From Ustilaginoidea virens (lineage: Eukaryota > Ascomycota > Sordariomycetes > Hypocreales > Clavicipitaceae): 64,000 nucleotides of DNA. Location: positions 4,836,001-4,900,000 of the forward strand of contig NC_057316.1 in assembly GCF_000687475.1 (NCBI RefSeq). Direction: 5' to 3'. The notes beneath the pieces are model-generated. The model saw only the letters and a list, made by a program, of their open reading frames with translations. It ran no database searches and was not told the DNA's origin. Of the stretch, positions 1 through 64,000 are shown piece by piece. Positions within the stretch are counted from its first letter, which is position 1. Each line of letters starts with the position of its first letter. The position numbers were made by a program, and so were the translations under genes.

Positions 1-453
1 GAAGAAGACTCCCACCTCCGCCATGCCGAAGATGACGACAATGGCCCCGAAACAAACAACCAGGCCACAAGCAACCAGAGCACAAGCGGGCCGGAAGATC
101 AAGCCGAGCAGGCTCCCCAGCCCAGGCCCCCCAAGCCGGCTCGCCTGGATCAGCAGAAGCGCAAGAGGCCTCTGAACGAAGCCCTGACGGAGGAGGAGAT
201 GCAGAGCCAGATCGCGCGGCGGAGACAGCCGGTTCAGCCGGTTCAGCCGGTTCAGCCGGTTCAGCCGGTTCAGCCGGTTCAGCCGCAGCCGCAGCCGCAG
301 CCGCCGCCGCCGGCGGTCGTGCCGCAAGGCCAGGTAGCCGCTCAGCAGGATTCCAAGAAGAATCCGCTGAAGCTGCGGCTCGATTTGAATCTGGATGTCG
401 AGATAGAGCTGCGGGCCAAGATCCACGGCGACGTGACCCTGGCTTTGCTGTAA
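1..453 (+). CDS. 3' end of an uncharacterised fungal protein (partial)
   Basis: The frame is open from the first base of the window and ends with TAA at 451-453, so this is the C-terminal 150 residues of a gene that starts outside. The visible part is hydrophilic and low in complexity: an acidic/polar stretch, a basic KRKRP patch, a run of six VQP units followed by QP and PPPP. It ends in an ordered-looking tail, LKLRLDLNLDVEIELRAKIHGDVTLALL in two parts (LKLRLDLNLDVEIEL, then RAKIHGDVTLALL). Tails of this kind end many uncharacterised ascomycete proteins of otherwise disordered sequence. I do not recognise a function. No catalytic motif or membrane segment is visible. Confidence 0.75.
   Translation, partial: EEDSHLRHAEDDDNGPETNNQATSNQSTSGPEDQAEQAPQPRPPKPARLDQQKRKRPLNEALTEEEMQSQIARRRQPVQPVQPVQPVQPVQPVQPQPQPQPPPPAVVPQGQVAAQQDSKKNPLKLRLDLNLDVEIELRAKIHGDVTLALL
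232..285 (+). repeat. 9-bp coding minisatellite GTTCAGCCG x6
   Basis: Six perfect head-to-tail copies of GTTCAGCCG encode (VQP)6 inside the partial gene, followed by CAGCCG units. The unit is a multiple of three, so copy-number change would keep the frame. Confidence 0.95.
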
Positions 454-1143
454 GGAAGACTCGACGCCGCCCGACCCGTGTCAAAGAACTGACTTGATTG
501 ATAGGGATATGGGCTAGTGACATGTAGTCTGGGCTTAGATGGTTCGTTTGCAGCATGTGTAGAGTACTTGTTTGCGTTCAAGCCGGTTGAGCCTTGTTGT
601 TCGGGACGAACTGAAGGGAAGTTTAGGTTGACTACATCACTCCAGGGTTGAGAGCCAGGCTCCGGTTCGATAGTGCAGCTAGTCACGGGGTGGAACAGAG
701 TGGTTCGTTCCACGTTCTTTTTTCGAACGAGTTCCTGGGCCGTGGTCGCTTTAACCTGCTTAGCGTCTGAGCCTGTGAGCGATCCTGGGCCGTCTGAGCA
801 ACCCATGAGAAACCATGAGCAGTGCAGGTATGCAGAATCGAGGCGGCTCTTGTTCGCACCCATTCGTAAATTCACTGCATTACGCACCGCGGCTGCCAGA
901 AAAGGCGAAGCATTGAACTGTACCGTTTGCCCTCATGCAAGCAAAGCCGTGGGAGAAGACGAAGGAAAGGTTTCGCAGAAGGAAGCAGAGCAAGCCAGAG
1001 CAAGGGGCATGGCAATTGTCATCTGGAGAGGTTTTGGAGAGGCTTTGCAGAGGTATTGGCGGGTCATCTTCATGAAGTATTACTCCGTACAAGAGATGGT
1101 GTTCATCCGTGCGACATCCTGTCAGTTCTATTCTTCAGAGAGA

Positions 1144-1174
1144 CCTGGTCTGGCATGTTCCGTGCCAGACCAGG
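1144..1174. repeat. Perfect 12-bp inverted repeat, 7-nt loop
   Basis: CCTGGTCTGGCA (1144-1155) is followed after 7 nt by its exact reverse complement TGCCAGACCAGG (1163-1174). No T-run follows. It lies 140 bp from the larger hairpin at 1314-1409, with which it shares no sequence. Confidence 0.85.
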
Positions 1175-1313
1175 CTTGCCAACTTGCAAGGCAAAGGGAA
1201 CAAGACGCAGATTCTGAGCAGCTACCAGGTCACGTCAAATTGAAGCCGGCAGATTCTAAGTGACGACATGTCCTATAGAGACCGCTATACTTGCAGATAC
1301 ATTATCAGAGCAC

Positions 1314-1409
1314 CTACGCGCCCTCTCGGCACGATCGGCCGGGACTGGCTGACAGTTGGCCTCTGGTCCTGTCAGCCAGTCCCGGCCGAGTCGTGTCGAG
1401 AGGGCGTGT
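1314..1409. repeat. Long imperfect palindrome, about 40-bp arms
   Basis: The left arm (about 1316-1355) and the right arm (1369-1409) are reverse complements with only a few mismatches and one single-base indel. Both contain CGGCCGGGACTGGCTGACAG, and the outer ends read CGCCCTCTCG and CGAGAGGGCG. The loop is 13 nt (1356-1368). The shape suits a foldback or MITE-like remnant, or a structured RNA. No transposase or clear target-site duplication is visible next to it. Confidence 0.85.
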
Positions 1410-1636
1410 GTACGTGTTGTAGTTTCCTAGAATAATCCAATGAGATTGCGCATCATGCTCGGATTGCATGTCAAAGTTTACCAAAGGAGTCGGCGCAGCC
1501 CTTATTCTCGTGTACTGGTACCATGTGTTGCAGCTGGCGCTTCCGTTCCACGTCTTGAATCAGTTCCACGGCAACAACTTTGGCGAGGCCGGCTTTGATC
1601 CCATCTCTTCCTTCATGCATCCCCCCTCTTGATTGT

Positions 1637-1672
1637 GCGACATCTTGGCTGACACCTGTCCCAAGATGTCGC
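1637..1672. repeat. 12-bp inverted repeat, 12-nt loop
   Basis: GCGACATCTTGG (1637-1648) and CCAAGATGTCGC (1661-1672) are exact reverse complements. It is the third hairpin within about 530 bp and is unlike the other two in sequence. Confidence 0.85.
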
Positions 1673-1675
1673 CCG

Positions 1676-2260
1676 TCATGCGCCTGAAAACACGTCCTGG
1701 TTCTGCAGACGTAGCTGGCACAGACAAGATATCAGCGGCCGTTCTGCTGAGAAGGGCATGTCGCCGTTTCTGTTGTTACCGAAAGCCACCAATCGAGCGG
1801 GGAACAGTCGCTCGCAACTGGTTTTTTCATGTGCAATGATTGGTATCTCGTCGAGTTTTTCCAGGTCGGACTGACAACATCTAATCTTCTGTGCAAGGCG
1901 GCCCACGAGAAAAGCGCCCGACCAGGCTTATCCTTCACGGCCTCGTCTTTACGGCGCCATCGTCGAGCAACGGTTGGACGAAAGACATGCATTCACTCAG
2001 GCGGCGCAAAAGAGTGGCATCCATTCCAAGCAATGGTGCATCACCTTGATGTTTGCCCAGCAGCGGCTTGACGACAGGCACAAGTCCTCTGATGAAGCAG
2101 CGTGAAAGCGCGGTGCCGTCCGTTGCACTTTGCGCATCAGCATTGGCGCCTCGGCTTAGCAGGCACTAAGCCACTTTTTGCCGACGATCCAAATGATGCG
2201 CAACGCAATATTGATGTTGAGTCCTTTCCGAAGTTGTCCTCGGAACGGGGGTCATCCGGG
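1676..2260 (-). pseudogene. Decayed ankyrin-repeat gene fragment
   Basis: Read leftwards on the minus strand, ankyrin-like text appears in alternating frames: LLSRGANADAQSATDGTAL, then IRGLVPVVKPLL, MSFVQPLLDDGA, and after a TGA and a frame change GRALFSWAALHRRLDVV. The GxTAL...VVxLL...GA pattern is the ankyrin signature. At least two frameshifts and stops interrupt it, and no splice sites join the pieces convincingly. An open frame just upstream on the same strand (2137-2646) may be the former N-terminal part, but I do not recognise its domain. Such genes often belong to the STAND/ankyrin class linked to fungal nonself recognition. The family role is known; the assignment here is inference. 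Confidence 0.45.
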
Positions 2261-3981
2261 CGATGGAGGTTGTAGCAGGTCCTATAGAAGCTGTGCTGGC
2301 AGAAGAACTGTGCGATATGACGTTGCAATTTTTTCAAGTATTCTGCTCGTATTCCATCGGGTCGTTGCAAGATTCTGCTGCAGGTCTCGTCAAGGTGCGC
2401 ACGAATGGTAATGAAGTCGTTTTGAACAGGAACCATGTCCGCCTCGTGTGCAGACATGCATGCCCACTGCAGACGTGATGTTCTTGTTCTGGCCGACCTG
2501 TCACCAGAAAATGGACATTTCTCTCGCCAGACGCGAGGAGATGCCTTATCCATCAAAGAAGTCGTTCCGTCGATGGCATTTGCTTTGTGCAGCACGCGTC
2601 GAGGACGTCCAGAGCGAATCCAGGCGTCTTCGAATTGTGCCATCACTGACAGAACGTCATGGAAAGTGATTTCGCGTGATTGTTGACTATGTCAAAGTCC
2701 ATTTTCGCAGGAGGAATAGGGAGAATCCAGTTGCTTCATGTCTCCTCGACCTTGAAGAGTGACGCTGGCTCACCGTCCTGTCAAGGGTTCTGCTTGCTGT
2801 ATGATTGAAGTCGAAGTAGGAGTGGGACAGGCCGAGTTGATACTGCGAGATGGGCAAAGATGGCGATGGTGGCTCTGCTCATGCCCCGGATCTTGACAGC
2901 ATTCTTCGTGACGTGGCATCGCTGCGCACCGTTTTCGTCCGTCGTTGTCGATTGGCGCGGCACCAAGACCCCCGAAACCTTGACAAAGAGGGCCAATATG
3001 CAGCAGCACAGGGGAGAAGACGAGGTCGGGCTCCTTTCAGAGCTGAGCCGAGATTGCAGCACAAGTGCTCCGTAGACATGTTGAGCTTCAGAACCGACTT
3101 GTGCAACGTGACCCAAGGGATGGACGCCGGATGCGGATGCGCCACCAGCCGGAAACTGTGATAGCGCCGGCCTGGACTCCGGCGGCGCCGGTAGAGCCCG
3201 TCCAACAGACCGAGGATCAGGGTTGGAACACGGCCAAGGGGTACCCAGTTATACGTAGCGCGCGCCGGGGGGTTAGAGAGTTACCGGGTGATGATGACAG
3301 GTAACACGTTGTTGCACGGAGTACTCCGTACGAAGGATTACTATGGTGATTACTATCTCGGAGAGACAGGGGCAGACAGGGGCTGATGATGCCGACCATA
3401 TGGCATTTATGATTCATTTATGTGGCATTTTATGTGGCATATTATATGTCTGTGCCGCGGTCACGTGCGGTTGTGAGGCTCTGCAACGCTGGTGGTTTCA
3501 TGCACCCACCCAATCGTGTTGCCTGTTGGGGGCAAGAGTGGGGCCACCTCGGTTGGATGGCCCCGGGTTGACACTGGCGATTCCGATAATCCAAGCTTCT
3601 TTGAACCAAGCCATCCTACCTTTGGAGTATGTATGCCCGTTGCGGTCTCGATCATGGGTCTTTGAATTCGAAACTTCTAGTCTTGCTAAATGACCATCAG
3701 CGGCCCGATATGGCGTTTTGTACAGCGGAATGCCATACCTTTAGTGTTTGTTCCTTCTCACTCGTATCCCGTCTGTCACCTTTGGCGATATTCGTCCCCG
3801 CGTTTTGCTCCACTTGCGACAGATATTATGTAGTCATGGCCCGCGCTTTGCGTGTCTGGAACTATCTGGGCCAAGGAGGCGATAAGTATAGGGAATTCCT
3901 CCATATACTATAGCCAGAACACGACCATAAGCAACTCCATAAGCAAGATAGAAAAGCTCCTTAACAACTTGATTATTAGCA
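2261..3981. other. Gene-free stretch, possibly further remains of the ankyrin gene
   Basis: Only overlapping short open frames without recognisable domains occur. From about 3,630 the sequence resembles the upstream parts of the next two small secreted genes (for example TCTGGGCCAAG near 3868), so the tail of this stretch is the promoter of the first of them. CGGAGTACTCCG, a 12-bp palindrome, lies at 3317-3328. Confidence 0.5.
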
Positions 3982-4350
3982 ATGCGTCCCCTGCGCTTAT
4001 TAGTCGCCCTCGCCACCCTCCTAGTTCCCCTTGCTATGGCTTCTGATATCCGAAGTACTATCGATCCTGACGAACTTCCCCGCTTCAACCATGTTCTGGA
4101 CATGTTGCGGACTAGTGGCGAACAATACCAGATGGTCTATAGAGCTGACCTACGACAAGTTGTTATTACCTACTACAGGGACGGCCGGTTGAAGACCAGG
4201 AGATTTAAGACCACCTCACACGCTGATGAGTATTTCCGAAAGAACCCACTCGATGGTGGAAGGAGGCCGCCAAAGGGTAACCAGGGTAACCAGGGTCATC
4301 AGCAGGGTCAGCAGGGTCGGAATGGCCGGAGAGTCGTTATTAGCCAATAA
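3982..4350 (+). CDS. Small secreted protein, tandem family copy 1
   Basis: This single-exon gene encodes 122 residues. Residues 1-20 are a signal peptide (MRPLRLLVALATLLVPLAMA). The mature part has no cysteine, an ordered-looking block with YRADLRQVVITYYRDGRLKT, the family motif FRKNPLDGGRRPPK near residue 85, and a Gly/Gln/Asn-rich basic tail built of GNQ/GQQ units. It is the first of three tandem paralogues on the same strand with unit lengths of about 735 and 787 bp. The three share signal peptide, upstream and downstream sequence, while the mature regions have diverged strongly. Size, secretion signal and basic tail resemble fungal effector-like or antimicrobial peptides, but no known family is recognised. 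Confidence 0.8.
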   Translation: MRPLRLLVALATLLVPLAMASDIRSTIDPDELPRFNHVLDMLRTSGEQYQMVYRADLRQVVITYYRDGRLKTRRFKTTSHADEYFRKNPLDGGRRPPKGNQGNQGHQQGQQGRNGRRVVISQ

Positions 4351-4716
4351 CTGGGCAGCCGTGGGCTGGAATCAAATGCTGCGCGAGGAATATTTGCCAT
4401 GCCGGAATCTTGAATCATAGGCTTTTAATTTGACACTTCTAGCTGTAGTCAAGGGCTAATGTGGCGTTCGTCCTCTTGACTAATATATACAGTCATCTTC
4501 TCGGCGCCGGATTTACCGCCTGCACTTATGTCACGAAATATCTAGGCCAAGAAGGGAACGAGTGCGGGCAATGCTTCCCAGCACTGCAGCTGAAACCAGT
4601 ATAAATACTGGCTTATACCATCTATATAAGCAACAAGTATAGCTCTTAATAACTATAATACTTCACATGTAAAAAAAAAAAATCTCTTATAGCTCGCAAA
4701 AACCTAAGCATTAGCA
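4351..4716 (+). promoter_or_regulatory. Promoter region of copy 2 with palindromic TATA box
   Basis: A block starting with TCTAGGCCAAGAAGG and containing GAGTGCGGGCAATGC is repeated almost unchanged before copy 3. The TATA box sits in a perfect palindrome, CCAGTATAAATACTGG (4596-4611), about 105 bp before the ATG. A run of 13 A lies at about 4670. Confidence 0.6.
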
Positions 4717-5085
4717 ATGCATCTCCTACGCTCTATTATCGCCCTCGCCACCCTCCTAGCCCCCCTTGCTATAGCTGCTCTTACTCTCGGTAGTGCTATC
4801 CATGAGGACGACGTTCAACGCTTCAATCGTCTTATGAAGCGGGTGGAGGATAATGGCGAACAATATGAGACGGTCTATAGAGACGATAGAGAATTAGTCA
4901 TTATTTACGTCGAAAAGAACGGCAAAATCACGACCTATCAGGTCTTTAGGGCCAGCAAAAACGCTCCTGCATTTTTCCGAATGCACCCAACCGATGGTGG
5001 AAAGAGGCCGCAGAAGGGTCGCAAGGTCGGAAAGGGTCGGAAGGTCGTAACTAGCCAATCACTGGGCAGTCGTGGACTAGAATGA
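4717..5085 (+). CDS. Small secreted protein, tandem family copy 2
   Basis: One exon, 122 residues. The signal peptide MHLLRSIIALATLLAPLAIA is nearly identical to that of copy 3. The mature protein lacks cysteine. It starts ALTLGSAIHEDDVQRFN, has the internal similarity to copy 1 NGEQYETVYRDD (copy 1: SGEQYQMVYRAD), then FFRMHPTDGGKRPQKGRK and a Lys/Arg/Gly tail (KVGKGRKVV). The tail end SQSLGSRGLE runs into sequence that is 3' untranslated in copies 1 and 3 (the conserved CTGGGCAG block), because the stop codon has been displaced. Function unknown. The conserved C-terminal motif is FxR/K-x-x-P-T/L-D-G/A-G-K/R-R-P. Confidence 0.8.
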   Translation: MHLLRSIIALATLLAPLAIAALTLGSAIHEDDVQRFNRLMKRVEDNGEQYETVYRDDRELVIIYVEKNGKITTYQVFRASKNAPAFFRMHPTDGGKRPQKGRKVGKGRKVVTSQSLGSRGLE

Positions 5086-5503
5086 ATTTGCTGCGCAATT
5101 AATTATGCCACGTTGCAGTGTTAAATCATCGGCTTGTACTCCGAACCTTCTGGCCATAGATAATTATCATTAGCGGCTGATGTGGCGTTCGTCGAACGGA
5201 GTGCTAGGCCTAAACTGTTCCTCTTCACTACATATCCGGTCACCTTCTCAATCTTAGCGCCAGCGTTTTGCGGCATCCTGCGACAGTTATAGTTTTCACA
5301 CGTATATCACAAATTATCTGGGCCAAGAAGGTGACGAGTGCGGGCAATGCCTCCCAACACCGCAGCTGGAACTGGTATAAATACTAGCTTAGGCCAACTC
5401 TAGAAGCGATAATAAAAGATCTTGACATCTACAACATTTTGTTTCTTTAACTATAATACGTCAGTTCCCTATAAAACTCTTTTCTACCTCACAAAAGCCC
5501 GAG
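5086..5503 (+). promoter_or_regulatory. Promoter region of copy 3
   Basis: The repeated block (TCTGGGCCAAGAAGG, GAGTGCGGGCAATGC) ends in CTGGTATAAATACTAG (about 5372-5387), the same TATA palindrome as before copy 2 but with one arm slightly decayed. The upstream block with GCGGCTGATGTGGCGTTCGT is shared with the copy 2 region. Confidence 0.6.
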
Positions 5504-5860
5504 ATGCATCTCCTGCGCTCTATTATCGCCCTCGCCACCCTCCTAGTCCCCTTTGCTATAGCTGCTCTTAGTCTCCGCAATTCTATTGACGCTACCCAAC
5601 TTCCGGACTTCGATGCTTTTAAGGAGAGGGCGGATGCTAATGGTTGGAGAATCAGGCCAATCTATGATCAATACGAAAATTTGATTAATATTATGGCCTT
5701 TGGAGACGACCACCTTCTGAAGGCCTCCAGGCTCTTTCTTGGCAATGCAAACGCTCCTCAATATTTTAGACAGAGGCCAACTGATGCTGGAAAGAGGCCG
5801 CAGAAGGTCCAGAAGAGCCAGAAGAGCCCGCAGCCACGGAAGGGCAGGAATTCTCACTAG
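5504..5860 (+). CDS. Small secreted protein, tandem family copy 3
   Basis: One exon, 118 residues. The signal peptide MHLLRSIIALATLLVPFAIA differs from copy 2 at two positions, while most of the mature region (ALSLRNSIDATQLPDFD onward) differs. It has no cysteine. The family motif is kept as YFRQRPTDAGKRPQK, followed by a basic tail with QKSQKSPQPRKGRN. The conserved 3' block (CCAATAACCTGGCAGCCGTGG) directly follows the stop, as after copy 1. The contrast of conserved flanks with divergent mature protein suggests fast evolution after duplication. I see no fourth copy downstream. Confidence 0.8.
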   Translation: MHLLRSIIALATLLVPFAIAALSLRNSIDATQLPDFDAFKERADANGWRIRPIYDQYENLINIMAFGDDHLLKASRLFLGNANAPQYFRQRPTDAGKRPQKVQKSQKSPQPRKGRNSH

Positions 5861-7629
5861 CCAATAACCTGGCAGCCGTGGGTTGGAGTGGCCCTTCATA
5901 CTAGTGACCAAATATCAGAAGAGAAGGAAGGGTGACAGATAAATGGGGTGGATAATTGTCCTTAATCTCTTCTTTCCGAGGCGTGAGATATCTAGCGCTC
6001 TATATAGATAGAGTGTATATTACTTTGCAATAACTATCTTCGTATTTTTCTACATGTAAATAGTACGTGCTCCGGTTCGCAATAACTGATGACACCTCCA
6101 GTCCTGTAGGAATACACAAGTTTAAATGCCCATCTTCAGGGAAATTAGAATTACAAAGGACCTACCAATATAGTTATCCGTTGCATTCCGATAATCATTT
6201 TTGACTGCTTGTACTCGTCTGCGACCTATTTTCTCTGCCGTCAGATCCTACAGATCTCCCGCTAGGCATAAGTAAGGACGACTACTATCCGCTTTGCCTT
6301 GGTAGTCCTAAGCTTCACAATGCACTTATATAGGCTAAACATTGTACTTGTTCGCTCATCGCTCACTTCTGCTATTGAATAAAATGTCGAATTCTTTGGC
6401 CGCCCATGACATGTGGTGCGTTTCCAAATCAATTTGCAATCCTCGAGCAAATCCAATCTCCAACCCAGGTGACGCAAACTCACATCGCTCGGCCCATGTC
6501 GACTGGAAAAACAAAAGCCGATGCCCCTTGACAGCGCCGTTTCCCGACGAATATGTTTGATAAGACGGAATCACTGCTTCGTGCTCTCAACATTTTTATG
6601 ACTAAGGCTTCTCTTTGGCAGGAGGTATGGGGGCGACCACAGACTATATCAAAAGCCTTGACGCATTGAGAGAACGACAGTCTGCCGTCGAGGGATGAAA
6701 AATAGTAGCTGGAATTGTCGCTTTATTGCAGTCAGCTCTTGGACTCAGTCATGGTCATGGTCTGTGACCTGTTCAACACGGGCTATGGCCATTTAAGTGC
6801 GCACATAGATAGCTAGAACGAATGATTAGTCAGACTGTTCGTGTATGATATCCCCGTGAATACGCCAATGTCCTTGTCTCTGATACTATTGCGTCTTGTG
6901 CACCTGGTCCCAGTCTAATTTCACATTTTTCCCGGCGGGCGTTGGCAGAAAGTCTAGGTACAGATGGACAGAGCCAGTATATCGATTGGATTCCGGCGTT
7001 GAGGTTGAGTCAAACCAGTGAATTGTATTTTGGGAAGTGAGTAGGTGGGCAGTGAGGCGTTCCTCGACAAACATACCTCAAAAATGCGGGATAGTTTGTG
7101 TGTATGATTTATTGCGACTTGGAACAAGAATCACATTACACAACGGTGCGTCTTGGATCGGTCTTTCTTCTCATACACTTGTTGAACCAAGATCTTTCTC
7201 GAATCTGTCAAGGAGGCATCCTACTTCGAGAGCAACCCGTTTCTCAGATGTATCTCAACACGAAACAGAATTCACCGGCCCAAAGAAACCACGTCTGCGA
7301 CTGCATTGCATTGCACCACTATATAATGAGCGAATACTGGTTTTCATATCGAATTTCCAAGGTAAGAAAGATGTTTTTCCCGAAATACACTAATTCATGG
7401 CGCAGTGGTGCGCCAAGTTGAGCGTTGCGCTCTACAAAACTCTTTGAACATGGTGGTTAAGATAAACCCCCCTTGATGGCCGACAGTTTACCCATCTTGT
7501 GTCAACCAGATGTAGTCGGACTTGCTGGCAGTTCTCGCTTCGGCTGGGTCGGCTGGGGCGGAAGAGTGATACGTTGCAAGGCGTTTTCGGCTCCATGTCG
7601 CCAGTGATGGGCATCGTATCAGTTGTTGT
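5861..7629. other. AT-richer intergenic region without supported gene
   Basis: The first 500 bp are AT-rich and contain TATATAGATAGAG-like runs. The open frames (up to 118 codons at 7037-7393) have no recognisable motif, signal peptide or paralogue. The part before 7630 is the 3' flank of the precursor gene on the minus strand. Confidence 0.55.
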
Positions 7630-7986
7630 TTAAGAAGTTGGGCCCTCGGCGTTGACAGCGATCTTGTCGGTGTCAGTGTAAGGAGATCGCTTCTGTCCGG
7701 CAGCGGAATCGACTGCGATCTTGTCGGTATCAGTATATGGGGATCGCTTCTGACCAGCTGCGGCGTTGACAGCGATCTTGTCCGTGTCGATGTAGGGAGA
7801 CCGCTTCTGTCCGACAGCGGCATCGACTGCGATCTTGTCGGTATCAGTATATGGGGATCGCTTCTGACCAGCTGCGGCATCGACTGCGATCTTGTCCGTG
7901 TCGGTGTAGGGAGATCGCTTATAGCTGGCCTTGCTTGGCAACGCCGACACAGCGGCCGCAGCAGCGAGAACAAGGAGCAAACGCAT
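7630..7986 (-). CDS. Secreted Kex2-repeat peptide precursor (dikaritin-like RiPP precursor candidate)
   Basis: This intronless gene encodes 118 residues. Residues 1-15 form a signal peptide (MRLLLVLAAAAAVSA). Dibasic KR sites fall at 23-24, 42-43, 61-62, 80-81 and 99-100, exactly 19 residues apart. Each introduces a repeat of the form SPYTDTDKIAVDAAAGQ; the last copy ends NAEGPTS. The SPY-x-DTDKIAV part is invariant except one T-to-I change, and D/N alternate after it. Kex2 cutting in the Golgi would free five 17-mers or near copies. This is the organisation of precursors of ustiloxins, phomopsins and epichloecyclins, whose Tyr-containing cores are cyclised by UstYa-type proteins; such a gene lies head-to-head 0.9 kb away. 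The product identity is unknown. A plain secreted-peptide function (KEP protein) without cyclisation is the alternative. Confidence 0.85.
   Translation of the reverse strand: MRLLLVLAAAAAVSALPSKASYKRSPYTDTDKIAVDAAAGQKRSPYTDTDKIAVDAAVGQKRSPYIDTDKIAVNAAAGQKRSPYTDTDKIAVDSAAGQKRSPYTDTDKIAVNAEGPTS
7640..7920 (-). repeat. 57-bp tandem repeat inside the precursor gene, 5 units
   Basis: The 19-codon units are also near identical at DNA level (CGATCTTGTC and GGAGATCGCTTCTG recur every 57 bp on the plus strand). Recent unit duplication or homogenisation is implied. Confidence 0.9.
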
Positions 7987-8907
7987 CGCGTAATAGGCGT
8001 ATGGTAGTTCTTTATGGGTTTGAAGAAACTGTAGAAACTATGAATTGAAATCTGTCTTGCTCATCCACGATTTGCCGAGGACAGAAGCCTGCTTTAATAC
8101 TTGTACTTGCACGCGAGATTGATTGATCAATCGCATTGCATTGCATTTTCAAGCTCCAACCAACGTAGCTAATAATAGACGTGATGTAATACCATGGCGC
8201 ATAGTCTGTCGAGGATTTGAATCATATAAAGGATGCTTGGTGCAACAAAAAGGCCTGCGTACAGTATCAATGCGCAACCTGGAGATTGAAGAACGATGAC
8301 ATGGCTTGCACTACATATGATCGCCCCAGTGCTTCTTTGAGTTTCCAGATTCGGTCGAGGACATAGAAGTACGTGGTCTTTGATATCCACTATCTCGAAG
8401 GATTCCTGATGAAGCTCTGGAGCTGCTATGGCACCAGCGGGCGCAGGTTCCCGGCCCGCCAAGGCGTATTTCATGATCACCGTCGAGCCAGGACCGCCAC
8501 GAGCTCTGTTCAAAGCCGCCGCCCAGGCACTGCTCAAATTGAGCGGGCGGCTCTGCTCAAAAAGCCAGACCGCCAGTGCTCCAGCCGTCTTGCTTGACGG
8601 CTGGCTCTTTCAGGTCCTTGGCCAGTGCGTGCATGCTCAATACTCAATGCTCAATACCTGCATGGGCAACTATTGACATGTCGCCAAGAAGGAATGTATT
8701 CTGTCTCCTTGTCAGTGCGCTGCGTTTTGACTGCGTTCGGAAACCTCCCCAAGGCCAGGTCGGCGACTTGTCGCGAGACCATTGCCAGAGTATTTGTTCG
8801 TTCTGCTACATAAGCGCCCGGCCGTGTCTCCCATCTTTCCAACCAGCAGAGGGGTGTTTTGATGCATCAAGGCTTCAAGATAGACTTGACGCAAGCGCCC
8901 ACGCGAA
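7987..8907. promoter_or_regulatory. Divergent promoter region between precursor and UstYa-like gene
   Basis: The two start codons face away from each other across 921 bp with no supported gene between. The arrangement allows shared regulation. I see no clear TATA box or recognised binding site. Confidence 0.5.
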
Positions 8908-10272
8908 ATGGTGCCGCGCAAAGTCCTGCAACGCTGGTCTGGCTACTCGCTTCTCGAAGGCCGCACGACCCAAACAGCCAACGATGACGCCGAGACATGC
9001 TGCTCGGCCGACAGAGCAACCAGGCCAAGCAGGCGGGAAAATGCACTTGTGTGCCTGCTCGTCGCCAACACGATGCTCTTCCTCATGACGGCGGCCATGC
9101 TGGCAAGCTTGCGGAGGCCTCGCTCGACCGAGCTTCTGAACCAGGCTCTGAGGGCCACGTCCAGCTATAGTAGGAACCTACCTCCCCTTTGAAGATGCAT
9201 CCTTCCATTCTCGCTGGACTTGACGGCTCATACTGACCCTCGATCCAGGCCCGGTGTTTGACATGATTGATCTGGAGCCGTCGATTCGCAGGATCAACGG
9301 CACCGTGAATCCCGCGGGAAAGCTGTCCATAGCACGCCAGTTCCCCAACCCAGAAGCCGACGCCGTGTGGGAAAACGACATTGAGCTGATACGTCCCATT
9401 CCGGTTACGCGAGAACAGATTGTCAAGATGGGCAAAAACCCAGACACGGTGGCGAAGCTGGAAAACAGCGTCTGGGGCCTTGGGGACGACGCATACGTAG
9501 CAGCGCTGGACCTGTTCCACAACCTGCATTGCTTGAACGCGTGAGTCGAAGCTGGCCCTTGCTTCACTTGATTTGGATTTCTTCTCTGTTTTTTTTCCTT
9601 CCTTTTCTCCATCCCAAGCTTGTTGATGAAAAGCTGCATGCCACCACAAAACATCAGTCTACGGAACAGGCGCTGATGGACGTGATGCAGGCTCAGACAG
9701 GCAATTTATCCAGACTACTACAACCAGAGCAGAGGTGAGAAGAAGCGCAGCTGCCCGTCCTCATGGCCACATCTGGTAACGCTTGTTTGCGGCCATCATG
9801 TCCCGTTTGCCTCTAGTCGACACCGAGAATCAGCAGTCAATGACGGCAATCCACCTCAACCACTGTGTCGACATTCTGTTCCAGCACATTTCGTGCAGGC
9901 AAGTACCACCACTGTCCCATTGGACCGAAAGTTAAAACCACTTATGGAAATGACTACTGAGGATGAAGAACATGCAGCAACAATGTGAACCTGGTTACGC
10001 GACACTGGACGGAGGGGCGAGAATACCCGTTCCCTGATTTGTAGGCACCTGCCCTCGTCATCCTATCCCGCTGCCTCTTGCGCCACATCTGACCGGAGAG
10101 TAGCTCAATCAATTCTCACTGCATAAACTTTGAAAAGTTATCCGAATGGCATAAAGAGGTCTCGATCGATATGAAAAAGTACCTCGAGGTGATGAGGAAG
10201 CCGCCCGGGGTCAGGGAGGAGCCCGCCGAGGAGTGGCATTCTGACGAGTGGTTAAAGGCCTATTATAGCTGA
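8908..10272 (+). CDS. UstYa-like (DUF3328) oxidative cyclisation protein, six exons
   Basis: Exons 8908-9169, 9249-9540, 9691-9734, 9817-9898, 9978-10040 and 10104-10272 join in phase to 303 residues. A cytosolic N-terminus is followed by one membrane segment (about 45-65, ALVCLLVANTMLFLMTAAML) and the family landmark YSP at 87-89. The two HxxHC motifs typical of UstYa are HNLHC (178-182) and HLNHC (212-216), with AIYPDYY between them, and a HCINFEKLSEW block in the C-terminal part. All expected landmarks are present and in order, so the gene looks intact. Intron 4 (9899-9977) begins GCAAGT, a GC-AG intron. In ustiloxin, phomopsin and asperipin biosynthesis such proteins oxidatively cross-link the core peptide; here the divergent neighbour supplies a fitting precursor. 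Other usual partners (second UstY, tyrosinase, peptidase, methyltransferase) are not seen nearby. Confidence 0.9.
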
Positions 10273-10410
10273 TAGTGTCGATACATCGTAAATTGAATAT
10301 ATTAATGATACTAACAGATAAAGAACTAATATATAGGCCAGAGGCTTAGAGGGAAAAGACGTGACCAACATGGGGCAAAATTAATATAAACCTAATAATA
10401 TTTAAGCTAA

Positions 10411-12206
10411 CTATCTATTCAGGTTGTAGATATCTTGCTTCAATCGTCCTTTCAAAAGCTCGTCAGACCGCGAGAAGATTTTCAAGTGCTGTTGCTGAGC
10501 CCCGCCAGGAAGCCAAAATTCATTAAGCTGCTTGAGAATAATGTCTTTGGCGGACTGGTGAAAGAAGCTAACATAACCGTCCCGGCATATAAAAAAACAG
10601 CCGCAACATTTAACAGCGTCTTCTACATCGCTTTCGGAGTATTTCTCCATGGTTTCAATAAGAACCCCCATTTCTGCAAAGCTCAATGGGCGAAAAGCGA
10701 CACAAGCTGTGGCTAAGGTCTGTTTGCGTTGACGTATTTCGCGCGACTCTTTGGACGACTCTTTGGACGACTCTTGAACCCGCTGCAACATGGCTTCGTA
10801 AAGATTGTCGAGACCTCGTGGGGAGTATCGAAGTTCATTCTCAAGATCACGAGGTCTGAGAACCGGATCGGCTAGCCCTTTACAAACCAGGGCTACCCAT
10901 AGAAAGGTATCGTCGGCGTTGGAGTACATGTGTTCAGTGACTTTTTTTGTCAACTCTTGATTGTTATTCCACTTGTCCTTGGCCAGCTCCTTCACTTTTA
11001 AATCTATGAATACCTTGACTGCTGCAGGAATCGATTCCTTTTCCAAATCGAGATCGAGAGTAACTAGCCCCTGTGCTTTTTTGAGGCTGCCCTTGATTTC
11101 AAGCCAGTCGCGACTTGAAACAATCCATTTGGCAGTGCATGAGCTGGAAATGTCGGCAATGAGTTCGGTGAGACTTCGTCTATCGGTGCTGCACTCATCA
11201 AGGGCATCTACTACCAAGACTGTGTTCTGCAAGCTCGAGTCTTGTAGCAGCTTCTTCAATAAATCCTTCATCAATTCACCTCTATTGACATCCTCGAAAG
11301 CCTTTTCTTTCTTCATCTCATATTCCGGCCTGATCTCAGATAACAGGGCCGGGCGCTTTTTGAGGAGCTCGAACAATAAGCCGCGCAGTACGGCGTTATA
11401 GCTCGATGCGTTCCCGCCCTTGGTACTACCCTCGCAGAAGAAGAAAGACAGTGGATTCGGCGACTCTTTCCATTTATTAATGATTCCCGCGATGAGCATT
11501 GTCTTGCCATTTCCAGGTGACCCCTAATCCAAAGGACTCGATTTGACGGGCTCTTTTTGAAATCTGCATAGGCGGAGCTGTCAAAGATTCAGCTGGATAC
11601 GTTCGGCAGCAGACCACCTTTATACTTTTCAATTCTTTGCTTATCCCATTCTGGGTCGGAGACAAGCAAAGCGTGCAACAACTCTCCCCCTGGCGAAAAC
11701 TTGAGGGGTGCATTTATCACTGACTTGAAATTTTCCACAATCTTGACCACGCTGGAGAGGGATCCCTTAGCTCCCGCTATTTTCTTAGACCTCTCCATGC
11801 CAGCATAGATCATCATCCACATCTTGCGGACCTCATCGCTCTTAGACTGAGCTAGCTTCTGAATCTGTTTAGGGATATCCCAGTTTTTCAATCCCCCCTG
11901 AGCCTTTTGGAGAACTTTACCGTATTCTTTGACGCAGCTGGGCTCGTCTTTCTTCAGGGCGTCGTATGCTCTCCGCCAAATTTGCTCAGGAAGACTGAGT
12001 GGTACAGCCTCCAGATTCGCTGGCTCAACCACCTCAGGGCTCGCTGGTGGAGCAATTGTTTCAAGGGGAGGGCTTGCGGGCTGGGGTGAGGGCTTTTTTT
12101 CTTGTTTCGTCGAGTCTCCTGGTGGCGTAGGAATTCGTCTTGTGTCATGTTTTCTGCCACCGGGGCGTAACTCGATTTTTTTTAGAATTTTGAATCGAGA
12201 TCTCAT
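10411..12206 (-). pseudogene. NACHT-type STAND NTPase, interrupted at the P-loop and truncated
   Basis: The minus strand encodes an N-terminal NWD-like region (LPEQIWRRAYDALKKDEPS, 11592-12206) and then a NACHT domain: SPGNGKTML (Walker A), TVLVVDALDEC (Walker B), KWIVSSRDW (sensor), ending in a winged-helix-like region with SFFHQSAKDII. A TGA at 11589-11591 stands where a Trp would fit (SS-stop-IFDSSAYADF), and WIRG and SPGNGKT are in different frames. So either there are two lesions, or a roughly 80-nt intron from GTATCC to GGATTAG skips both, keeps the frame, and deletes the residues before Walker A. Translation stops after IYNLNR at 10411 without any WD40, ankyrin or TPR repeats, in AT-rich sequence. 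Intact relatives act in heterokaryon incompatibility and innate-type defence. Confidence 0.75.
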
Positions 12207-13469
12207 GATTAATAAGTCGAAGGGTGCACTTTTACTACCTGAGGGGATAGAATGAGTTGATTTGCATGGAAGAGCAATTTGTGTTAAGGCGAGGAAGAGT
12301 GGAAATGGACTGACAAAAGAACGAGCGAGAGGGGGCGTACTCCGTAGACTCTAGAGAAACATGGCAGTTGGGCCGCGAGGGAAGAGATCTCGGGTTTCAA
12401 TGGACCAGAGTAGTCTATGTCTTGGTAGCTGCAAGCTGCGTAAGCTTACGCAGCAGGGGGGTCTTGTAAGGGAGGCAGACGGGAGCCAAACGAAATTGAA
12501 GAGCGCGTATCAACTGTTACCTTAGGATGCGGGTTTCTGCGTGATTGCAACGTTTTGGTGAGGACGGTTGCGGTTGGTCGGCCATGATGGTGTAGACGCG
12601 AATGCAACTCGTGAGAACCATGTCACTCAACCAACGCGAGCGCTCCATGAGCCTTGCTTTGACGATCCATTGCAGGAGACGGGAAGCTTTCACCCTGTGG
12701 CAGTCTGTTGGCCAAAGTAGCCGGTGTTTGTCAATGAGACGCTGACCATTTTCCTCGGCAATAAGACCCGAACACGATTAGCAGCATGATATTCGAGGTC
12801 CTTCAATCTAGACTGGCCAGTGGTGCTGGAGAACCTGGAAATCCCGGGACAGGTGGCATCGCCGAAAGCCTCGCAGTCTGCTATGCGGATGCCAGAATAT
12901 TTAATCTGGTTGTTCATAGTAACTCGGCCTTTCCCGGCCTTTCCCTCACACCAAGCATGGTCCCTCTCGGAAGCGAGTGGCCACACCACAGCAGAGACAA
13001 CGGCAGCCCACAGGTTATGCTTCCGGCACTCGGGTTTCCTATGTGGACCAGACGTAGAGGCACTAGATAGTGGTATAAGTTAGTCCCAACAAGCCTTAGC
13101 CATCTAGAGTATTTAATACATACATAGTAACTCGGCTAAATGCATCGACAAGCAACGATACCCGGCCAGATCCACGAGCTGTCACCGGGAAACGTGGTGA
13201 CGAAGGTAGATATTGCCAATTCCAGAATCTCCCATGTGGACAATTTTGGCGGGGCGAGGAAGTGGGGATGTGGTTGTCCAAGTTATCATTATTATGGGCC
13301 CCGCTTTTCCAATACAGCTCCGAATACCATCAACCGCCACGACAAACTCTCGTCTCACTTCCCGCGACGGATATTAGCCGACAGACGGCGCAAAAGGAGG
13401 CGGCTCGCTAGCGCGCGCTTTCGTGCTTCTCGCTCAATTGATCTGCGCCGACTTGTCCTTGTCATCGCC
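12207..13469. other. Intergenic region before ltn1
   Basis: No supported gene. GTACTCCGTA, one of the recurrent motifs, lies at 12337-12346. An in-frame open stretch before the ltn1 start (13140-13469) is Arg-rich and unlike the family N-terminus, so I regard it as 5' untranslated. Confidence 0.5.
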
Positions 13470-16400
13470 ATGAAACGGGGGCCGCGCGGTCTTGGCTCCG
13501 CGCCCGGAGCGGCATTTGGCTTCAGTGGCGCGTCGTCAGACAGCAGCTCCTTGACCTACCTGGCCGAACCTCCATCCTTTACGGCGCTTTCGGACCCCAA
13601 CGTCGTCGTGTCGCTCAAGAATGTGCTGAAAAAGGATAGCACTACCAAGGCGAAAGGCTTGGAACATCTCATTCACTACGCGCTATCCCATCCCTTTGAG
13701 CAGGACGGTGGGGTTGAGGAACCTCTTCTCCATGTTTGGGTATGTTATTTTACCATGTCCGACACCCCCAAAGCCGCAACCCGCCGGTCGCCTGTCCCTC
13801 GTTTCTTTCGCTTCCCGTTTCTCACCTCTCAGCCTAGACTAGGATCTACGCCCGCATCTCGATAGACAACTCGCGGCGTGTGCGGGAATTGTCCCACGCC
13901 TTGCAGCTTGAGCTGCTCCGATCCGCCCGCAAGCGCATGGAACCCCATATCCCAAAGGTAGTTGGCCCGTGGATCGCCGGCATCTACGATCGCGACCGAG
14001 CCGTGGCAAAGGCGGCAAACGACGGCCTCTTGTTCTTTCTAACCACCCCCGAGAAATCCGCGGCCTTTTGGTCCAGATGCCAGGCGCAAATTCTGGACTT
14101 TGCCATCGAGGCCATCCGGGAGACCAAAGACACGCTGAGCGATGAGAGATCAACTTCGGCCCAAGACGCCGAAACCAAGTACTTTCGCGTCGTTATTTCT
14201 AGTCTATCATTGGTCATGGGATTACTGCAACGAGTGGACCAAGCCTCCATGGACAAATTTGGCGCCAAATACGACGAGTATTTTGAGCAGGAGGCCGTTT
14301 GGAAGAGCATCACCTCCTCTGATTCGGGTGTCAGGAAAACTGCGTGCCACTTACTGTTCGCTTGTCTGGATCGTCGGTTACCGTATGGTCTTTCGACCAA
14401 GGCTAGGCAAGCCCTTGTGACGGGCGGTTTGAAAACCAGTCAGTCAGGATCTGCATTGGAATATGTGAGGGCTTTGACCAAGTTGACGCAACAGGATGCC
14501 TCTATCTGGACATCGCCCTCCAATGATAGAAAGTCGCCTCTTGCTCGGCTTCAGGCATTCATTTCCAAGGGGTCTCAGGGGAGTCCGTCAAAGTACTGGG
14601 AAGTACTGGATGAGCTTCTCACTCTGATACCCGCTGATACCCTTGGACTCGAAGCTGCTTCCAAGCTTGCGTCATCGGTCAAGACCGGAATCACCAATCG
14701 CGAGGAGCCGCGCACAAACGCACCCTACTCGTGGAAATGTTTCATCAACGTTGCCCAAAGGTCTCTTAGCCAACTTCCCGACAACGCCACACTGGCCTTT
14801 GCGCGGGAGCATTTGTTCCCCCTCCTGGAGCAGTTTTTGTTCCCAACCTCTGAAGGTATCGGTATCCACATTAGTCCGAATGCAATGTCCGTTCTCGTCG
14901 AAGCACATTCAGCAGCCATCCACTCTTCTTCCGACGTTGTCCAGGCCTCGGCAGACGAATGGGACCGACTTGGCGGGATTCTGTGCGCGAATACTACAGC
15001 CTCGCTTCCGGAGGTGTCCAAAGAATACAAGTCTTCTCAAGAAGCCATTGCGGAGCAAGGCAGGCGCTGGTTCGCTTTGGTTGGCGAGATCTTCGCCAAC
15101 CCTGCAACTCATGGCCCCGACTTGACAGATCAGACCGCCGCTCCTTCACAGAGAGTTATTTCCCAATGTTTGTCCCTGCTGGAAAACCGAAACATGAAGC
15201 CTTTTGGAGCAGCCCAAATTCTAGAGTACGCACTGAGCACGTCCCCGCACTTGTTCACAGGTGATAGCGGTCGCCGCCTGGGCGTCTTTATGCTCGGAGT
15301 TGCGGACTGTGGACTCGAAAGAGTGGCTACGTCAGCGTCTGCAAAACCTCTGCTTTCCTCTCTCCGCATCTTCGGCTCTATGGTTGGGCGGCATGAAGAA
15401 TATCAGAAAGTCTGGGGGGCGTGGGCGGAGGAGACTCTGAAACTGGCCGATGGCCAAGTCCGCAATGCCACACTCGCAGGCTTATTGTCCCAGGAAGAGG
15501 CTGCACCATTCGCCATGGCCAACCAATCTTTGCAGGACACCTTGTATGCTCTTGCTCTCGCGACTGTCGCCAGAGAATCCCAGGCGTGGAGTTTGCTGAA
15601 CACGGCCCTTACCCATGGAGCATTGCGCAGCGACATGTGCGGCAAATTGGCAAACGAGCTCGTAGCCCGGCTGTCAAAGTCAAAGAGCCATGCCGAGTCC
15701 GTACTGAGGATGCTTGGAATTGTCGCAGAAGCAAATCCAGGCATCTTATCGTCTGACCCTGTCCGCACAGAGCTGGTCGCTCAGCTCCTGCATCTCTCCG
15801 AACTCCACGATTCGTCCATCTCTCCCAGAGTTGCAACAATCCGTGCTTTGCTGGACGGTCAAGCCCACGGCAGGCTCCCCATTGTGGCAATCATTCGATC
15901 TAACCTAGAACGGGCAGCACAGCAATCACTCAGGTACGCAATCGCATATTTGCCAGAAGAATGGTTCACGGTACTAGCGCTAACAATGCCATTGCTGAAG
16001 CCTGCAAACTCTGGTCTCACAAGCAAAGTCGGCCGTGGAATCTGGCGCTGCGTCATGGGAAGACGTGCTGCCCAATACAAACATCTGGATGGAACACTTG
16101 ACGCCGCTATTGAACGCGCCAATCAATCCCTCCTTGTCCATTACGAGCAGCTTGGGCGGAGCTATTTCGCTGCACACTTCAACTGGGGACGAGGGAGTCC
16201 CGTTGAGCTGCCCACGGGACAGTGACGGACGATCAATACCTGTCAGAATGGCCCTATACACCAGCCAGTTGGTAAGGAACAGCTCGGATGTCTTGTCGCT
16301 CCCCCGGCAGTTCCAAATCGAACTTTTGTATTCGCAGTGCCTTGCGGTACAACTTGCGTCCGACCAGATTGCTTGCGACAGCCGCAATGGCCTTTGGCTC

Positions 16401-18563
16401 ACCCTAGCTCATGCAGATTCGTTCTTTGAAGTTGAACAATTGGTCACTGCGTCGAGAGTATTGCTAGAAGACTTCATCTCCAAAGCCTCCGACTGGTCAT
16501 CCGCACAGTATGCTGGGAACGATCCACCGTCAGTTGTTCAGGGGCTTGTAGAGCTGGCTGTGAAGGAGGCAGGCGAGCTGTCTCCTCGAGGCGTATACAG
16601 TGCCCGCGTCCTAAGCGAGCTGCTGCAGGCTCTCGTAAACGCCCACGGCATGCCCAAAACCGTAGAAGAACGCTTCCTCAAGCTCGAGAATCTGAAAGCC
16701 ACATCAGAGACTACCCTATCAGCTGCCGGCCTGGTCGCCGGCCTCGGGGAAGCAGCCCAATCATCCGCGGCAGTGAGCAATTTTTGCAACCGGCTCGTAA
16801 GTGAGGTTGCCGCAGCAGCCTCGCCAGAAGACCCCAAAGTCGAGCGGTTGCTGGTCCTTCTTCCCCTTGTCGCACAGACATACCAGTCGACTGAGCTGCC
16901 CGTGGCCAAGAACCGCGTCGTCTTTGCTGTCCGACAGATCACGTCCTGGCTCGAGGACGATTCTGCACTAGACGACAACCTCTGCGCCTCCATCTGCCGA
17001 GTCCTCAACTCCCTCCTGCCCTGTATGAAGGACGTGTACGGATCGTACTGGGAGATTGTCTTGCGATTCTGCGGGCAGCTCTGGGAGCGCGCCGCGCTGA
17101 GCGACGTGGATACAGCTCTTCCATCCATCCATGCATCCGTCAAGCTGGCCAGGACTCTGGAAGGGATCCCGGAGCCCAACGACGACCTTGAAGATGCCCT
17201 CAAGGACTTTTCGCCTGCGAAATCGCGCGGGTTGATAGAGCTGCTCAGGATCGAAAGGCGATCCACTTCACGGCCGTTGGAAATCGTCGACGGCATGCTG
17301 TGTCGCGAGGTGGAGAAACTGCCCGTCAGCTCCATCCCCAAGCCAGAGCAGCTTTTCAGCCTGGTGGCTTCGGAATCCCACGCCGTCCAGACGGCTGCCT
17401 TTGGCCTTCTGCACAGGAAGATTCCGGCAGAGCAAGGGCAGAGGTCGATTGACGTGCTGCTGGACAAGACAAGTACGTGCATGCAGCTGGGGCAATTCCC
17501 ACTGAAATCGTGAACCGTGATTGCTGACTACGGTGTAGCGGCGCGCCTGCCCGACGAACTGGTTTCCTTGCTCCTCGACCCTCCGACCCTGGAGGCCTTC
17601 CCGGACGAATTGCTGTCCACTTTTCCCTCATCCATTCGCGGGTACTTGTTGTCCTGGAAACTGGTATTCAGCGCCTACTCGTCCTCGTCATTCAAGGTCC
17701 GCGAAGACTACACAGAGCATCTCAAGACCGAGCAGCTTGTCCCTCCGTTGTTGGATTTCATGTTTGACGTTCTCGGTCACTCTGCAGCGCATCCGCTGAA
17801 CCTGGATAAAGAAAACTTGTCCGTTCGGGAAATTTGCGACTACGATGTCAAGCTGGCTGAAGCAGAGACGGAGGAGCACAGCTTCCACTGGCTCCTGGTC
17901 CATTTATACTACCTCACGCTCAGGTTCATCCCCAGTCTCTTCAGAGCATGGTGCATCAACTGCCGGTCCAAGCAGACCCGCATCGCTGTGGAGTCATGGA
18001 CCACCAAGTATTTCTCCCCCATCATCATTAAAGAGACTCTCGACGGCGTTGAAAAGTGGGCTCAGGAGCAGGAGGCGCCGGCGCACGATGAGCGAAATCT
18101 CGTCGTCAAGGTGTCGCGTCCTGCAAAAGAGGTCACGGCAGGCTACGAGATTGACGAATCCCAGGCAACTGTTTCCGTCAAGATTCCTCCCAGCTACCCG
18201 ATCGAGGGCGTCGTGGTGTCCAGTCTCAACAGGATCGCTGTCCCGGACCGCACGTGGCAGAGTTGGATAATGTCCATGCAGGGTTCCATCACTCTCTATA
18301 ACGGCAGCATCATCGACGGCCTGCAGGTGTTCAAGAACAACGTCGTTGCCGCCCTGGCAGGGAAGAGCGAGTGTGCGATTTGTTACAGCATCATTTCGTC
18401 GGATAAGCGCATGCCGGACAAGGCCTGTGGTACCTGCAATCAGTTGTTCCACAGGACATGTCTCTACCGCTGGTTCCAGAGCAGCAACCAAAATACATGC
18501 CCGTTGTGCAGGAACCCCATAGGGTATCTAGGGGCGGACACGGCGAAGAGACGGCAAGGTTAG
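13470..18563 (+). CDS. ltn1: Listerin-type RING E3 ubiquitin ligase (ribosome quality control)
   Basis: Ltn1/Rkr1 ubiquitinates nascent chains stalled on 60S subunits. The N-terminus has the conserved LSxxxVVVSLKNVLKKDSTTKAKGLEHL block (here DPNVVVSLKNVLKKDSTTK), then IYARISIDNSRRVRELSH, long HEAT-like helices, and a C-terminal C4HC3 RING (CAIC, CGTC, FHRTCLYRW, CPLC). Exons: 13470-13739, 13838 onward, to 17472, then 17539-18563. Around 16030 the frame must change: the first part runs in one frame to LLKPANSGLTSK and resumes in another at SAVESGAASWEDVLP. A 58-nt GT-AG intron (15971-16028) closes all phases to 1,623 residues but removes conserved-looking text. One surplus G in GTCGGCC (about 16031) explains it equally well. 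The start at 13470 is the first Met before conserved sequence. Confidence 0.9.
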
Positions 18564-18681
18564 GGGGCGCATAAAAAGAAGGGGCTGACACACGTGGTTT
18601 GAAGCGGACTGTGTACTGTATGCACGTGCGGATGGCTTCAATGTGGAAATCATAAGCAACAGGGCGGCCATTTTATATACT

Positions 18682-19995
18682 TTACGATTTGTTGCTTCCG
18701 TCGCGATTTGTAAAACACGGATGCTCCAATACCTGAAATTGCATTGTCAATGGGATGTACGCGAAACGACATGATCATGACATACCTGGGCAGCTGTAAG
18801 CCGATTACTAGACTCGTAGCAAACCAAGTCAGCGACAAGACACCTCATGTCTGCATCTGCGTTGGGCAAAACCTCCTCCCAGCTCTTTGGCGGAAACACA
18901 GCCCACAGCTCAAATGGCGAGACCTTGAACTGTTTTGCCTCGGGCCACATCTCCTCAGTAGGTGTGCCCAGCGTCTTGAAAATGCTCAGAATCAAGCCAA
19001 GCTGGTTGCCGTCCTCGTGCGCGGGACGCGACTCAAACGGCGCTTCCGGAGGACTGCTAATAGCTTCGGCTAGCATGACGCCCAAGGCCCACATGTCCAC
19101 AGACGTATCGTAGGCCTTGCTCGCGAACAGAACCTCCGGAGCACGGTATGGCCCCGTCCCAATGTCAAGAATCTTGTTTGCCGGCCTCTCAGTGTAGCTC
19201 GACAAGCGAGGATGCCAAGCCGATCCGAAATCAGAAAGATATGCTGGTCCACAGGAAGATTGAAGCAGTACAGCGGATGGCTTGATGTCGCGGTGAATGA
19301 TGCCTTGTTTGTGGATCGAAGCGAGAGCGTTGACAAGATTTGCGAAAATGGGAACGACTTGACTCGACGGCAAGCTCTTCGTCGACCCTGCAAGAAGAGC
19401 ATCCAGAGTGAGCGGCAGGTAGGGGAAAGCAAGCACCAAACGCTGCTCCTGATCGCGGAATGTCTCGACGAGAGAGACGATGTGCTCTGGCGGGGGGCGC
19501 AAGGCGGAAAGTTCAGAGAGGATGGCCGCTTCACGCTGGGGATTATGAGGCTCTATGTTCCGATGCGCGACGATGACTTTGAGAGCGCGGTTGTCGCATC
19601 GATATACTTCTGATGTGACGCCTTGCGCAACGGGGTGACAGCGGAGGTACCTGCCGATGCGGGTGCCTGCTGATGGATTTGGCGGAGCGTCCAGGAGGGG
19701 GCTGGCTGGGGAAGTCGCACTGACGGCTGCAACGTACTCGTCCTGGGGGTGTCAGCGTGAGGAGCAGAAATGACCGGGACGGAGGAGCTGTACCCGCGTG
19801 GTTGAGTTTTGGTAAGCGCTCTGCTCGATGGCGATGGCTTCATTGCGCTTTTCCTTTGGGAGGGATGCTTGGCTGAAGCAACGGGGATCAGCAATGCGTG
19901 GGTGTCAGGACTTCTAGGGGGACTTGGACTTGCAGATTTTGTATAATGCCAAGTCTTTCAACGGTGGAAAGAGAAGATTTCCAGTCACGAGACAT
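18682..19995 (-). CDS. CDK-activating-type serine/threonine protein kinase
   Basis: Three exons on the minus strand (19930-19995, 18786-19742, 18682-18732) join in phase to 357 residues. The N-terminus MSRDWKSSLSTVERLGIIQ and the last exon VLEHPCFTNRDGSNKS were found by following splice sites beyond the main open frame. Kinase landmarks: Gly-loop region IGRYLRCHPVAQGVTSEVY, the ATP-anchoring Lys in ALKVI, HRDIKPSAV, DFG, and APEVLF with a TGPYRAPE activation segment. The overall wording matches fungal Cak1/Csk1-like kinases, which phosphorylate the CDK T-loop. The Gly loop is degenerate (no GxGxxG), as in that group. The donor of the first intron (GTCCAA) is weak, so the first junction is less certain; its acceptor has a CTGAC branch site 12 nt upstream. 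Confidence 0.8.
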
Positions 19996-20925
19996 GGTTT
20001 CTCTCAAGGGAGGTGCAAGGAACAGGGTTTACTTTGCAGATGCTTCGCCAGGGGGGAGGATTATGAACCAGCACTTGATGCCAATCCGAAAAAGTCCTGT
20101 TCGAAGCGGAATCAAAAAGAAAAAAGAAGAAGAAGGAGAAGGAGGAAGAGACTTTCTCTGGTATCCCCAAGGCTTTGATTCTCGCCTCAATTTTGGACGC
20201 TTGCCATTGTCATCCCTTATTGCTGAGTAGTCCAAGTGAGGCTGGTGCTGGTGCAAGAAACTTTGGGAGCTCCAAGCTACACTTCTGACAGGGTCCGCTT
20301 CAGCACTGAACTGACTGAGTTCTCCGTGACGGGCAGGAACCGCAGTGTCACATGACTACCTTGGAGGTAGGTAGCTTAGAAAATCCGGCCTCTTATATTT
20401 CGCTTTCTTATTTATACTACCTCATATTTTTAAATCTTTAGAGCTACATTTGCTTATATTTATTCTATGTATATAAGTGACACGTGACTACGATTGTATT
20501 GGCGCTGTTTATATGCAAAGATACCTCTTCTATTTTGCCCGCATCCTCCGCCCATAGAATGTAGCATGTATCTTCACGTATTGACTCGGAGAAATGGTAC
20601 CAACTTCCGCCTGGGACTTGTTGCACGTGATTCGCGTTCCAGGCTGGGCTAGCGTGAAGGGACAAGGCGACAACCGCCTCACGTAACCGGAGCTACAGCA
20701 TCTGTCTGCGTCTTTGGAAGCTTGATCGCCATACCATAACCGTACTCCTCCACCAGCTTACCCCAGTCCCTTCACCCAGAAGCCTGGAATTCTTTTGGTA
20801 GTCCATCCCATCCACCATCATTAAGACCACCAGGGCAGTCTCAGCTAATAGAAATTGGCTTTGACTTGCCTCCCCCCGCCAAGTGCTGATTCTCCTCACA
20901 ACCCGTTCAACACATCGACACCAAG
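19996..20925. other. Divergent promoter region between the kinase gene and rpn1
   Basis: No gene supported. There is an A/G-rich run at 20106-20150 (strand-asymmetric, GAAGAAGAAGGAGAAGGAGG) and an AT-rich part near 20390-20470. Confidence 0.5.
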
Positions 20926-23828
20926 ATGGCTAAAGACAGCGATGCACCCAAGGTGGTGGACAAGGGCAAAGGCAAGGCTGTGGAGGATTCCAATGACGAG
21001 AAACCCGCTTTAAATGGCAAGAAAGAAGATGACAAGAAAGATGGTGCGTATCTGCCTGAATTGAGGCGGCAAAAAAGTTTGGCCGTGCTAATAATGTGGA
21101 TTTAGCTGCCGAGGAGGAACTTAGCGAAGAAGATCAGCAGCTCAAGAGCGAGCTAGACATGATGGTTGAGCGGTTGACAGTAAGTTGCTCAAAATACACG
21201 GTCTGCTTCCCATTTTGTTGAACCTGGTGGCAACAGGAATCCAATTCAGGCCTGTACAAGGCAGCGCTAGAAGCTATGAAGACTTCGATAAAAACATCTA
21301 CCTCATCGATGACGGCTGTACCCAAACCTCTCAAGTTTCTCCGACCACACTACGAGACTTTGAAAAAACTCTACGAGGAGTGGCCCACGGGTGAAGATAA
21401 GTCGTCATTGGCTGACGTTTTGTCCGTCATTGGTATGACGTTTTCCGACGAGGACAAGCAAGATACCCTCAAGTATAGACTCCTCGCTCCGACGTCCGAC
21501 ATTGCGTCCTGGGGTCACGAGTACGTTCGCCATCTGGCATTGGAGATCGGAGAGGTTTATGGCAAAAGAATCACGGCTGATGAGCCTACGACGGATCTGA
21601 TCGATCTTGCTTTAATTCTCGTACCGCTCTTCATCAAGAGCAATGCCGAGGCAGACGCAGTTGATTTGATGAGCGAACTGGAAATCATTGAGCAAACTCC
21701 CAAGTTTGTGGACGAAAACACCTACCCCAGAGTATGCTTGTACATGGTTAGCATGGTCAACTTGCTCACTTACCCAGACAACGAAACATTTCTGCGAACT
21801 GCTCACAACATCTATATGGAGTATAAGCAATTCACGCAGGCCATCGTCCTCGCCATCCGGCTGCATGACGTCGACCTTATCAAAGCCGATTTCGATGCAG
21901 CCGAAGGTCCTGCTTTGAAGAAGCAGCTCGCGTTTTTGGTTGCTCGCCAAAGGATAGTGCTACATCTGCCAGAGACAAGTGAAGACGAACAAGAGATGAA
22001 CGAGTGCTTGTCGAATCTTAAGCTGTCGGAACACTACAAGTCTCTTGGAAAGCAGTTGAATATTTTGGACCCTAAAACGACCGAAGACATCTATAAAAGC
22101 CACCTCGAAAGCAGTCGGGTTGCTGGAATGACCAATCTTGATTCTGCCCGGCACAACCTGGCCGCCGCTTTCGTCAATGCTTTCGTCAACGCTGGGTTTG
22201 GCAAAGACAAGATGATGTTGGTAGAGGGTGAGAAGGAAAGCTGGGTCTGGAAAACGAAGGCAGATGGCATGATGTCGACTGTTGCTTCGATGGGCACATT
22301 GTTGCTTTGGGACATTGAGAACGGGCTGGACAAAATCGACCGATATACCTACTCCTCCGAGCCTGAAATATCGGCCGGAGCCATGCTGGCGATCGGTATC
22401 ATGAATTCGGGTGTGCGCCTCGACTCGGACCCTGCGCTAGCTCTGCTGGGGGACGCTGAGAAACTGCACCACTCGAATATTTTGATTCGAACTGCCTGCA
22501 TCATGGGTTTGGGTTTGTCTTATGCTGGTTCGAATAAGGAGGATTTGCTCGAGCTTCTGTTGCCCATCATCAATGACTCGACACAGGACATGCAAATCGT
22601 CGCGATGGCTGCTCTTTCATGTGGCTTGATATTTGTTGGCTCTTCTCATCCTGAAGTCACCGAAGCTATTGTCACAGCCTTGATGGACGAAGACCGAAAG
22701 TCTCAGCTAACCGATAAATGGACACGCTTCCTAGCACTTGGCTTAGGGCTACTGTTTTTCGGGCGACAGGAAGAGGTGGACGTGATTTTGGAAACCCTTA
22801 AGGCTGTCGACCATCCCATGGCCAAGCCTACTGCTGTCCTCGCGGAGATCTGTGCCTGGGCAGGGACCGGAGCAGTTTTGAAGATTCAGGAGATGTTGCA
22901 CATCTGCAACGAGCATCAAGAGGAAACAGACGACAAGAAGGGTGACGAGTTGCTTCAAGCATATGCTGTCATCGGCATCGCCCTCGTGGCAATGGGTGAG
23001 GACATTGGGCAGGAGATGGTGCTGAGACAATTTGGCCACCTCATGCATTACGGGGAGGCCAATATTCGCAAGGCAGTTCCGTTGGCCATGGGACTCATCA
23101 GTCCGAGCAACCCGCAGATGAAAGTCTACGACACACTCTCAAGATACAGCCACGATAATGATCCCGAGGTCGCAATCAACGCCATATTCGCCATGGGAAT
23201 GCTCGGTGCCGGAACCAACAACGCCCGTTTGGCGCAGCTGCTGAGGCAGTTGGCAGGCTATTATCACCGCGACCAGGATGCCTTGTTCATGGTCAGAATT
23301 GCGCAAGGCCTGCTGCACATGGGCAAGGGCACTTTGTCCCTCAACCCCTTCCACACCGATCGCCAGGTTCTTTCGCAGGTGTCGACTGCGGGTCTACTCG
23401 CCACCATTGTAGCTTTGATTGAACCAAAGGAGTTTATCACTTCGAATTCACACTACCTCTTGTACTTTTTGGTAACGGCGATGCACCCACGTTTCCTCGT
23501 CACCCTTGACGAAAGACTGAGGCCACTGAAGGTCAATGTTCGTGTTGGCCAGGCTGTGGATGTTGTCGGTCAAGCTGGACGGCCGAAGACCATCACCGGC
23601 TGGCAGACACAGAGCACCCCTGTATTGCTCGGTTATGGTGACCGAGCAGAACTTGAGGACGAAGAGTACATCAGTCTGAGCAGCACTCTGGAAGGTCTTG
23701 TCATCCTCCGCAAGGTAAGCAGTTTTAAAAATCCCCAAGCCTTCTCAACGCCATGAGCTGGTGTTGGGAAACCAATGAAGGCTTGCTAACTTTGTTGACA
23801 GAACCCAGATTGGGAAGACGGACGGTGA
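20926..23828 (+). CDS. rpn1: 26S proteasome regulatory subunit Rpn1 (PSMD2)
   Basis: Rpn1 is the base scaffold of the 19S regulatory particle that binds ubiquitin receptors and Ubp6. Exons 20926-21043, 21106-21179, 21237-23714 and 23802-23828 give 898 residues, close to the usual size. The start MAKDSDAPKVVDKGKGK leads into a charged linker and the conserved EEELSEEDQQLKSELDMMVERL. The middle carries proteasome/cyclosome repeats (AGAMLAIGIMNSG, ACIMGLGLSYAGS, AAIFAMGMLGAGTNNARLAQLLRQLAGYY-like blocks; here INAIFAMGMLGAGTNNARL). The last exon is only eight codons plus stop and supplies the conserved C-terminus LRKNPDWEDGR. The gene looks intact. Confidence 0.97.
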
Positions 23829-24274
23829 AGGAAGGTTTTTTTAATGGCTAGGAGGGGAGTTTGATGCGTGGTTTTGTTATTGAGCTGGCAGCTCGAGGCG
23901 TCCTCGACCACGAGGCACCGGTACACTGTATAGTAATCTGCTGTCAAGGACACTAAGAACGGCTCTTTGTTCCTTTGATCGTGGAGGAGCTCTGCATTCT
24001 TAGATGACATTACAAATGAGAAATGCCTATCAAATGTTGGTCAAAATGCTGTCCAGTGATTTCAACGCCATCTATCTGCCTTGATCTCCTAAATCCAAAA
24101 GAAGTGCTCGCCATGGCTCTAAATATTTTATGCAGCTGCCTTCCCGGACCATGGTAGGTCCTTTATTTTTTCTTCTTTTTTTTCCAGTGCCCAAAAAATT
24201 AACAAACGCCCATCGTGATGCCGAAACGAGTCCTCGCCCAACAAAATACGCTGCCGAGTAGATACGGAACAGGT
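23829..24274. other. Convergent 3' flanks of rpn1 and the OPT gene
   Basis: No gene seen; short T-rich runs near 24160-24190 only. Confidence 0.5.
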
Positions 24275-27200
24275 TTATGCAGTTGCCAAGTTCGGTTTCG
24301 GACCAAAAGTCTCGCCCTCTGGAACCAGTCTATAACTGCAAGCTTGCCAGTCACAACCCTGCTTGTACACTTCAGTCCCCCACCACTTGAAGCTCTTCAT
24401 CCACCCGGGGTACAGAAAGCCAAAGAAGACGGTTACGATGCCAAAGGCGAGCCCGGAGTCCAGGGCCGCGCTCAGGGTCATGGTGTATTTGGCCCACCAC
24501 GCATTCGCGCGTCTTTTGATGACGTGGTTGAAGAGGTAGCACACGACTGCCCAGACGGAGAAGTTGAGACCGGTGGCGGGGGGGATCCAGGACATGGCGC
24601 CGAAAACGACGGGCAGGTTGACCTTGCGGAGGATGCTGTGCCGCTTGTTTCGCGCGTACAGCCAGAGAGGGATGGGGAGGAGGGCGCCGAGGGGGAAGCA
24701 CCAGACCAGGGCGCGGTAGACGGCGCCGGGGCCGAAGAACTCGCCGGGCCCGACCACGCCCCAGAGGATGGAGCCGTTGAAGTGGACCCGCGCGATGGGG
24801 CAGGTGAACCCGTTGAGGGCCTCGGCAGTACATATGCCCTTGACGTTGGCGAACATCCAGTTGAGAACGCCGATTTGCGTGAGGGACGAGACCAAGGTGG
24901 CGACGACCTGAACGACGAACATGATGCGCGGGGGGATCTTCATGTAGTGCCCCAGCTTGAGGTCGGAGGCGAATTTGATGCCCTGTGCGGAGGAGATGTA
25001 TCCGTACGTGACAAAGACCATGTTGGCGATGGGGCGGCCGGGGAATACGACGCCGCAGATGAGTTGGCAGATGAGGTAGATGCTGCTGTGCTGGTTGGTG
25101 ACGGCCATGATGATGCCGTTAGGGATGAAGAAGACGGCCCCGATGGCTAGAGCCAAGAGGAGGCCATACCAAGGCAAGTGTACAGGATAACTATGAGAGA
25201 CGTTTCAACTTAGCAGAAGGTGGCAGAAAGAAGAAGAAAAAGAAAACACGGGTTGAGAATATGCGACACGAGGAAATTGGGGCTTTGGTGCTGAGGCTGC
25301 AAGAACAGAAAAAAAACTCACTATTCGACGAGAAACATGCCTATGGCCGTCATGGAGACAAATGTGAGTAGATACCAAGTAAGCGGTGCGTCGTCATACC
25401 GACTCATGAGACGGCAATGAATGTCCTCGCGGCTAAGAAGATTGTCAACGTTTGATGTAGAGGCAGACGAGCGACGGTACGCTTCGCTTCTCAGGCCCCC
25501 CCCATTGGACGAGGTGGGACGTGGTTGGACCTCGGAAGAAGCCATTCGGTAAGACGGTCTCGCATGCTGGCGAGCTTCCTCGAGAGAGCGCTTCCAAGTC
25601 CGCCAGATGTCTTCGCCATGCCAGCACAGAGTATGGGTCAGGAGAGCAGCCAGTCCGGCGAACTGCATCCCGTAGCTGAGCATGTAGGTGACTGGTAGGA
25701 AGACGCGGCTGTAGCTGTTGTAGGCCTCCCTGTCAAAGAGAAACTCGGGCGTCAGGATCTTGCTGACGTTGTACACGTTGCCCGTGTTGTCAAAGACTGC
25801 GGTGGACAGAACGGGCATGTACGAGGTGTAGAGGACGTTGGCGTAGTAGAAGATGGGGGCAACGATCCACATGACGACGGCGAGACCGCCAATGACGTTC
25901 ACGGCAGCCCAGAACGGGACGAGAAGCGGCGAGCCGACGTACGTGATTTGCGCCCAGTCAAACGTCATGGGGAACAAGCCCAGGCCAGACGTCACGCCGA
26001 ACAAGTTGGCGACGACGACGTTCCTGGGCGCAAACCAGGTGATGACGCTGAAGTAGCTGAGAGCTGGCATGAGCAAGCCCGGCAGGAAGTAGAATGCGAA
26101 GGCGCCGCCCCACACAATGTAGAAGAAGTTCCACCTGCTGATGGTCCATCCGTTGGCAGGTTTGTTGTCCTGCTTGTGCAGGGTCGAGAACATGGCGGCA
26201 GACATGAGAGTCCCGGGCCAAATCATGCCGCTGGGTCGGACGAGAAAACGGCGCGCCATTCCGGCAAAACCGTAGCCCAGGATCTGGGTTGAAACGGTGA
26301 GGAGCAGTTGGTACGTGATTGGCGCCGGCTGGCTGTAGAACCGTGTCTGCTCGACAATGACATCGGTGGCAAAGGCGAAGCCGAAAGCGACGTTGCTGCT
26401 AACATAGACACAGGTGTGTTCCTTTTCGTTCCATTTCCCTTGAGCCAACCATAGCCGCCATGACAAACGCTGCTTGGTCCGCTGCCCAGGATGACGTCCT
26501 CCTCGAGCGGCAGTCTGCTGGCGAACGCCGTCGACAAAAACGTGCTCTGGATCGCTGGGCCTTTTGAATAGCAAATCCCACAGATGTCCCAGCGGATGTA
26601 CAAGTAGAAGCGCAATGACCGGAGTAATGGCGACACTTGGGTACCGCAAGGAGAAGAACAAGTTTGTCGAAGATCCCAGAATGGAGAATATCACTGACAA
26701 GCACCACATACGGGGGGTGTTGATCGACAAGGCGGTATTATCGGTTGGCGGCACTGAGGCTCTAACAATTTCATGAGGAGAGTTTTCGTCAGGGTCGAGA
26801 AACGCCTGCGTGGAACAGTCAGCTTCAAGAAGAGGCCCATTGTGGGAGCCAACGTCGTCGTCATCGTCGTCGTCGTCGTAGGCCTCGTAGGCCTCGTAGG
26901 CCTCGTCTTCACTGTTGCTTTGCAGAATTTGGCTGGAGATTGGTGCTTCGCCCAGCCCAAATGGTCCTTCCAGTCCCGACACCAAAACTGCTTCGTCGAG
27001 GTCTTCAGATCGTCGTAGAGACTGGCGGGAGGTTGTGGTGGATCGGCGGGAGCTGAAGCTCTTGTGGCTTCGGGCGTGCGAACCAACCTGACGGAGACGG
27101 TGGGTGCCGGTGCCGGTGCCGGTGCCGGTGCGGGTTTCCTCGGAATCGCTTCTCGGCGGTGAGGCATCCGAGGCATCCGAGGCATCCGAGGCATCCTGAG

Positions 27201-27705
27201 AGGCAGTTACAGAGCCGTAGGGCGACGAATTGGGGCGATTGCCTCGGACGGCGCATAGAATGGGCGTCTTCTTGGGTACCATTTCGGCGGCATCTGCGCG
27301 GTGGTCACCAAGACCAAGGTTCGGGGCAGTTATTGCCTCGTCGAGGCAAGAGGGTGCTGAATCATGGCCCGGGGACGAAGAGGGCGAGGACCGGATGGGA
27401 AGGAGTGATGACGGCCCGGCAGTGGAAGCAGGCGGCTGGACTGAGGGTGGACTCTGGCGCGTCGGCTGCAGAGGCGAGGGCAGCGTCGGGGGAGCAGTGG
27501 ATCGTGAAGTGGAGGCATGAGACGCCGTAGCAGCGAGGGATTTAAGAGGGACGGCTTGCTGCTGCAGCTGAGAGCCGGACACCCTTGTCGCAGCAGGCCA
27601 CGAGAAGCCGGACGATGTGGAGGACGATGTGGAGGACGATGTGGAGGACGTGGTGGAGGAAGAAGTGGCGTCGACGTGGTGCTTGGATTCGGCACGCCGG
27701 GCCAT
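24275..27705 (-). CDS. OPT-family oligopeptide transporter with long disordered N-terminus
   Basis: Two exons (25322-27705 and 24275-25190) join through a GTGAGT...CATAG intron to 1,099 residues. About the first 330 are low complexity: Ser/Thr runs, three DASDASDAS units, a GTGTGT stretch, YEAYEAY followed by eight Asp. From the segment MWCLSVIFSILGSSTNLFFSLRYPSVAITPVIALL onward (given here in part) the OPT membrane domain follows. It includes the family signature region GKWNEKEHTCVYV, SGLGLFPMTFDWAQI, LKLGHYMKIPPR and a C-terminal GFTCPIARVHFNGSILWGVVGP-like loop. OPT proteins move tetra/pentapeptides, glutathione or metal chelates into cells with protons. Substrate cannot be told. The N-terminal extension is longer than usual for OPTs and could be regulatory; the start could also lie further downstream. 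Confidence 0.92.
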
Positions 27706-28296
27706 GGCGGGCGGGGGCGTGATAGTGGCTGGCCTGGCGTCTGGGTGCTGTCTGGTCTGGTCTGGTCCGGTCCGTCTGGTGCGGTTGTCTGCCCAGCCGT
27801 GCTGTATTCAGTGTCAAGCGTGCCAATGCGTGCCAATACCCGATACGATTGAAGGAAGCTGCTCGCCGTGCTCGGTACATTACCTAAGGTAAGGTCTGGT
27901 AGGAGGTAGGTACCTAGGTAGGTACCTAATGTACAGCGGATGCAGGAAAGAACTTGACGCCTGGCTGGTTGCACGAGTCGCCATGCAGGGGTTCACAAAA
28001 ACAACTCGTCCCAACTTTGCCGCAACGGGCGGCGACGGCCACTACCTCGCAGCATTCGGAAGCTCGCTCGGAACTCTTGGAAAGCTATGCGCACAAGCAA
28101 GTAACCGATGCCAACTCGTGGATGCCCTGGGTTGCCTGGTTTGTTCTGGGTTTGGTTTGGTTGCCTTCAGGATTTAGCGCCGTCGCTCCAACGCCAATTG
28201 CAGCCAAGCCTTCAACAACGCCAAATCCATCCATCCATCCATCCATCTAGCCTTGCCATCAAGAAACAGGCGACACAGAACATATAGACCAACTAA
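27706..28296. other. Divergent promoter of the OPT gene and cyclo-ligase gene
   Basis: Contains a cluster of CCTAAGGTAAGG / TACCTAGGTAGGTACC at 27884-27930 and a (CATC)n run, CCATCCATCCATCCATC, at about 28228-28246. Confidence 0.6.
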
Positions 28297-29134
28297 ATGG
28301 CCTCGCCATCAGCTTCGGCTAAGCAGCGGCTACGAAATCTAGTCAGGCAGCGACTGTCTTCCATACCAGCCGATTCCGTGGCTGCGCAAAGTAGGCAACC
28401 CCGTCCAGTGACTTCACCAGTCATCCAAACATCTTGGACGATTGACAAGCTCACGCCGTCTAGGCCGCAAGATATTTGACACGTTGAAAAACTTCAAGCC
28501 TTATCTGGAGGCTCGGAGAATAAGCATCTACCTGTCCATGCCCTCGGGCGAGATCCAGACAGATGCAATCGTACGCCATGCGCTGACTTTGGGAAAGCAA
28601 GTCTTTGTTCCGTATTTGCACAATTCCCCGCCGGGTATGCCAGACACTCCCCCCCGGGTGATGGACATGGTTCGTTTAAAGGATGTTCGGGATTATGAAA
28701 GCCTGCAGCTGGACCGCTGGGGGATCCCGAGCATCGACCCTGCTTCAGTCCACGCGAGGCAACGCATTCTGGGAGGGCCCGATGAGCACCAACCTCCTCA
28801 AGCCTGCTTGGATCTGATATTACTACCAGGAGTGGCGTTTGATTTTGACGAATCTGGTGCCGTCAGAAGACTTGGCCACGGCAAGGGATTCTATGACTTT
28901 TTCATGAACAGGTACTTGGCCGAGTCATCAAGTTCGCGCGGTGCCAATGCCGCAAAGCCGGTCCTGTTGTATGCACTGGCTTTGACGGAACAGCTCCTCT
29001 CTGGGGAACCGGGGGAACAGGTTCCCATGGCCCAGCATGACAGGAGGTTGCACGGGCTTGTTCTAGGCGATGGCCAGGTAAAGGAGTCATCGGGGACCAT
29101 GACACCGGATTCATTATACAGAGCCGCTTCGTAA
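28297..29134 (+). CDS. fau1: 5-formyltetrahydrofolate cyclo-ligase
   Basis: The enzyme converts 5-formyl-THF to 5,10-methenyl-THF with ATP in folate one-carbon metabolism. Exons 28297-28390 and 28464-29134 join in phase (AAQS|RKIFDTL) to 254 residues. Landmarks: an N-terminal KQRLRNLVRQRL helix, ISIYLSMPSGEIQTDAIV, KQVFVPY, DLILLPGVAFD, and the nucleotide/substrate-binding RLGHGKGFYD block. Size fits the family. The gene lies head-to-head with the OPT gene 0.6 kb away, with no functional tie evident. Nothing suggests damage. Confidence 0.95.
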
Positions 29135-29182
29135 AAGACGCTTCGTTCAAGACGCTTCGTTCAAGACGCTTCGTTTGAGACG
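29132..29182. repeat. 14-bp tandem repeat after the cyclo-ligase stop codon
   Basis: AAGACGCTTCGTTC occurs two to three times perfectly and once with changes (GAGACGCTCCGT), in the 3' untranslated region directly after the stop. Confidence 0.85.
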
Positions 29183-29835
29183 CTCCGTCAGCTTCCTACC
29201 TGCCTCCCTAGGGTAGCCTGAGTAGGTCCTGCTCCCAAAGGTCTCTAAAGAACTCAAAAACCGTACACCTCATTTTCCATTTGCCTTTTTTTTCGTTTTG
29301 GTTTTGGCTATTCGCGCGTCTGATTTTAGCTTTTCACTTTTGAGCGAGTGATCAAGGTGCATTGGAAAAGCAAGCTGATGAGAGCACATGTCATAATTAC
29401 TGTACCAATGTTTTAATGGCCCGTGTTCCTGCAAGATGACTACTGGCCGTGTAGCGTGGGCGGGGCGGAAAAACACGGCAGCGATAGCGCATGGCCAGCG
29501 CCATTACCCCATTGCCCCACCAAAGAAGAGGTGAGACCCAAGATCTGTCAGTGGCGAGGCAAATAAACTAGAGTCTGCAAGTCTTCTTCCCACTTCCGCT
29601 CCTCATTGCACTCGAATGTGCCCGCGCCAAAGGTGCGCCCTTTTCTCGTTACTCCATACCGAGCAGTCCACCACAGGAAACTGCTTTCAATCTCGCAAGC
29701 GGTGTCTTGGACGGCCGCAGCCCGTGAGGCTCAGTCAAGCCAGCACTCTCTCCAACTCCAAGCTGGGAATCGGAAATCGGAACCACAGCCGTCACGTCCA
29801 CCGATACGTTCTCCATTTGTCTGCTACTCAAGCCC
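29183..29835. other. Intergenic region between cyclo-ligase and mtr10
   Basis: No gene supported; a short T-rich run at about 29285. The last 200 bp are the mtr10 promoter and leader. Confidence 0.5.
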
Positions 29836-32800
29836 ATGATGGCATCGAATGGCTCGCACGAGGCATTCACGCCGTCTGGTGTTTTGGCGGCAGTCATGAC
29901 GATGAGAACTGGAGAAAAGGAGACCAAGATCAAGGCTCATGAATTTCTGGAGAGGTTTCAGAAGTCGGTGCGTGCTCCCCATCCTCCACAGTACGTCAAG
30001 TTTTGGTATCAAGTATCAGCGATGCTAAATCATGCATGCACAGAAAGGATCTTGGGGTACGTTGATGGGAATACTGCAATCCGATGCCGAGTCTGAAGCA
30101 ATATTGTTCGCTGCCATCACTCTCCGTGGAAAGGTTTCCAAACTTGTCCCCATCCCCTCCCCCGCCCCCCTCTTTTGAAATCGTGAGGAAAGGTTCTGAC
30201 AAACAGCAGATTACATATGATCTCAACACCCAAGTCCCGACGAGCGAATTACCAGCACTGAGAAACCAGATACTCTTGTTGTTGAAGCACTTTGCCCACG
30301 GTCCGAAGCCTATTCGGGTTCAGCTCTGCGTTTGTTTGGCTATTCTCGCAATACAGATGAAAGACTGGACCGATGTGATTGCCTCGGTGGTTCAGGCCCT
30401 CGGTGGTAGCCCTGAGAGCTATGCTTGCATCCTAGATTTTCTCCGGGTTCTGCCCGAAGAAGTAACCGAGGGTCGAAAAATCACCCTGTCTGTACGTGGA
30501 TCGCAAACCTGTCGACTTGGAACCAAGTTTCTCGCGACGACACACCTTACACTCGACCGACATCAGCACAACATAGGGACCAGAGTCTAATTGTTGGAAA
30601 ATAGGAAGAAGAGCTTGCAACCCGGACTCAAGCCTTGTTGGGAGACAACACGGAGCAGGTTGTGCAACTGCTCATCAACTACTCGCAATCATCAGGTATG
30701 CTTTCCTGGGCCTACAGCATTTCTTTCAATCATAACCCTGACGCGGGAATCTCTAGCTGCTGCGTCGCGAAACCCACAACTAATGGAGTGCATCACCTCG
30801 TGGCTTCGCGAGGTCCCGGTCATGAGCATCATCAACTCTGCGCTGCTGGACTACATCTTCCGCGGGGTAACAAGCGACGAGTGCGGAGTTGAGGCTGCAG
30901 AGTGCCTCTGCACGATACTGCGGGAAACGAGCGACATTGACGAGAGTCAAGACGCGGTCGCGGCCATGTTTCCTCGAGTCTTGGGGCTCAAACCGCAAAT
31001 TGCAGTAGCAGCTCAAGAGGAGAATGTGGACAAGCTACAGGCGTTGACCAAGATCTTCTCCACAGCCGCCATCAGCTGGGTGGTTGGTATTGCGCGTCAG
31101 CCTGTCCAGTTTCGACCTTTGGTCGAAAGCATTCTCGAATGCGCAGCCAGAGACGCGGAGCGAGACGTGATTGAGCACACTTTTGTCTTTTGGTACGAGC
31201 TGAAGCAGTACTTGGTGCTGGATTGCTACATCCAGGGCAGGCTGCAGCTCGTGGACATCTACTCCAAACTGGTCGATATATTGCTGAAGCATTTGGAGTA
31301 CCCTCGGCCGGAGTCGGGCAACGAAACGGACCTTTTCGATGGTGATCGTGAGCAAGAAGAAAAGTTTCGCGAGTTCCGTCATCGGATGGGAGACACACTC
31401 AAGGACTGCTGCGATGTCATGGGGGTAACCGAGTGCCTGACCAAGGTGCTGCAGGCTATCCAGCTGTGGACGCAAAAGCACGCTGGCCAAGCCAACGGGT
31501 CCAACGTTCCCCACTGGCAAGAGTTGGAGGCGCCGCTTTTCGCTATGCGCGCACTCGGGCGCATGGTTGACAAGGAAGAGAGCATTGTGCTTCCCCAGCT
31601 GATGCCGCTCCTGGTGCAGATTCCGAGCCACGAGAAGCTCCGGTTCGCGACAATCATGGTTCTGGGACGATACACCGAGTGGACTGCTGCCCACGCCGAG
31701 TACCTGGAGGCCCAGTTCAACTACATTGTGGAGTCGTTCAAAACCGATTCCAAGGAAATTCTGAGAGCTGCGGCTCTCGCCCTGAAATTCTTCTGCACCG
31801 ATTGCAAACACCTTCTCAGAGGTCAAGTCTTGCAACTGCAAACCTTTTACGATCAAATCTTGGACAAGTTGCCCGATCTGAGCAAGGAAGAGATTACTGA
31901 GGGTGTAGCGAACGTAGTGGCTGTTCAGCCGGCAGAAGAAACGTACAGATTGCTGAAGACGTACGCCGACCCTCTTGTACAGAGGCTGATGGCAAAAGCC
32001 AATCTCGCCACCAACGAAGAAGGGAAGCTGGCACTGGCTGGTAAGTCGACTCACCTATTCGTGCCCGGGTCCCTTATCCTTTATACCTTGGGGGGTTTTT
32101 TTTTTTCCCCTTTGCTTTCCCTCTGGTCTCTACTATCTCCTGGACAGCTATGAGGGGTCATTAACTGTAGCCTTGTTAGATCATATCCAACTCATCACCA
32201 TATTCGTGCAGAATGTGATGCCATATGTGGGCCCTGGAGAAGAGAATCCGGCGGTCAAGTACTGGCAGGAGGTGTTCCCCATTCTCTCCACCGTGCTGGA
32301 CAATTTCCTGGACTTTAGTCCCATCTGCGAGCGAATCTGTCGATGTTGGCGCAACATGGTCACGTCGTATCGCACAGCGATGGCTCCTCTACTGCCCCAA
32401 ATGGCAAACAAACTCGCCAGCAGTTTCAACTCGTCCAGGGAGGGATGCTTTCTGTGGGTTACATCAGCCATACTGCGAGAATTCTCGGAAGAGCGAGAGC
32501 ATCTTGATCAAGCGACGACGGAGCACATATACACATTTTTCGAGGCACAAACAACCGCTTTCCTTAGGGTGATGGCGGACTTGCAGCCGAAGGATTTGCC
32601 CGACGTCATTGACGACTTTTTCCGTCTGCTGATTGATGCTCTCTTGTACTATCCCCAAAAGCTGATCCCATCGCAGCTACTGGCGCCCATCTTGCAAGCG
32701 TCGATTTATGCACTGACTTTGGAGCAACGGGATCCTCTCTCGTCCACGCTACACCTTCTACGGGATCTACTATCATATGGCGGAGACAACCCAGCAAGCA

Positions 32801-33219
32801 GTGAGGGCCTACCCGAGGCCCAGGCCGCCGAGATCAAGGGCATCATCAAGGACCTTTTGATGACTCATGGTGCCGACCTCGTCAAGCAGACGATGGCGGG
32901 CATGATGATTACGTTTCCCGGGGACTGCTTCGCGGACGGCAGCGGCGTTATCCTAGCGCTGTTTGAGATAATGCCAGCGGAAACTACAGAATGGGTCGCA
33001 CATACGATCGAGCTGCTCCCGCAAGGAACAGTGTCTCCGGCCGAAGCTCAGCGACTGGTGACAAAGATTAAAGAAAAGCTTTCGTCTGGCGATATTGGAG
33101 GTGTCCGACATGTACGAACCCTGTTACAGGACTTTACGACCAACTATCGTCGTCGAAACGTTGCTCCCCGAGACGGTTTGGGACAATTGGAAGCAGCGAG
33201 GTTCCACTTTTCCGGCTGA
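29836..33219 (+). CDS. mtr10: Karyopherin Mtr10 / transportin-3-type nuclear import receptor
   Basis: Mtr10 carries SR-like mRNA-binding proteins (Npl3) into the nucleus and acts in tRNA trafficking. Six exons (29836-29967, 30044-30133, 30210-30491, 30605-30695, 30757-32040, 32180-33219) join in phase to 972 residues, the family's usual length. The N-terminal importin-beta region is ASEAIL-like text (SDAESEAILFAAITLRGK) followed by TYDL, then PVRVQLC-type HEAT text (IRVQLCVCLAILAIQMKDW), FLRVLPEEV and a long row of HEAT repeats. The conserved end is VRHVRTLLQDFTTNYRRRN with VAPRDGLGQLEAARFHFSG. The last intron holds a run of about 10 T. No damage seen. Confidence 0.95.
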
Positions 33220-33299
33220 AGGAAAATCTCGAGCGGATTGTAATGTTGAAGGACGAGGAGGCGTGTCAAGGGGGGGAGGTCTCGGTACAGTCAGCCTTT

Positions 33300-33341
33300 C
33301 AAGGGAGTTGCCACGAGAGTTGCCACGGGAGTTGCACGAAG
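33300..33341. repeat. Short direct repeat GAGTTGCCACG(A/G) x3
   Basis: GAGTTGCCACGA, GAGTTGCCACGG and GAGTTGCACGAA follow each other in the mtr10 3' flank. Confidence 0.8.
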
Positions 33342-33437
33342 AAGATACGGCATGATGGACGGAGTGAGTGACTAGGTGGCCGAGCGATGATTGATGTATG
33401 GAGTCTTGGGGGGGCGGCGCGATACATTTGATTCTCT

Positions 33438-33497
33438 CCCCGGATACTCAATCTTGATACTCCATCTCGATACTCCATCTCGATACCCCATCTCAGT
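33438..33497. repeat. 16-bp imperfect tandem repeat (TCGATACTCCATC)
   Basis: GGATACTCAATCTT, GATACTCCATCTC, GATACTCCATCTC and GATACCCCATCTC follow one another. Non-coding. Confidence 0.85.
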
Positions 33498-35306
33498 ATG
33501 GGCGCGTCGAGGGCACGTCGAGGGTCCTATAGGAATACAATAACATGGGATGGACCCGGGGACCATGACAGGACACGAAAGTCCCGTTGCTGTAAGGATT
33601 GCAGTGAAGAGAATAATGGGAAGAACAAGCGCTTTTTTTATACACAAGTTGTTGACGGGAAGGAGGGGGATATCCTAAAAGTACAAAAAGTTTTGTTAGC
33701 CATGTATGTGAGATTCTGGCGTGGATAATGCAAGGCCACAGGCGTGTCCTTTGACGGACGAAGGCGAGCACGAGGGCTTATGCTTGACGTTGATTCTGGT
33801 CAGGGCATGGGTGCCGCGGTAGGGTTGCGGCTACCTGGTAGGTCAGTAGAGGGAATTGTTGATGGTGTTGATGGTGTTGCGAGGCCGCATCAACGCGTGC
33901 AAATGCTTTCTGGTCCTGACAGACGCTGACAGACGACGTCGGACTAGGATGCCAAGGGGGCAGAGAGGATAAACGTCGGCGAGCAAGGACTTTACTGACC
34001 GTTGTCTATTTCACTGCTCACCAGGAGCTCGATGCCCGAGACAAGGAGAGGGAGGTTGGTGCTGTGACGACGACGGACAAGGCTGCAACGACAACATTGA
34101 CCCAGCCCAACGGATCTGTTTGCCAACTACCCATCGTCGAGGTGATTCTGAGCAGCAAGTTTACAGTCTACATGCCGGACGTGCGTGCCCTTCTGCTCCA
34201 GGCATTGCTTCTCCATCAACCAATGCTCCCTGTTTCCCTGCCGAAGGCTTTGTTTGACTCGGGCACACAACCAAGAGCAGAAGCTGTCAAGCAAGGAGTG
34301 AAGCGGACGCGAGCAAACGACCCGGTAGGCCGACTGACAGTCCGACTTTTCCACAGCCTCTTGCCGACTTCCTTCCCAAACGTTCTTTCTCGGGACAGGG
34401 GGAAAAGGGGGTGGTGCGGCGGGAGAGGGGGGGGGGGGGTGTGTGTCAGTGGCGACTCGGCTCAGTTGCAACTCACATCACATTGCCAGCTGAACGCGGG
34501 GCAGCGTTTGCTGCGAGCTGATTTCGATATCTGATTCTGACTGCTGGCCAGGGAAGGAGTGAGCAGCCGAGGGGGATCGATGACGCTGGTGCCCACGACG
34601 GACGCCCTGGCAAGGTTCCGGCATCTCGACCCGGTTCGAGACAGGGTCGAATGCTATGAATCGACAGGCGGGCCTTGCGGCATATCCAGAGCGCGAGGAG
34701 GCGTCGAGCGTGCGGCAGGCCATCGGGACGTAGTGAAGCGGCTGGGATTTTCAAACGAGCAGAGAGACCCCCGGCGGCAGAGCAGCAGCCGAAGCGCGCG
34801 CATCAACCGCCACGGCTGCAGGTTGCGCCACGAAGCAGAGAGGAATGACGTGCAGCAGAAGAAAAGCGGCGCAGGGGAGATTATGAAGCCGTGAGATCGG
34901 GGACGCAGCAAAGCCCGCTGATAAGGCGCGGCTTCTCCTGGCGAAAGCTGAGGCTGACGCAGCTCACCGGCAACGGGCCGGCGGGGGACGCCGTCGGCCG
35001 AGCACATCTGCAAGTCGGATACATTCCAGGGCCCAGGCGGTCCTTGCATCGACGCAAGAGGGCAGTGATTTGCAGCTCCCCAGAAGCCGTTTGACGCGTT
35101 CGCCGCAGCCACTCTTGTATGGCTTCCCCCCTTTATGGCTTCCCCCCCCCCCGGTGAAGCCCGCGATTGCTCAGCAGAAACGCGTCCCGAGGCGGCGCTT
35201 TACACTAACCCCCCAAACGAATCTTGTTTCCTCTTCTCAAAGACGCCTCACTTTTCATTGCTTTCTCGGCTATGCGTGTGCCTCTGACGCGCCCCCCCTC
35301 CCTTTA

Positions 35307-35338
<32 letters not shown>

Positions 35339-36229
35339 GCCGCACGAGAACCAGCACCAAGGGCAGTGAAACAAGTCCTCCTTTTTGTTTTTTTCTTCTT
35401 TGCAGAGCTTCGGCTCCTCAGCGCGAGGTTGCCTAGCTCTTTGTGGGTTCTCGGGGCCAAAGGGGGGCAGAAAAGGTCCGCGCGACGGCCCGTGTGTGGG
35501 GAGGGGGTTGGTGTTCTTGGTCCCATTGTTAGCTGCGCCGTTTCTCGCCTTGCTGCTCTTCTTTGAAGAAGCAGGCCGGGCGGCAGGAACTGCTCTACTC
35601 TTGTTTTACGTCTTTCTTCTTTCTTCTTTTGTCTACGCGCTGTTTCTGTGCCTTTTCAGAAGCAAGTGTTAAGGGGAGCGTATCCCCCTTGTATATTTTT
35701 TGTTTGTGGGAACCCGTTCGTGCTGGTGTGTGTCTTTTCCAGCCCGACGGAAGAGAGAAGAAAGACACACGAGACGCAGAAAGCGATGGAGGGAGGGAGT
35801 GAGAGGGCTTCCATGGGGGGGGGGTGTCCCTCTAGGTAGAAGAAGACGTGCCTTGGGGTGAGGATGTTGTGCTTTTCATGCCGGCGCCGAGGTGGTTGCC
35901 TCGAAGCCGGCTCAAGGTGAAGCGGTTTTGAAATTGCCCGTTTGTAGATGGGGCTTCCTGTTTGCGTGTTTGACGCGTCGGACGGGTTCTGAACTTGGGC
36001 CTGTTTTCCCCGGGTCTGCTTTTCATCTTCCTTCCAGAGGCAACACCTTCGTTGATAAAACCATCCCTCCTCGCCCGTGCCAACTCTTCCCAACCCCCCC
36101 CCCCCCCCTTGCTGGCCAACCAACCTCAGCCTCAACCTGAACTTGAACTTTGAACTTGAGCTTCACACTTTCCTCCTTTTGTTCCATTTACACTCCTGTT
36201 CACTCTGTTTCACCTGCAACGTCGGCAAC
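33498..36229. other. Long upstream region of the Cys-rich gene
   Basis: No supported gene on either strand. Homopolymers are frequent: G10 at about 34430, C26 at 35307-35332, and C14 or so at 36096-36109. From about 35.3 kb the plus strand is pyrimidine-rich with many TTC/CTT runs, as in long leaders of fungal regulatory genes. A very long 5' leader of the next gene is possible. Confidence 0.5.
35307..35332. repeat. Poly-C run of 26
   Basis: 26 consecutive C in the intergenic region; length likely unstable and error-prone in sequencing. Confidence 0.95.
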
Positions 36230-39200
36230 ATGCCGCCGGGGGCTCCTGCCAGAGCAGCCAGGCCGCCTGGCCCGCCGTCTACAACCCAGCCGCCTCAGAG
36301 TGCCGGGTCCACGGCAACCACAGTTGCAACAGCAGGCGCATCGTCATCGTCAGGCAGGAAGAGGAAGCCCCCGCACGGGTCTGAGCAGCTTTCCAAGTAT
36401 GCCAAGGTGGACGGGCATGGCTGCTCCTCCTCCGGGGGCTGCTGTGACGACGACCACGGCGAAGGACCCAGTACCGCGGCAGCGAGCACGTCGTCATCGT
36501 CAACCAAGAAGAGAAAGTCCCGACACGGGTCTGAGCAGCCTTCCAAGTATGCCAAGGTGGGCGGGCACGGCTCCTCCTCCCGGGGCTGCTGTGAGGACGA
36601 CCACGGCGAAGGACCCAGTACCGCGGCCGCGAGCACGTCGTCATCGTCAACCAAGAAGAGAAAGTCCCTGTATGGCTCTGAGCAGCCTTCCAAGCATGCC
36701 AAGGTGGGAGGGCATGGTTGCTCCTCCGGGGGCTGCTGTGACGACGACCATGGCGAAGGGCCCAGCAACTATCATGATGATGATGAGCACAACAACTTCA
36801 ACAACAGCAACAGCAACTACAACAATGACAATGGAAACACCAACACCAACAACAACAACAACAACAACACCAACAACAACAACAACAACACCAACAACAA
36901 CAACAACAACACCAACAACAACAACTCCACGCCCGGCACCATATACCACCCTCGAGGCAAGCCGAGGGAGCGGGTCAAGCTCTGCAACTTTTGCAAATAC
37001 CACCCCGCCGGCATAAAAATGAACGAGCAGCGGCCGTGCGACCGGACCAGCCTCAAGGACAAGTACTTCCTCGAGTGCCAAAATTGCTCCGACTTCCGGT
37101 TCCTGACCGGGGACACCTCGCACAAGTGCCAGACGGACCGCAAGCAAGACGCCTGGCAGCGGTACTCGACGCATCACCCGGCCGAGTACCCCGTCAACTT
37201 TTACTGCAGCAACTGCGAATCCAAGGGCTGGCAGAACACGTGCGACGCCGACCCGTTCCTGAACCTCAAGTGCTCGTCGTGCGTGACGGGCTGCCAGGGG
37301 GGGGCGCGGGCATCAGCATCAGCATCAGCATCAGCATCAGCAACGACCACGGCCAAGGGCAAGGGCAAGGGCAAGGGCAAGGGCAAGGCCCGGGCGGGCC
37401 CCGGCCTCAAGCCGCCCGATGACGATGGTGATGATGGCTACGGCGACGGCGAGGACTGCGAGTTCAAGGACCGGCGCGGCATCCCCTGCTTCGTGCACGG
37501 CATCGAGATGGGTCCCAAGCCCAACCTCCGCCAGGGCTTCCCCCGGTGGTTCCGCCAGGCGTGCGACATCTGCAAGAACCTCAACAAGAAGTCCATCGCC
37601 AACGGGTGCAGCTGGCTCAAGAACCGGCTGGCCTGGGACGTGCCCTGCGACCGCTGCCGCGAGCGGTCCATGGCGTGCATGCGCAGCGGCCTCCTGGTCT
37701 TGCCGCCCGGCGCCGTCGTCGTCGTCGTCCTGCCCGACCTGTGGTGCAGCTCGCACAAGCTCAACGAGGGATGGGCCGAGTGCCGCGGGAGCAGCCCCTA
37801 CCGAAAGAACTGCGTCGCCTGCGTCGAGGGCAAGCACCACTGCCGCGCCATGGCCCAGCAGATCGAGTACTCGTGCGCCATGTGCTTCCAGATGGGCATC
37901 GTCTGCCGCGACGTCACCGACCCGGACAAGTTCTACCCGCTGCTGGACCTGAGCCGCGTCGGCATCGGCAACTTCTGCGCCTTCTCCAAGTGCCGCAACT
38001 GCCGCGAAGCCGGCCGCAACTGCGACCGCCAGCGGCCCTGCGACTCTTGCGTCGCCCACGGCGACCTGGACTGCTGCAGCCTCAAGGACAGCTTCAACTG
38101 CATCAAGCGCCTGGACACGCCGCCCGGCCCTGTCTACTACCTCGCCCTGGGCTACGGGGCCGAGGGGGTCGACGACGAAAAGGACGGCAGCCAGCTCGAG
38201 CACTGGATCGGGCCCCTCTTTGCCCTCTACGCCATTGACGGGAAGCCCCCGGGCCGAGTGCGCAAGAACAAGGCCGCCGCCGGAGGCAGCAGCAGCGGCA
38301 TGGGCTACGTCCTGGGCGAGGTGGACGATGACGGCACCGGCATCATCGAAGGGGCCGGGGCCGAGGCCGAGGCCGCTGGTGCCGACAAAGCCCCTGCTGC
38401 TGCTGCTAGACCATCCAAAGGCCAGGCCAAGTCCGCCCCGGCCCCCCAGTATGTCCCCAGACCCATGCTCAACAAGATGACTCTCAGCTCTGCCGCCGAA
38501 GCCATGCGCACTCAGCTGCTGCCTCCTGGTCCTCCTCCGCTGGCCACCGACCCCGTCTTTGGCGGCCGCCGCATCGACCAGCTCAGCGTCGACGACCTCC
38601 GCCAGTGGATCCGCCTCAAGTGGAAGGATGCCTATCCGCCAAATCAGCACCCAAAGTGGAATTTCACCGTCGGCGGTGCCAAAGAGGCGCTTGAAAACGC
38701 AAGGAGAGCCGAGGAAACGGGCTTTGACGTGTTTCTCAGCAACCCCCGGCCCCGGCCCCGGCCCAGACCCAGGCCCAAATACAGTTTCAAAACCAGATCC
38801 AAATCCAAACCCAAGCCTAACCCAAACCCAACAGCGGAGGCGGTCCCTGAAGAAGAAGAAGAGGAGGAAGACGAAGACGAAGACGAAGAACAAGAACAAG
38901 AAGGAGACGGAGAGGAAGAGGAAGAGGAGTACGAGGAGAAACATCAAGACCGACAACCCCCTCAGCCAGCACGACCAGCTAACAGAGGCATCGCCCGGCA
39001 AGGCCAGGCACAGGGGAAACACGTCCTCCGCGCCCAAGACTCGGCCAACAACGGCTTCTTTGTCCCCAACCCCCGCAGCGGTGGTTACGGCCAGGCGTAC
39101 AACAATCCAGTCGATGGAAACGGATTCAACTTTTTCACCGACGTCGGCGCCGGAGTCGGTGTCGGAGTCGGTGTCGGTGTCGGTGACTTTGGCCAAGGGC

Positions 39201-39928
39201 CGAGCCGCCCCTTTTACGCCGGCAACCAGCCAGCCTCTGCCTCTGCCTCTGCCTCTGCCATCCTGGGACCAAACGCAAATGCCATCATGCCCTGGATCGA
39301 CAACTTTGACGAGTGTGTACTGCAAAGCGGCATCCACAACGTTCCGGCCGCCCAGCCGCTCCTGCGCACGCCCACGTCATACCAGCAGCCGTTCTACTTC
39401 AACCCCGGCATTCCTCCGCCGGGTCTGAGCCCCTTCCCCCCCACGCACCAATCCTACATGCCCCGAGGGCCTCGGATGCCCAGTTCCCTGCCATCCAGCA
39501 ACCTCGCTCCATGGCCGGGCATGCTGGTCCCTCCCCCCATGTACTCGGTCAACAACCCCGAGAACGTGGACCCACGACTCCTGAACCTAGCTGTGCCGCC
39601 GCCAGTCAGGTTCCCAGCTCCGGCGCCGTTGCCAACCCCGTTTGCCGGCAATGCCCCGCCGGCGCCGTTGCCGGGCCCGTTCGTCAGCAACGCCCCGATG
39701 CCATTCCCCATGGGCATCATGCCCCACGAGCCGGCCGGAGGAGCCCCCGAAGGAGACGTCCTCGGCGGCGCGCACATCCAACCCTGTCCACCACCACCTT
39801 TCCACGCCGCGTTTCCCCCTCCCCATTCCGGGCTTCATTCGACCGGCAGCACGAATACCGGAGCCGACGACGTGATTCACCAAGGGCTAGATGACCTCGT
39901 CTGGCCAGGGTTGGGAGGCGGCCGCTGA
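36230..39928 (+). CDS. Large Cys-rich, low-complexity protein with Zn2Cys6-like module
   Basis: A single 1,232-codon frame starts MPPGAPARAARPPG; the Met at 36230 is preferred over one at 36077 because the intervening codons read like a pyrimidine-rich leader. The order is: three imperfect 49-50-residue repeats with KKRKS, HGSEQPSKYAKV, GG/RGCC and DDHGEGPS; an Asn/Thr tract (NTNNNNNN repeated); a Cys-rich core of about 400 residues; runs of AS, GK, RP and VG; an acidic EEEEDEDED stretch; and a Pro-rich C-terminus. The core has repeated Cys pairs (CSNC, CDIC, CDRC, CAMC) and one GAL4-like spacing, C-x2-C-x6-C-x5-C-x2-C-x7-C, in CRNCREAGRNCDRQRPCDSC. The basic KKRK patches could be nuclear signals. 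I infer a nuclear, perhaps DNA-binding, protein; no named family is recognised. Confidence 0.8.
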   Translation: MPPGAPARAARPPGPPSTTQPPQSAGSTATTVATAGASSSSGRKRKPPHGSEQLSKYAKVDGHGCSSSGGCCDDDHGEGPSTAAASTSSSSTKKRKSRHGSEQPSKYAKVGGHGSSSRGCCEDDHGEGPSTAAASTSSSSTKKRKSLYGSEQPSKHAKVGGHGCSSGGCCDDDHGEGPSNYHDDDEHNNFNNSNSNYNNDNGNTNTNNNNNNNTNNNNNNTNNNNNNTNNNNSTPGTIYHPRGKPRERVKLCNFCKYHPAGIKMNEQRPCDRTSLKDKYFLECQNCSDFRFLTGDTSHKCQTDRKQDAWQRYSTHHPAEYPVNFYCSNCESKGWQNTCDADPFLNLKCSSCVTGCQGGARASASASASASATTTAKGKGKGKGKGKARAGPGLKPPDDDGDDGYGDGEDCEFKDRRGIPCFVHGIEMGPKPNLRQGFPRWFRQACDICKNLNKKSIANGCSWLKNRLAWDVPCDRCRERSMACMRSGLLVLPPGAVVVVVLPDLWCSSHKLNEGWAECRGSSPYRKNCVACVEGKHHCRAMAQQIEYSCAMCFQMGIVCRDVTDPDKFYPLLDLSRVGIGNFCAFSKCRNCREAGRNCDRQRPCDSCVAHGDLDCCSLKDSFNCIKRLDTPPGPVYYLALGYGAEGVDDEKDGSQLEHWIGPLFALYAIDGKPPGRVRKNKAAAGGSSSGMGYVLGEVDDDGTGIIEGAGAEAEAAGADKAPAAAARPSKGQAKSAPAPQYVPRPMLNKMTLSSAAEAMRTQLLPPGPPPLATDPVFGGRRIDQLSVDDLRQWIRLKWKDAYPPNQHPKWNFTVGGAKEALENARRAEETGFDVFLSNPRPRPRPRPRPKYSFKTRSKSKPKPNPNPTAEAVPEEEEEEEDEDEDEEQEQEGDGEEEEEEYEEKHQDRQPPQPARPANRGIARQGQAQGKHVLRAQDSANNGFFVPNPRSGGYGQAYNNPVDGNGFNFFTDVGAGVGVGVGVGVGDFGQGPSRPFYAGNQPASASASASAILGPNANAIMPWIDNFDECVLQSGIHNVPAAQPLLRTPTSYQQPFYFNPGIPPPGLSPFPPTHQSYMPRGPRMPSSLPSSNLAPWPGMLVPPPMYSVNNPENVDPRLLNLAVPPPVRFPAPAPLPTPFAGNAPPAPLPGPFVSNAPMPFPMGIMPHEPAGGAPEGDVLGGAHIQPCPPPPFHAAFPPPHSGLHSTGSTNTGADDVIHQGLDDLVWPGLGGGR
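36341..36770 (+). repeat. Three coding repeats of about 147-150 bp
   Basis: TCGTCATCGTCA marks the start of each unit at about 36341, 36491 and 36638. Units 2 and 3 are nearly identical, unit 1 more diverged. Each encodes a basic KKRK patch, HGSEQ-SK-AKV and a CC-DDHGEGPS end. Confidence 0.85.
36838..36930 (+). repeat. AAC/ACC microsatellite encoding the Asn/Thr tract
   Basis: Runs of AAC broken regularly by ACC (AACACCAACAAC...) give the four N-rich blocks separated by Thr. Confidence 0.95.
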
Positions 39929-41682
39929 CACTCCACCTATCAAGGCAGATGAGACTTGTTGCCCAGCCTGTTGGAAAATGGAAGCTGCGCGGGAAAATGG
40001 CTCTTGTCGCCATGATGATCTTGTGAGCCACTTGTTGTGTCTTAGTCTTTGGGAAGCCCGTTGGTGCTGTCTCATGTAGTGACGTTTCGTTGCAAATACC
40101 CTGAAGAGCATGTATAATTATATGATCCGGAAACTGGATTTTTTTTTGGTAAACGGCTGCTTTCTTTCTTTCTTTCTTTCTTTTTGGGACAAAAGTTATA
40201 GAAAGGGAAACAAACCCAGGAGTTATATCCCGATTGGATGACTGGACTGCACCTGTGCCACCACGGCGCCTCCATAGCAGGGTAATTTTATCGTAAAACA
40301 TATCTATTCGGAATCACTGTATCTAAATAGCTGGAGAAGCTGAAAAAGTCAGTCATCTCCGGGAAAGAAATGGACAACGAAAATAAAAGATCAAGTACCT
40401 CGTCTTCATCCATCATCGTTTGTTTGGGTTGTCGATTTTCCAAAACAGGTCCCCCAGCAGAAGTGCATGAAACGTGCGCTTGCTTGCTGAAAAAAAGTGG
40501 AGTTTTTACGCGTGTTAAAAGGACCAATACCCAAACTTGCCAAGAAGATGGCATCTGAAAGAGAGGCCCGGAAGGTAGGTCTGTCTCGACAAGGGTCAGC
40601 GGTCAAACGTGAAGCCGTAGAGACCCGGTCTGGCAGCGATCGAGCCGCCAACGGTTCGGTGACCAACAAGGCAGTAACACGGTAGCAAGATTGATGTTTA
40701 CGGAAACAAAGGAGTGGAGTGGCGTGAGGGGAAAGGGAAGGGGACGGGAAAGGGGAAGAGGAAGGGGAAGGGGCCCCAGGAGAGACTGTTTCGGACAAGA
40801 TATGCACATGTTGCCACCACCTGCGTCGCCGGGGACGTGGAGATTCCGGAGCTGCAGATGGCTTGCTGAAGCCGGGGCCTTGAATGCAGGTCGGTGAGCT
40901 GGGAGCGTTGAATGGCCTGCTATCCTCAATCATCGCTTCTCTCGCCCCGATTGCACCGGGTTGTCTGTTTTCTTGGAGGAATGAGAGCGTGGCAAAGCTT
41001 GCATATTCCCCAACTTGCGCCTCGTCACGAGCAAGAAATAAATTCATCGCAACTCGAGCAACAAGGCTGGCATGGATATCGAGGTCATGCCCCAAAGATA
41101 ATGGCATTGTAACACAGCACAGGAAAGGGGCTTCCAAAATACGGGCACATGACGCAATCGTCAGCGAGAAAAAAGAAACAATGGCTCATGATTGGACAGG
41201 AGACCACCGTGGGTTTAGCGACAGGCGTCAGGACTTTCTAGACACAAGATTTGAAAATTACAGGTACCTGGTGAAACAATGGGGGGATATAATGAATAAA
41301 TGATCAAGGACCCGTATCTGGTGCAGGAAATCTGGTGTGAAAAGAAAAAGAAGAAAAAGGAGAAGAAAAAGGAAAAGAAAAGGGGAAAGAGAGAAGCAGA
41401 GAAGCAGAGAAGAAGAAGAAATATAATAATAAGTCAATAAAGGCAAGGCATAACAGCAAGATGGTCGACGGCAGAGAAGACACTGGATAAGAGGTGAAAC
41501 ACAGGAAGAATATACGCCTCCCCGTCCGGCGGCAGTAGTGAAATGTCGACCTGTCTTTGGCGGACCCATCCTTACTTTCTGCCCGTATGCAAAGACGAAG
41601 CCTGCCCGTCGTTTCAAACCTGTCGTGGTGGTATTCGCTTCCCGAGGCGAGTTTCTTTAGCAGCTCGGTGGCATCATCCATA

Positions 41683-41733
<51 letters not shown>

Positions 41734-42377
41734 TCTCTCTCGCACCGTTTTGGCCTTCACCCTGCTCGCATCCCTTCGCTCTTCGCGTTTTCTACGCCGC
41801 ATGATTCTCGTTCAATCAATGTCGTATGCGGGCAGCTGCTAAAGATCTTCAGCGGGTCCTGGTTCGTCGAGTGTGTGAAGCTCAGAAAAGTGCGCCGCCA
41901 TGAAAGAGCAGTCATGCGACGCTCTGCCTAGGAGCAAAAAGGGTTTCGGAATAAAAATGTTGCTGAGCAGCCGAGTTGCCACCTCCAAGTCGTTCTCAAA
42001 TGGCGTCGTGAATTTGTAAAAGCCTCCCAAAGTTCGTCGTCGAAGGTGGCAAGTGCAGGCACCCCAAGTCAGAACCCGACTCCTGTCGCCCAATGCCATA
42101 AAAAAAAGCAAAAAAAAAAGGGGGGGAAAAGGAAAAAAAAAAAAAATTTTCTGCTTGTCCATCCAGGTGGTCCCCTTGATCGTCAACACAGTCATCACTG
42201 TGCTTGGAGATTGAAGGGATGGTATGAAGCCCTCTCTCTTTTTCTCCCACTCGCCTTTTTTCTGGAAGGGCGCTTTAGACCACTGCCCGAAGCTTTGGAC
42301 ATCGCGTTGTCCCGCCACTCTTAAACCTTGCCACAGCCTTCTAATCACACCTCGACTCAGCAAGTGAATAGTGTCCC
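39929..42377. other. Intergenic region with microsatellites
   Basis: No gene supported on either strand. Contains (TTTC)n at about 40163-40183, purine-rich GGGGAAGGGG runs near 40735-40770, and A/G-rich stretches near 41336-41400. Confidence 0.5.
41683..41742. repeat. (TC)n microsatellite
   Basis: About 60 bp of CT repeats with few interruptions. Confidence 0.95.
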
Positions 42378-43454
42378 TCACATGATTATACACTTGCTGC
42401 AGCAGCCCGCTTGCTGCTCACCGTCCTCCAGGTCCATCGGCTTGGGTGGCCCGTTGACGCCAGAGCCGCCTCCGCTACCAGTGGAGTAGCCTTGCATCTC
42501 TCGATTGTATCTTCTAATCTCTCGAACAATGTCGTAAAAGGCCTTGTCAACATTGATGCGCGACTTTGCAGACGTCTCGATGAATTTACAGTTGAAGGAT
42601 CTTGCCAGAGCCTCGCCTTCTGTACAGGGGATTGAAATGTTAGCAAGCAGCGCTCCGAGATTTTCACTATATAAAACAAAAAAAAAAAAGAGGAGCGAAA
42701 AGAAGCGAAAAGAAAGGAGTAAAGAGGAAAAGGGGGGGTGGGAGGCTTGGAACTCTCTACCTTGTCTGGTTACTTCACGCTCGCTTTCCAAATCGCACTT
42801 GTTGCCCACAACAACCATCGGAAAGTAATCTTTGTCCTTTACTCGCAGAATTTGTTGCTGGAAAGTGGTGATTTCATCGAAACTTTGGCGAGATGTGATT
42901 GAATAAACCAGCAGGAAACCCTCTCCTGTTCTCATATACTGCTCGCGCATGGCGCTGTATTCCTCCTGACCAGCGGTATCCAGCACATCGAGGAGCGCGA
43001 CTTCTTCGTCAATGACGCACTGCTTTCGGTAGGAATCTGCAATTGGGAGGTTGGCGGGTCAGTTGCCATTGATGGCCTAAAAACGCTCCAAAATAATCTT
43101 TTGGAATTGGACTCCGAGTGGCCGTAGAATATACCTTCGATAGTGGGGTCATATTCGTCGACGAAGTGACTTTGAATCAACTGAATGGTCAAGCAAGATT
43201 TACCCACACCACCGCCACCAACCACCACAAGCTTGTATTCTCGCAAGAACTAGGGAAACAGGGGCACATGTTAGACGATGGCTCGATTCAATTCAGGGTA
43301 CTCTTCATCTTTTCTAGTTCGAAATTGCCTTTTGGGGGGGGGGGGGTAAGTAGGGGGTAGCAGCAGCAGGAACAGGAGTTGTTTGAGGAGCATGGGAAGA
43401 TGCCTGAAGATGCCTCGTGAGTCAAATTGTACTTGCCTTTGTGGATGAAGCCAT
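42378..43454 (-). CDS. ras1: Ras-type small GTPase
   Basis: Four exons on the minus strand (43437-43454, 43135-43249, 42761-43036, 42378-42619) join in phase to 216 residues beginning [18 protein letters not shown]. All G-box motifs are present: GGGGVGKS, effector region [24 protein letters not shown] and ETSAKS. The C-terminus is a hypervariable Gly/Ser stretch then CCSKCIIM: a CaaX farnesylation box (CIIM) preceded by cysteines suited to palmitoylation, so the protein acts at membranes. The first intron (43250-43436) starts GCAAGT, a GC-AG intron; splicing at the nearby GTACAA would break the frame. Fungal Ras1 controls cAMP/MAPK signalling, polarity and growth. Confidence 0.96.
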
Positions 43455-46400
43455 TGTGAGTAGAGAAAAGGTGAATGCCTTGACGGGAGCAAGGCCTGTG
43501 AAGAAGAATGGGGGTTGGGGGGGAGATGTGAGGGTATCGAACGACGGTAGGGGGGCTCGGTCGAGATCCAATTTGACTTGCACGAGGGCGATGCAAAAGT
43601 CAAATCAGGGGCCCGAGGTTCTGGTATTACAATCGCAGGCGAAACCCGGTAATCGGTGAAGAGAACGGGAAAAGAGGGTGGTGCGAAAGGTCGGCAAAAA
43701 GGGGAGGGGGGAGGGGGGGAAAGAAGAAGAAGAAAATCAGTAGTTCTGGCTTCGGCGCACTGGTGGCAGCTCGACAAGAGAGAGACGAAGTGCTGGTGGA
43801 TGAAGCTTGCAGAAGGTAAGGAACAGAGATAATGGAGAACAACTGGAGAGGAGGACAGAGGATGGCGGGCGAAGAGTGGTTGGTAGTGGTCAATTGGTAG
43901 TGGTAAATTGGTAGTGGTCAATTGGTAGTGGTTGGTAGTGGTTGGTTGGTGGATGGATAAGTGGCGCTGGGGCGTCGTTGAATGCAAATGCAGGTCGGGG
44001 ATGGCACACTGGGGGCTGGTGGCCCAGGCGGCGGGAGGCTGCGACGACGACCCAGGTGCCATTGATTTTACCCGTCAATACTTGTACAGTACTTCAACAA
44101 GGTAGGTAAGGTACTTGGTAGTTGACGCTGTACGACTTGGCGCCAGCTGCGACAGGCTGGGCCTACGGACTTACGCAGTACGGAGTAAAGCAACCAGACT
44201 GAAGCCATGTCACTTTTTTGAGTCGAGCCGACTTGCAAGTACCCACCTTACAGGAGGGAGGTAGGTACCTTATGTAAGGTGCCAGGGTGTTGAAGTACCT
44301 GATTGACCATTGCAGACGCGGCAACAGCACATGCATCTATCAATCCGACGTGATTGATGCTTATCGCCAACGCCAGCGCAGGCGCAGTTGAGCTCGACCA
44401 GACTCGCCAAAGCAGCGGATTTCACCATCGAAATGCGTCAGGACGCCAAGGCGACTTGGGACTTGGTCCGTAGCACAAATACTACATACTACCTATCTAG
44501 GTATCTAGGTACCTACCTAAGGTACATAAGGTACCTACCGGCATCACAGCCCTTGCCAACCCTAGCGCCAGATGGTCGGAGCCTTACTCCATACATGGTG
44601 CGGGAGAGATTGAGACCTGCGATTTCCAAAACGACGGTTGCGCAACGCGCATGTAGCGCCAGCTTTTCATCCAGCCCCCTCTGGACGGCGGGGTTTTTTT
44701 CTTCCTTTTTTTTTTTTTTTTTTTTTGGTGGTTCCGTCGGTTATATCTACCAAAGTCCCTTGCCGCTTAAGTGCACACAAATGGGAGCGCAAAAGCCGGG
44801 TTCAACATTGAGGTGGTGGTCATGCCTGCCAGGCATTTCCGGCTGCAGTGTGCACCAGATGTTGACAGCTCGCTCCAGAACGGCCGTGGCAGCAACTACC
44901 AGGTTGGGCATTTCCAGTAATATGGCGTTTCCGGACCAACCTAGGCATGGAGAAGCTCAGAACCCACCCGATATGTAGGTACATTACATAGGTCCACGGC
45001 CCCAGGACGTCCAGACCTCCGGACGGCTGGAGCTCTAGAGTCAAGTGGCCTCAGTGGCTTCGGCGGAGGAGGCTGGTGGCAGGCAGCATCCTGGCGCTAG
45101 AGCTTTCTTTCGGTACGGAGTACATGACTGCGGCTGGGACAGGCAGGAGAGGCAGGAGAGGCAGGCGAGGCAGGAGAGATGAGAGTAGGTGTGGGGCAGG
45201 TGGGGCGTGGAACTTGACTGGCCACTAGAACCCTGCCTACCAGGTACCTACCTAGGTACCTACCTACCCTAGGTTAGGTACCTAGGTAGGTTCTTCTACG
45301 GAGCAGCTTCCTTTGCTCAGCTGCTTTCGGTCGCAGATGCCCTTGAGGCTTGTTTTCCCGTTGGATTGGTTGGCTGCCAGAAACTTGTTTGATGCGCTCT
45401 CACTTGGGAATCAAGACTTGACTTGGATGTGCCCAGTAGGAGTGCTTGTCGGTTTGTCGGTTTGTCGGTTTGTCGGTTTGTCGCGTGCGGCGTTGTCGTT
45501 ATGCCCGCATTACCAGACGTTGGTGCAGCTTTTCTCAAGCATGACTACTACTCCGTCATATTAGCTACCATGACTGGATAAAAGCCAAGGATTCAGGACT
45601 CGGGAGAAATAAAGGAGAGATGGCTGATTCCAATTTCCCATGAAAAGAACGGCCTTGCAACCAGGAAGCCCGAGGTAGGAAGGAACCAGGAAGTCGGCTT
45701 GAAGGCACCACAAATTTGTCTGGTGGGGCTTCTGCAGCCAATCAAGTCAGCGCAGGGCTGGGAGAATGCCAGCAGGTCGAGACTATGGAAGTAGTCATGG
45801 CGGCATAAATCATAAATTTCTCATAATCACAGGCAAGGTGCCGAGCATCGCGGACCAGTACTATCGACAACTACTGTACGAGATGGCGGTTTCTCAACTT
45901 TCTCGGAACGACAGTGCAGTGGTCGGGGAATCTTTTATGCCCGACTACCTGGGTATGCGCACCGGGCTCACCTTGGTTGCTCACTCGTCAATGCGAACTT
46001 TGTATTGTGCTTTGGCTTGTTCCCTTGCACGGAACGGTACTGACTTTGTAGGTTGCGCTGCGGCCATATGCGGAAACCTCGTACACGATCTGATTTGACG
46101 AACAACTAGGAATCGGGCATTCCCACAGCAAAGTGGATCGTCAACCCGTACCAAGCAAGCCTACGGCAAAAAGAATGTGGGCGTCGAGCCTAGAACGGGA
46201 GGAAACCTAGATACATACTCCGTACAGAGCCGCTCTATGCTTGGTGACTAACTACTCTGCATTCCGACGGGCCGGTCTGGAAAAGGCTTCCTGCTTTTCG
46301 TTTTATTCAACTTGCCTATCTTGCAGGGTTGGTGAATTGGCGAAGCATGCTACCTTGGGTCTTGGCTCGGATCCCCAACATTGTCGCGCTGCTCGCTCTC

Positions 46401-46535
46401 TGTGCCCAAGTCAAAAGCACGTCATGCAATATGCCAGATTTTCTTCACAGCTGCATGGACCGCGAACAAAGCTCGCCTTGGTCAGGCAGACAAGACAAGA
46501 CATCAGGGGAAGAGAAGAAGAGGCAAGCGCCTAAA

Positions 46536-46568
<33 letters not shown>

Positions 46569-48842
46569 AAAAGAAAAAAAAAAGAAAAAAAAACAGAGAG
46601 AAAGAGGGCTGTGGACGGCGGTGAAGTCGGCGGGTCGAAACAACATGGCCAGCGCCTTTCGCATGCAGTATTGCAAGCCAATGTCTTTCGCCTACAGTTA
46701 CCGCTGTCCCCCCGGTCGTGGCTCAATCCCCATGTCAGGCACGGCCATGCTGCCAGCGGTTCTGCCCGTTGGAGGCTTCGGCTGAGATTCTAGTTGGCTG
46801 TACAGAAGTAGTCTGTAGACTCTGTGCTACGCCTGTACGCCTGTACGCCTGTACGCCCGTGGTTACCGACGAGTTGAAATCCGGCATGGCATGATGGACG
46901 CACCTGGCCCGTCACCGTCACATCCGTGCCTAGCGACCTGGGGGCTGGCTTGCATCAGATAAGTCAGAATCTCAGATGCAGACGAGCCATAGGTTGCATG
47001 CATTTCCGCATGCATGTGGCGCATATCGGCCCAATTTAGCACGATGCCGTTGCGGCCTAGCGCAGAGACGGGCTGCTTGGAACTTTGTCTGGGGCGGTCG
47101 ACCGGTGGTGGTTCGGGGTATGGACCGTCGATATCGTATGATGTAATTGTTCTGCTCCCATCTTTGTTCTACTCCCCATCATCCTTGGTGGCCTGTCCTT
47201 GTGCGTCGATGTCGATAGGGAGAGGACGAGACGAGACGAGACGAGTCCAGTCTATCCTTTTGGCAATTCGGGCGCCTGCGCAGCAACGGACGGCTCTGCA
47301 ATACCCGGTTCGTCTCGACACACTCCGGCGCAACTCGAGCATCTAGTCGTATGACGCACAAACACGTTGCAACGACGATGCAATGCACCAATGCACCAAT
47401 ACGTCGATTCGAGCCAAGCCCCGCGGAAGCGCGTTCCACCATGTGCCGGGACAATGCAATACTTGTTGCTGCCGAATGGGAGCCCGTTTTGAGCTTGAAA
47501 TGGCTCTGGAGCCTGGAGTCCCTTTGACCCTTGATCCAGATGCCAGGCGTCACTCAGGCACCAGACGTTGCATGACGGTGCTGCGTGCTGCATGCTGCGT
47601 GCTGCGTGCTGCGCCCTGTTCCCGCTCAATCTCGAGGACGCTGAAAAGGAAAAGGCAAAGGAAAGAAGCAGAAAAAAAATCCTCGTCATGGCCCCCCTCC
47701 AGTAAGCTCAGGAGGTCGCTCATCCGCAACCGTTGTGGCGGCCAGCCGAGAAAAAAAGGGCCATCGTGGGCTTTTCTAGAACACCTAATGAGGTTCTCCC
47801 TGGGACCTCTGAGGTTGCTCATGTAACCCGGTGGCGAAACATTGGTTATCACGAGGCACGACTTGGCGAAACGCCTCGAATAGCCACCAGGATTCCCACC
47901 TTGGAGTGGAGAGCCCCCAGCAAACACTGCCGTTTCCTGCTTCAGCTTCCAGTTCAAAGGTAAAATAAAACAACTTAAAAACACACACAAAAAAGGGGGG
48001 GGGGGTGGAAACTAACACTGGCACTGGCACTGGCACTGGCACTAACACTACACTAAAGAAACCCCTTTGGCTGCTACTCATCTGCGCCGGTGCTCTCTTG
48101 ATACCGCCGTCATCAGAAAACCAGCCTTGGCCACTCCCTCACTCCCTTCATCGTTCAACTTGACCCCGCTTTTGCATGCTCTAACCTTGGTTCAAAAACA
48201 TCCTTGATCCACCCATTGAACTGAACTGACCCCTCCCCCCTCCCCAACGGAACGAAGCTGTTTTCCTCGTGAGGAGAGTCGTGCCGGGCTCTAGGGTTCC
48301 AGGGTGCCGCGACAATGGGGGGGCAGCAGCATCTGCGTCGCGGTACTGCGGAGGCTGAAGCGGGAGGGCCGCGATGCGCTCATCCACCCAACGCGGGAGT
48401 ATCGGCCTTGTTGTGCTTTTGCTACGGCGGGAGAGGTTCCCTTTTGCGGACCTGGCGCCGCCGAGGGCACGCTCATTGCCGCTGATGGTTGGCACAGCTT
48501 GACTTGTCACGTACGAGATGCTTGGGAGGGACTTTTCGAGCAAAAAAAGAAACTCCCCCCTCCCCCCCAAAATAAAAACACAATGAGAGAGAGGCCGTCA
48601 TTCTCCGAGGACAGGTCTGGGCCCTTTTGCTTTCGAGGGTAACATGTGTTGTTTTGTGCTCCTGGTGCCTAGATACCTCCTACCTACCTATATAACCGAG
48701 GCCACATCTGCGAACCGTTGAAATACCTCGCCGAGCTGGGTGAGGCAGCGCCATAAACCAAGGTAATCGGCGTGCACGAGTGCACAATAGAGGTTTCGTG
48801 GCGCATTCTACTTCCCCCCAAGACTATTTGTAACAAACGTAG
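43455..48842. other. 5.4-kb gene-poor region rich in simple repeats
   Basis: I found no supportable gene on either strand. The first part is the ras1 promoter/leader. Repeats: AATTGGTAGTGGT units near 43890-43950, GGTACCTAC/CTAGGTA clusters (44100, 44260, 44510, 45240-45290), T run 44705-44726, GGCAGGAGA units near 45145-45178, GTCGGTTT units 45450-45483, (CA)n then A-rich at 46538-46592, GCCTGTAC units about 46833-46857, ACGAG units 47224-47245, GCTGCGT units 47580-47612 and GGCACT units 48018-48045. TACGGAGTA-type motifs occur at 44179, 45114 and 46216. Confidence 0.5.
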
Positions 48843-49557
48843 TTAATCATCTTCACCTTCACCTTCGCGTCCGACTCGGCGCCCTTGCACATTCTCTTCC
48901 ACTTCGGCAACTAGCCCCTCGAGGAATTGCTGATCCCTGCATGTCATGTTAGAACAAACAAGTCTGGCTCTTCTTCATTGTGCAGTGCCAAGGGTCCTTG
49001 GTTAACTCATGAGGCTTCCATTTGCTTTTCATTGGACAAGAAGAAGAAGAAGAAAAAAAAAAAAGGAACAACAAGAAACCGGTACCGTGGACGCAGTCTA
49101 GTCGTGTACCTAGGTAGGTACACCTAGTTGGTGCTTAGAGGTTCTGAATGCAACCATGCTGGACATCTCTTCCCGTTTGAGGGGGGGGGAAACAAAAGAA
49201 AAAAAAAAGAAACGCATAATGGTAAAATAATAAAGTATAAAGCAAAAATAAGCAAAGAAAACATACCTGCCAACAAGCGAGACAGTGTTGGTCTTCTTGC
49301 CCCACCGCGGATAACTGCCGACCTTGACTCCTTTGCAGGCAACCCTGGCTGCGAGGTCGGTCAGGTAAGCCGCAACGGCGCTTTCCGGGAGCGGAGTGGA
49401 TATCAGGACTCGGGTCGTCCCCTTGCCCCCCGGGTCGACAAGTCTCGGCAGCACGTGAGGCTTCAACCCGTCGAGGAGTTGTCGGACTAGACGGGGCGCG
49501 CGCGTTAGATGGCAGCCGTTGTTGGGCCCGAGTCTTTGCCAGCGAGCAACGTGTTCG

Positions 49558-49590
<33 letters not shown>

Positions 49591-50698
49591 TACACAGCGA
49601 GGGCACGCCAGGCAGAATATGGACGTTGCCGTTGACCACCGACACAGGAACCCACAGGCTATCCGACACAAACAGAAACTGGTCGCTGTAGTTGCGCGTT
49701 TCGTCCGTGGGCAGTCTGACCATGCGGAGCTTGGCCCGCAGCGCGGGGGAATCGGTTTCCCAGTCAAAGTCCGGGGTGAGCGTGTGCGGCCTAGAGAGCC
49801 TCTTCATCTTCTCGAGCCCTTCCTGATGCAGCTTCAGGGGCAGGTCGAAGGCCTTGGCGACAGATTGATACGTGATGTCGTCATGGCTACACGGCCCCCC
49901 AGGTCAGCTTGTGGTGGCATTCCCGGATAGAAAGACAGGGGGCAAGGGGGGAAGGGGGAGAACAAGACAGTTGTTTCCTTGGGGCCAGGGATGCGACTCA
50001 CGTTGGACCGATTCCTCCGCTAACGATGTGCTGGCTCAGCTGAAACTTGCCCTCCGTCCGTGACTGGGTTTGCAAAAGCACGGTGCGGGAACTGACCTGG
50101 TCACTACGAAATCGTAGCGGTCGCTCATACGACGGACAGCCTCTATGATGTCGCTCTCGTCGTCTTCGATAACCTCGACCCGTTTCAAGCTCTGACCTAC
50201 GTGTCAGCACCAATCATCAGCCGGCCAGACGAGACATCAGTAGAGCGTACGATTCCGAGCGAGAAGCACCATTTCGCCACGTACGCCGAGTTTGTCTACT
50301 CGGATCAGTCAGCCAGCCGTTGGCACATCCAGGAGGGGGAGGGCAAAGGAAGAAGAAAAAAAAAAGCGTCCGTTGATGCCTTCCCCCCCCCCCGACGTAC
50401 ATCAACCGTCTTGTAGTACAAAGATTAGCAACTGATCAAAGGCACCATGAGTTAAGTACGAAAAAAAAGTAAGAAAAGGAAAGAAAAGGGGTGAAGCGAG
50501 GTGGCTCACTTTGCCGCCCAACACTTCGTCGCCTATGACGAGACAAGCGGCAGTCTGGATGGTGCGCAGCGCGTTCTTGTCCTGTCGCGTTGGCATTGTC
50601 GAAATCAAGGACGGGCGACGGGCTCTCGGCAGAAGTGACCGCGACGGCGACGAGGCAGCCAGATGATGGATCGCAAGTCGAGACACTCTCGACGACAT
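48843..50698 (-). CDS. Molybdopterin-binding (MoCF_biosynth) domain protein, seven exons
   Basis: Exons on the minus strand, 50510-50698, 50251-50295, 50097-50191, 50002-50019, 49594-49886, 49267-49486 and 48843-48936, join in phase to 317 residues. No single open frame shows more than a third of it. Text in order: IQTAACLVIGDEVLGGK, TNSAYVAKWCFSLGI, LKRVEVIEDDESDIIEAV, DFVVTSGGIGPTHDDITY, LPGVPSLFRQLLDGL, and an acidic C-terminus GEGEDD. TSGGIGPTHDD and LPGVP are hallmarks of PF00994, the MoaB/MogA/CinA-type domain. The N-terminus (MSSRVSRLAIHHLAASSPSR) is Arg/Ser-rich without acids and could be a mitochondrial presequence; a second possible start is at 50596. One exon is only 18 nt. The exact biochemical role of these fungal stand-alone proteins is not settled. 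Confidence 0.9.
49559..49593. repeat. (AAC)n microsatellite inside an intron
   Basis: Eleven or so AAC units fall directly at the donor end of intron 5 of the molybdopterin-binding gene (GTATGTTGTTGTTG on the coding strand). Confidence 0.95.
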
Positions 50699-51226
50699 GG
50701 ATTGCTGGGCTGGCTGGGACCTTGGGGAGGACGCTTGCTCGAGCGGGCATGCTTGAGGGTCGGGTAGTAGTAGGTCTGCACGTGTCTTTCGGGCTGGTGA
50801 CCGCGATGCAATGCGAGCTGGCGAGATGCGGCTTCTCGAGGTAGTTGATTGACGGGAAACGGGCGAAGATGGGGGCGGTTGTCTGGGTGCATTACATACA
50901 GCATACCTGGTACATTCGGTTCCTGCTATACTCCGCGCTGCATTAGGTACCTGCAATGATCAATTGCTCTCATCAATGGGTCCCCGAGCTTGGCGGGGCT
51001 GAGCTTGGAGGTCTCCGACGTGCGGAGTATGTACCAAATCATCCCCCCGTCTCAATGGCAATCAGCTTCAATTCCTTATACCTACCTACACAGCCCGTGC
51101 CCGTCCCGTCTTGCATCCGCAAAGGTCGACCTTTTCCACATCGAGGCCTCGTGCGGCTCACCATTCTTCTTTCCGTCCCCAAGCGGCCAGGATACTCAAA
51201 CTATCAGACCTGACCTCCACTTCATC
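50699..51226. other. Divergent promoter of the molybdopterin-domain gene and aim7
   Basis: No gene supported. GGTACCTGC and ACCTACCTAC elements at about 50945 and 51080. Confidence 0.5.
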
Positions 51227-51696
51227 ATGGTACCAGACTCCCCCGGCCCACTATCCTCTACCTGGTCGGTCCGTCGCCCGCCGCATTTCTGACAGACGTG
51301 GATTGCTTCATGTTCCCAGGCTTCCGAGTCGAGATTGTACACATTATCCGACGAGACGAGACATCAGCTGCGCAAGTTCCGTCTGACTACTTCCAGAGCC
51401 AAAGACCCTCAGGCCGTCATTTGTGCGTCAACCCTTGCATCACCTGGGGCCCTGCACTGCACCTGCAGCCTTGTCGCCAAACTCACACGGCTGACCAATT
51501 TCGCCGCCTCGTGACCAGACATGATTGATAAGAACACCCATGAGATTCGGCAGGCTCTAGACGACTATGACGAAGCGAGAGTCTACAAATCCCTTGACCA
51601 AGTTGCTGGGGATTTGCCGGACCACGCGCCGCGATTTGTCCTCTTGAGCTACCCTCTGACAACGGTTCGTGTTGGATGCCTCAAGCTGAATGTCCA

Positions 51697-51732
<36 letters not shown>

Positions 51733-51995
51733 TTTTTTTTTTCTTTCCTCTTTAAAACCGCTACCCCTCCTTCTTCGCAAAAGCCATGGCTGATGTGCCA
51801 AACTAGTCTGACGGTCGGCTGTCGGTTCCATATGTGCTGCTGTACTATCTCCCGATAACATGTAATGCTGAGACGAGGATGCTGTATGCTGGCGCCAAGG
51901 AACTGATGCGGTCCACGGCCGAAGCTGGGAGCGTGATCGATATCGAGTCTGCAGAGGACCTGGATGATGTCCCTGAGAAATTGCGCAACAAATGA
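51227..51995 (+). CDS. aim7: GMF/Aim7 ADF-homology protein (Arp2/3 debranching factor)
   Basis: GMF family proteins bind Arp2/3 and debranch actin filaments. Exons 51227-51229 (the ATG alone), 51320-51422, 51519-51664 and 51807-51995 join in phase to 146 residues, the family's size. Text: MASESRLYTLSDETRHQLRKF, RLTTSRAKDPQAVIYMIDK, LPDHAPRFVLLSYPLT, SDGRLSVPYVLLYYLP, MLYAGAKELM and the acidic end SAEDLDDVPEKL. The start codon is inferred from an ATG directly followed by a GTACCA donor; the conserved MASE start supports it. The third intron contains a long T run. It is tail-to-tail with nbp35, 171 bp apart. Confidence 0.9.
51700..51742. repeat. Poly-T tract in aim7 intron 3
   Basis: About 31 T, one G, then further T within the intron. 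The true length is uncertain in any assembly. Confidence 0.95.
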
Positions 51996-52166
51996 GCAGG
52001 CAAAAATGTAGCTCGCTGTTCCAGATAACTCAGAATCTGTACATTGCATTTTCTTGCTGACAAGACAAGGGAGGGGGGGGGGGGAGGGGGGGGAATTTCC
52101 CTACCATCGGGCTGCACGTACCTGTTCCACAGGTTCCTGCTTCTCTTGCCTTTCTCGCCGCCTTGT

Positions 52167-53195
52167 CTATTTATCGGGCAATACGCTACTGGAGTCCAGA
52201 TTGAGCTGTTTAGCCATGTTCTTGACCACTTCTTGAAACGCCAAACACGCCGGACTGTCAGGGAACGAATCAAAGAAGCTCTCTCCGTAGTCGCATGCCA
52301 TCCGGATTCTCGGATCCAATGGGACCGCACCCAAGAAAGGAATGCCCATCTCGTCCGCGAGCCCTCTGCCCCCGCCCGTCGTGGGTCTGAAAATCTGGCT
52401 CTCTCCTTTGCACTTGGGGCAGACGAAGCCGCTCATGTTCTCGGCCAAGCCGAGTATCCTGATGCCCGCTTTGCGGCAAAAGTCAATCTCCTTCCGTACG
52501 TCCAGCAACGAAATTTCTTGGGGCGTAGTAACCAGGACAGCGCCGTCGATGCCGCTCTCTTTCAGGAACGAGTTGACGCTCAAGTGCTCGTCGCTCGTGC
52601 CGGGGGGCGTGTCGACGAGCAAAAAGTCCAGGTCGCCCCATTCCACATCCTTCAGAAACTGCTTGATCAGCCCGTTCTTCTTGGGGCCCCTCCAGATAAC
52701 GGCGTCGTCCCGGTTGGGCAGCATGAACTGGATGCTCATCACGCCGAGATTGTCCATGACCCAAACCGGCGACCAGCCCGTGCCGCTGACGTGGATCGTC
52801 TCTTGCTCCACCCCCATCATCTTGGGGATGCTGGGGCCGCATATGTCCGTGTCCATGATGCCGACGTTGCTGTCGGGGTTTGTGGCAAACGCGTGGGCCA
52901 GCAGGGAGGTGAAGGTGCTTTTGCCCACGCCGCCTTTGCCGCTGAGGACAAGGATTTTGTGCTTGACGTCTCGTAGGCGAGCCGATATCAGGGGAATGTC
53001 GGGATCGGGTCCCTTGGGCGCAGAAGCGCAGATGGCCTGGTTGGGGCACCCGGCGCAGGAATCCGCTTGTCCGGCTTGTTGCGACTCTGGACCAGGACAG
53101 TGTTCGGGCTCCGGGGCGACGAGTTGAGGTTTTTGTTTCATGGGGTTGGCGAGAACTTCAGCCACAGGCTCTGGCTCTTCCAGGGACGGCGCCAT
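52167..53195 (-). CDS. nbp35: Cytosolic Fe-S cluster assembly P-loop NTPase Nbp35
   Basis: Nbp35 with Cfd1 forms the scaffold that builds 4Fe-4S clusters for cytosolic and nuclear proteins. The single exon gives 342 residues from the Met at 53195 ([10 protein letters not shown]); an upstream Met at 53282 is less likely because the extra residues are not conserved-looking. The N-terminal cluster motif C-x13-C-x2-C-x5-C is intact ([26 protein letters not shown]). Then come the Walker [10 protein letters not shown], the switch region [21 protein letters not shown], and the C-terminal cluster-bridging CPKC. No intron is needed and no damage is visible. Confidence 0.96.
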
Positions 53196-53880
53196 GGTTG
53201 TGGGAGCCTGAAATATAGACGGGCAGGGGGGGGCAAAGAAACTTTCGGCGAACAGAACAGGGCAGAAGGGGGAAGAGGTCAACTTGTTTTTGCGGCAGCT
53301 GTGTCATCTAGTCGGTCGGAGAGGCAGGAGTAGTGGTGCAGTTCAAACTTCACGAGCGAGAGGCCGTTCCCGCGTCGCATCTGGACGCTGAATAATGCAA
53401 AAGTTGGGCGGATATCGAGACTGGACACTACCAGATGTATGTCGCCATTGGACAAGCCCACTACCTTAGGTACCTTATGTACCTAGGAACAGGTACTCAC
53501 AGTGACACTGTGCTATGCTGCCGCCTCGCTTAGGCATCTAAAATCAAATAAATACCATTGACCAAACCAGCCTGGCAAGCACAGATCGCAACATAGTAAA
53601 GCAGCATTACGTCAATGATTGCACAATCAAAAGAGACATTCGCCCGGGGTGGCTTGTTCGTCTGTACGGAGTACGTAGTCCGACAGACTCTGTCTCACAA
53701 CGCGCCCTACAAACCAAAGCCTCATCGAACACGTGTGTATAATGCAAAAAAAATTTATAGTCTTCGATACCTTGTTCGCAAAATGGTTGACCATATAAGA
53801 AAGACAGACTTGGTTACAAAAGGGCGGCCGTAGCAAGGAGAAAAAGAAAAAAACAACACAACGGCACAAAGGGTAAAAAA
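53196..53880. other. Promoter of nbp35 and spacer to the tRNA gene
   Basis: No gene supported. Holds TTAGGTACCTTATGTACCTAGG at about 53465 in pieces (TTAGGTACC, GTACCTAGG) and GTACGGAGTAC at 53664-53674. Confidence 0.5.
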
Positions 53881-53951
53881 GGTTCCAGGGGGAGTCGAAC
53901 CCTCGCTGGCGGAATCAGAATCCGCAGTCATAACCGTTAGACCATGGAACC
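53881..53951 (-). tRNA. tRNA-Gln: tRNA-Gln (anticodon CTG)
   Basis: On the minus strand, 71 nt with a 7-bp acceptor stem (GGTTCCA with TGGAACC), a D arm (GTCTAACGGTTATGAC), an anticodon stem GCGGA/TCCGC around the loop TTCTGAT (anticodon CTG, reads CAG), and a TTCGA T loop. No intron and no encoded CCA, as usual for eukaryotes. A T-rich stretch, TTTTTTCTTTTTCTCC on the minus strand, lies about 30 nt downstream and could serve Pol III termination. Confidence 0.96.
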
Positions 53952-54592
53952 GATTGAAGTGGTTGACCACTTCCCATGGTAGGTTGACACGTTCAGACGA
54001 ATTGACTTCTATATTGCCACACTACGTAATCCATCAGATTCCAGACCCACCTTTTGGAAATAAACTTGGGCCCCGCGAAAGTGCTCGGTATATTCCGCAG
54101 GGCTAAGATGCTGTAAAGCACCTTCGCTGAACTCTCAGATGAAGCGAATCATCCGTGAGTATAGGCTTCAAATTTCTTTTACGGCTAGGAGTGGTCTCTG
54201 CAAGCTTAACAACGGCAGGTCAAGTCAAGTGTATTATGTAACGTTGAATACAAAGGCCCAAAAGGAAAAAAAGGCTTCTGTTATGACTAGGTACCTACTC
54301 CGTGTACTCCGTACATCCCAGGTACCCTCATTTTCCTTATCCATCATTGGCCAATATCCGGAAAACCCCTCTTGCTTCATTTGCAGGGAGCAAGTTGACT
54401 GACAACATAGCAATAGCACCCCACCTAAATTTTTCTTCTTGGATATGGTGAAGCCCGAGCCGCTGGACTGACAGTCTTGAAACGTCTTTCCATTCCAAAT
54501 AAAATCTTCAAGAACCAGAAAAGAAAAAGAAAAAAAAAAAAACAAGCCAGTCGCTCTCTTTATGGTCTTTCTTCGAGAAAAAACAAAGAAAC
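53952..54592. other. Spacer and promoter of the deoxyhypusine hydroxylase gene
   Basis: No gene supported. GTACTCCGTAC at 54304-54314 and AGGTACC elements; an A-rich run at about 54520-54541 shortly before the start codon. Confidence 0.5.
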
Positions 54593-55620
54593 ATGTCCGA
54601 CAGCACAGTTCTAAAGTTGCGAGAGAGCCTTTGCTCAGAGTCGACCCCACTACCTGTTCGATTTCGGGCTCTCTTTTCATTGAAACATGTTGCGACTACT
54701 GGTGAGCCTGCCACTGCCGTCGAGGCCATCGAGGCCATCGCGGCTGGCTTCTCGTCGCCGTCGGCACTTCTAAAGCATGAGCTGGCGTACTGTCTTGGAC
54801 AGACTAAGCATGATGCTGCCATCAAACCGCTGAGAGACGTTCTTTCTGATTTGCACGAGGACGCCATGTGCAGACACGAGGCGGCGGAGGCTCTAGGTGC
54901 GTTGGGCCGTGCCGAAAACTTGGAAATCTTGAAATATTTCCGCGATCGCGAAGGCGAGGAGTTAGTGGTTACCGAGACATGCGAGATAGCCATTGACCGT
55001 ATAGAATGGGAGAATTCCGAAGAGCGCAAGCAGGAAAAGTTGAGGCACAGGTAAAACACATTGGCCGTGCTGTTTTGTTACTTTTCGATGATCTAATTGA
55101 GGTTTCTAGCGACTTCGCCTCGATCGACCCTGCTCCGCCTCTATCCGAGTCCGACAAAACGGTCGAGGAACTTGAGCGGACTTTGATGGACACCGCCCAA
55201 CCATTGTTCATGAGATATCGCGCCATGTTCGCCTTGCGGGACTTGGCTTCGCCACCCGACCGCCCGACCGCAATTCCGGCAGTCCTTGCTCTTGCAAAGG
55301 GATTATCCGATTCTTCTGCGCTGTTCCGCCATGAAATTGCTTTTGTCTTTGGCCAGCTATCACATCCAGCTTCAATACCCGCCCTAACTGCAGCCTTGAG
55401 TAACATCGAAGAGGCGAGCATGGTGCGTCATGAAGCTGCTGAGGCTCTGGGAAGTCTCGGGGACGAGGAGGGCGTAGAAGAGATTCTAAGACGCTTTCTT
55501 CACGATGATGAAAAGGTGGTCCGAGAAAGCGTCATTGTTGCCCTAGACATGGCAGAGTATGAGCAGAGCGGCAATGCTGAATATGCGTTGATCCCGGAAA
55601 CCGCTAGCGCTTCTGCGTAA
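54593..55620 (+). CDS. lia1: Deoxyhypusine hydroxylase
   Basis: DOHH completes hypusine on eIF5A by hydroxylating deoxyhypusine with a di-iron centre. Exons 54593-55050 and 55110-55620 join in phase ([14 protein letters not shown]) to 322 residues. Two halves of HEAT-like repeats carry the four His-Glu iron ligands: [33 protein letters not shown] and [12 protein letters not shown]. The acidic linker between the halves is interrupted by the intron. The C-terminus ends [14 protein letters not shown]. The gene is intact and tail-to-tail with the rpa12-like pseudogene. Confidence 0.96.
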
Positions 55621-55737
55621 GATGACGATGCGAAGCATATAACACAGCTTCGACACTGAAACGAACACGCCTCGATTGTCCTCGTGCCAGCTGAGCATGA
55701 AAAGAATTGAAACAAAGTAAGCAAGCGCAAACATGAT

Positions 55738-56155
55738 TCAAGAACACGAGTGTCGGTACTCGCAAATTGTAAATTGTAGTTAAGCCTTCATCTGCACCAC
55801 GTATTGCATATTGGAGTACTCGACTTCTTGTCTTCCGCAACTAGGGCATTGTTCTTGTACAGTGCTTTCGGTTTGCGCCGTTTGCAACTGGTGGCGCTCG
55901 ACGACTTGCATCATTGATTGCAGTTTTTGACGCAGAAAAGACGGTTTCAACAGTGTGGAAATGACCTTTGATCCCGCGTCTATGATGGAAAACAAAAGCA
56001 GAGTTAGGTAAAGGTGCAGCATGGCTAAAAAGTTGCTCCTATTGTCGCGCACCTTTGTTCTAGGCTCCGCAACATCCACACTTTAATAGTTCCTTTTCGT
56101 TTTCTTTACGGAGTAGTGGTACATACATAGGAAGAAGGGAGCCGCTCGACGCCAT
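55738..56155 (-). pseudogene. rpa12: Decayed copy of RNA polymerase I subunit Rpa12
   Basis: On the minus strand, MASSGSLL starts an exon reading EKELLKCGCCGA-stop-NK, where family members have CCGAENK; a GAG-to-TAG change is implied. An intron (GTGCGCG...CATAG with a CTAAC branch site) leads in phase to DAGSKVISTLLKPSFLRQKL, VVERHQLQTAQTE and the second zinc ribbon's CPSCGRQEVEYSNMQ. Then one base is missing before IRGADEGLTTIYN and one is surplus before CEYRHSCS-stop. The first ribbon's FCxxCGNLL is also lost (PMYVPLL). Rpa12 normally aids RNA cleavage and termination by Pol I with two C4 ribbons; both are damaged here. A functional copy elsewhere is expected. Confidence 0.75.
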
Positions 56156-56592
56156 TGTGCATCGTTTGGAGGAAACACTGTCAAATTCTTAATCCTGTTA
56201 TTGGACATCGGAGGTACTTGTGGATCCTCTCCAGACTCCCGTGGCGCTAAGTCACTGACTGGTTGGTCGAAAGGGTTGGAGGTTGTTAGCTGCCCTCCTT
56301 TGCTGCCTGCCAAGTGCAACGTCACAAGCCTTCCAATCCTCTCCTCTAGTCTCTTCTGCCCTCGCTATCGACATTTTGCTACTGTTGCTAGATATTCGGC
56401 GCATGCAATCGATTCTCTGCCAAGTCATGGTGAAGCGATCTTATTGATGGATGGTCTTGTACCTCGCTATACCTTGGTACCGCCAGAACTGCCTGAAGGC
56501 GTTGCCTTGCGCCTTCCCTCTTGCGACGAAACCTGACAGCTCCTTCCCTGGACGATGCGTGAAGCCGTGGTCCCATTGTAACGAGCTACAAC
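56156..56592. other. Upstream region of scc2
   Basis: No gene supported; lies between the divergent rpa12 pseudogene and scc2 and probably holds the scc2 promoter. Confidence 0.5.
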
Positions 56593-59500
56593 ATGGCGGA
56601 AATGGCCTCATACAAGGCCAACGGTTCCAAGAACGGTGTCAAACCGGCTTACAGCCATGTTGCGCTGAATCATGTCATAAATCGACCCTTCACTCTGCAA
56701 GAGTGTTTGCCTTACTCTCCGCAAACATCTACAGCTCCATTCTTGCCTGGTGAGAGCTCCTTCCCAATGCGCTTGGGCCTTGGCTACTGTTACTTCTCGA
56801 ATCCAAGAAACTAAATATGACATCTGCTCGATCCTGACGCCCTAATCCAGATATTATTCCTGATCCGAGTATAGACTCTGGGTCGCCCTCATTGTGTGTT
56901 TCCGACCTGTTCCCAACGCAAGATTTCGACAAGGTGAACCAAGAAGCGACTAGTCCCTTGAACGGATCAAAGAATCTAAAGCAGACTGTGGATCATATTT
57001 TGCATGATCTAAATCCGTCCAAACGCACTCAATAGTTCGTGATGCTCGAACAATCCGGCTCAAAAACCTGCTAACTATCGAAGCAGCAAGTTTCCGACCG
57101 TGCCTCCCGGTGCTCGTACTCTACTACCATCGACCCACCACAGAAGCGTATCTGAGACTTTGTCGCCGGTTACAAAGGCGGTATACGAAAGAGTCGGCAA
57201 CTTCTTCAAAGCCACCAAACCAAATATTTCCAGCCCCAAACTCGTCAACGGGGATCCGACTTATGCTTCGAATTCATCAGAGCACGCGCAGCCATCAAAG
57301 ACTAGTGTGCAGCCCATGTTGAGCAATGGACCCTTGCAACCAAGAATAGAAGTTGCCATACCTTCAAAAAGCTCATTCGATCGTTCTTCCTACAACTTGG
57401 TTCCGGAAATAGATGCGTCAGATCATCAAAGAATTATCCAACCTTATGACCAATTGGTTGTCGATGCGTTGCAGTATAGCAAATCCAACCCAAAAACAAA
57501 CACAGGCCAGGTGACTGTCAACGAGACGTCTGGCTTCCGCATAGAGCTGTCAACTGGAGGAATCAAGTCGGATGAATATTTGGAGTACATCGTTGCGCCG
57601 GACGCTCCAGAAAACCTTTCAGTGAAGAGAAATCAGAGCGGAATTCTAGGGGAAACCCAAGATATTCTTGGGGAAAGTCTTGATCAACGTCAACGGGGAG
57701 AGGCAGCGCTTGACGCTTTAGACAGACTGATGCGTTCCGTCTTCGCGGCCGTGGGCAATGCCCTGGCAATGGAACCTGGCTTAGATCACATTGTCATGTT
57801 GACACATGATCAAGAAGCAACCATGACAGCCGCAACACAGCAAAAAGTGCACACAGCAATCCAAAAAGTCATAGACTTGAAAACCTTCAATGCTGTTCCC
57901 CTGGAAAATCTTATACGGGTTATGAAACTAGGCGAGGCGAGCTTGAAACAAGCCGACGGTCTCGATATCCGCATTGATGACAACTGGGATGAGGCGGCAG
58001 TAGATTCGTGGGTTCAACAATTGAGCGAAGTTGAAACAGCTTTGAAGGCCGCGCGAACGTGCCTGCGAATACTGTCCGGGTGTCGTGAAGACAAGCAACT
58101 TTACTCCGAATCTGTCATCAATAAGTGTGTCAACATTTTCAAAGTCGTCACGGAGGATATCGTGATACCCTTGGTTGAGCTCCGTAACTCTGGAAGCTCA
58201 AGTGGTCTTTTCAAACTCTTTCAGAAGAACAAAAAGGCAATCGCGTCCGTGTTTGTTTGCTGCCAAAAGCTCTCAGCTCTTTTGGCTGAACTCATTACGA
58301 AGATCGAGCTGTCCGAAACAGTCGTAACTACCTTGGAATTTACCGCTTCTAAGCTAATCTTTGTGGAAAACGCATATCTTGAAAAAGATTCAGCTGTTGG
58401 AACGCAAAAATTCGATGGAATCCGCTCAGTTGCCATGGTTATGCTGTGCCAGATTTTCGTGATCAAACCCGAGCAACGGCAAGGCATCATTGACGACATC
58501 TTGACGTCGTTGGAAAAGTTGCCGGTCGGCAAGCTGAGCTCGAGGCAGTTCAAGTTGGCTGATGGGGGCAGCATACAGCCCGTCTCTGCACTTATCATGC
58601 GACTTGTTCAAGCCAGTTCTGGAAGAATCAGAGTGGCCAGCGGCAACGTCAACGGCACTAGTGGGCGCTCCTTGGATGCGGTCGCGTTAGGAGAAGATGA
58701 CGAAGACGGCCAAACATTGCAAACGACCCAAGCGAAGACTACAATCTTGAGCGAGGAACAGGGGGCCCAGCAGCCGGCACTGGCCATCCAGGAACTGGAA
58801 GCTGTCGCTGCGCCCTTGAATGACACGGCCATGCGGAATGCCTCCTATGTTATAAATTTCATCGTTAAGCGAGCCATGGGATCCACCAAGTCCGGCGATA
58901 CCCCGTATCGCAACCTTCTAGATTTGTTTGTTGATGACTTCACGACATGCCTCGACTTGCCGGATTGGCCATCAGCAGAGTTGCTTTTGCGGTTGCTAAT
59001 GGTCATGATGGTGCAACTATTTGAGGCCCCAAAAACAGCGGCGCCAGCAAAGAACATGGCTTTGGAATTGCTGGGTACGATGAGCGCTGCTGTTTCCCGT
59101 CTACGTTCCCACGTAAAGCGGACTGCCACATCCCTCGAGAGCGGTGACGCTACGACGGAGTATGCCAAGTATCTTTCTGACTTGGCTACACACTGCCTCG
59201 AGCAGAGAAGTCCTATGGAGCATATTGTCGCCTGGTCTGGACCGTATCGTGGTGCACTAGAGTATCTGCAGGGTAAAAGCTCGGATGACCCTCACTTGTC
59301 AAGCGCCATATCATTTCTGATTTTAGATTGGGCGACCAGAATTCACGTCACGTACGACAACCTCGAGGAGAGTGATGGCGAACGAGATAAGGAACTCGGC
59401 CGTTCTGCTTACAGACTACGAATGATGGTAGAAGACCGCAACTGGCTTTCCAGCGAGTATGCTTTTAAATCCGTGCCGCCAAACCTTGCCAAATTTGCCT

Positions 59501-62310
59501 TCTCAATCCTTCTGCTGCGGTCTCCCTTTTGCGAATCCTTTGGCAAGATTGTGAATATTCTCTTGGGCTCCATGGCTAGTGATCAAGCGACGGTACGCAG
59601 CAAAAGTCTGAAGAGTGTCAATCAGGTGCTCGAAACGGACCCCTCCATTTTGGACAGTGACTCGACGGTCATTCAACTTATCTTGGACTGTGCGAGTGAC
59701 TCTTCTGTTCAGGTCAGAGATTCCGCTCTAGGCTTGCTGGGAAGCTGCATAGGGATGCGGCCCGGCTTGGAACCGAACCTTACGCCGAGGATTATAGATC
59801 GCTTTCAAGATGCTGGGGTTGGTGTGCGAAAGCGCGCAATGAAGCTTGCTCGTGACATTTACTTGCGCAACCATGGCAAAAGTTTGCGCAGTGCCATTGC
59901 CAACGGGCTGCTTCGTCGCGTCCAAGATCCGGACGAAAGCGTGCGGGATCTAGCTCGGCAAATGATTGAAGAAGTGTGGTTTGCGCCATTCTATGCCAAC
60001 GAGAATACCGCAAGTTTCGAAACATCCTTGACGGACCATGTCTCCCTGATCATCCAAACTGTTAAAGCTGGTACCGTGACTGAAGTTCTGGACAAGGTGT
60101 TTCAGGCCATCCTCAAGCCTCAGAACAAGTTTGCTGAAAACCAAGGACCCTTTAACGTGTGCTTGAGATTAGTCGGAGTCATGTTTGGATTGCTTGACAA
60201 CCCCGAGACGGAGGATGCCTCGGCACCCTGCGGCCGTGATGCTTTGCAGGTTCTCACAATTTTCGCAAAAGCAGAACCAAAACTTTTCAACCTCGAGCAA
60301 ATCAAGCTTCTGAAATCCCAACTGTCCAGTTTTACTGGCGCAAACGAGCTGGTTGCTTTCAGAGCCGTTACCGTCATATATAAGAGAGTGCTACCACAAC
60401 TTCCCACTCTACACTCGGAGTTCCTATCAGAGGTCAGATTGCAACTTCTGAAAGGGATCGGGAAAATCTCGTCCCGTGGGGCACTGGATGATCTAATTGC
60501 TTGCTCCCACACGGTCTGTGAACTCCTGAAGGATTTTGCACCACTCGGCAACCTCGTGGCATCAAGCTTACTGGCGATCCAAAGACTGATCAAGGCGCCC
60601 CTGGACCCTAAACGGCTTCATCTCGTTGCCGCCTATTCCATTATTGTGGGCAGTGTGGGCAAGCACTGCGACCTGGACAAGCAAGTCCACATCTTCAGAG
60701 ACAAGTTCCCAGGCTGGAAGGGCGATTCGGTTCCAAAATTGATTGTCGATATTCTTTCTCCGTTTGCTTCCCCCCAGCAGCCTTTGGAGGCGCGGAAAGC
60801 GGCGATAGAAGCCATCGGACTCGTGTGTCAATCCTGGCCCCGGAACTATGTCCTTGCGAAGGTTTACACGGCTTTTCAACAGGTATTTCAAGACAAATTA
60901 CCTGCGTTGGAGGCGCTGATCCTCAAATCATTCAAAGAATTTCTCGTGACTGAGGAGAGACGGTCGGAAGCAGCAGCTGAAGCCAATGTTAAAGAGAAGA
61001 AGAAGGAGCTGACTGTCATGGGGGGGACGAGTTTTGACGACGTGGCGAGCGCCACCACGCAGCGATTCCTTCAAGACATTACTCGAATTGCCATGTCTAG
61101 TCAGGATGAGCACGCATTTCTGGCCATGGAAGTACTTGGAAGCATCAATCGCCAAGGCTTGACACATCCAAAGGAAATCGGCGTCACCCTGATTACTCTT
61201 GAGACATCTGCCAACAGGAAGATTGCTGAGCTCGCGTTCATGGAGCATCGTTCGCTTCACGAGAAGCACGAAACTGTTGTGGAGAGAGAGTACGTCAAGG
61301 CGGTGCAGTCAGCCTACAATTACCAGAGGGATGTGGTGAAGGATTCACATGGAGCTACCTTGGATCCTTTCCAAGCCAAGCTCCACCTCTTGATGGAAGT
61401 TTTGAAGATAAGCAAGATGAAGAACCGGCAGCGATTTCTGGAGAAGCTGATTGGTCAAGTAAACTTTGACCTGGCGAAACTGAGTGCCAAGGAAGATGTG
61501 CCACCTCATGTCGAATTTTCGCGGTTCATTGCAGAGAACCTTGCGTTCTTTGAATACCAGACGGTGGGAGAGCTGCAGACTACAGTCAATGCCATTGAGA
61601 AGATGGTGACGGGCACAGGGGCCACAGTCGCTCAGGCGATAGAGTCGGAAGTGTTCAACGTCCGGATGGATGTCGAAGAGGCGGAGCAGGCGCGTGCAGT
61701 GCCAGAAGCTGACGATCCGGCCCCTAGCTTGGCGGATGGATCGCAACTCGAGGCACCAGCTTGTTCTGTTCGGGCGCCTTTGCTCTCCGTGGAACCAGAG
61801 CGTCTGCGGCAACTCACTACCGCGTCCATCATTTTGCTCTCGCTATGGGAGGTCCGGACTTTTTTGCGCCGACTGTACGGCATGGGCACGAGTAGGCACG
61901 ACAGCCGCGCGAAATCCGTGGCAAAAGATCTAAACAAGACACCAGTGAAGGTGCAGGGCGTGCACGGAACGAAGGTTTGGGAAGAACTGGTGTGTCACAT
62001 GAACGGGCTGGTCAACCAGCAATGCATGGCGGACAAATGCAAAGCTTTTGTGGAGTTGATGAATGTTGACAAAGAGTTCAAAGTGGCGGATGAAGATGAT
62101 GGCATGGACATGGACGGGCCGAGCACGCCAAGCGAGGGTGACGAAGAGGAAGATGGAGGGGACAGAAGCCGCAAGAGAAAAGGAGCAGGAACACCTGGGG
62201 GCCGGAAGAAGAGGGCGCGTTCAGGCTCACCGGTACGCAAAAGGGGCCGGCCGCGGAAACAAAGCGCAGACCGGAGCGACGACGACGGGCTTGACGGCGG
62301 CTGGATCTGA
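56593..62310 (+). CDS. scc2: Cohesin loader Scc2 / Mis4 / Nipped-B
   Basis: Scc2 with Scc4 loads cohesin on chromosomes. Exons 56593-56749, 56851-57034 and 57087-62310 join in phase to 1,854 residues. The N-terminus (MAEMASYKANGSKNG... PFTLQECLPYSPQ) is the part expected to bind Scc4. Conserved blocks follow: LYSESVINKCVNIFK, GIRSVAMVMLCQIF, a FKLADGGSIQPVSALIMRLVQ motif, long HEAT repeats (VRDSALGLLGSCIGMRP, VRKRAMKLARDIYL, VRDLARQMIEEVWF), and the C-terminal block RQLTTASIILLSLWEVRTFLR with FVELMNVDKEF. The acidic tail ends in a basic region with KRGRPRK, an AT-hook core, suited to AT-rich DNA binding. The last exon is over 5.2 kb. Confidence 0.94.
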
Positions 62311-62354
62311 CCGGCAAACAGAAGAACGAATGCGCGAGGAGATCCGGGACGAAT

Positions 62355-62358
<4 letters not shown>

Positions 62359-62447
<89 letters not shown>

Positions 62448-62455
62448 GGATGTAT
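62359..62455. repeat. Compound (CA)n-(TA)n-(TATG)n microsatellite
   Basis: About 21 CA units run directly into about 16 TA units and then TATG units, about 50 bp after the scc2 stop codon, so probably in its 3' untranslated region. Confidence 0.95.
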
Positions 62456-63289
62456 ATACAAAAAGGGGTGTATACTTGCACGCTGGGATTCACGCGCTCG
62501 ATTTATCGCCATGATGACTCGGATCAACCATCGGACGAAGAAGGACTAGGGTGGCGTCTGGAGGAAAAATTTTGCTGGTCTAGTTTTTCGCATCTTGCTC
62601 TTTTGTTTTGTTTTACTTTCTACTTCGAAAGATACCTGAGCATGATGGTTCTACATGGCAGGAAACGGGATTTTCTACACTAGCTCTCATATTTGATATA
62701 CATGGTAGACGAGATGAAATGACTATACATACAGTACGTGCTATAAAAACGGGCTGGTTATCAGGTTAGCTAGCTGGAAGGGGAAGGCTTTAGATAAGCA
62801 GACACGAAAAAAAAGAAGAAGAAAAAAATTAGATTTGTTTTCCACTGGATTTGGCCTCGATTGAATGGGCCAAGGGGATGGTTGCACTCGGAACATGGCG
62901 AGTATATTATATGCAATTGTGCACATGGTTGCACGATCTGATGCATCCACCCACCACCCACCTTTGCACCTTGAGTCTGGTGATGTTTGGAGCGGTGCGT
63001 GAACCTTAGGTACCTACATGTACCTAAGTTGAAGTGAGCGTGCTGGTGCCTGGCCCCTGGCCCCTGGCCCCCTGTCCCCCTGTCCCGCGCCCGTCCACAC
63101 CCACCTACCCACTGGGGCGATCCGATCCCAGCACGCTGACCGTGCAGAAGTTGAATGTACTTGTACATGCCAGACCCGAGGCCCAGCCAGCCGTGCTAGG
63201 ACCAAAGGTTGCACTCGCACTGCACGGTGGCACGGCCAGCGCCTGTGTGCTTCACTTTGAACAAGACCCCTTTTCCCGGCCAACTTGCA

Positions 63290-63291
<2 letters not shown>

Positions 63292-63326
<35 letters not shown>
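63292..63326. repeat. (CT)n microsatellite
   Basis: About 15 CT units in a pyrimidine-rich tract. Confidence 0.95.
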
Positions 63327-63329
<3 letters not shown>

Positions 63330-64000
63330 CCTCGTTCTGGCCTTCGCTCTCCTCGCCTTGTTGATAATTGCTTTGCTCTCTCTGCGGTTGTTCGCTTCGG
63401 CCTCTCCCCTCCTCCCCCCTCCCCCCCCGGTTCGCGCCGGCAGTCGACAAGCCCAGCCCTTGTCATCGCGCAACCATTATCCATCAGATCATACCGGGAA
63501 GCGGATGACGTCGTGCCTTGCCAGCAAAAGCTAGCTAGGTAGCTACCTTGATGTTGTTGCCAGGTAACCTGCCACATTGCAAACCAGTTAGACTACATGC
63601 CGGGTACCTAACCTTGAACCAACCAGGGCCCGTCCCACATCCATATTAGGTACCAAAGGTACTCAGGTACCCAGGTGCGCCCACCCCCTGGGGACCTGGC
63701 TCCTGACTCCTGCGCCCAAGCGGTGCTCGCCGCCTTTGGGCGCCGGTTTGAAATTCCAAACAAAAGTCTGGTCTCAGTCCACACTCGTGAGTGAGTACAC
63801 GCCCGGGAGCCAACATACATCACAGCATACATCATCGACCCGCCAATTTCCAAGTCTCCCGGCCCAGCGACCGTGTGCGAGGCATGGGCCACTAGCATTG
63901 ACACTACTACTTACTACATGTACTGTGGCAGGCTGCCCCTGCCCCGGGTTGACCCAGAGTCTGCTTCGCGCCTCCCTTTATTATTGCTGCCGCGTGGTGA

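Follow-up and report, generated by a model that had tools for sequence, protein, structure and literature searches.

In the older, phomopsin-based description, a dikaritin cluster contains a PhomQ/UstQ-type tyrosinase homologue and an S41 peptidase. A definition based on the enzyme, as stated in PMC12048977, relies on a DUF3328/UstYa protein with two HxxHC motifs. Ustiloxin is described as requiring a tyrosinase-like protein alongside two UstYa proteins, whereas one UstYa-type cyclase is required for asperipin-2a (PMC6514808). In Clavicipitaceae on grasses, the epichloecyclin gene gigA has been described as a repeat precursor gene that belongs to a cluster of four and has a DUF3328 gene next to it (PMC7317419). 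The survey of Umemura 2020, based on annotated proteins of October 2019, reported 1758 of 7878 KEP genes with a DUF3328 gene within 15 genes, adjacency being the commonest case (PMC7329392).

Here we describe a pair of this kind in Ustilaginoidea virens, the fungus of rice false smut, located on contig C1 in a window of 64 kb (the whole stretch of DNA that was analysed). It resembles the asperipin-2a locus (aprA, aprY, aprT, aprR) in having a repeat precursor and a single UstYa-type enzyme (PMC6514808). However, the asperipin-2a core FYYTGY holds several aromatic residues, while the core of the U. virens pair has one Tyr. The asperipin-2a locus also has a reductase and a transporter; neither was seen beside the U. 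virens pair in 14 of the 34 frames of at least 140 aa between 10.4 and 33.2 kb, a scan in which small or intron-rich genes may be missed, and an MFS search, which scored 9 of 178 candidates, is of little weight. On the left, the scan covered ten frames within the first 7.5 kb of the window and, in the adjoining 20 kb outside it, 10 of 19 frames with a length of at least 180 aa. No S41 peptidase was found by a general domain scan among the ORFs scanned around the pair.

The same genome carries the ustiloxin locus (C4, 5.705-5.713 Mb), where VEDY(A/V)IGVDKR repeats, two UstYa genes, a tyrosinase, FMO-like genes and a P450 lie within kilobases. The window pair shares with it the KR-spaced repeats and the UstYa gene type, but it has one UstYa gene, lacks a match to a PhomQ/UstQ-type tyrosinase on its contig and differs in its core: the tetrapeptide reads YTDT or YIDT, and not YXIX as in the ustiloxin type (YAIG/YVIG). 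The likeness to epichloecyclin lies in a repeat precursor beside a DUF3328 gene in one of the grass Clavicipitaceae (PMC7317419). The gigA cluster contains kexB, whereas the one kexin-type gene of U. virens (two adjacent PF01483 matches, C1:7.008 Mb) is 2.16 Mb away from the pair. Epichloe was absent from the named rows among 87 UstYa matches.

A 2026 genome paper tabulates four fungal-RiPP-like entries for UV-8b (PMC13233505), and the pair may be one of these. Open-licence PMC papers contained no mention of PYTDTDK or of UV8b_01066, UVI_02053430, UV8b_01065 and UV8b_01067, and no title among the matches listed from them describes the pair in U. virens. The core, the pair in U. virens and the exchange of the core in relatives all seem unreported, the kind of system being known.

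The precursor gene and its repeated core

The precursor gene (7630-7986, minus strand) is an intact, uninterrupted frame of 118 aa. Its N-terminus is hydrophobic and is joined by a short linker to five units, all of which start with KR-SPY. The N-terminus, MRLLLVLAAAAAVSA-LP, has a mean hydropathy of 2.18 across residues 1-16; on this basis and by eye, a putative signal peptide was called (residues 1-16, 7939-7986, minus strand), and the relatives P0001, P0090 and P0091 have a similar start. The units, 57 bp each, lie on the minus strand between 7920 and 7636: unit 1, KRSPYTDTDKIAVDAAAGQ (7864-7920); unit 2, KRSPYTDTDKIAVDAAVGQ (7807-7863); unit 3, KRSPYIDTDKIAVNAAAGQ (7750-7806), in which Thr is changed to Ile; unit 4, KRSPYTDTDKIAVDSAAGQ (7693-7749); and the last, unit 5, KRSPYTDTDKIAVNAEGPT (7636-7692). 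All five have KR or RR ahead of the core. The initial annotation had proposed a secreted precursor with five KR-spaced SPYTDTDKIAV repeats. The precursor is real, its signal peptide being putative, and the number of units is correct, but SPYTDTDKIAV is present in four of them and SPYIDTDKIAV in unit 3. In Tandem Repeats Finder, the unit of 57 bp came out with 77% matches and one of 114 bp with 92%, so the units were duplicated in pairs.

When the 64-kb window was scanned for KR/RR-anchored hexamers repeated at least three times, the precursor ORF alone was returned. The identical scan of eight other stretches (75 kb; the other UstYa loci and their flanks) gave only the ustiloxin precursor and its out-of-frame shadow. 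The precursor combines a putative signal peptide, tandem repeats and Kex2 sites with predicted cleavage, by which KEP genes are defined, and like a dikaritin precursor it is putatively secreted and has several KR-spaced cores containing Tyr. Among public proteins of 0.55-1.75 times the query length, none from U. virens matched it at E <= 10, and it was therefore probably missed by the survey of Umemura 2020. Two other matches were attributed to chance: the Pfam family DNA_pol3_theta (20.9 bits, with a cut-off of 34.6) and a second match in the own genome (E 0.056), which lies within a 1755-residue frame. Elsewhere in the genome, three UstYa genes are found within about 9 kb (C6:2505003-2513827; L009, L010), and the KR/RR hexamer scan of C6:2491000-2518000 found no KR-repeat precursor. 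Near a C6 UstYa gene, a frame with seven TEQHEA(P/A) copies and no KR between copies (L010:3359-3646, minus strand) may be a plain minisatellite.

Next to their sequence, the codons of the units were compared. Over ten unit pairs the 13 core codons gave a pS of 0.500 and a pN of 0.014, and the six tail codons a pS of 0.579 and a pN of 0.300; the pairs are not independent, since the cores of units 2 and 4 do not differ and unit 3 is nearly a copy of unit 1. For the tail codons of units 1-4 only, pS was 0.536 and pN 0.113. Between the cores of units 1 and 2 there are six synonymous codon differences and no others. A chance reading frame was rejected: among the six frames, pN/pS was smallest in the coding one, at 0.20; second came shift 1 of the plus strand, which gave 0.34 and contains stops, and the other four ranged from 1.53 to 2.51. 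The core codons are under constraint, their differences being almost wholly synonymous.

The divergent UstYa gene

Head-to-head with the precursor gene and separated from it by 921 bp (7987-8907), which from their position presumably hold both promoters, lies an intact UstYa gene (8908-10272, plus strand) of six exons and 304 aa. Exon 1 (8908-9169) encodes the presumed membrane helix, placed from the model of an orthologue, exon 2 (9249-9540) HNLHC and exon 4 (9817-9898) HLNHC; exon 3 (9691-9734) was set by alignment to P0003, and exons 5 (9978-10040) and 6 (10101-10272, with the stop) complete the frame. The protein matches the UstYa family PF11807 with 172 bits (E 1.6e-50) and with its two HxxHC motifs conforms to the enzyme-based definition of dikaritins. 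The initial annotation had given 303 residues, one too few for an otherwise sound call of an intact UstYa-like gene; its YSP and HxxHC motifs and its spacing of 0.9 kb were recovered, and the membrane anchor agrees with a helix predicted in the model of P0003.

Intron 4 (9899-9977) has GC-AG ends, with the boundary AG|GCAAGT. The protein that results reads HISCSNNVNLVTRHW. Its agreement with HISCSNNLNLVTRHW of the orthologues P0003 and P0004 from Claviceps supports this reading of the intron. With P0003 as the query, five gene pieces were found in order, the 44-bp exon 3 being unmatched on its own. The best match of the UstYa protein is UV8b_01066 of U. virens. Both public U. virens models are truncated: P0002 (238 aa) runs into the GC-AG intron and P0009 (185 aa) stops with exon 2.

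In the tree, the window protein groups with three Claviceps proteins at weak support (86/54), nested in clades of 10 rows (98/96) and 11 rows (100/100) that are mostly Hypocreales; the larger of the two comprises Claviceps, other Hypocreales, Thozetella and Xylariales sp. PMI_506. The Xylariales protein, P0010, shares 73% identity with the window protein across 74% of the latter, more than several Hypocreales proteins do, and the gene may have passed from one order to another. Orthology with the ustiloxin oxidases was rejected, as the ustiloxin-locus proteins of the own genome fall far from the window protein, in a placement that is unsure given their long branches and an occupancy of less than half of the alignment columns.

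In the first HxxHC motif, H, H and C are kept in 36/36 aligned relatives, and in the second they are kept in 35/36, with one gap. In the AlphaFold model of P0003 (mean pLDDT 73, pTM 0.59), a helix is predicted at residues 40-63 and the motifs are placed on helices 170-185 and 203-220, an arrangement resembling that described for the copper enzyme CctR (PMC12435403). A sequence search for solved relatives gave none at E <= 1, and a fold search gave no match at E <= 0.001. CctR, a member of the UstYa family, is described as a membrane-anchored dimer whose paired motifs form a binuclear copper centre; its reaction requires O2 and electrons, and alanine mutants of the motif are inactive (PMC12435403). 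For asperipin-2a, a dicopper site of this family is reported to form the ether between Tyr-O and Phe-C-beta (PMC12186524).

The U. virens genome has nine exon-level PF11807 matches, which we counted as eight genes. On the UstYa side of the pair lie a NACHT NTPase (10.4-12.4 kb), listerin (13.1-18.6 kb), an OPT transporter (24.3-27.8 kb) and kinase and RPN1 domains, and on the opposite side DUF3659 proteins. The NACHT NTPase gene (10411-12350, minus strand) is directly downstream of the UstYa gene and has NPHP3_N/NACHT and NACHT_N domains.

The pair and its core in Claviceps

When searching proteins of 0.55 to 1.75 times the query length, one relative of the precursor was found at E <= 0.01, and four with a two-row profile at E <= 10. 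P0001 of C. digitariae has three PYTDTDK copies whose tails differ (QTAGLI, QVASAP), and P0089, a 52-residue fragment, carries KRLPYTDTDKEVAKRYTDTDKEVA, with EVA as the tail after K. KR or RR stands before two of the three P0001 copies, the first of which follows the signal peptide, and before both P0089 copies. Tyr is present in all the core copies seen in U. virens, P0001 and P0089. SPYTDTDKIAV, which had been put forward as the core, was rejected as the conserved unit because the tail varies in C. digitariae and P0089; what these copies conserve as the core is (S)PYTDTDK.

The precursor has two weak matches, P0090 (Claviceps sp. LM220) at E 5.0 and P0091 (C. spartinae) at E 8.2. They share a similar signal peptide and a last unit, ERSPLPEADKVAVNAAN, that resembles KRSPYTDTDKIAVNA and retains (I/V)AVNA. 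Their repeat is PKLPLYRxxD, in three and two copies, respectively, with one KR site in P0091 and none in P0090. We compared the four relatives with the U. virens precursor as whole proteins, without the signal peptide and over the last 25 residues, and in none of these twelve comparisons did any of 500 shuffles reach the score. P0001 and P0091 without the signal peptide were not distinct from shuffles (69/500 reached the score), so the link between these two goes via the U. virens protein.

The precursor and UstYa genes carry adjoining locus tags in 3/3 named relatives, all Claviceps: E4U55_005866/005867, E4U52_001177/001178 and E4U30_005852/005853. Contig sizes of the two genes agree for two relatives (69,705 and 52,500), and for the P0090 cluster the largest contig listed (42,310) has the same size as the contig of P0015, the UstYa protein of LM219. 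Adjacency was judged from locus tags and contig sizes irrespective of gene orientation; the 598-base contig of P0089 is uninformative about pairing. The initial annotation had named absence of the pairing in all relatives as a refutation of its reading; this did not occur, the pair of precursor and UstYa gene being kept in another genus. Of the 18 UstYa rows named as Claviceps among the 87 matches, 14 or 15 gave no precursor, and neither did the other genera among them. The UstYa orthologues include those of C. purpurea, Purpureocillium, Pochonia, Beauveria and Cordyceps. In two Claviceps species, UstYa tags are two apart (E4U56_002174/002176 and E4U61_002385/002387), a possible sign that two copies of UstYa flank another gene.

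These comparisons raise a speculative scenario, which we consider rather doubtful: grass-infecting Clavicipitaceae would have a two-gene RiPP family that preserves signal peptide, last unit and oxidase but swaps the repeated core, with PYTDTDK used by U. virens and C. digitariae and PKLPLYRxxD by C. spartinae and LM220. In its products the lone Tyr would be linked to the side chain of Thr, Asp, Lys, Pro or Ser, unlike the partners in ustiloxin, phomopsin, asperipin and victorin.

Proposed product and alternatives

Both genes are intact, are paired in Claviceps as well, and combine constrained core codons with conserved copper-ligand residues. With a probability of about 0.65, they form a small dikaritin-type RiPP locus with one UstYa, whose precursor is processed by Kex2 and oxidised near Tyr. 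That the ustiloxin locus of the same genome has both gene kinds argues for this reading; the weak matches P0090 and P0091, nearly free of KR sites and with a different core, argue against it. Put more broadly, the pair very probably makes a small modified peptide by a route of known kind, and this peptide seems not to have been described previously.

By analogy with the described systems, the two genes would be expressed together and the precursor would enter the secretory pathway, where Kex2 would cut after KR and release four 17-mers and one 18-mer, all starting with SPY. In linear form these peptides would have monoisotopic masses of 1721.811, 1749.842, 1732.863, 1737.806 and 1864.869, and the fragments SPYTDTDK and PYTDTDK masses of 925.403 and 838.371. 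UstYa would be anchored in the membrane by its N-terminal helix with the catalytic part in the lumen, and its two HxxHC motifs, which hold two copper ions in relatives, would use O2 to oxidise the core around its single aromatic residue, Tyr. The tail would probably be trimmed off the (S)PYTDTDK core. The C. digitariae core has no Ile, a point against a Tyr-Ile link as in ustiloxin. If Tyr is cross-linked, its partner would probably lie within PYTDTDK, as Ile is not conserved; besides Tyr the conserved core offers Pro, Thr, Asp, Lys and mostly Ser. Hydroxylation or desaturation of the core in place of a cross-link is possible. Any product and its role are likewise proposed by analogy; removal of gigA in Epichloe, or of the ustiloxin cluster in Aspergillus flavus, is reported to cause no visible change (PMC7329392). 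In U. virens itself, removal of USTA with CRISPR is reported (PMC5976777).

It is unlikely that the pair belongs to a larger pathway with genes elsewhere or is the remnant of a larger cluster. Ustiloxin, with its additional tyrosinase-like protein and second UstYa protein, is a precedent for such a pathway, and tyrosinase, P450 and other UstYa genes do exist elsewhere in the genome. The further enzymes that the initial annotation noted as missing at the locus are also lacking on a larger scale: none of the eight PF00264 tyrosinase matches of the genome is on C1, and P450 matches on C1 come no closer to the pair than about 390 kb on one side (ending at 4,451,737) and 1.05 Mb on the other (beginning at 5,896,449). 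However, the single cyclase of asperipin-2a, the constraint on the core codons and the intactness of both genes speak against a remnant or a missing part.

Quite improbable is a precursor that yields linear, unmodified signalling peptides, as mating factors do, beside a UstYa gene that serves another purpose. Most KEP genes in the survey (6120/7878) have no DUF3328 gene nearby (PMC7329392), but here the UstYa neighbour is retained in all three named relatives and no core copy of U. virens, P0001 or P0089 lacks Tyr. That the repeat protein acts whole, at the surface or as an effector, with KR pairs and neighbour incidental, is very improbable given the kept UstYa partner and the KR/RR before the core (5/5 units here, 2/3 in P0001, 2/2 in P0089), even though three tandem small secreted proteins without a Pfam family lie 1.8 kb from the precursor.

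These three paralogues (3982-4350, 4717-5085 and 5504-5860, plus strand; 118-122 aa, signal-like starts) belong to a family with at least 14 genome matches, six of them arrayed on C7 at 781959-785745. Two members, at C6:2522747-2523040 and C6:2525485-2525751, lie about 9 and 12 kb from the C6 UstYa group. The occurrence of such proteins near UstYa genes in the window (three) and on C6 (two) is possibly a coincidence.

Over a thousand comparable gene pairs are known, and the interest of this one, read as a dikaritin-type locus, lies in its unreported core and the replacement of that core in relatives. The locus also illustrates how surveys of annotated proteins can miss such pairs, the precursor having no match found among public U. 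virens proteins and its partner being mis-modelled at a GC-AG intron. For a fungus known for ustiloxins it is one more RiPP pair. With a single enzyme, and with one aromatic residue in each core, it offers an uncomplicated setting in which to study the action of a lone UstYa-type copper oxidase and the way such an enzyme handles replacement of the repeated core. If the peptide accumulates in false smut balls, it would be a new compound to seek in contaminated rice.
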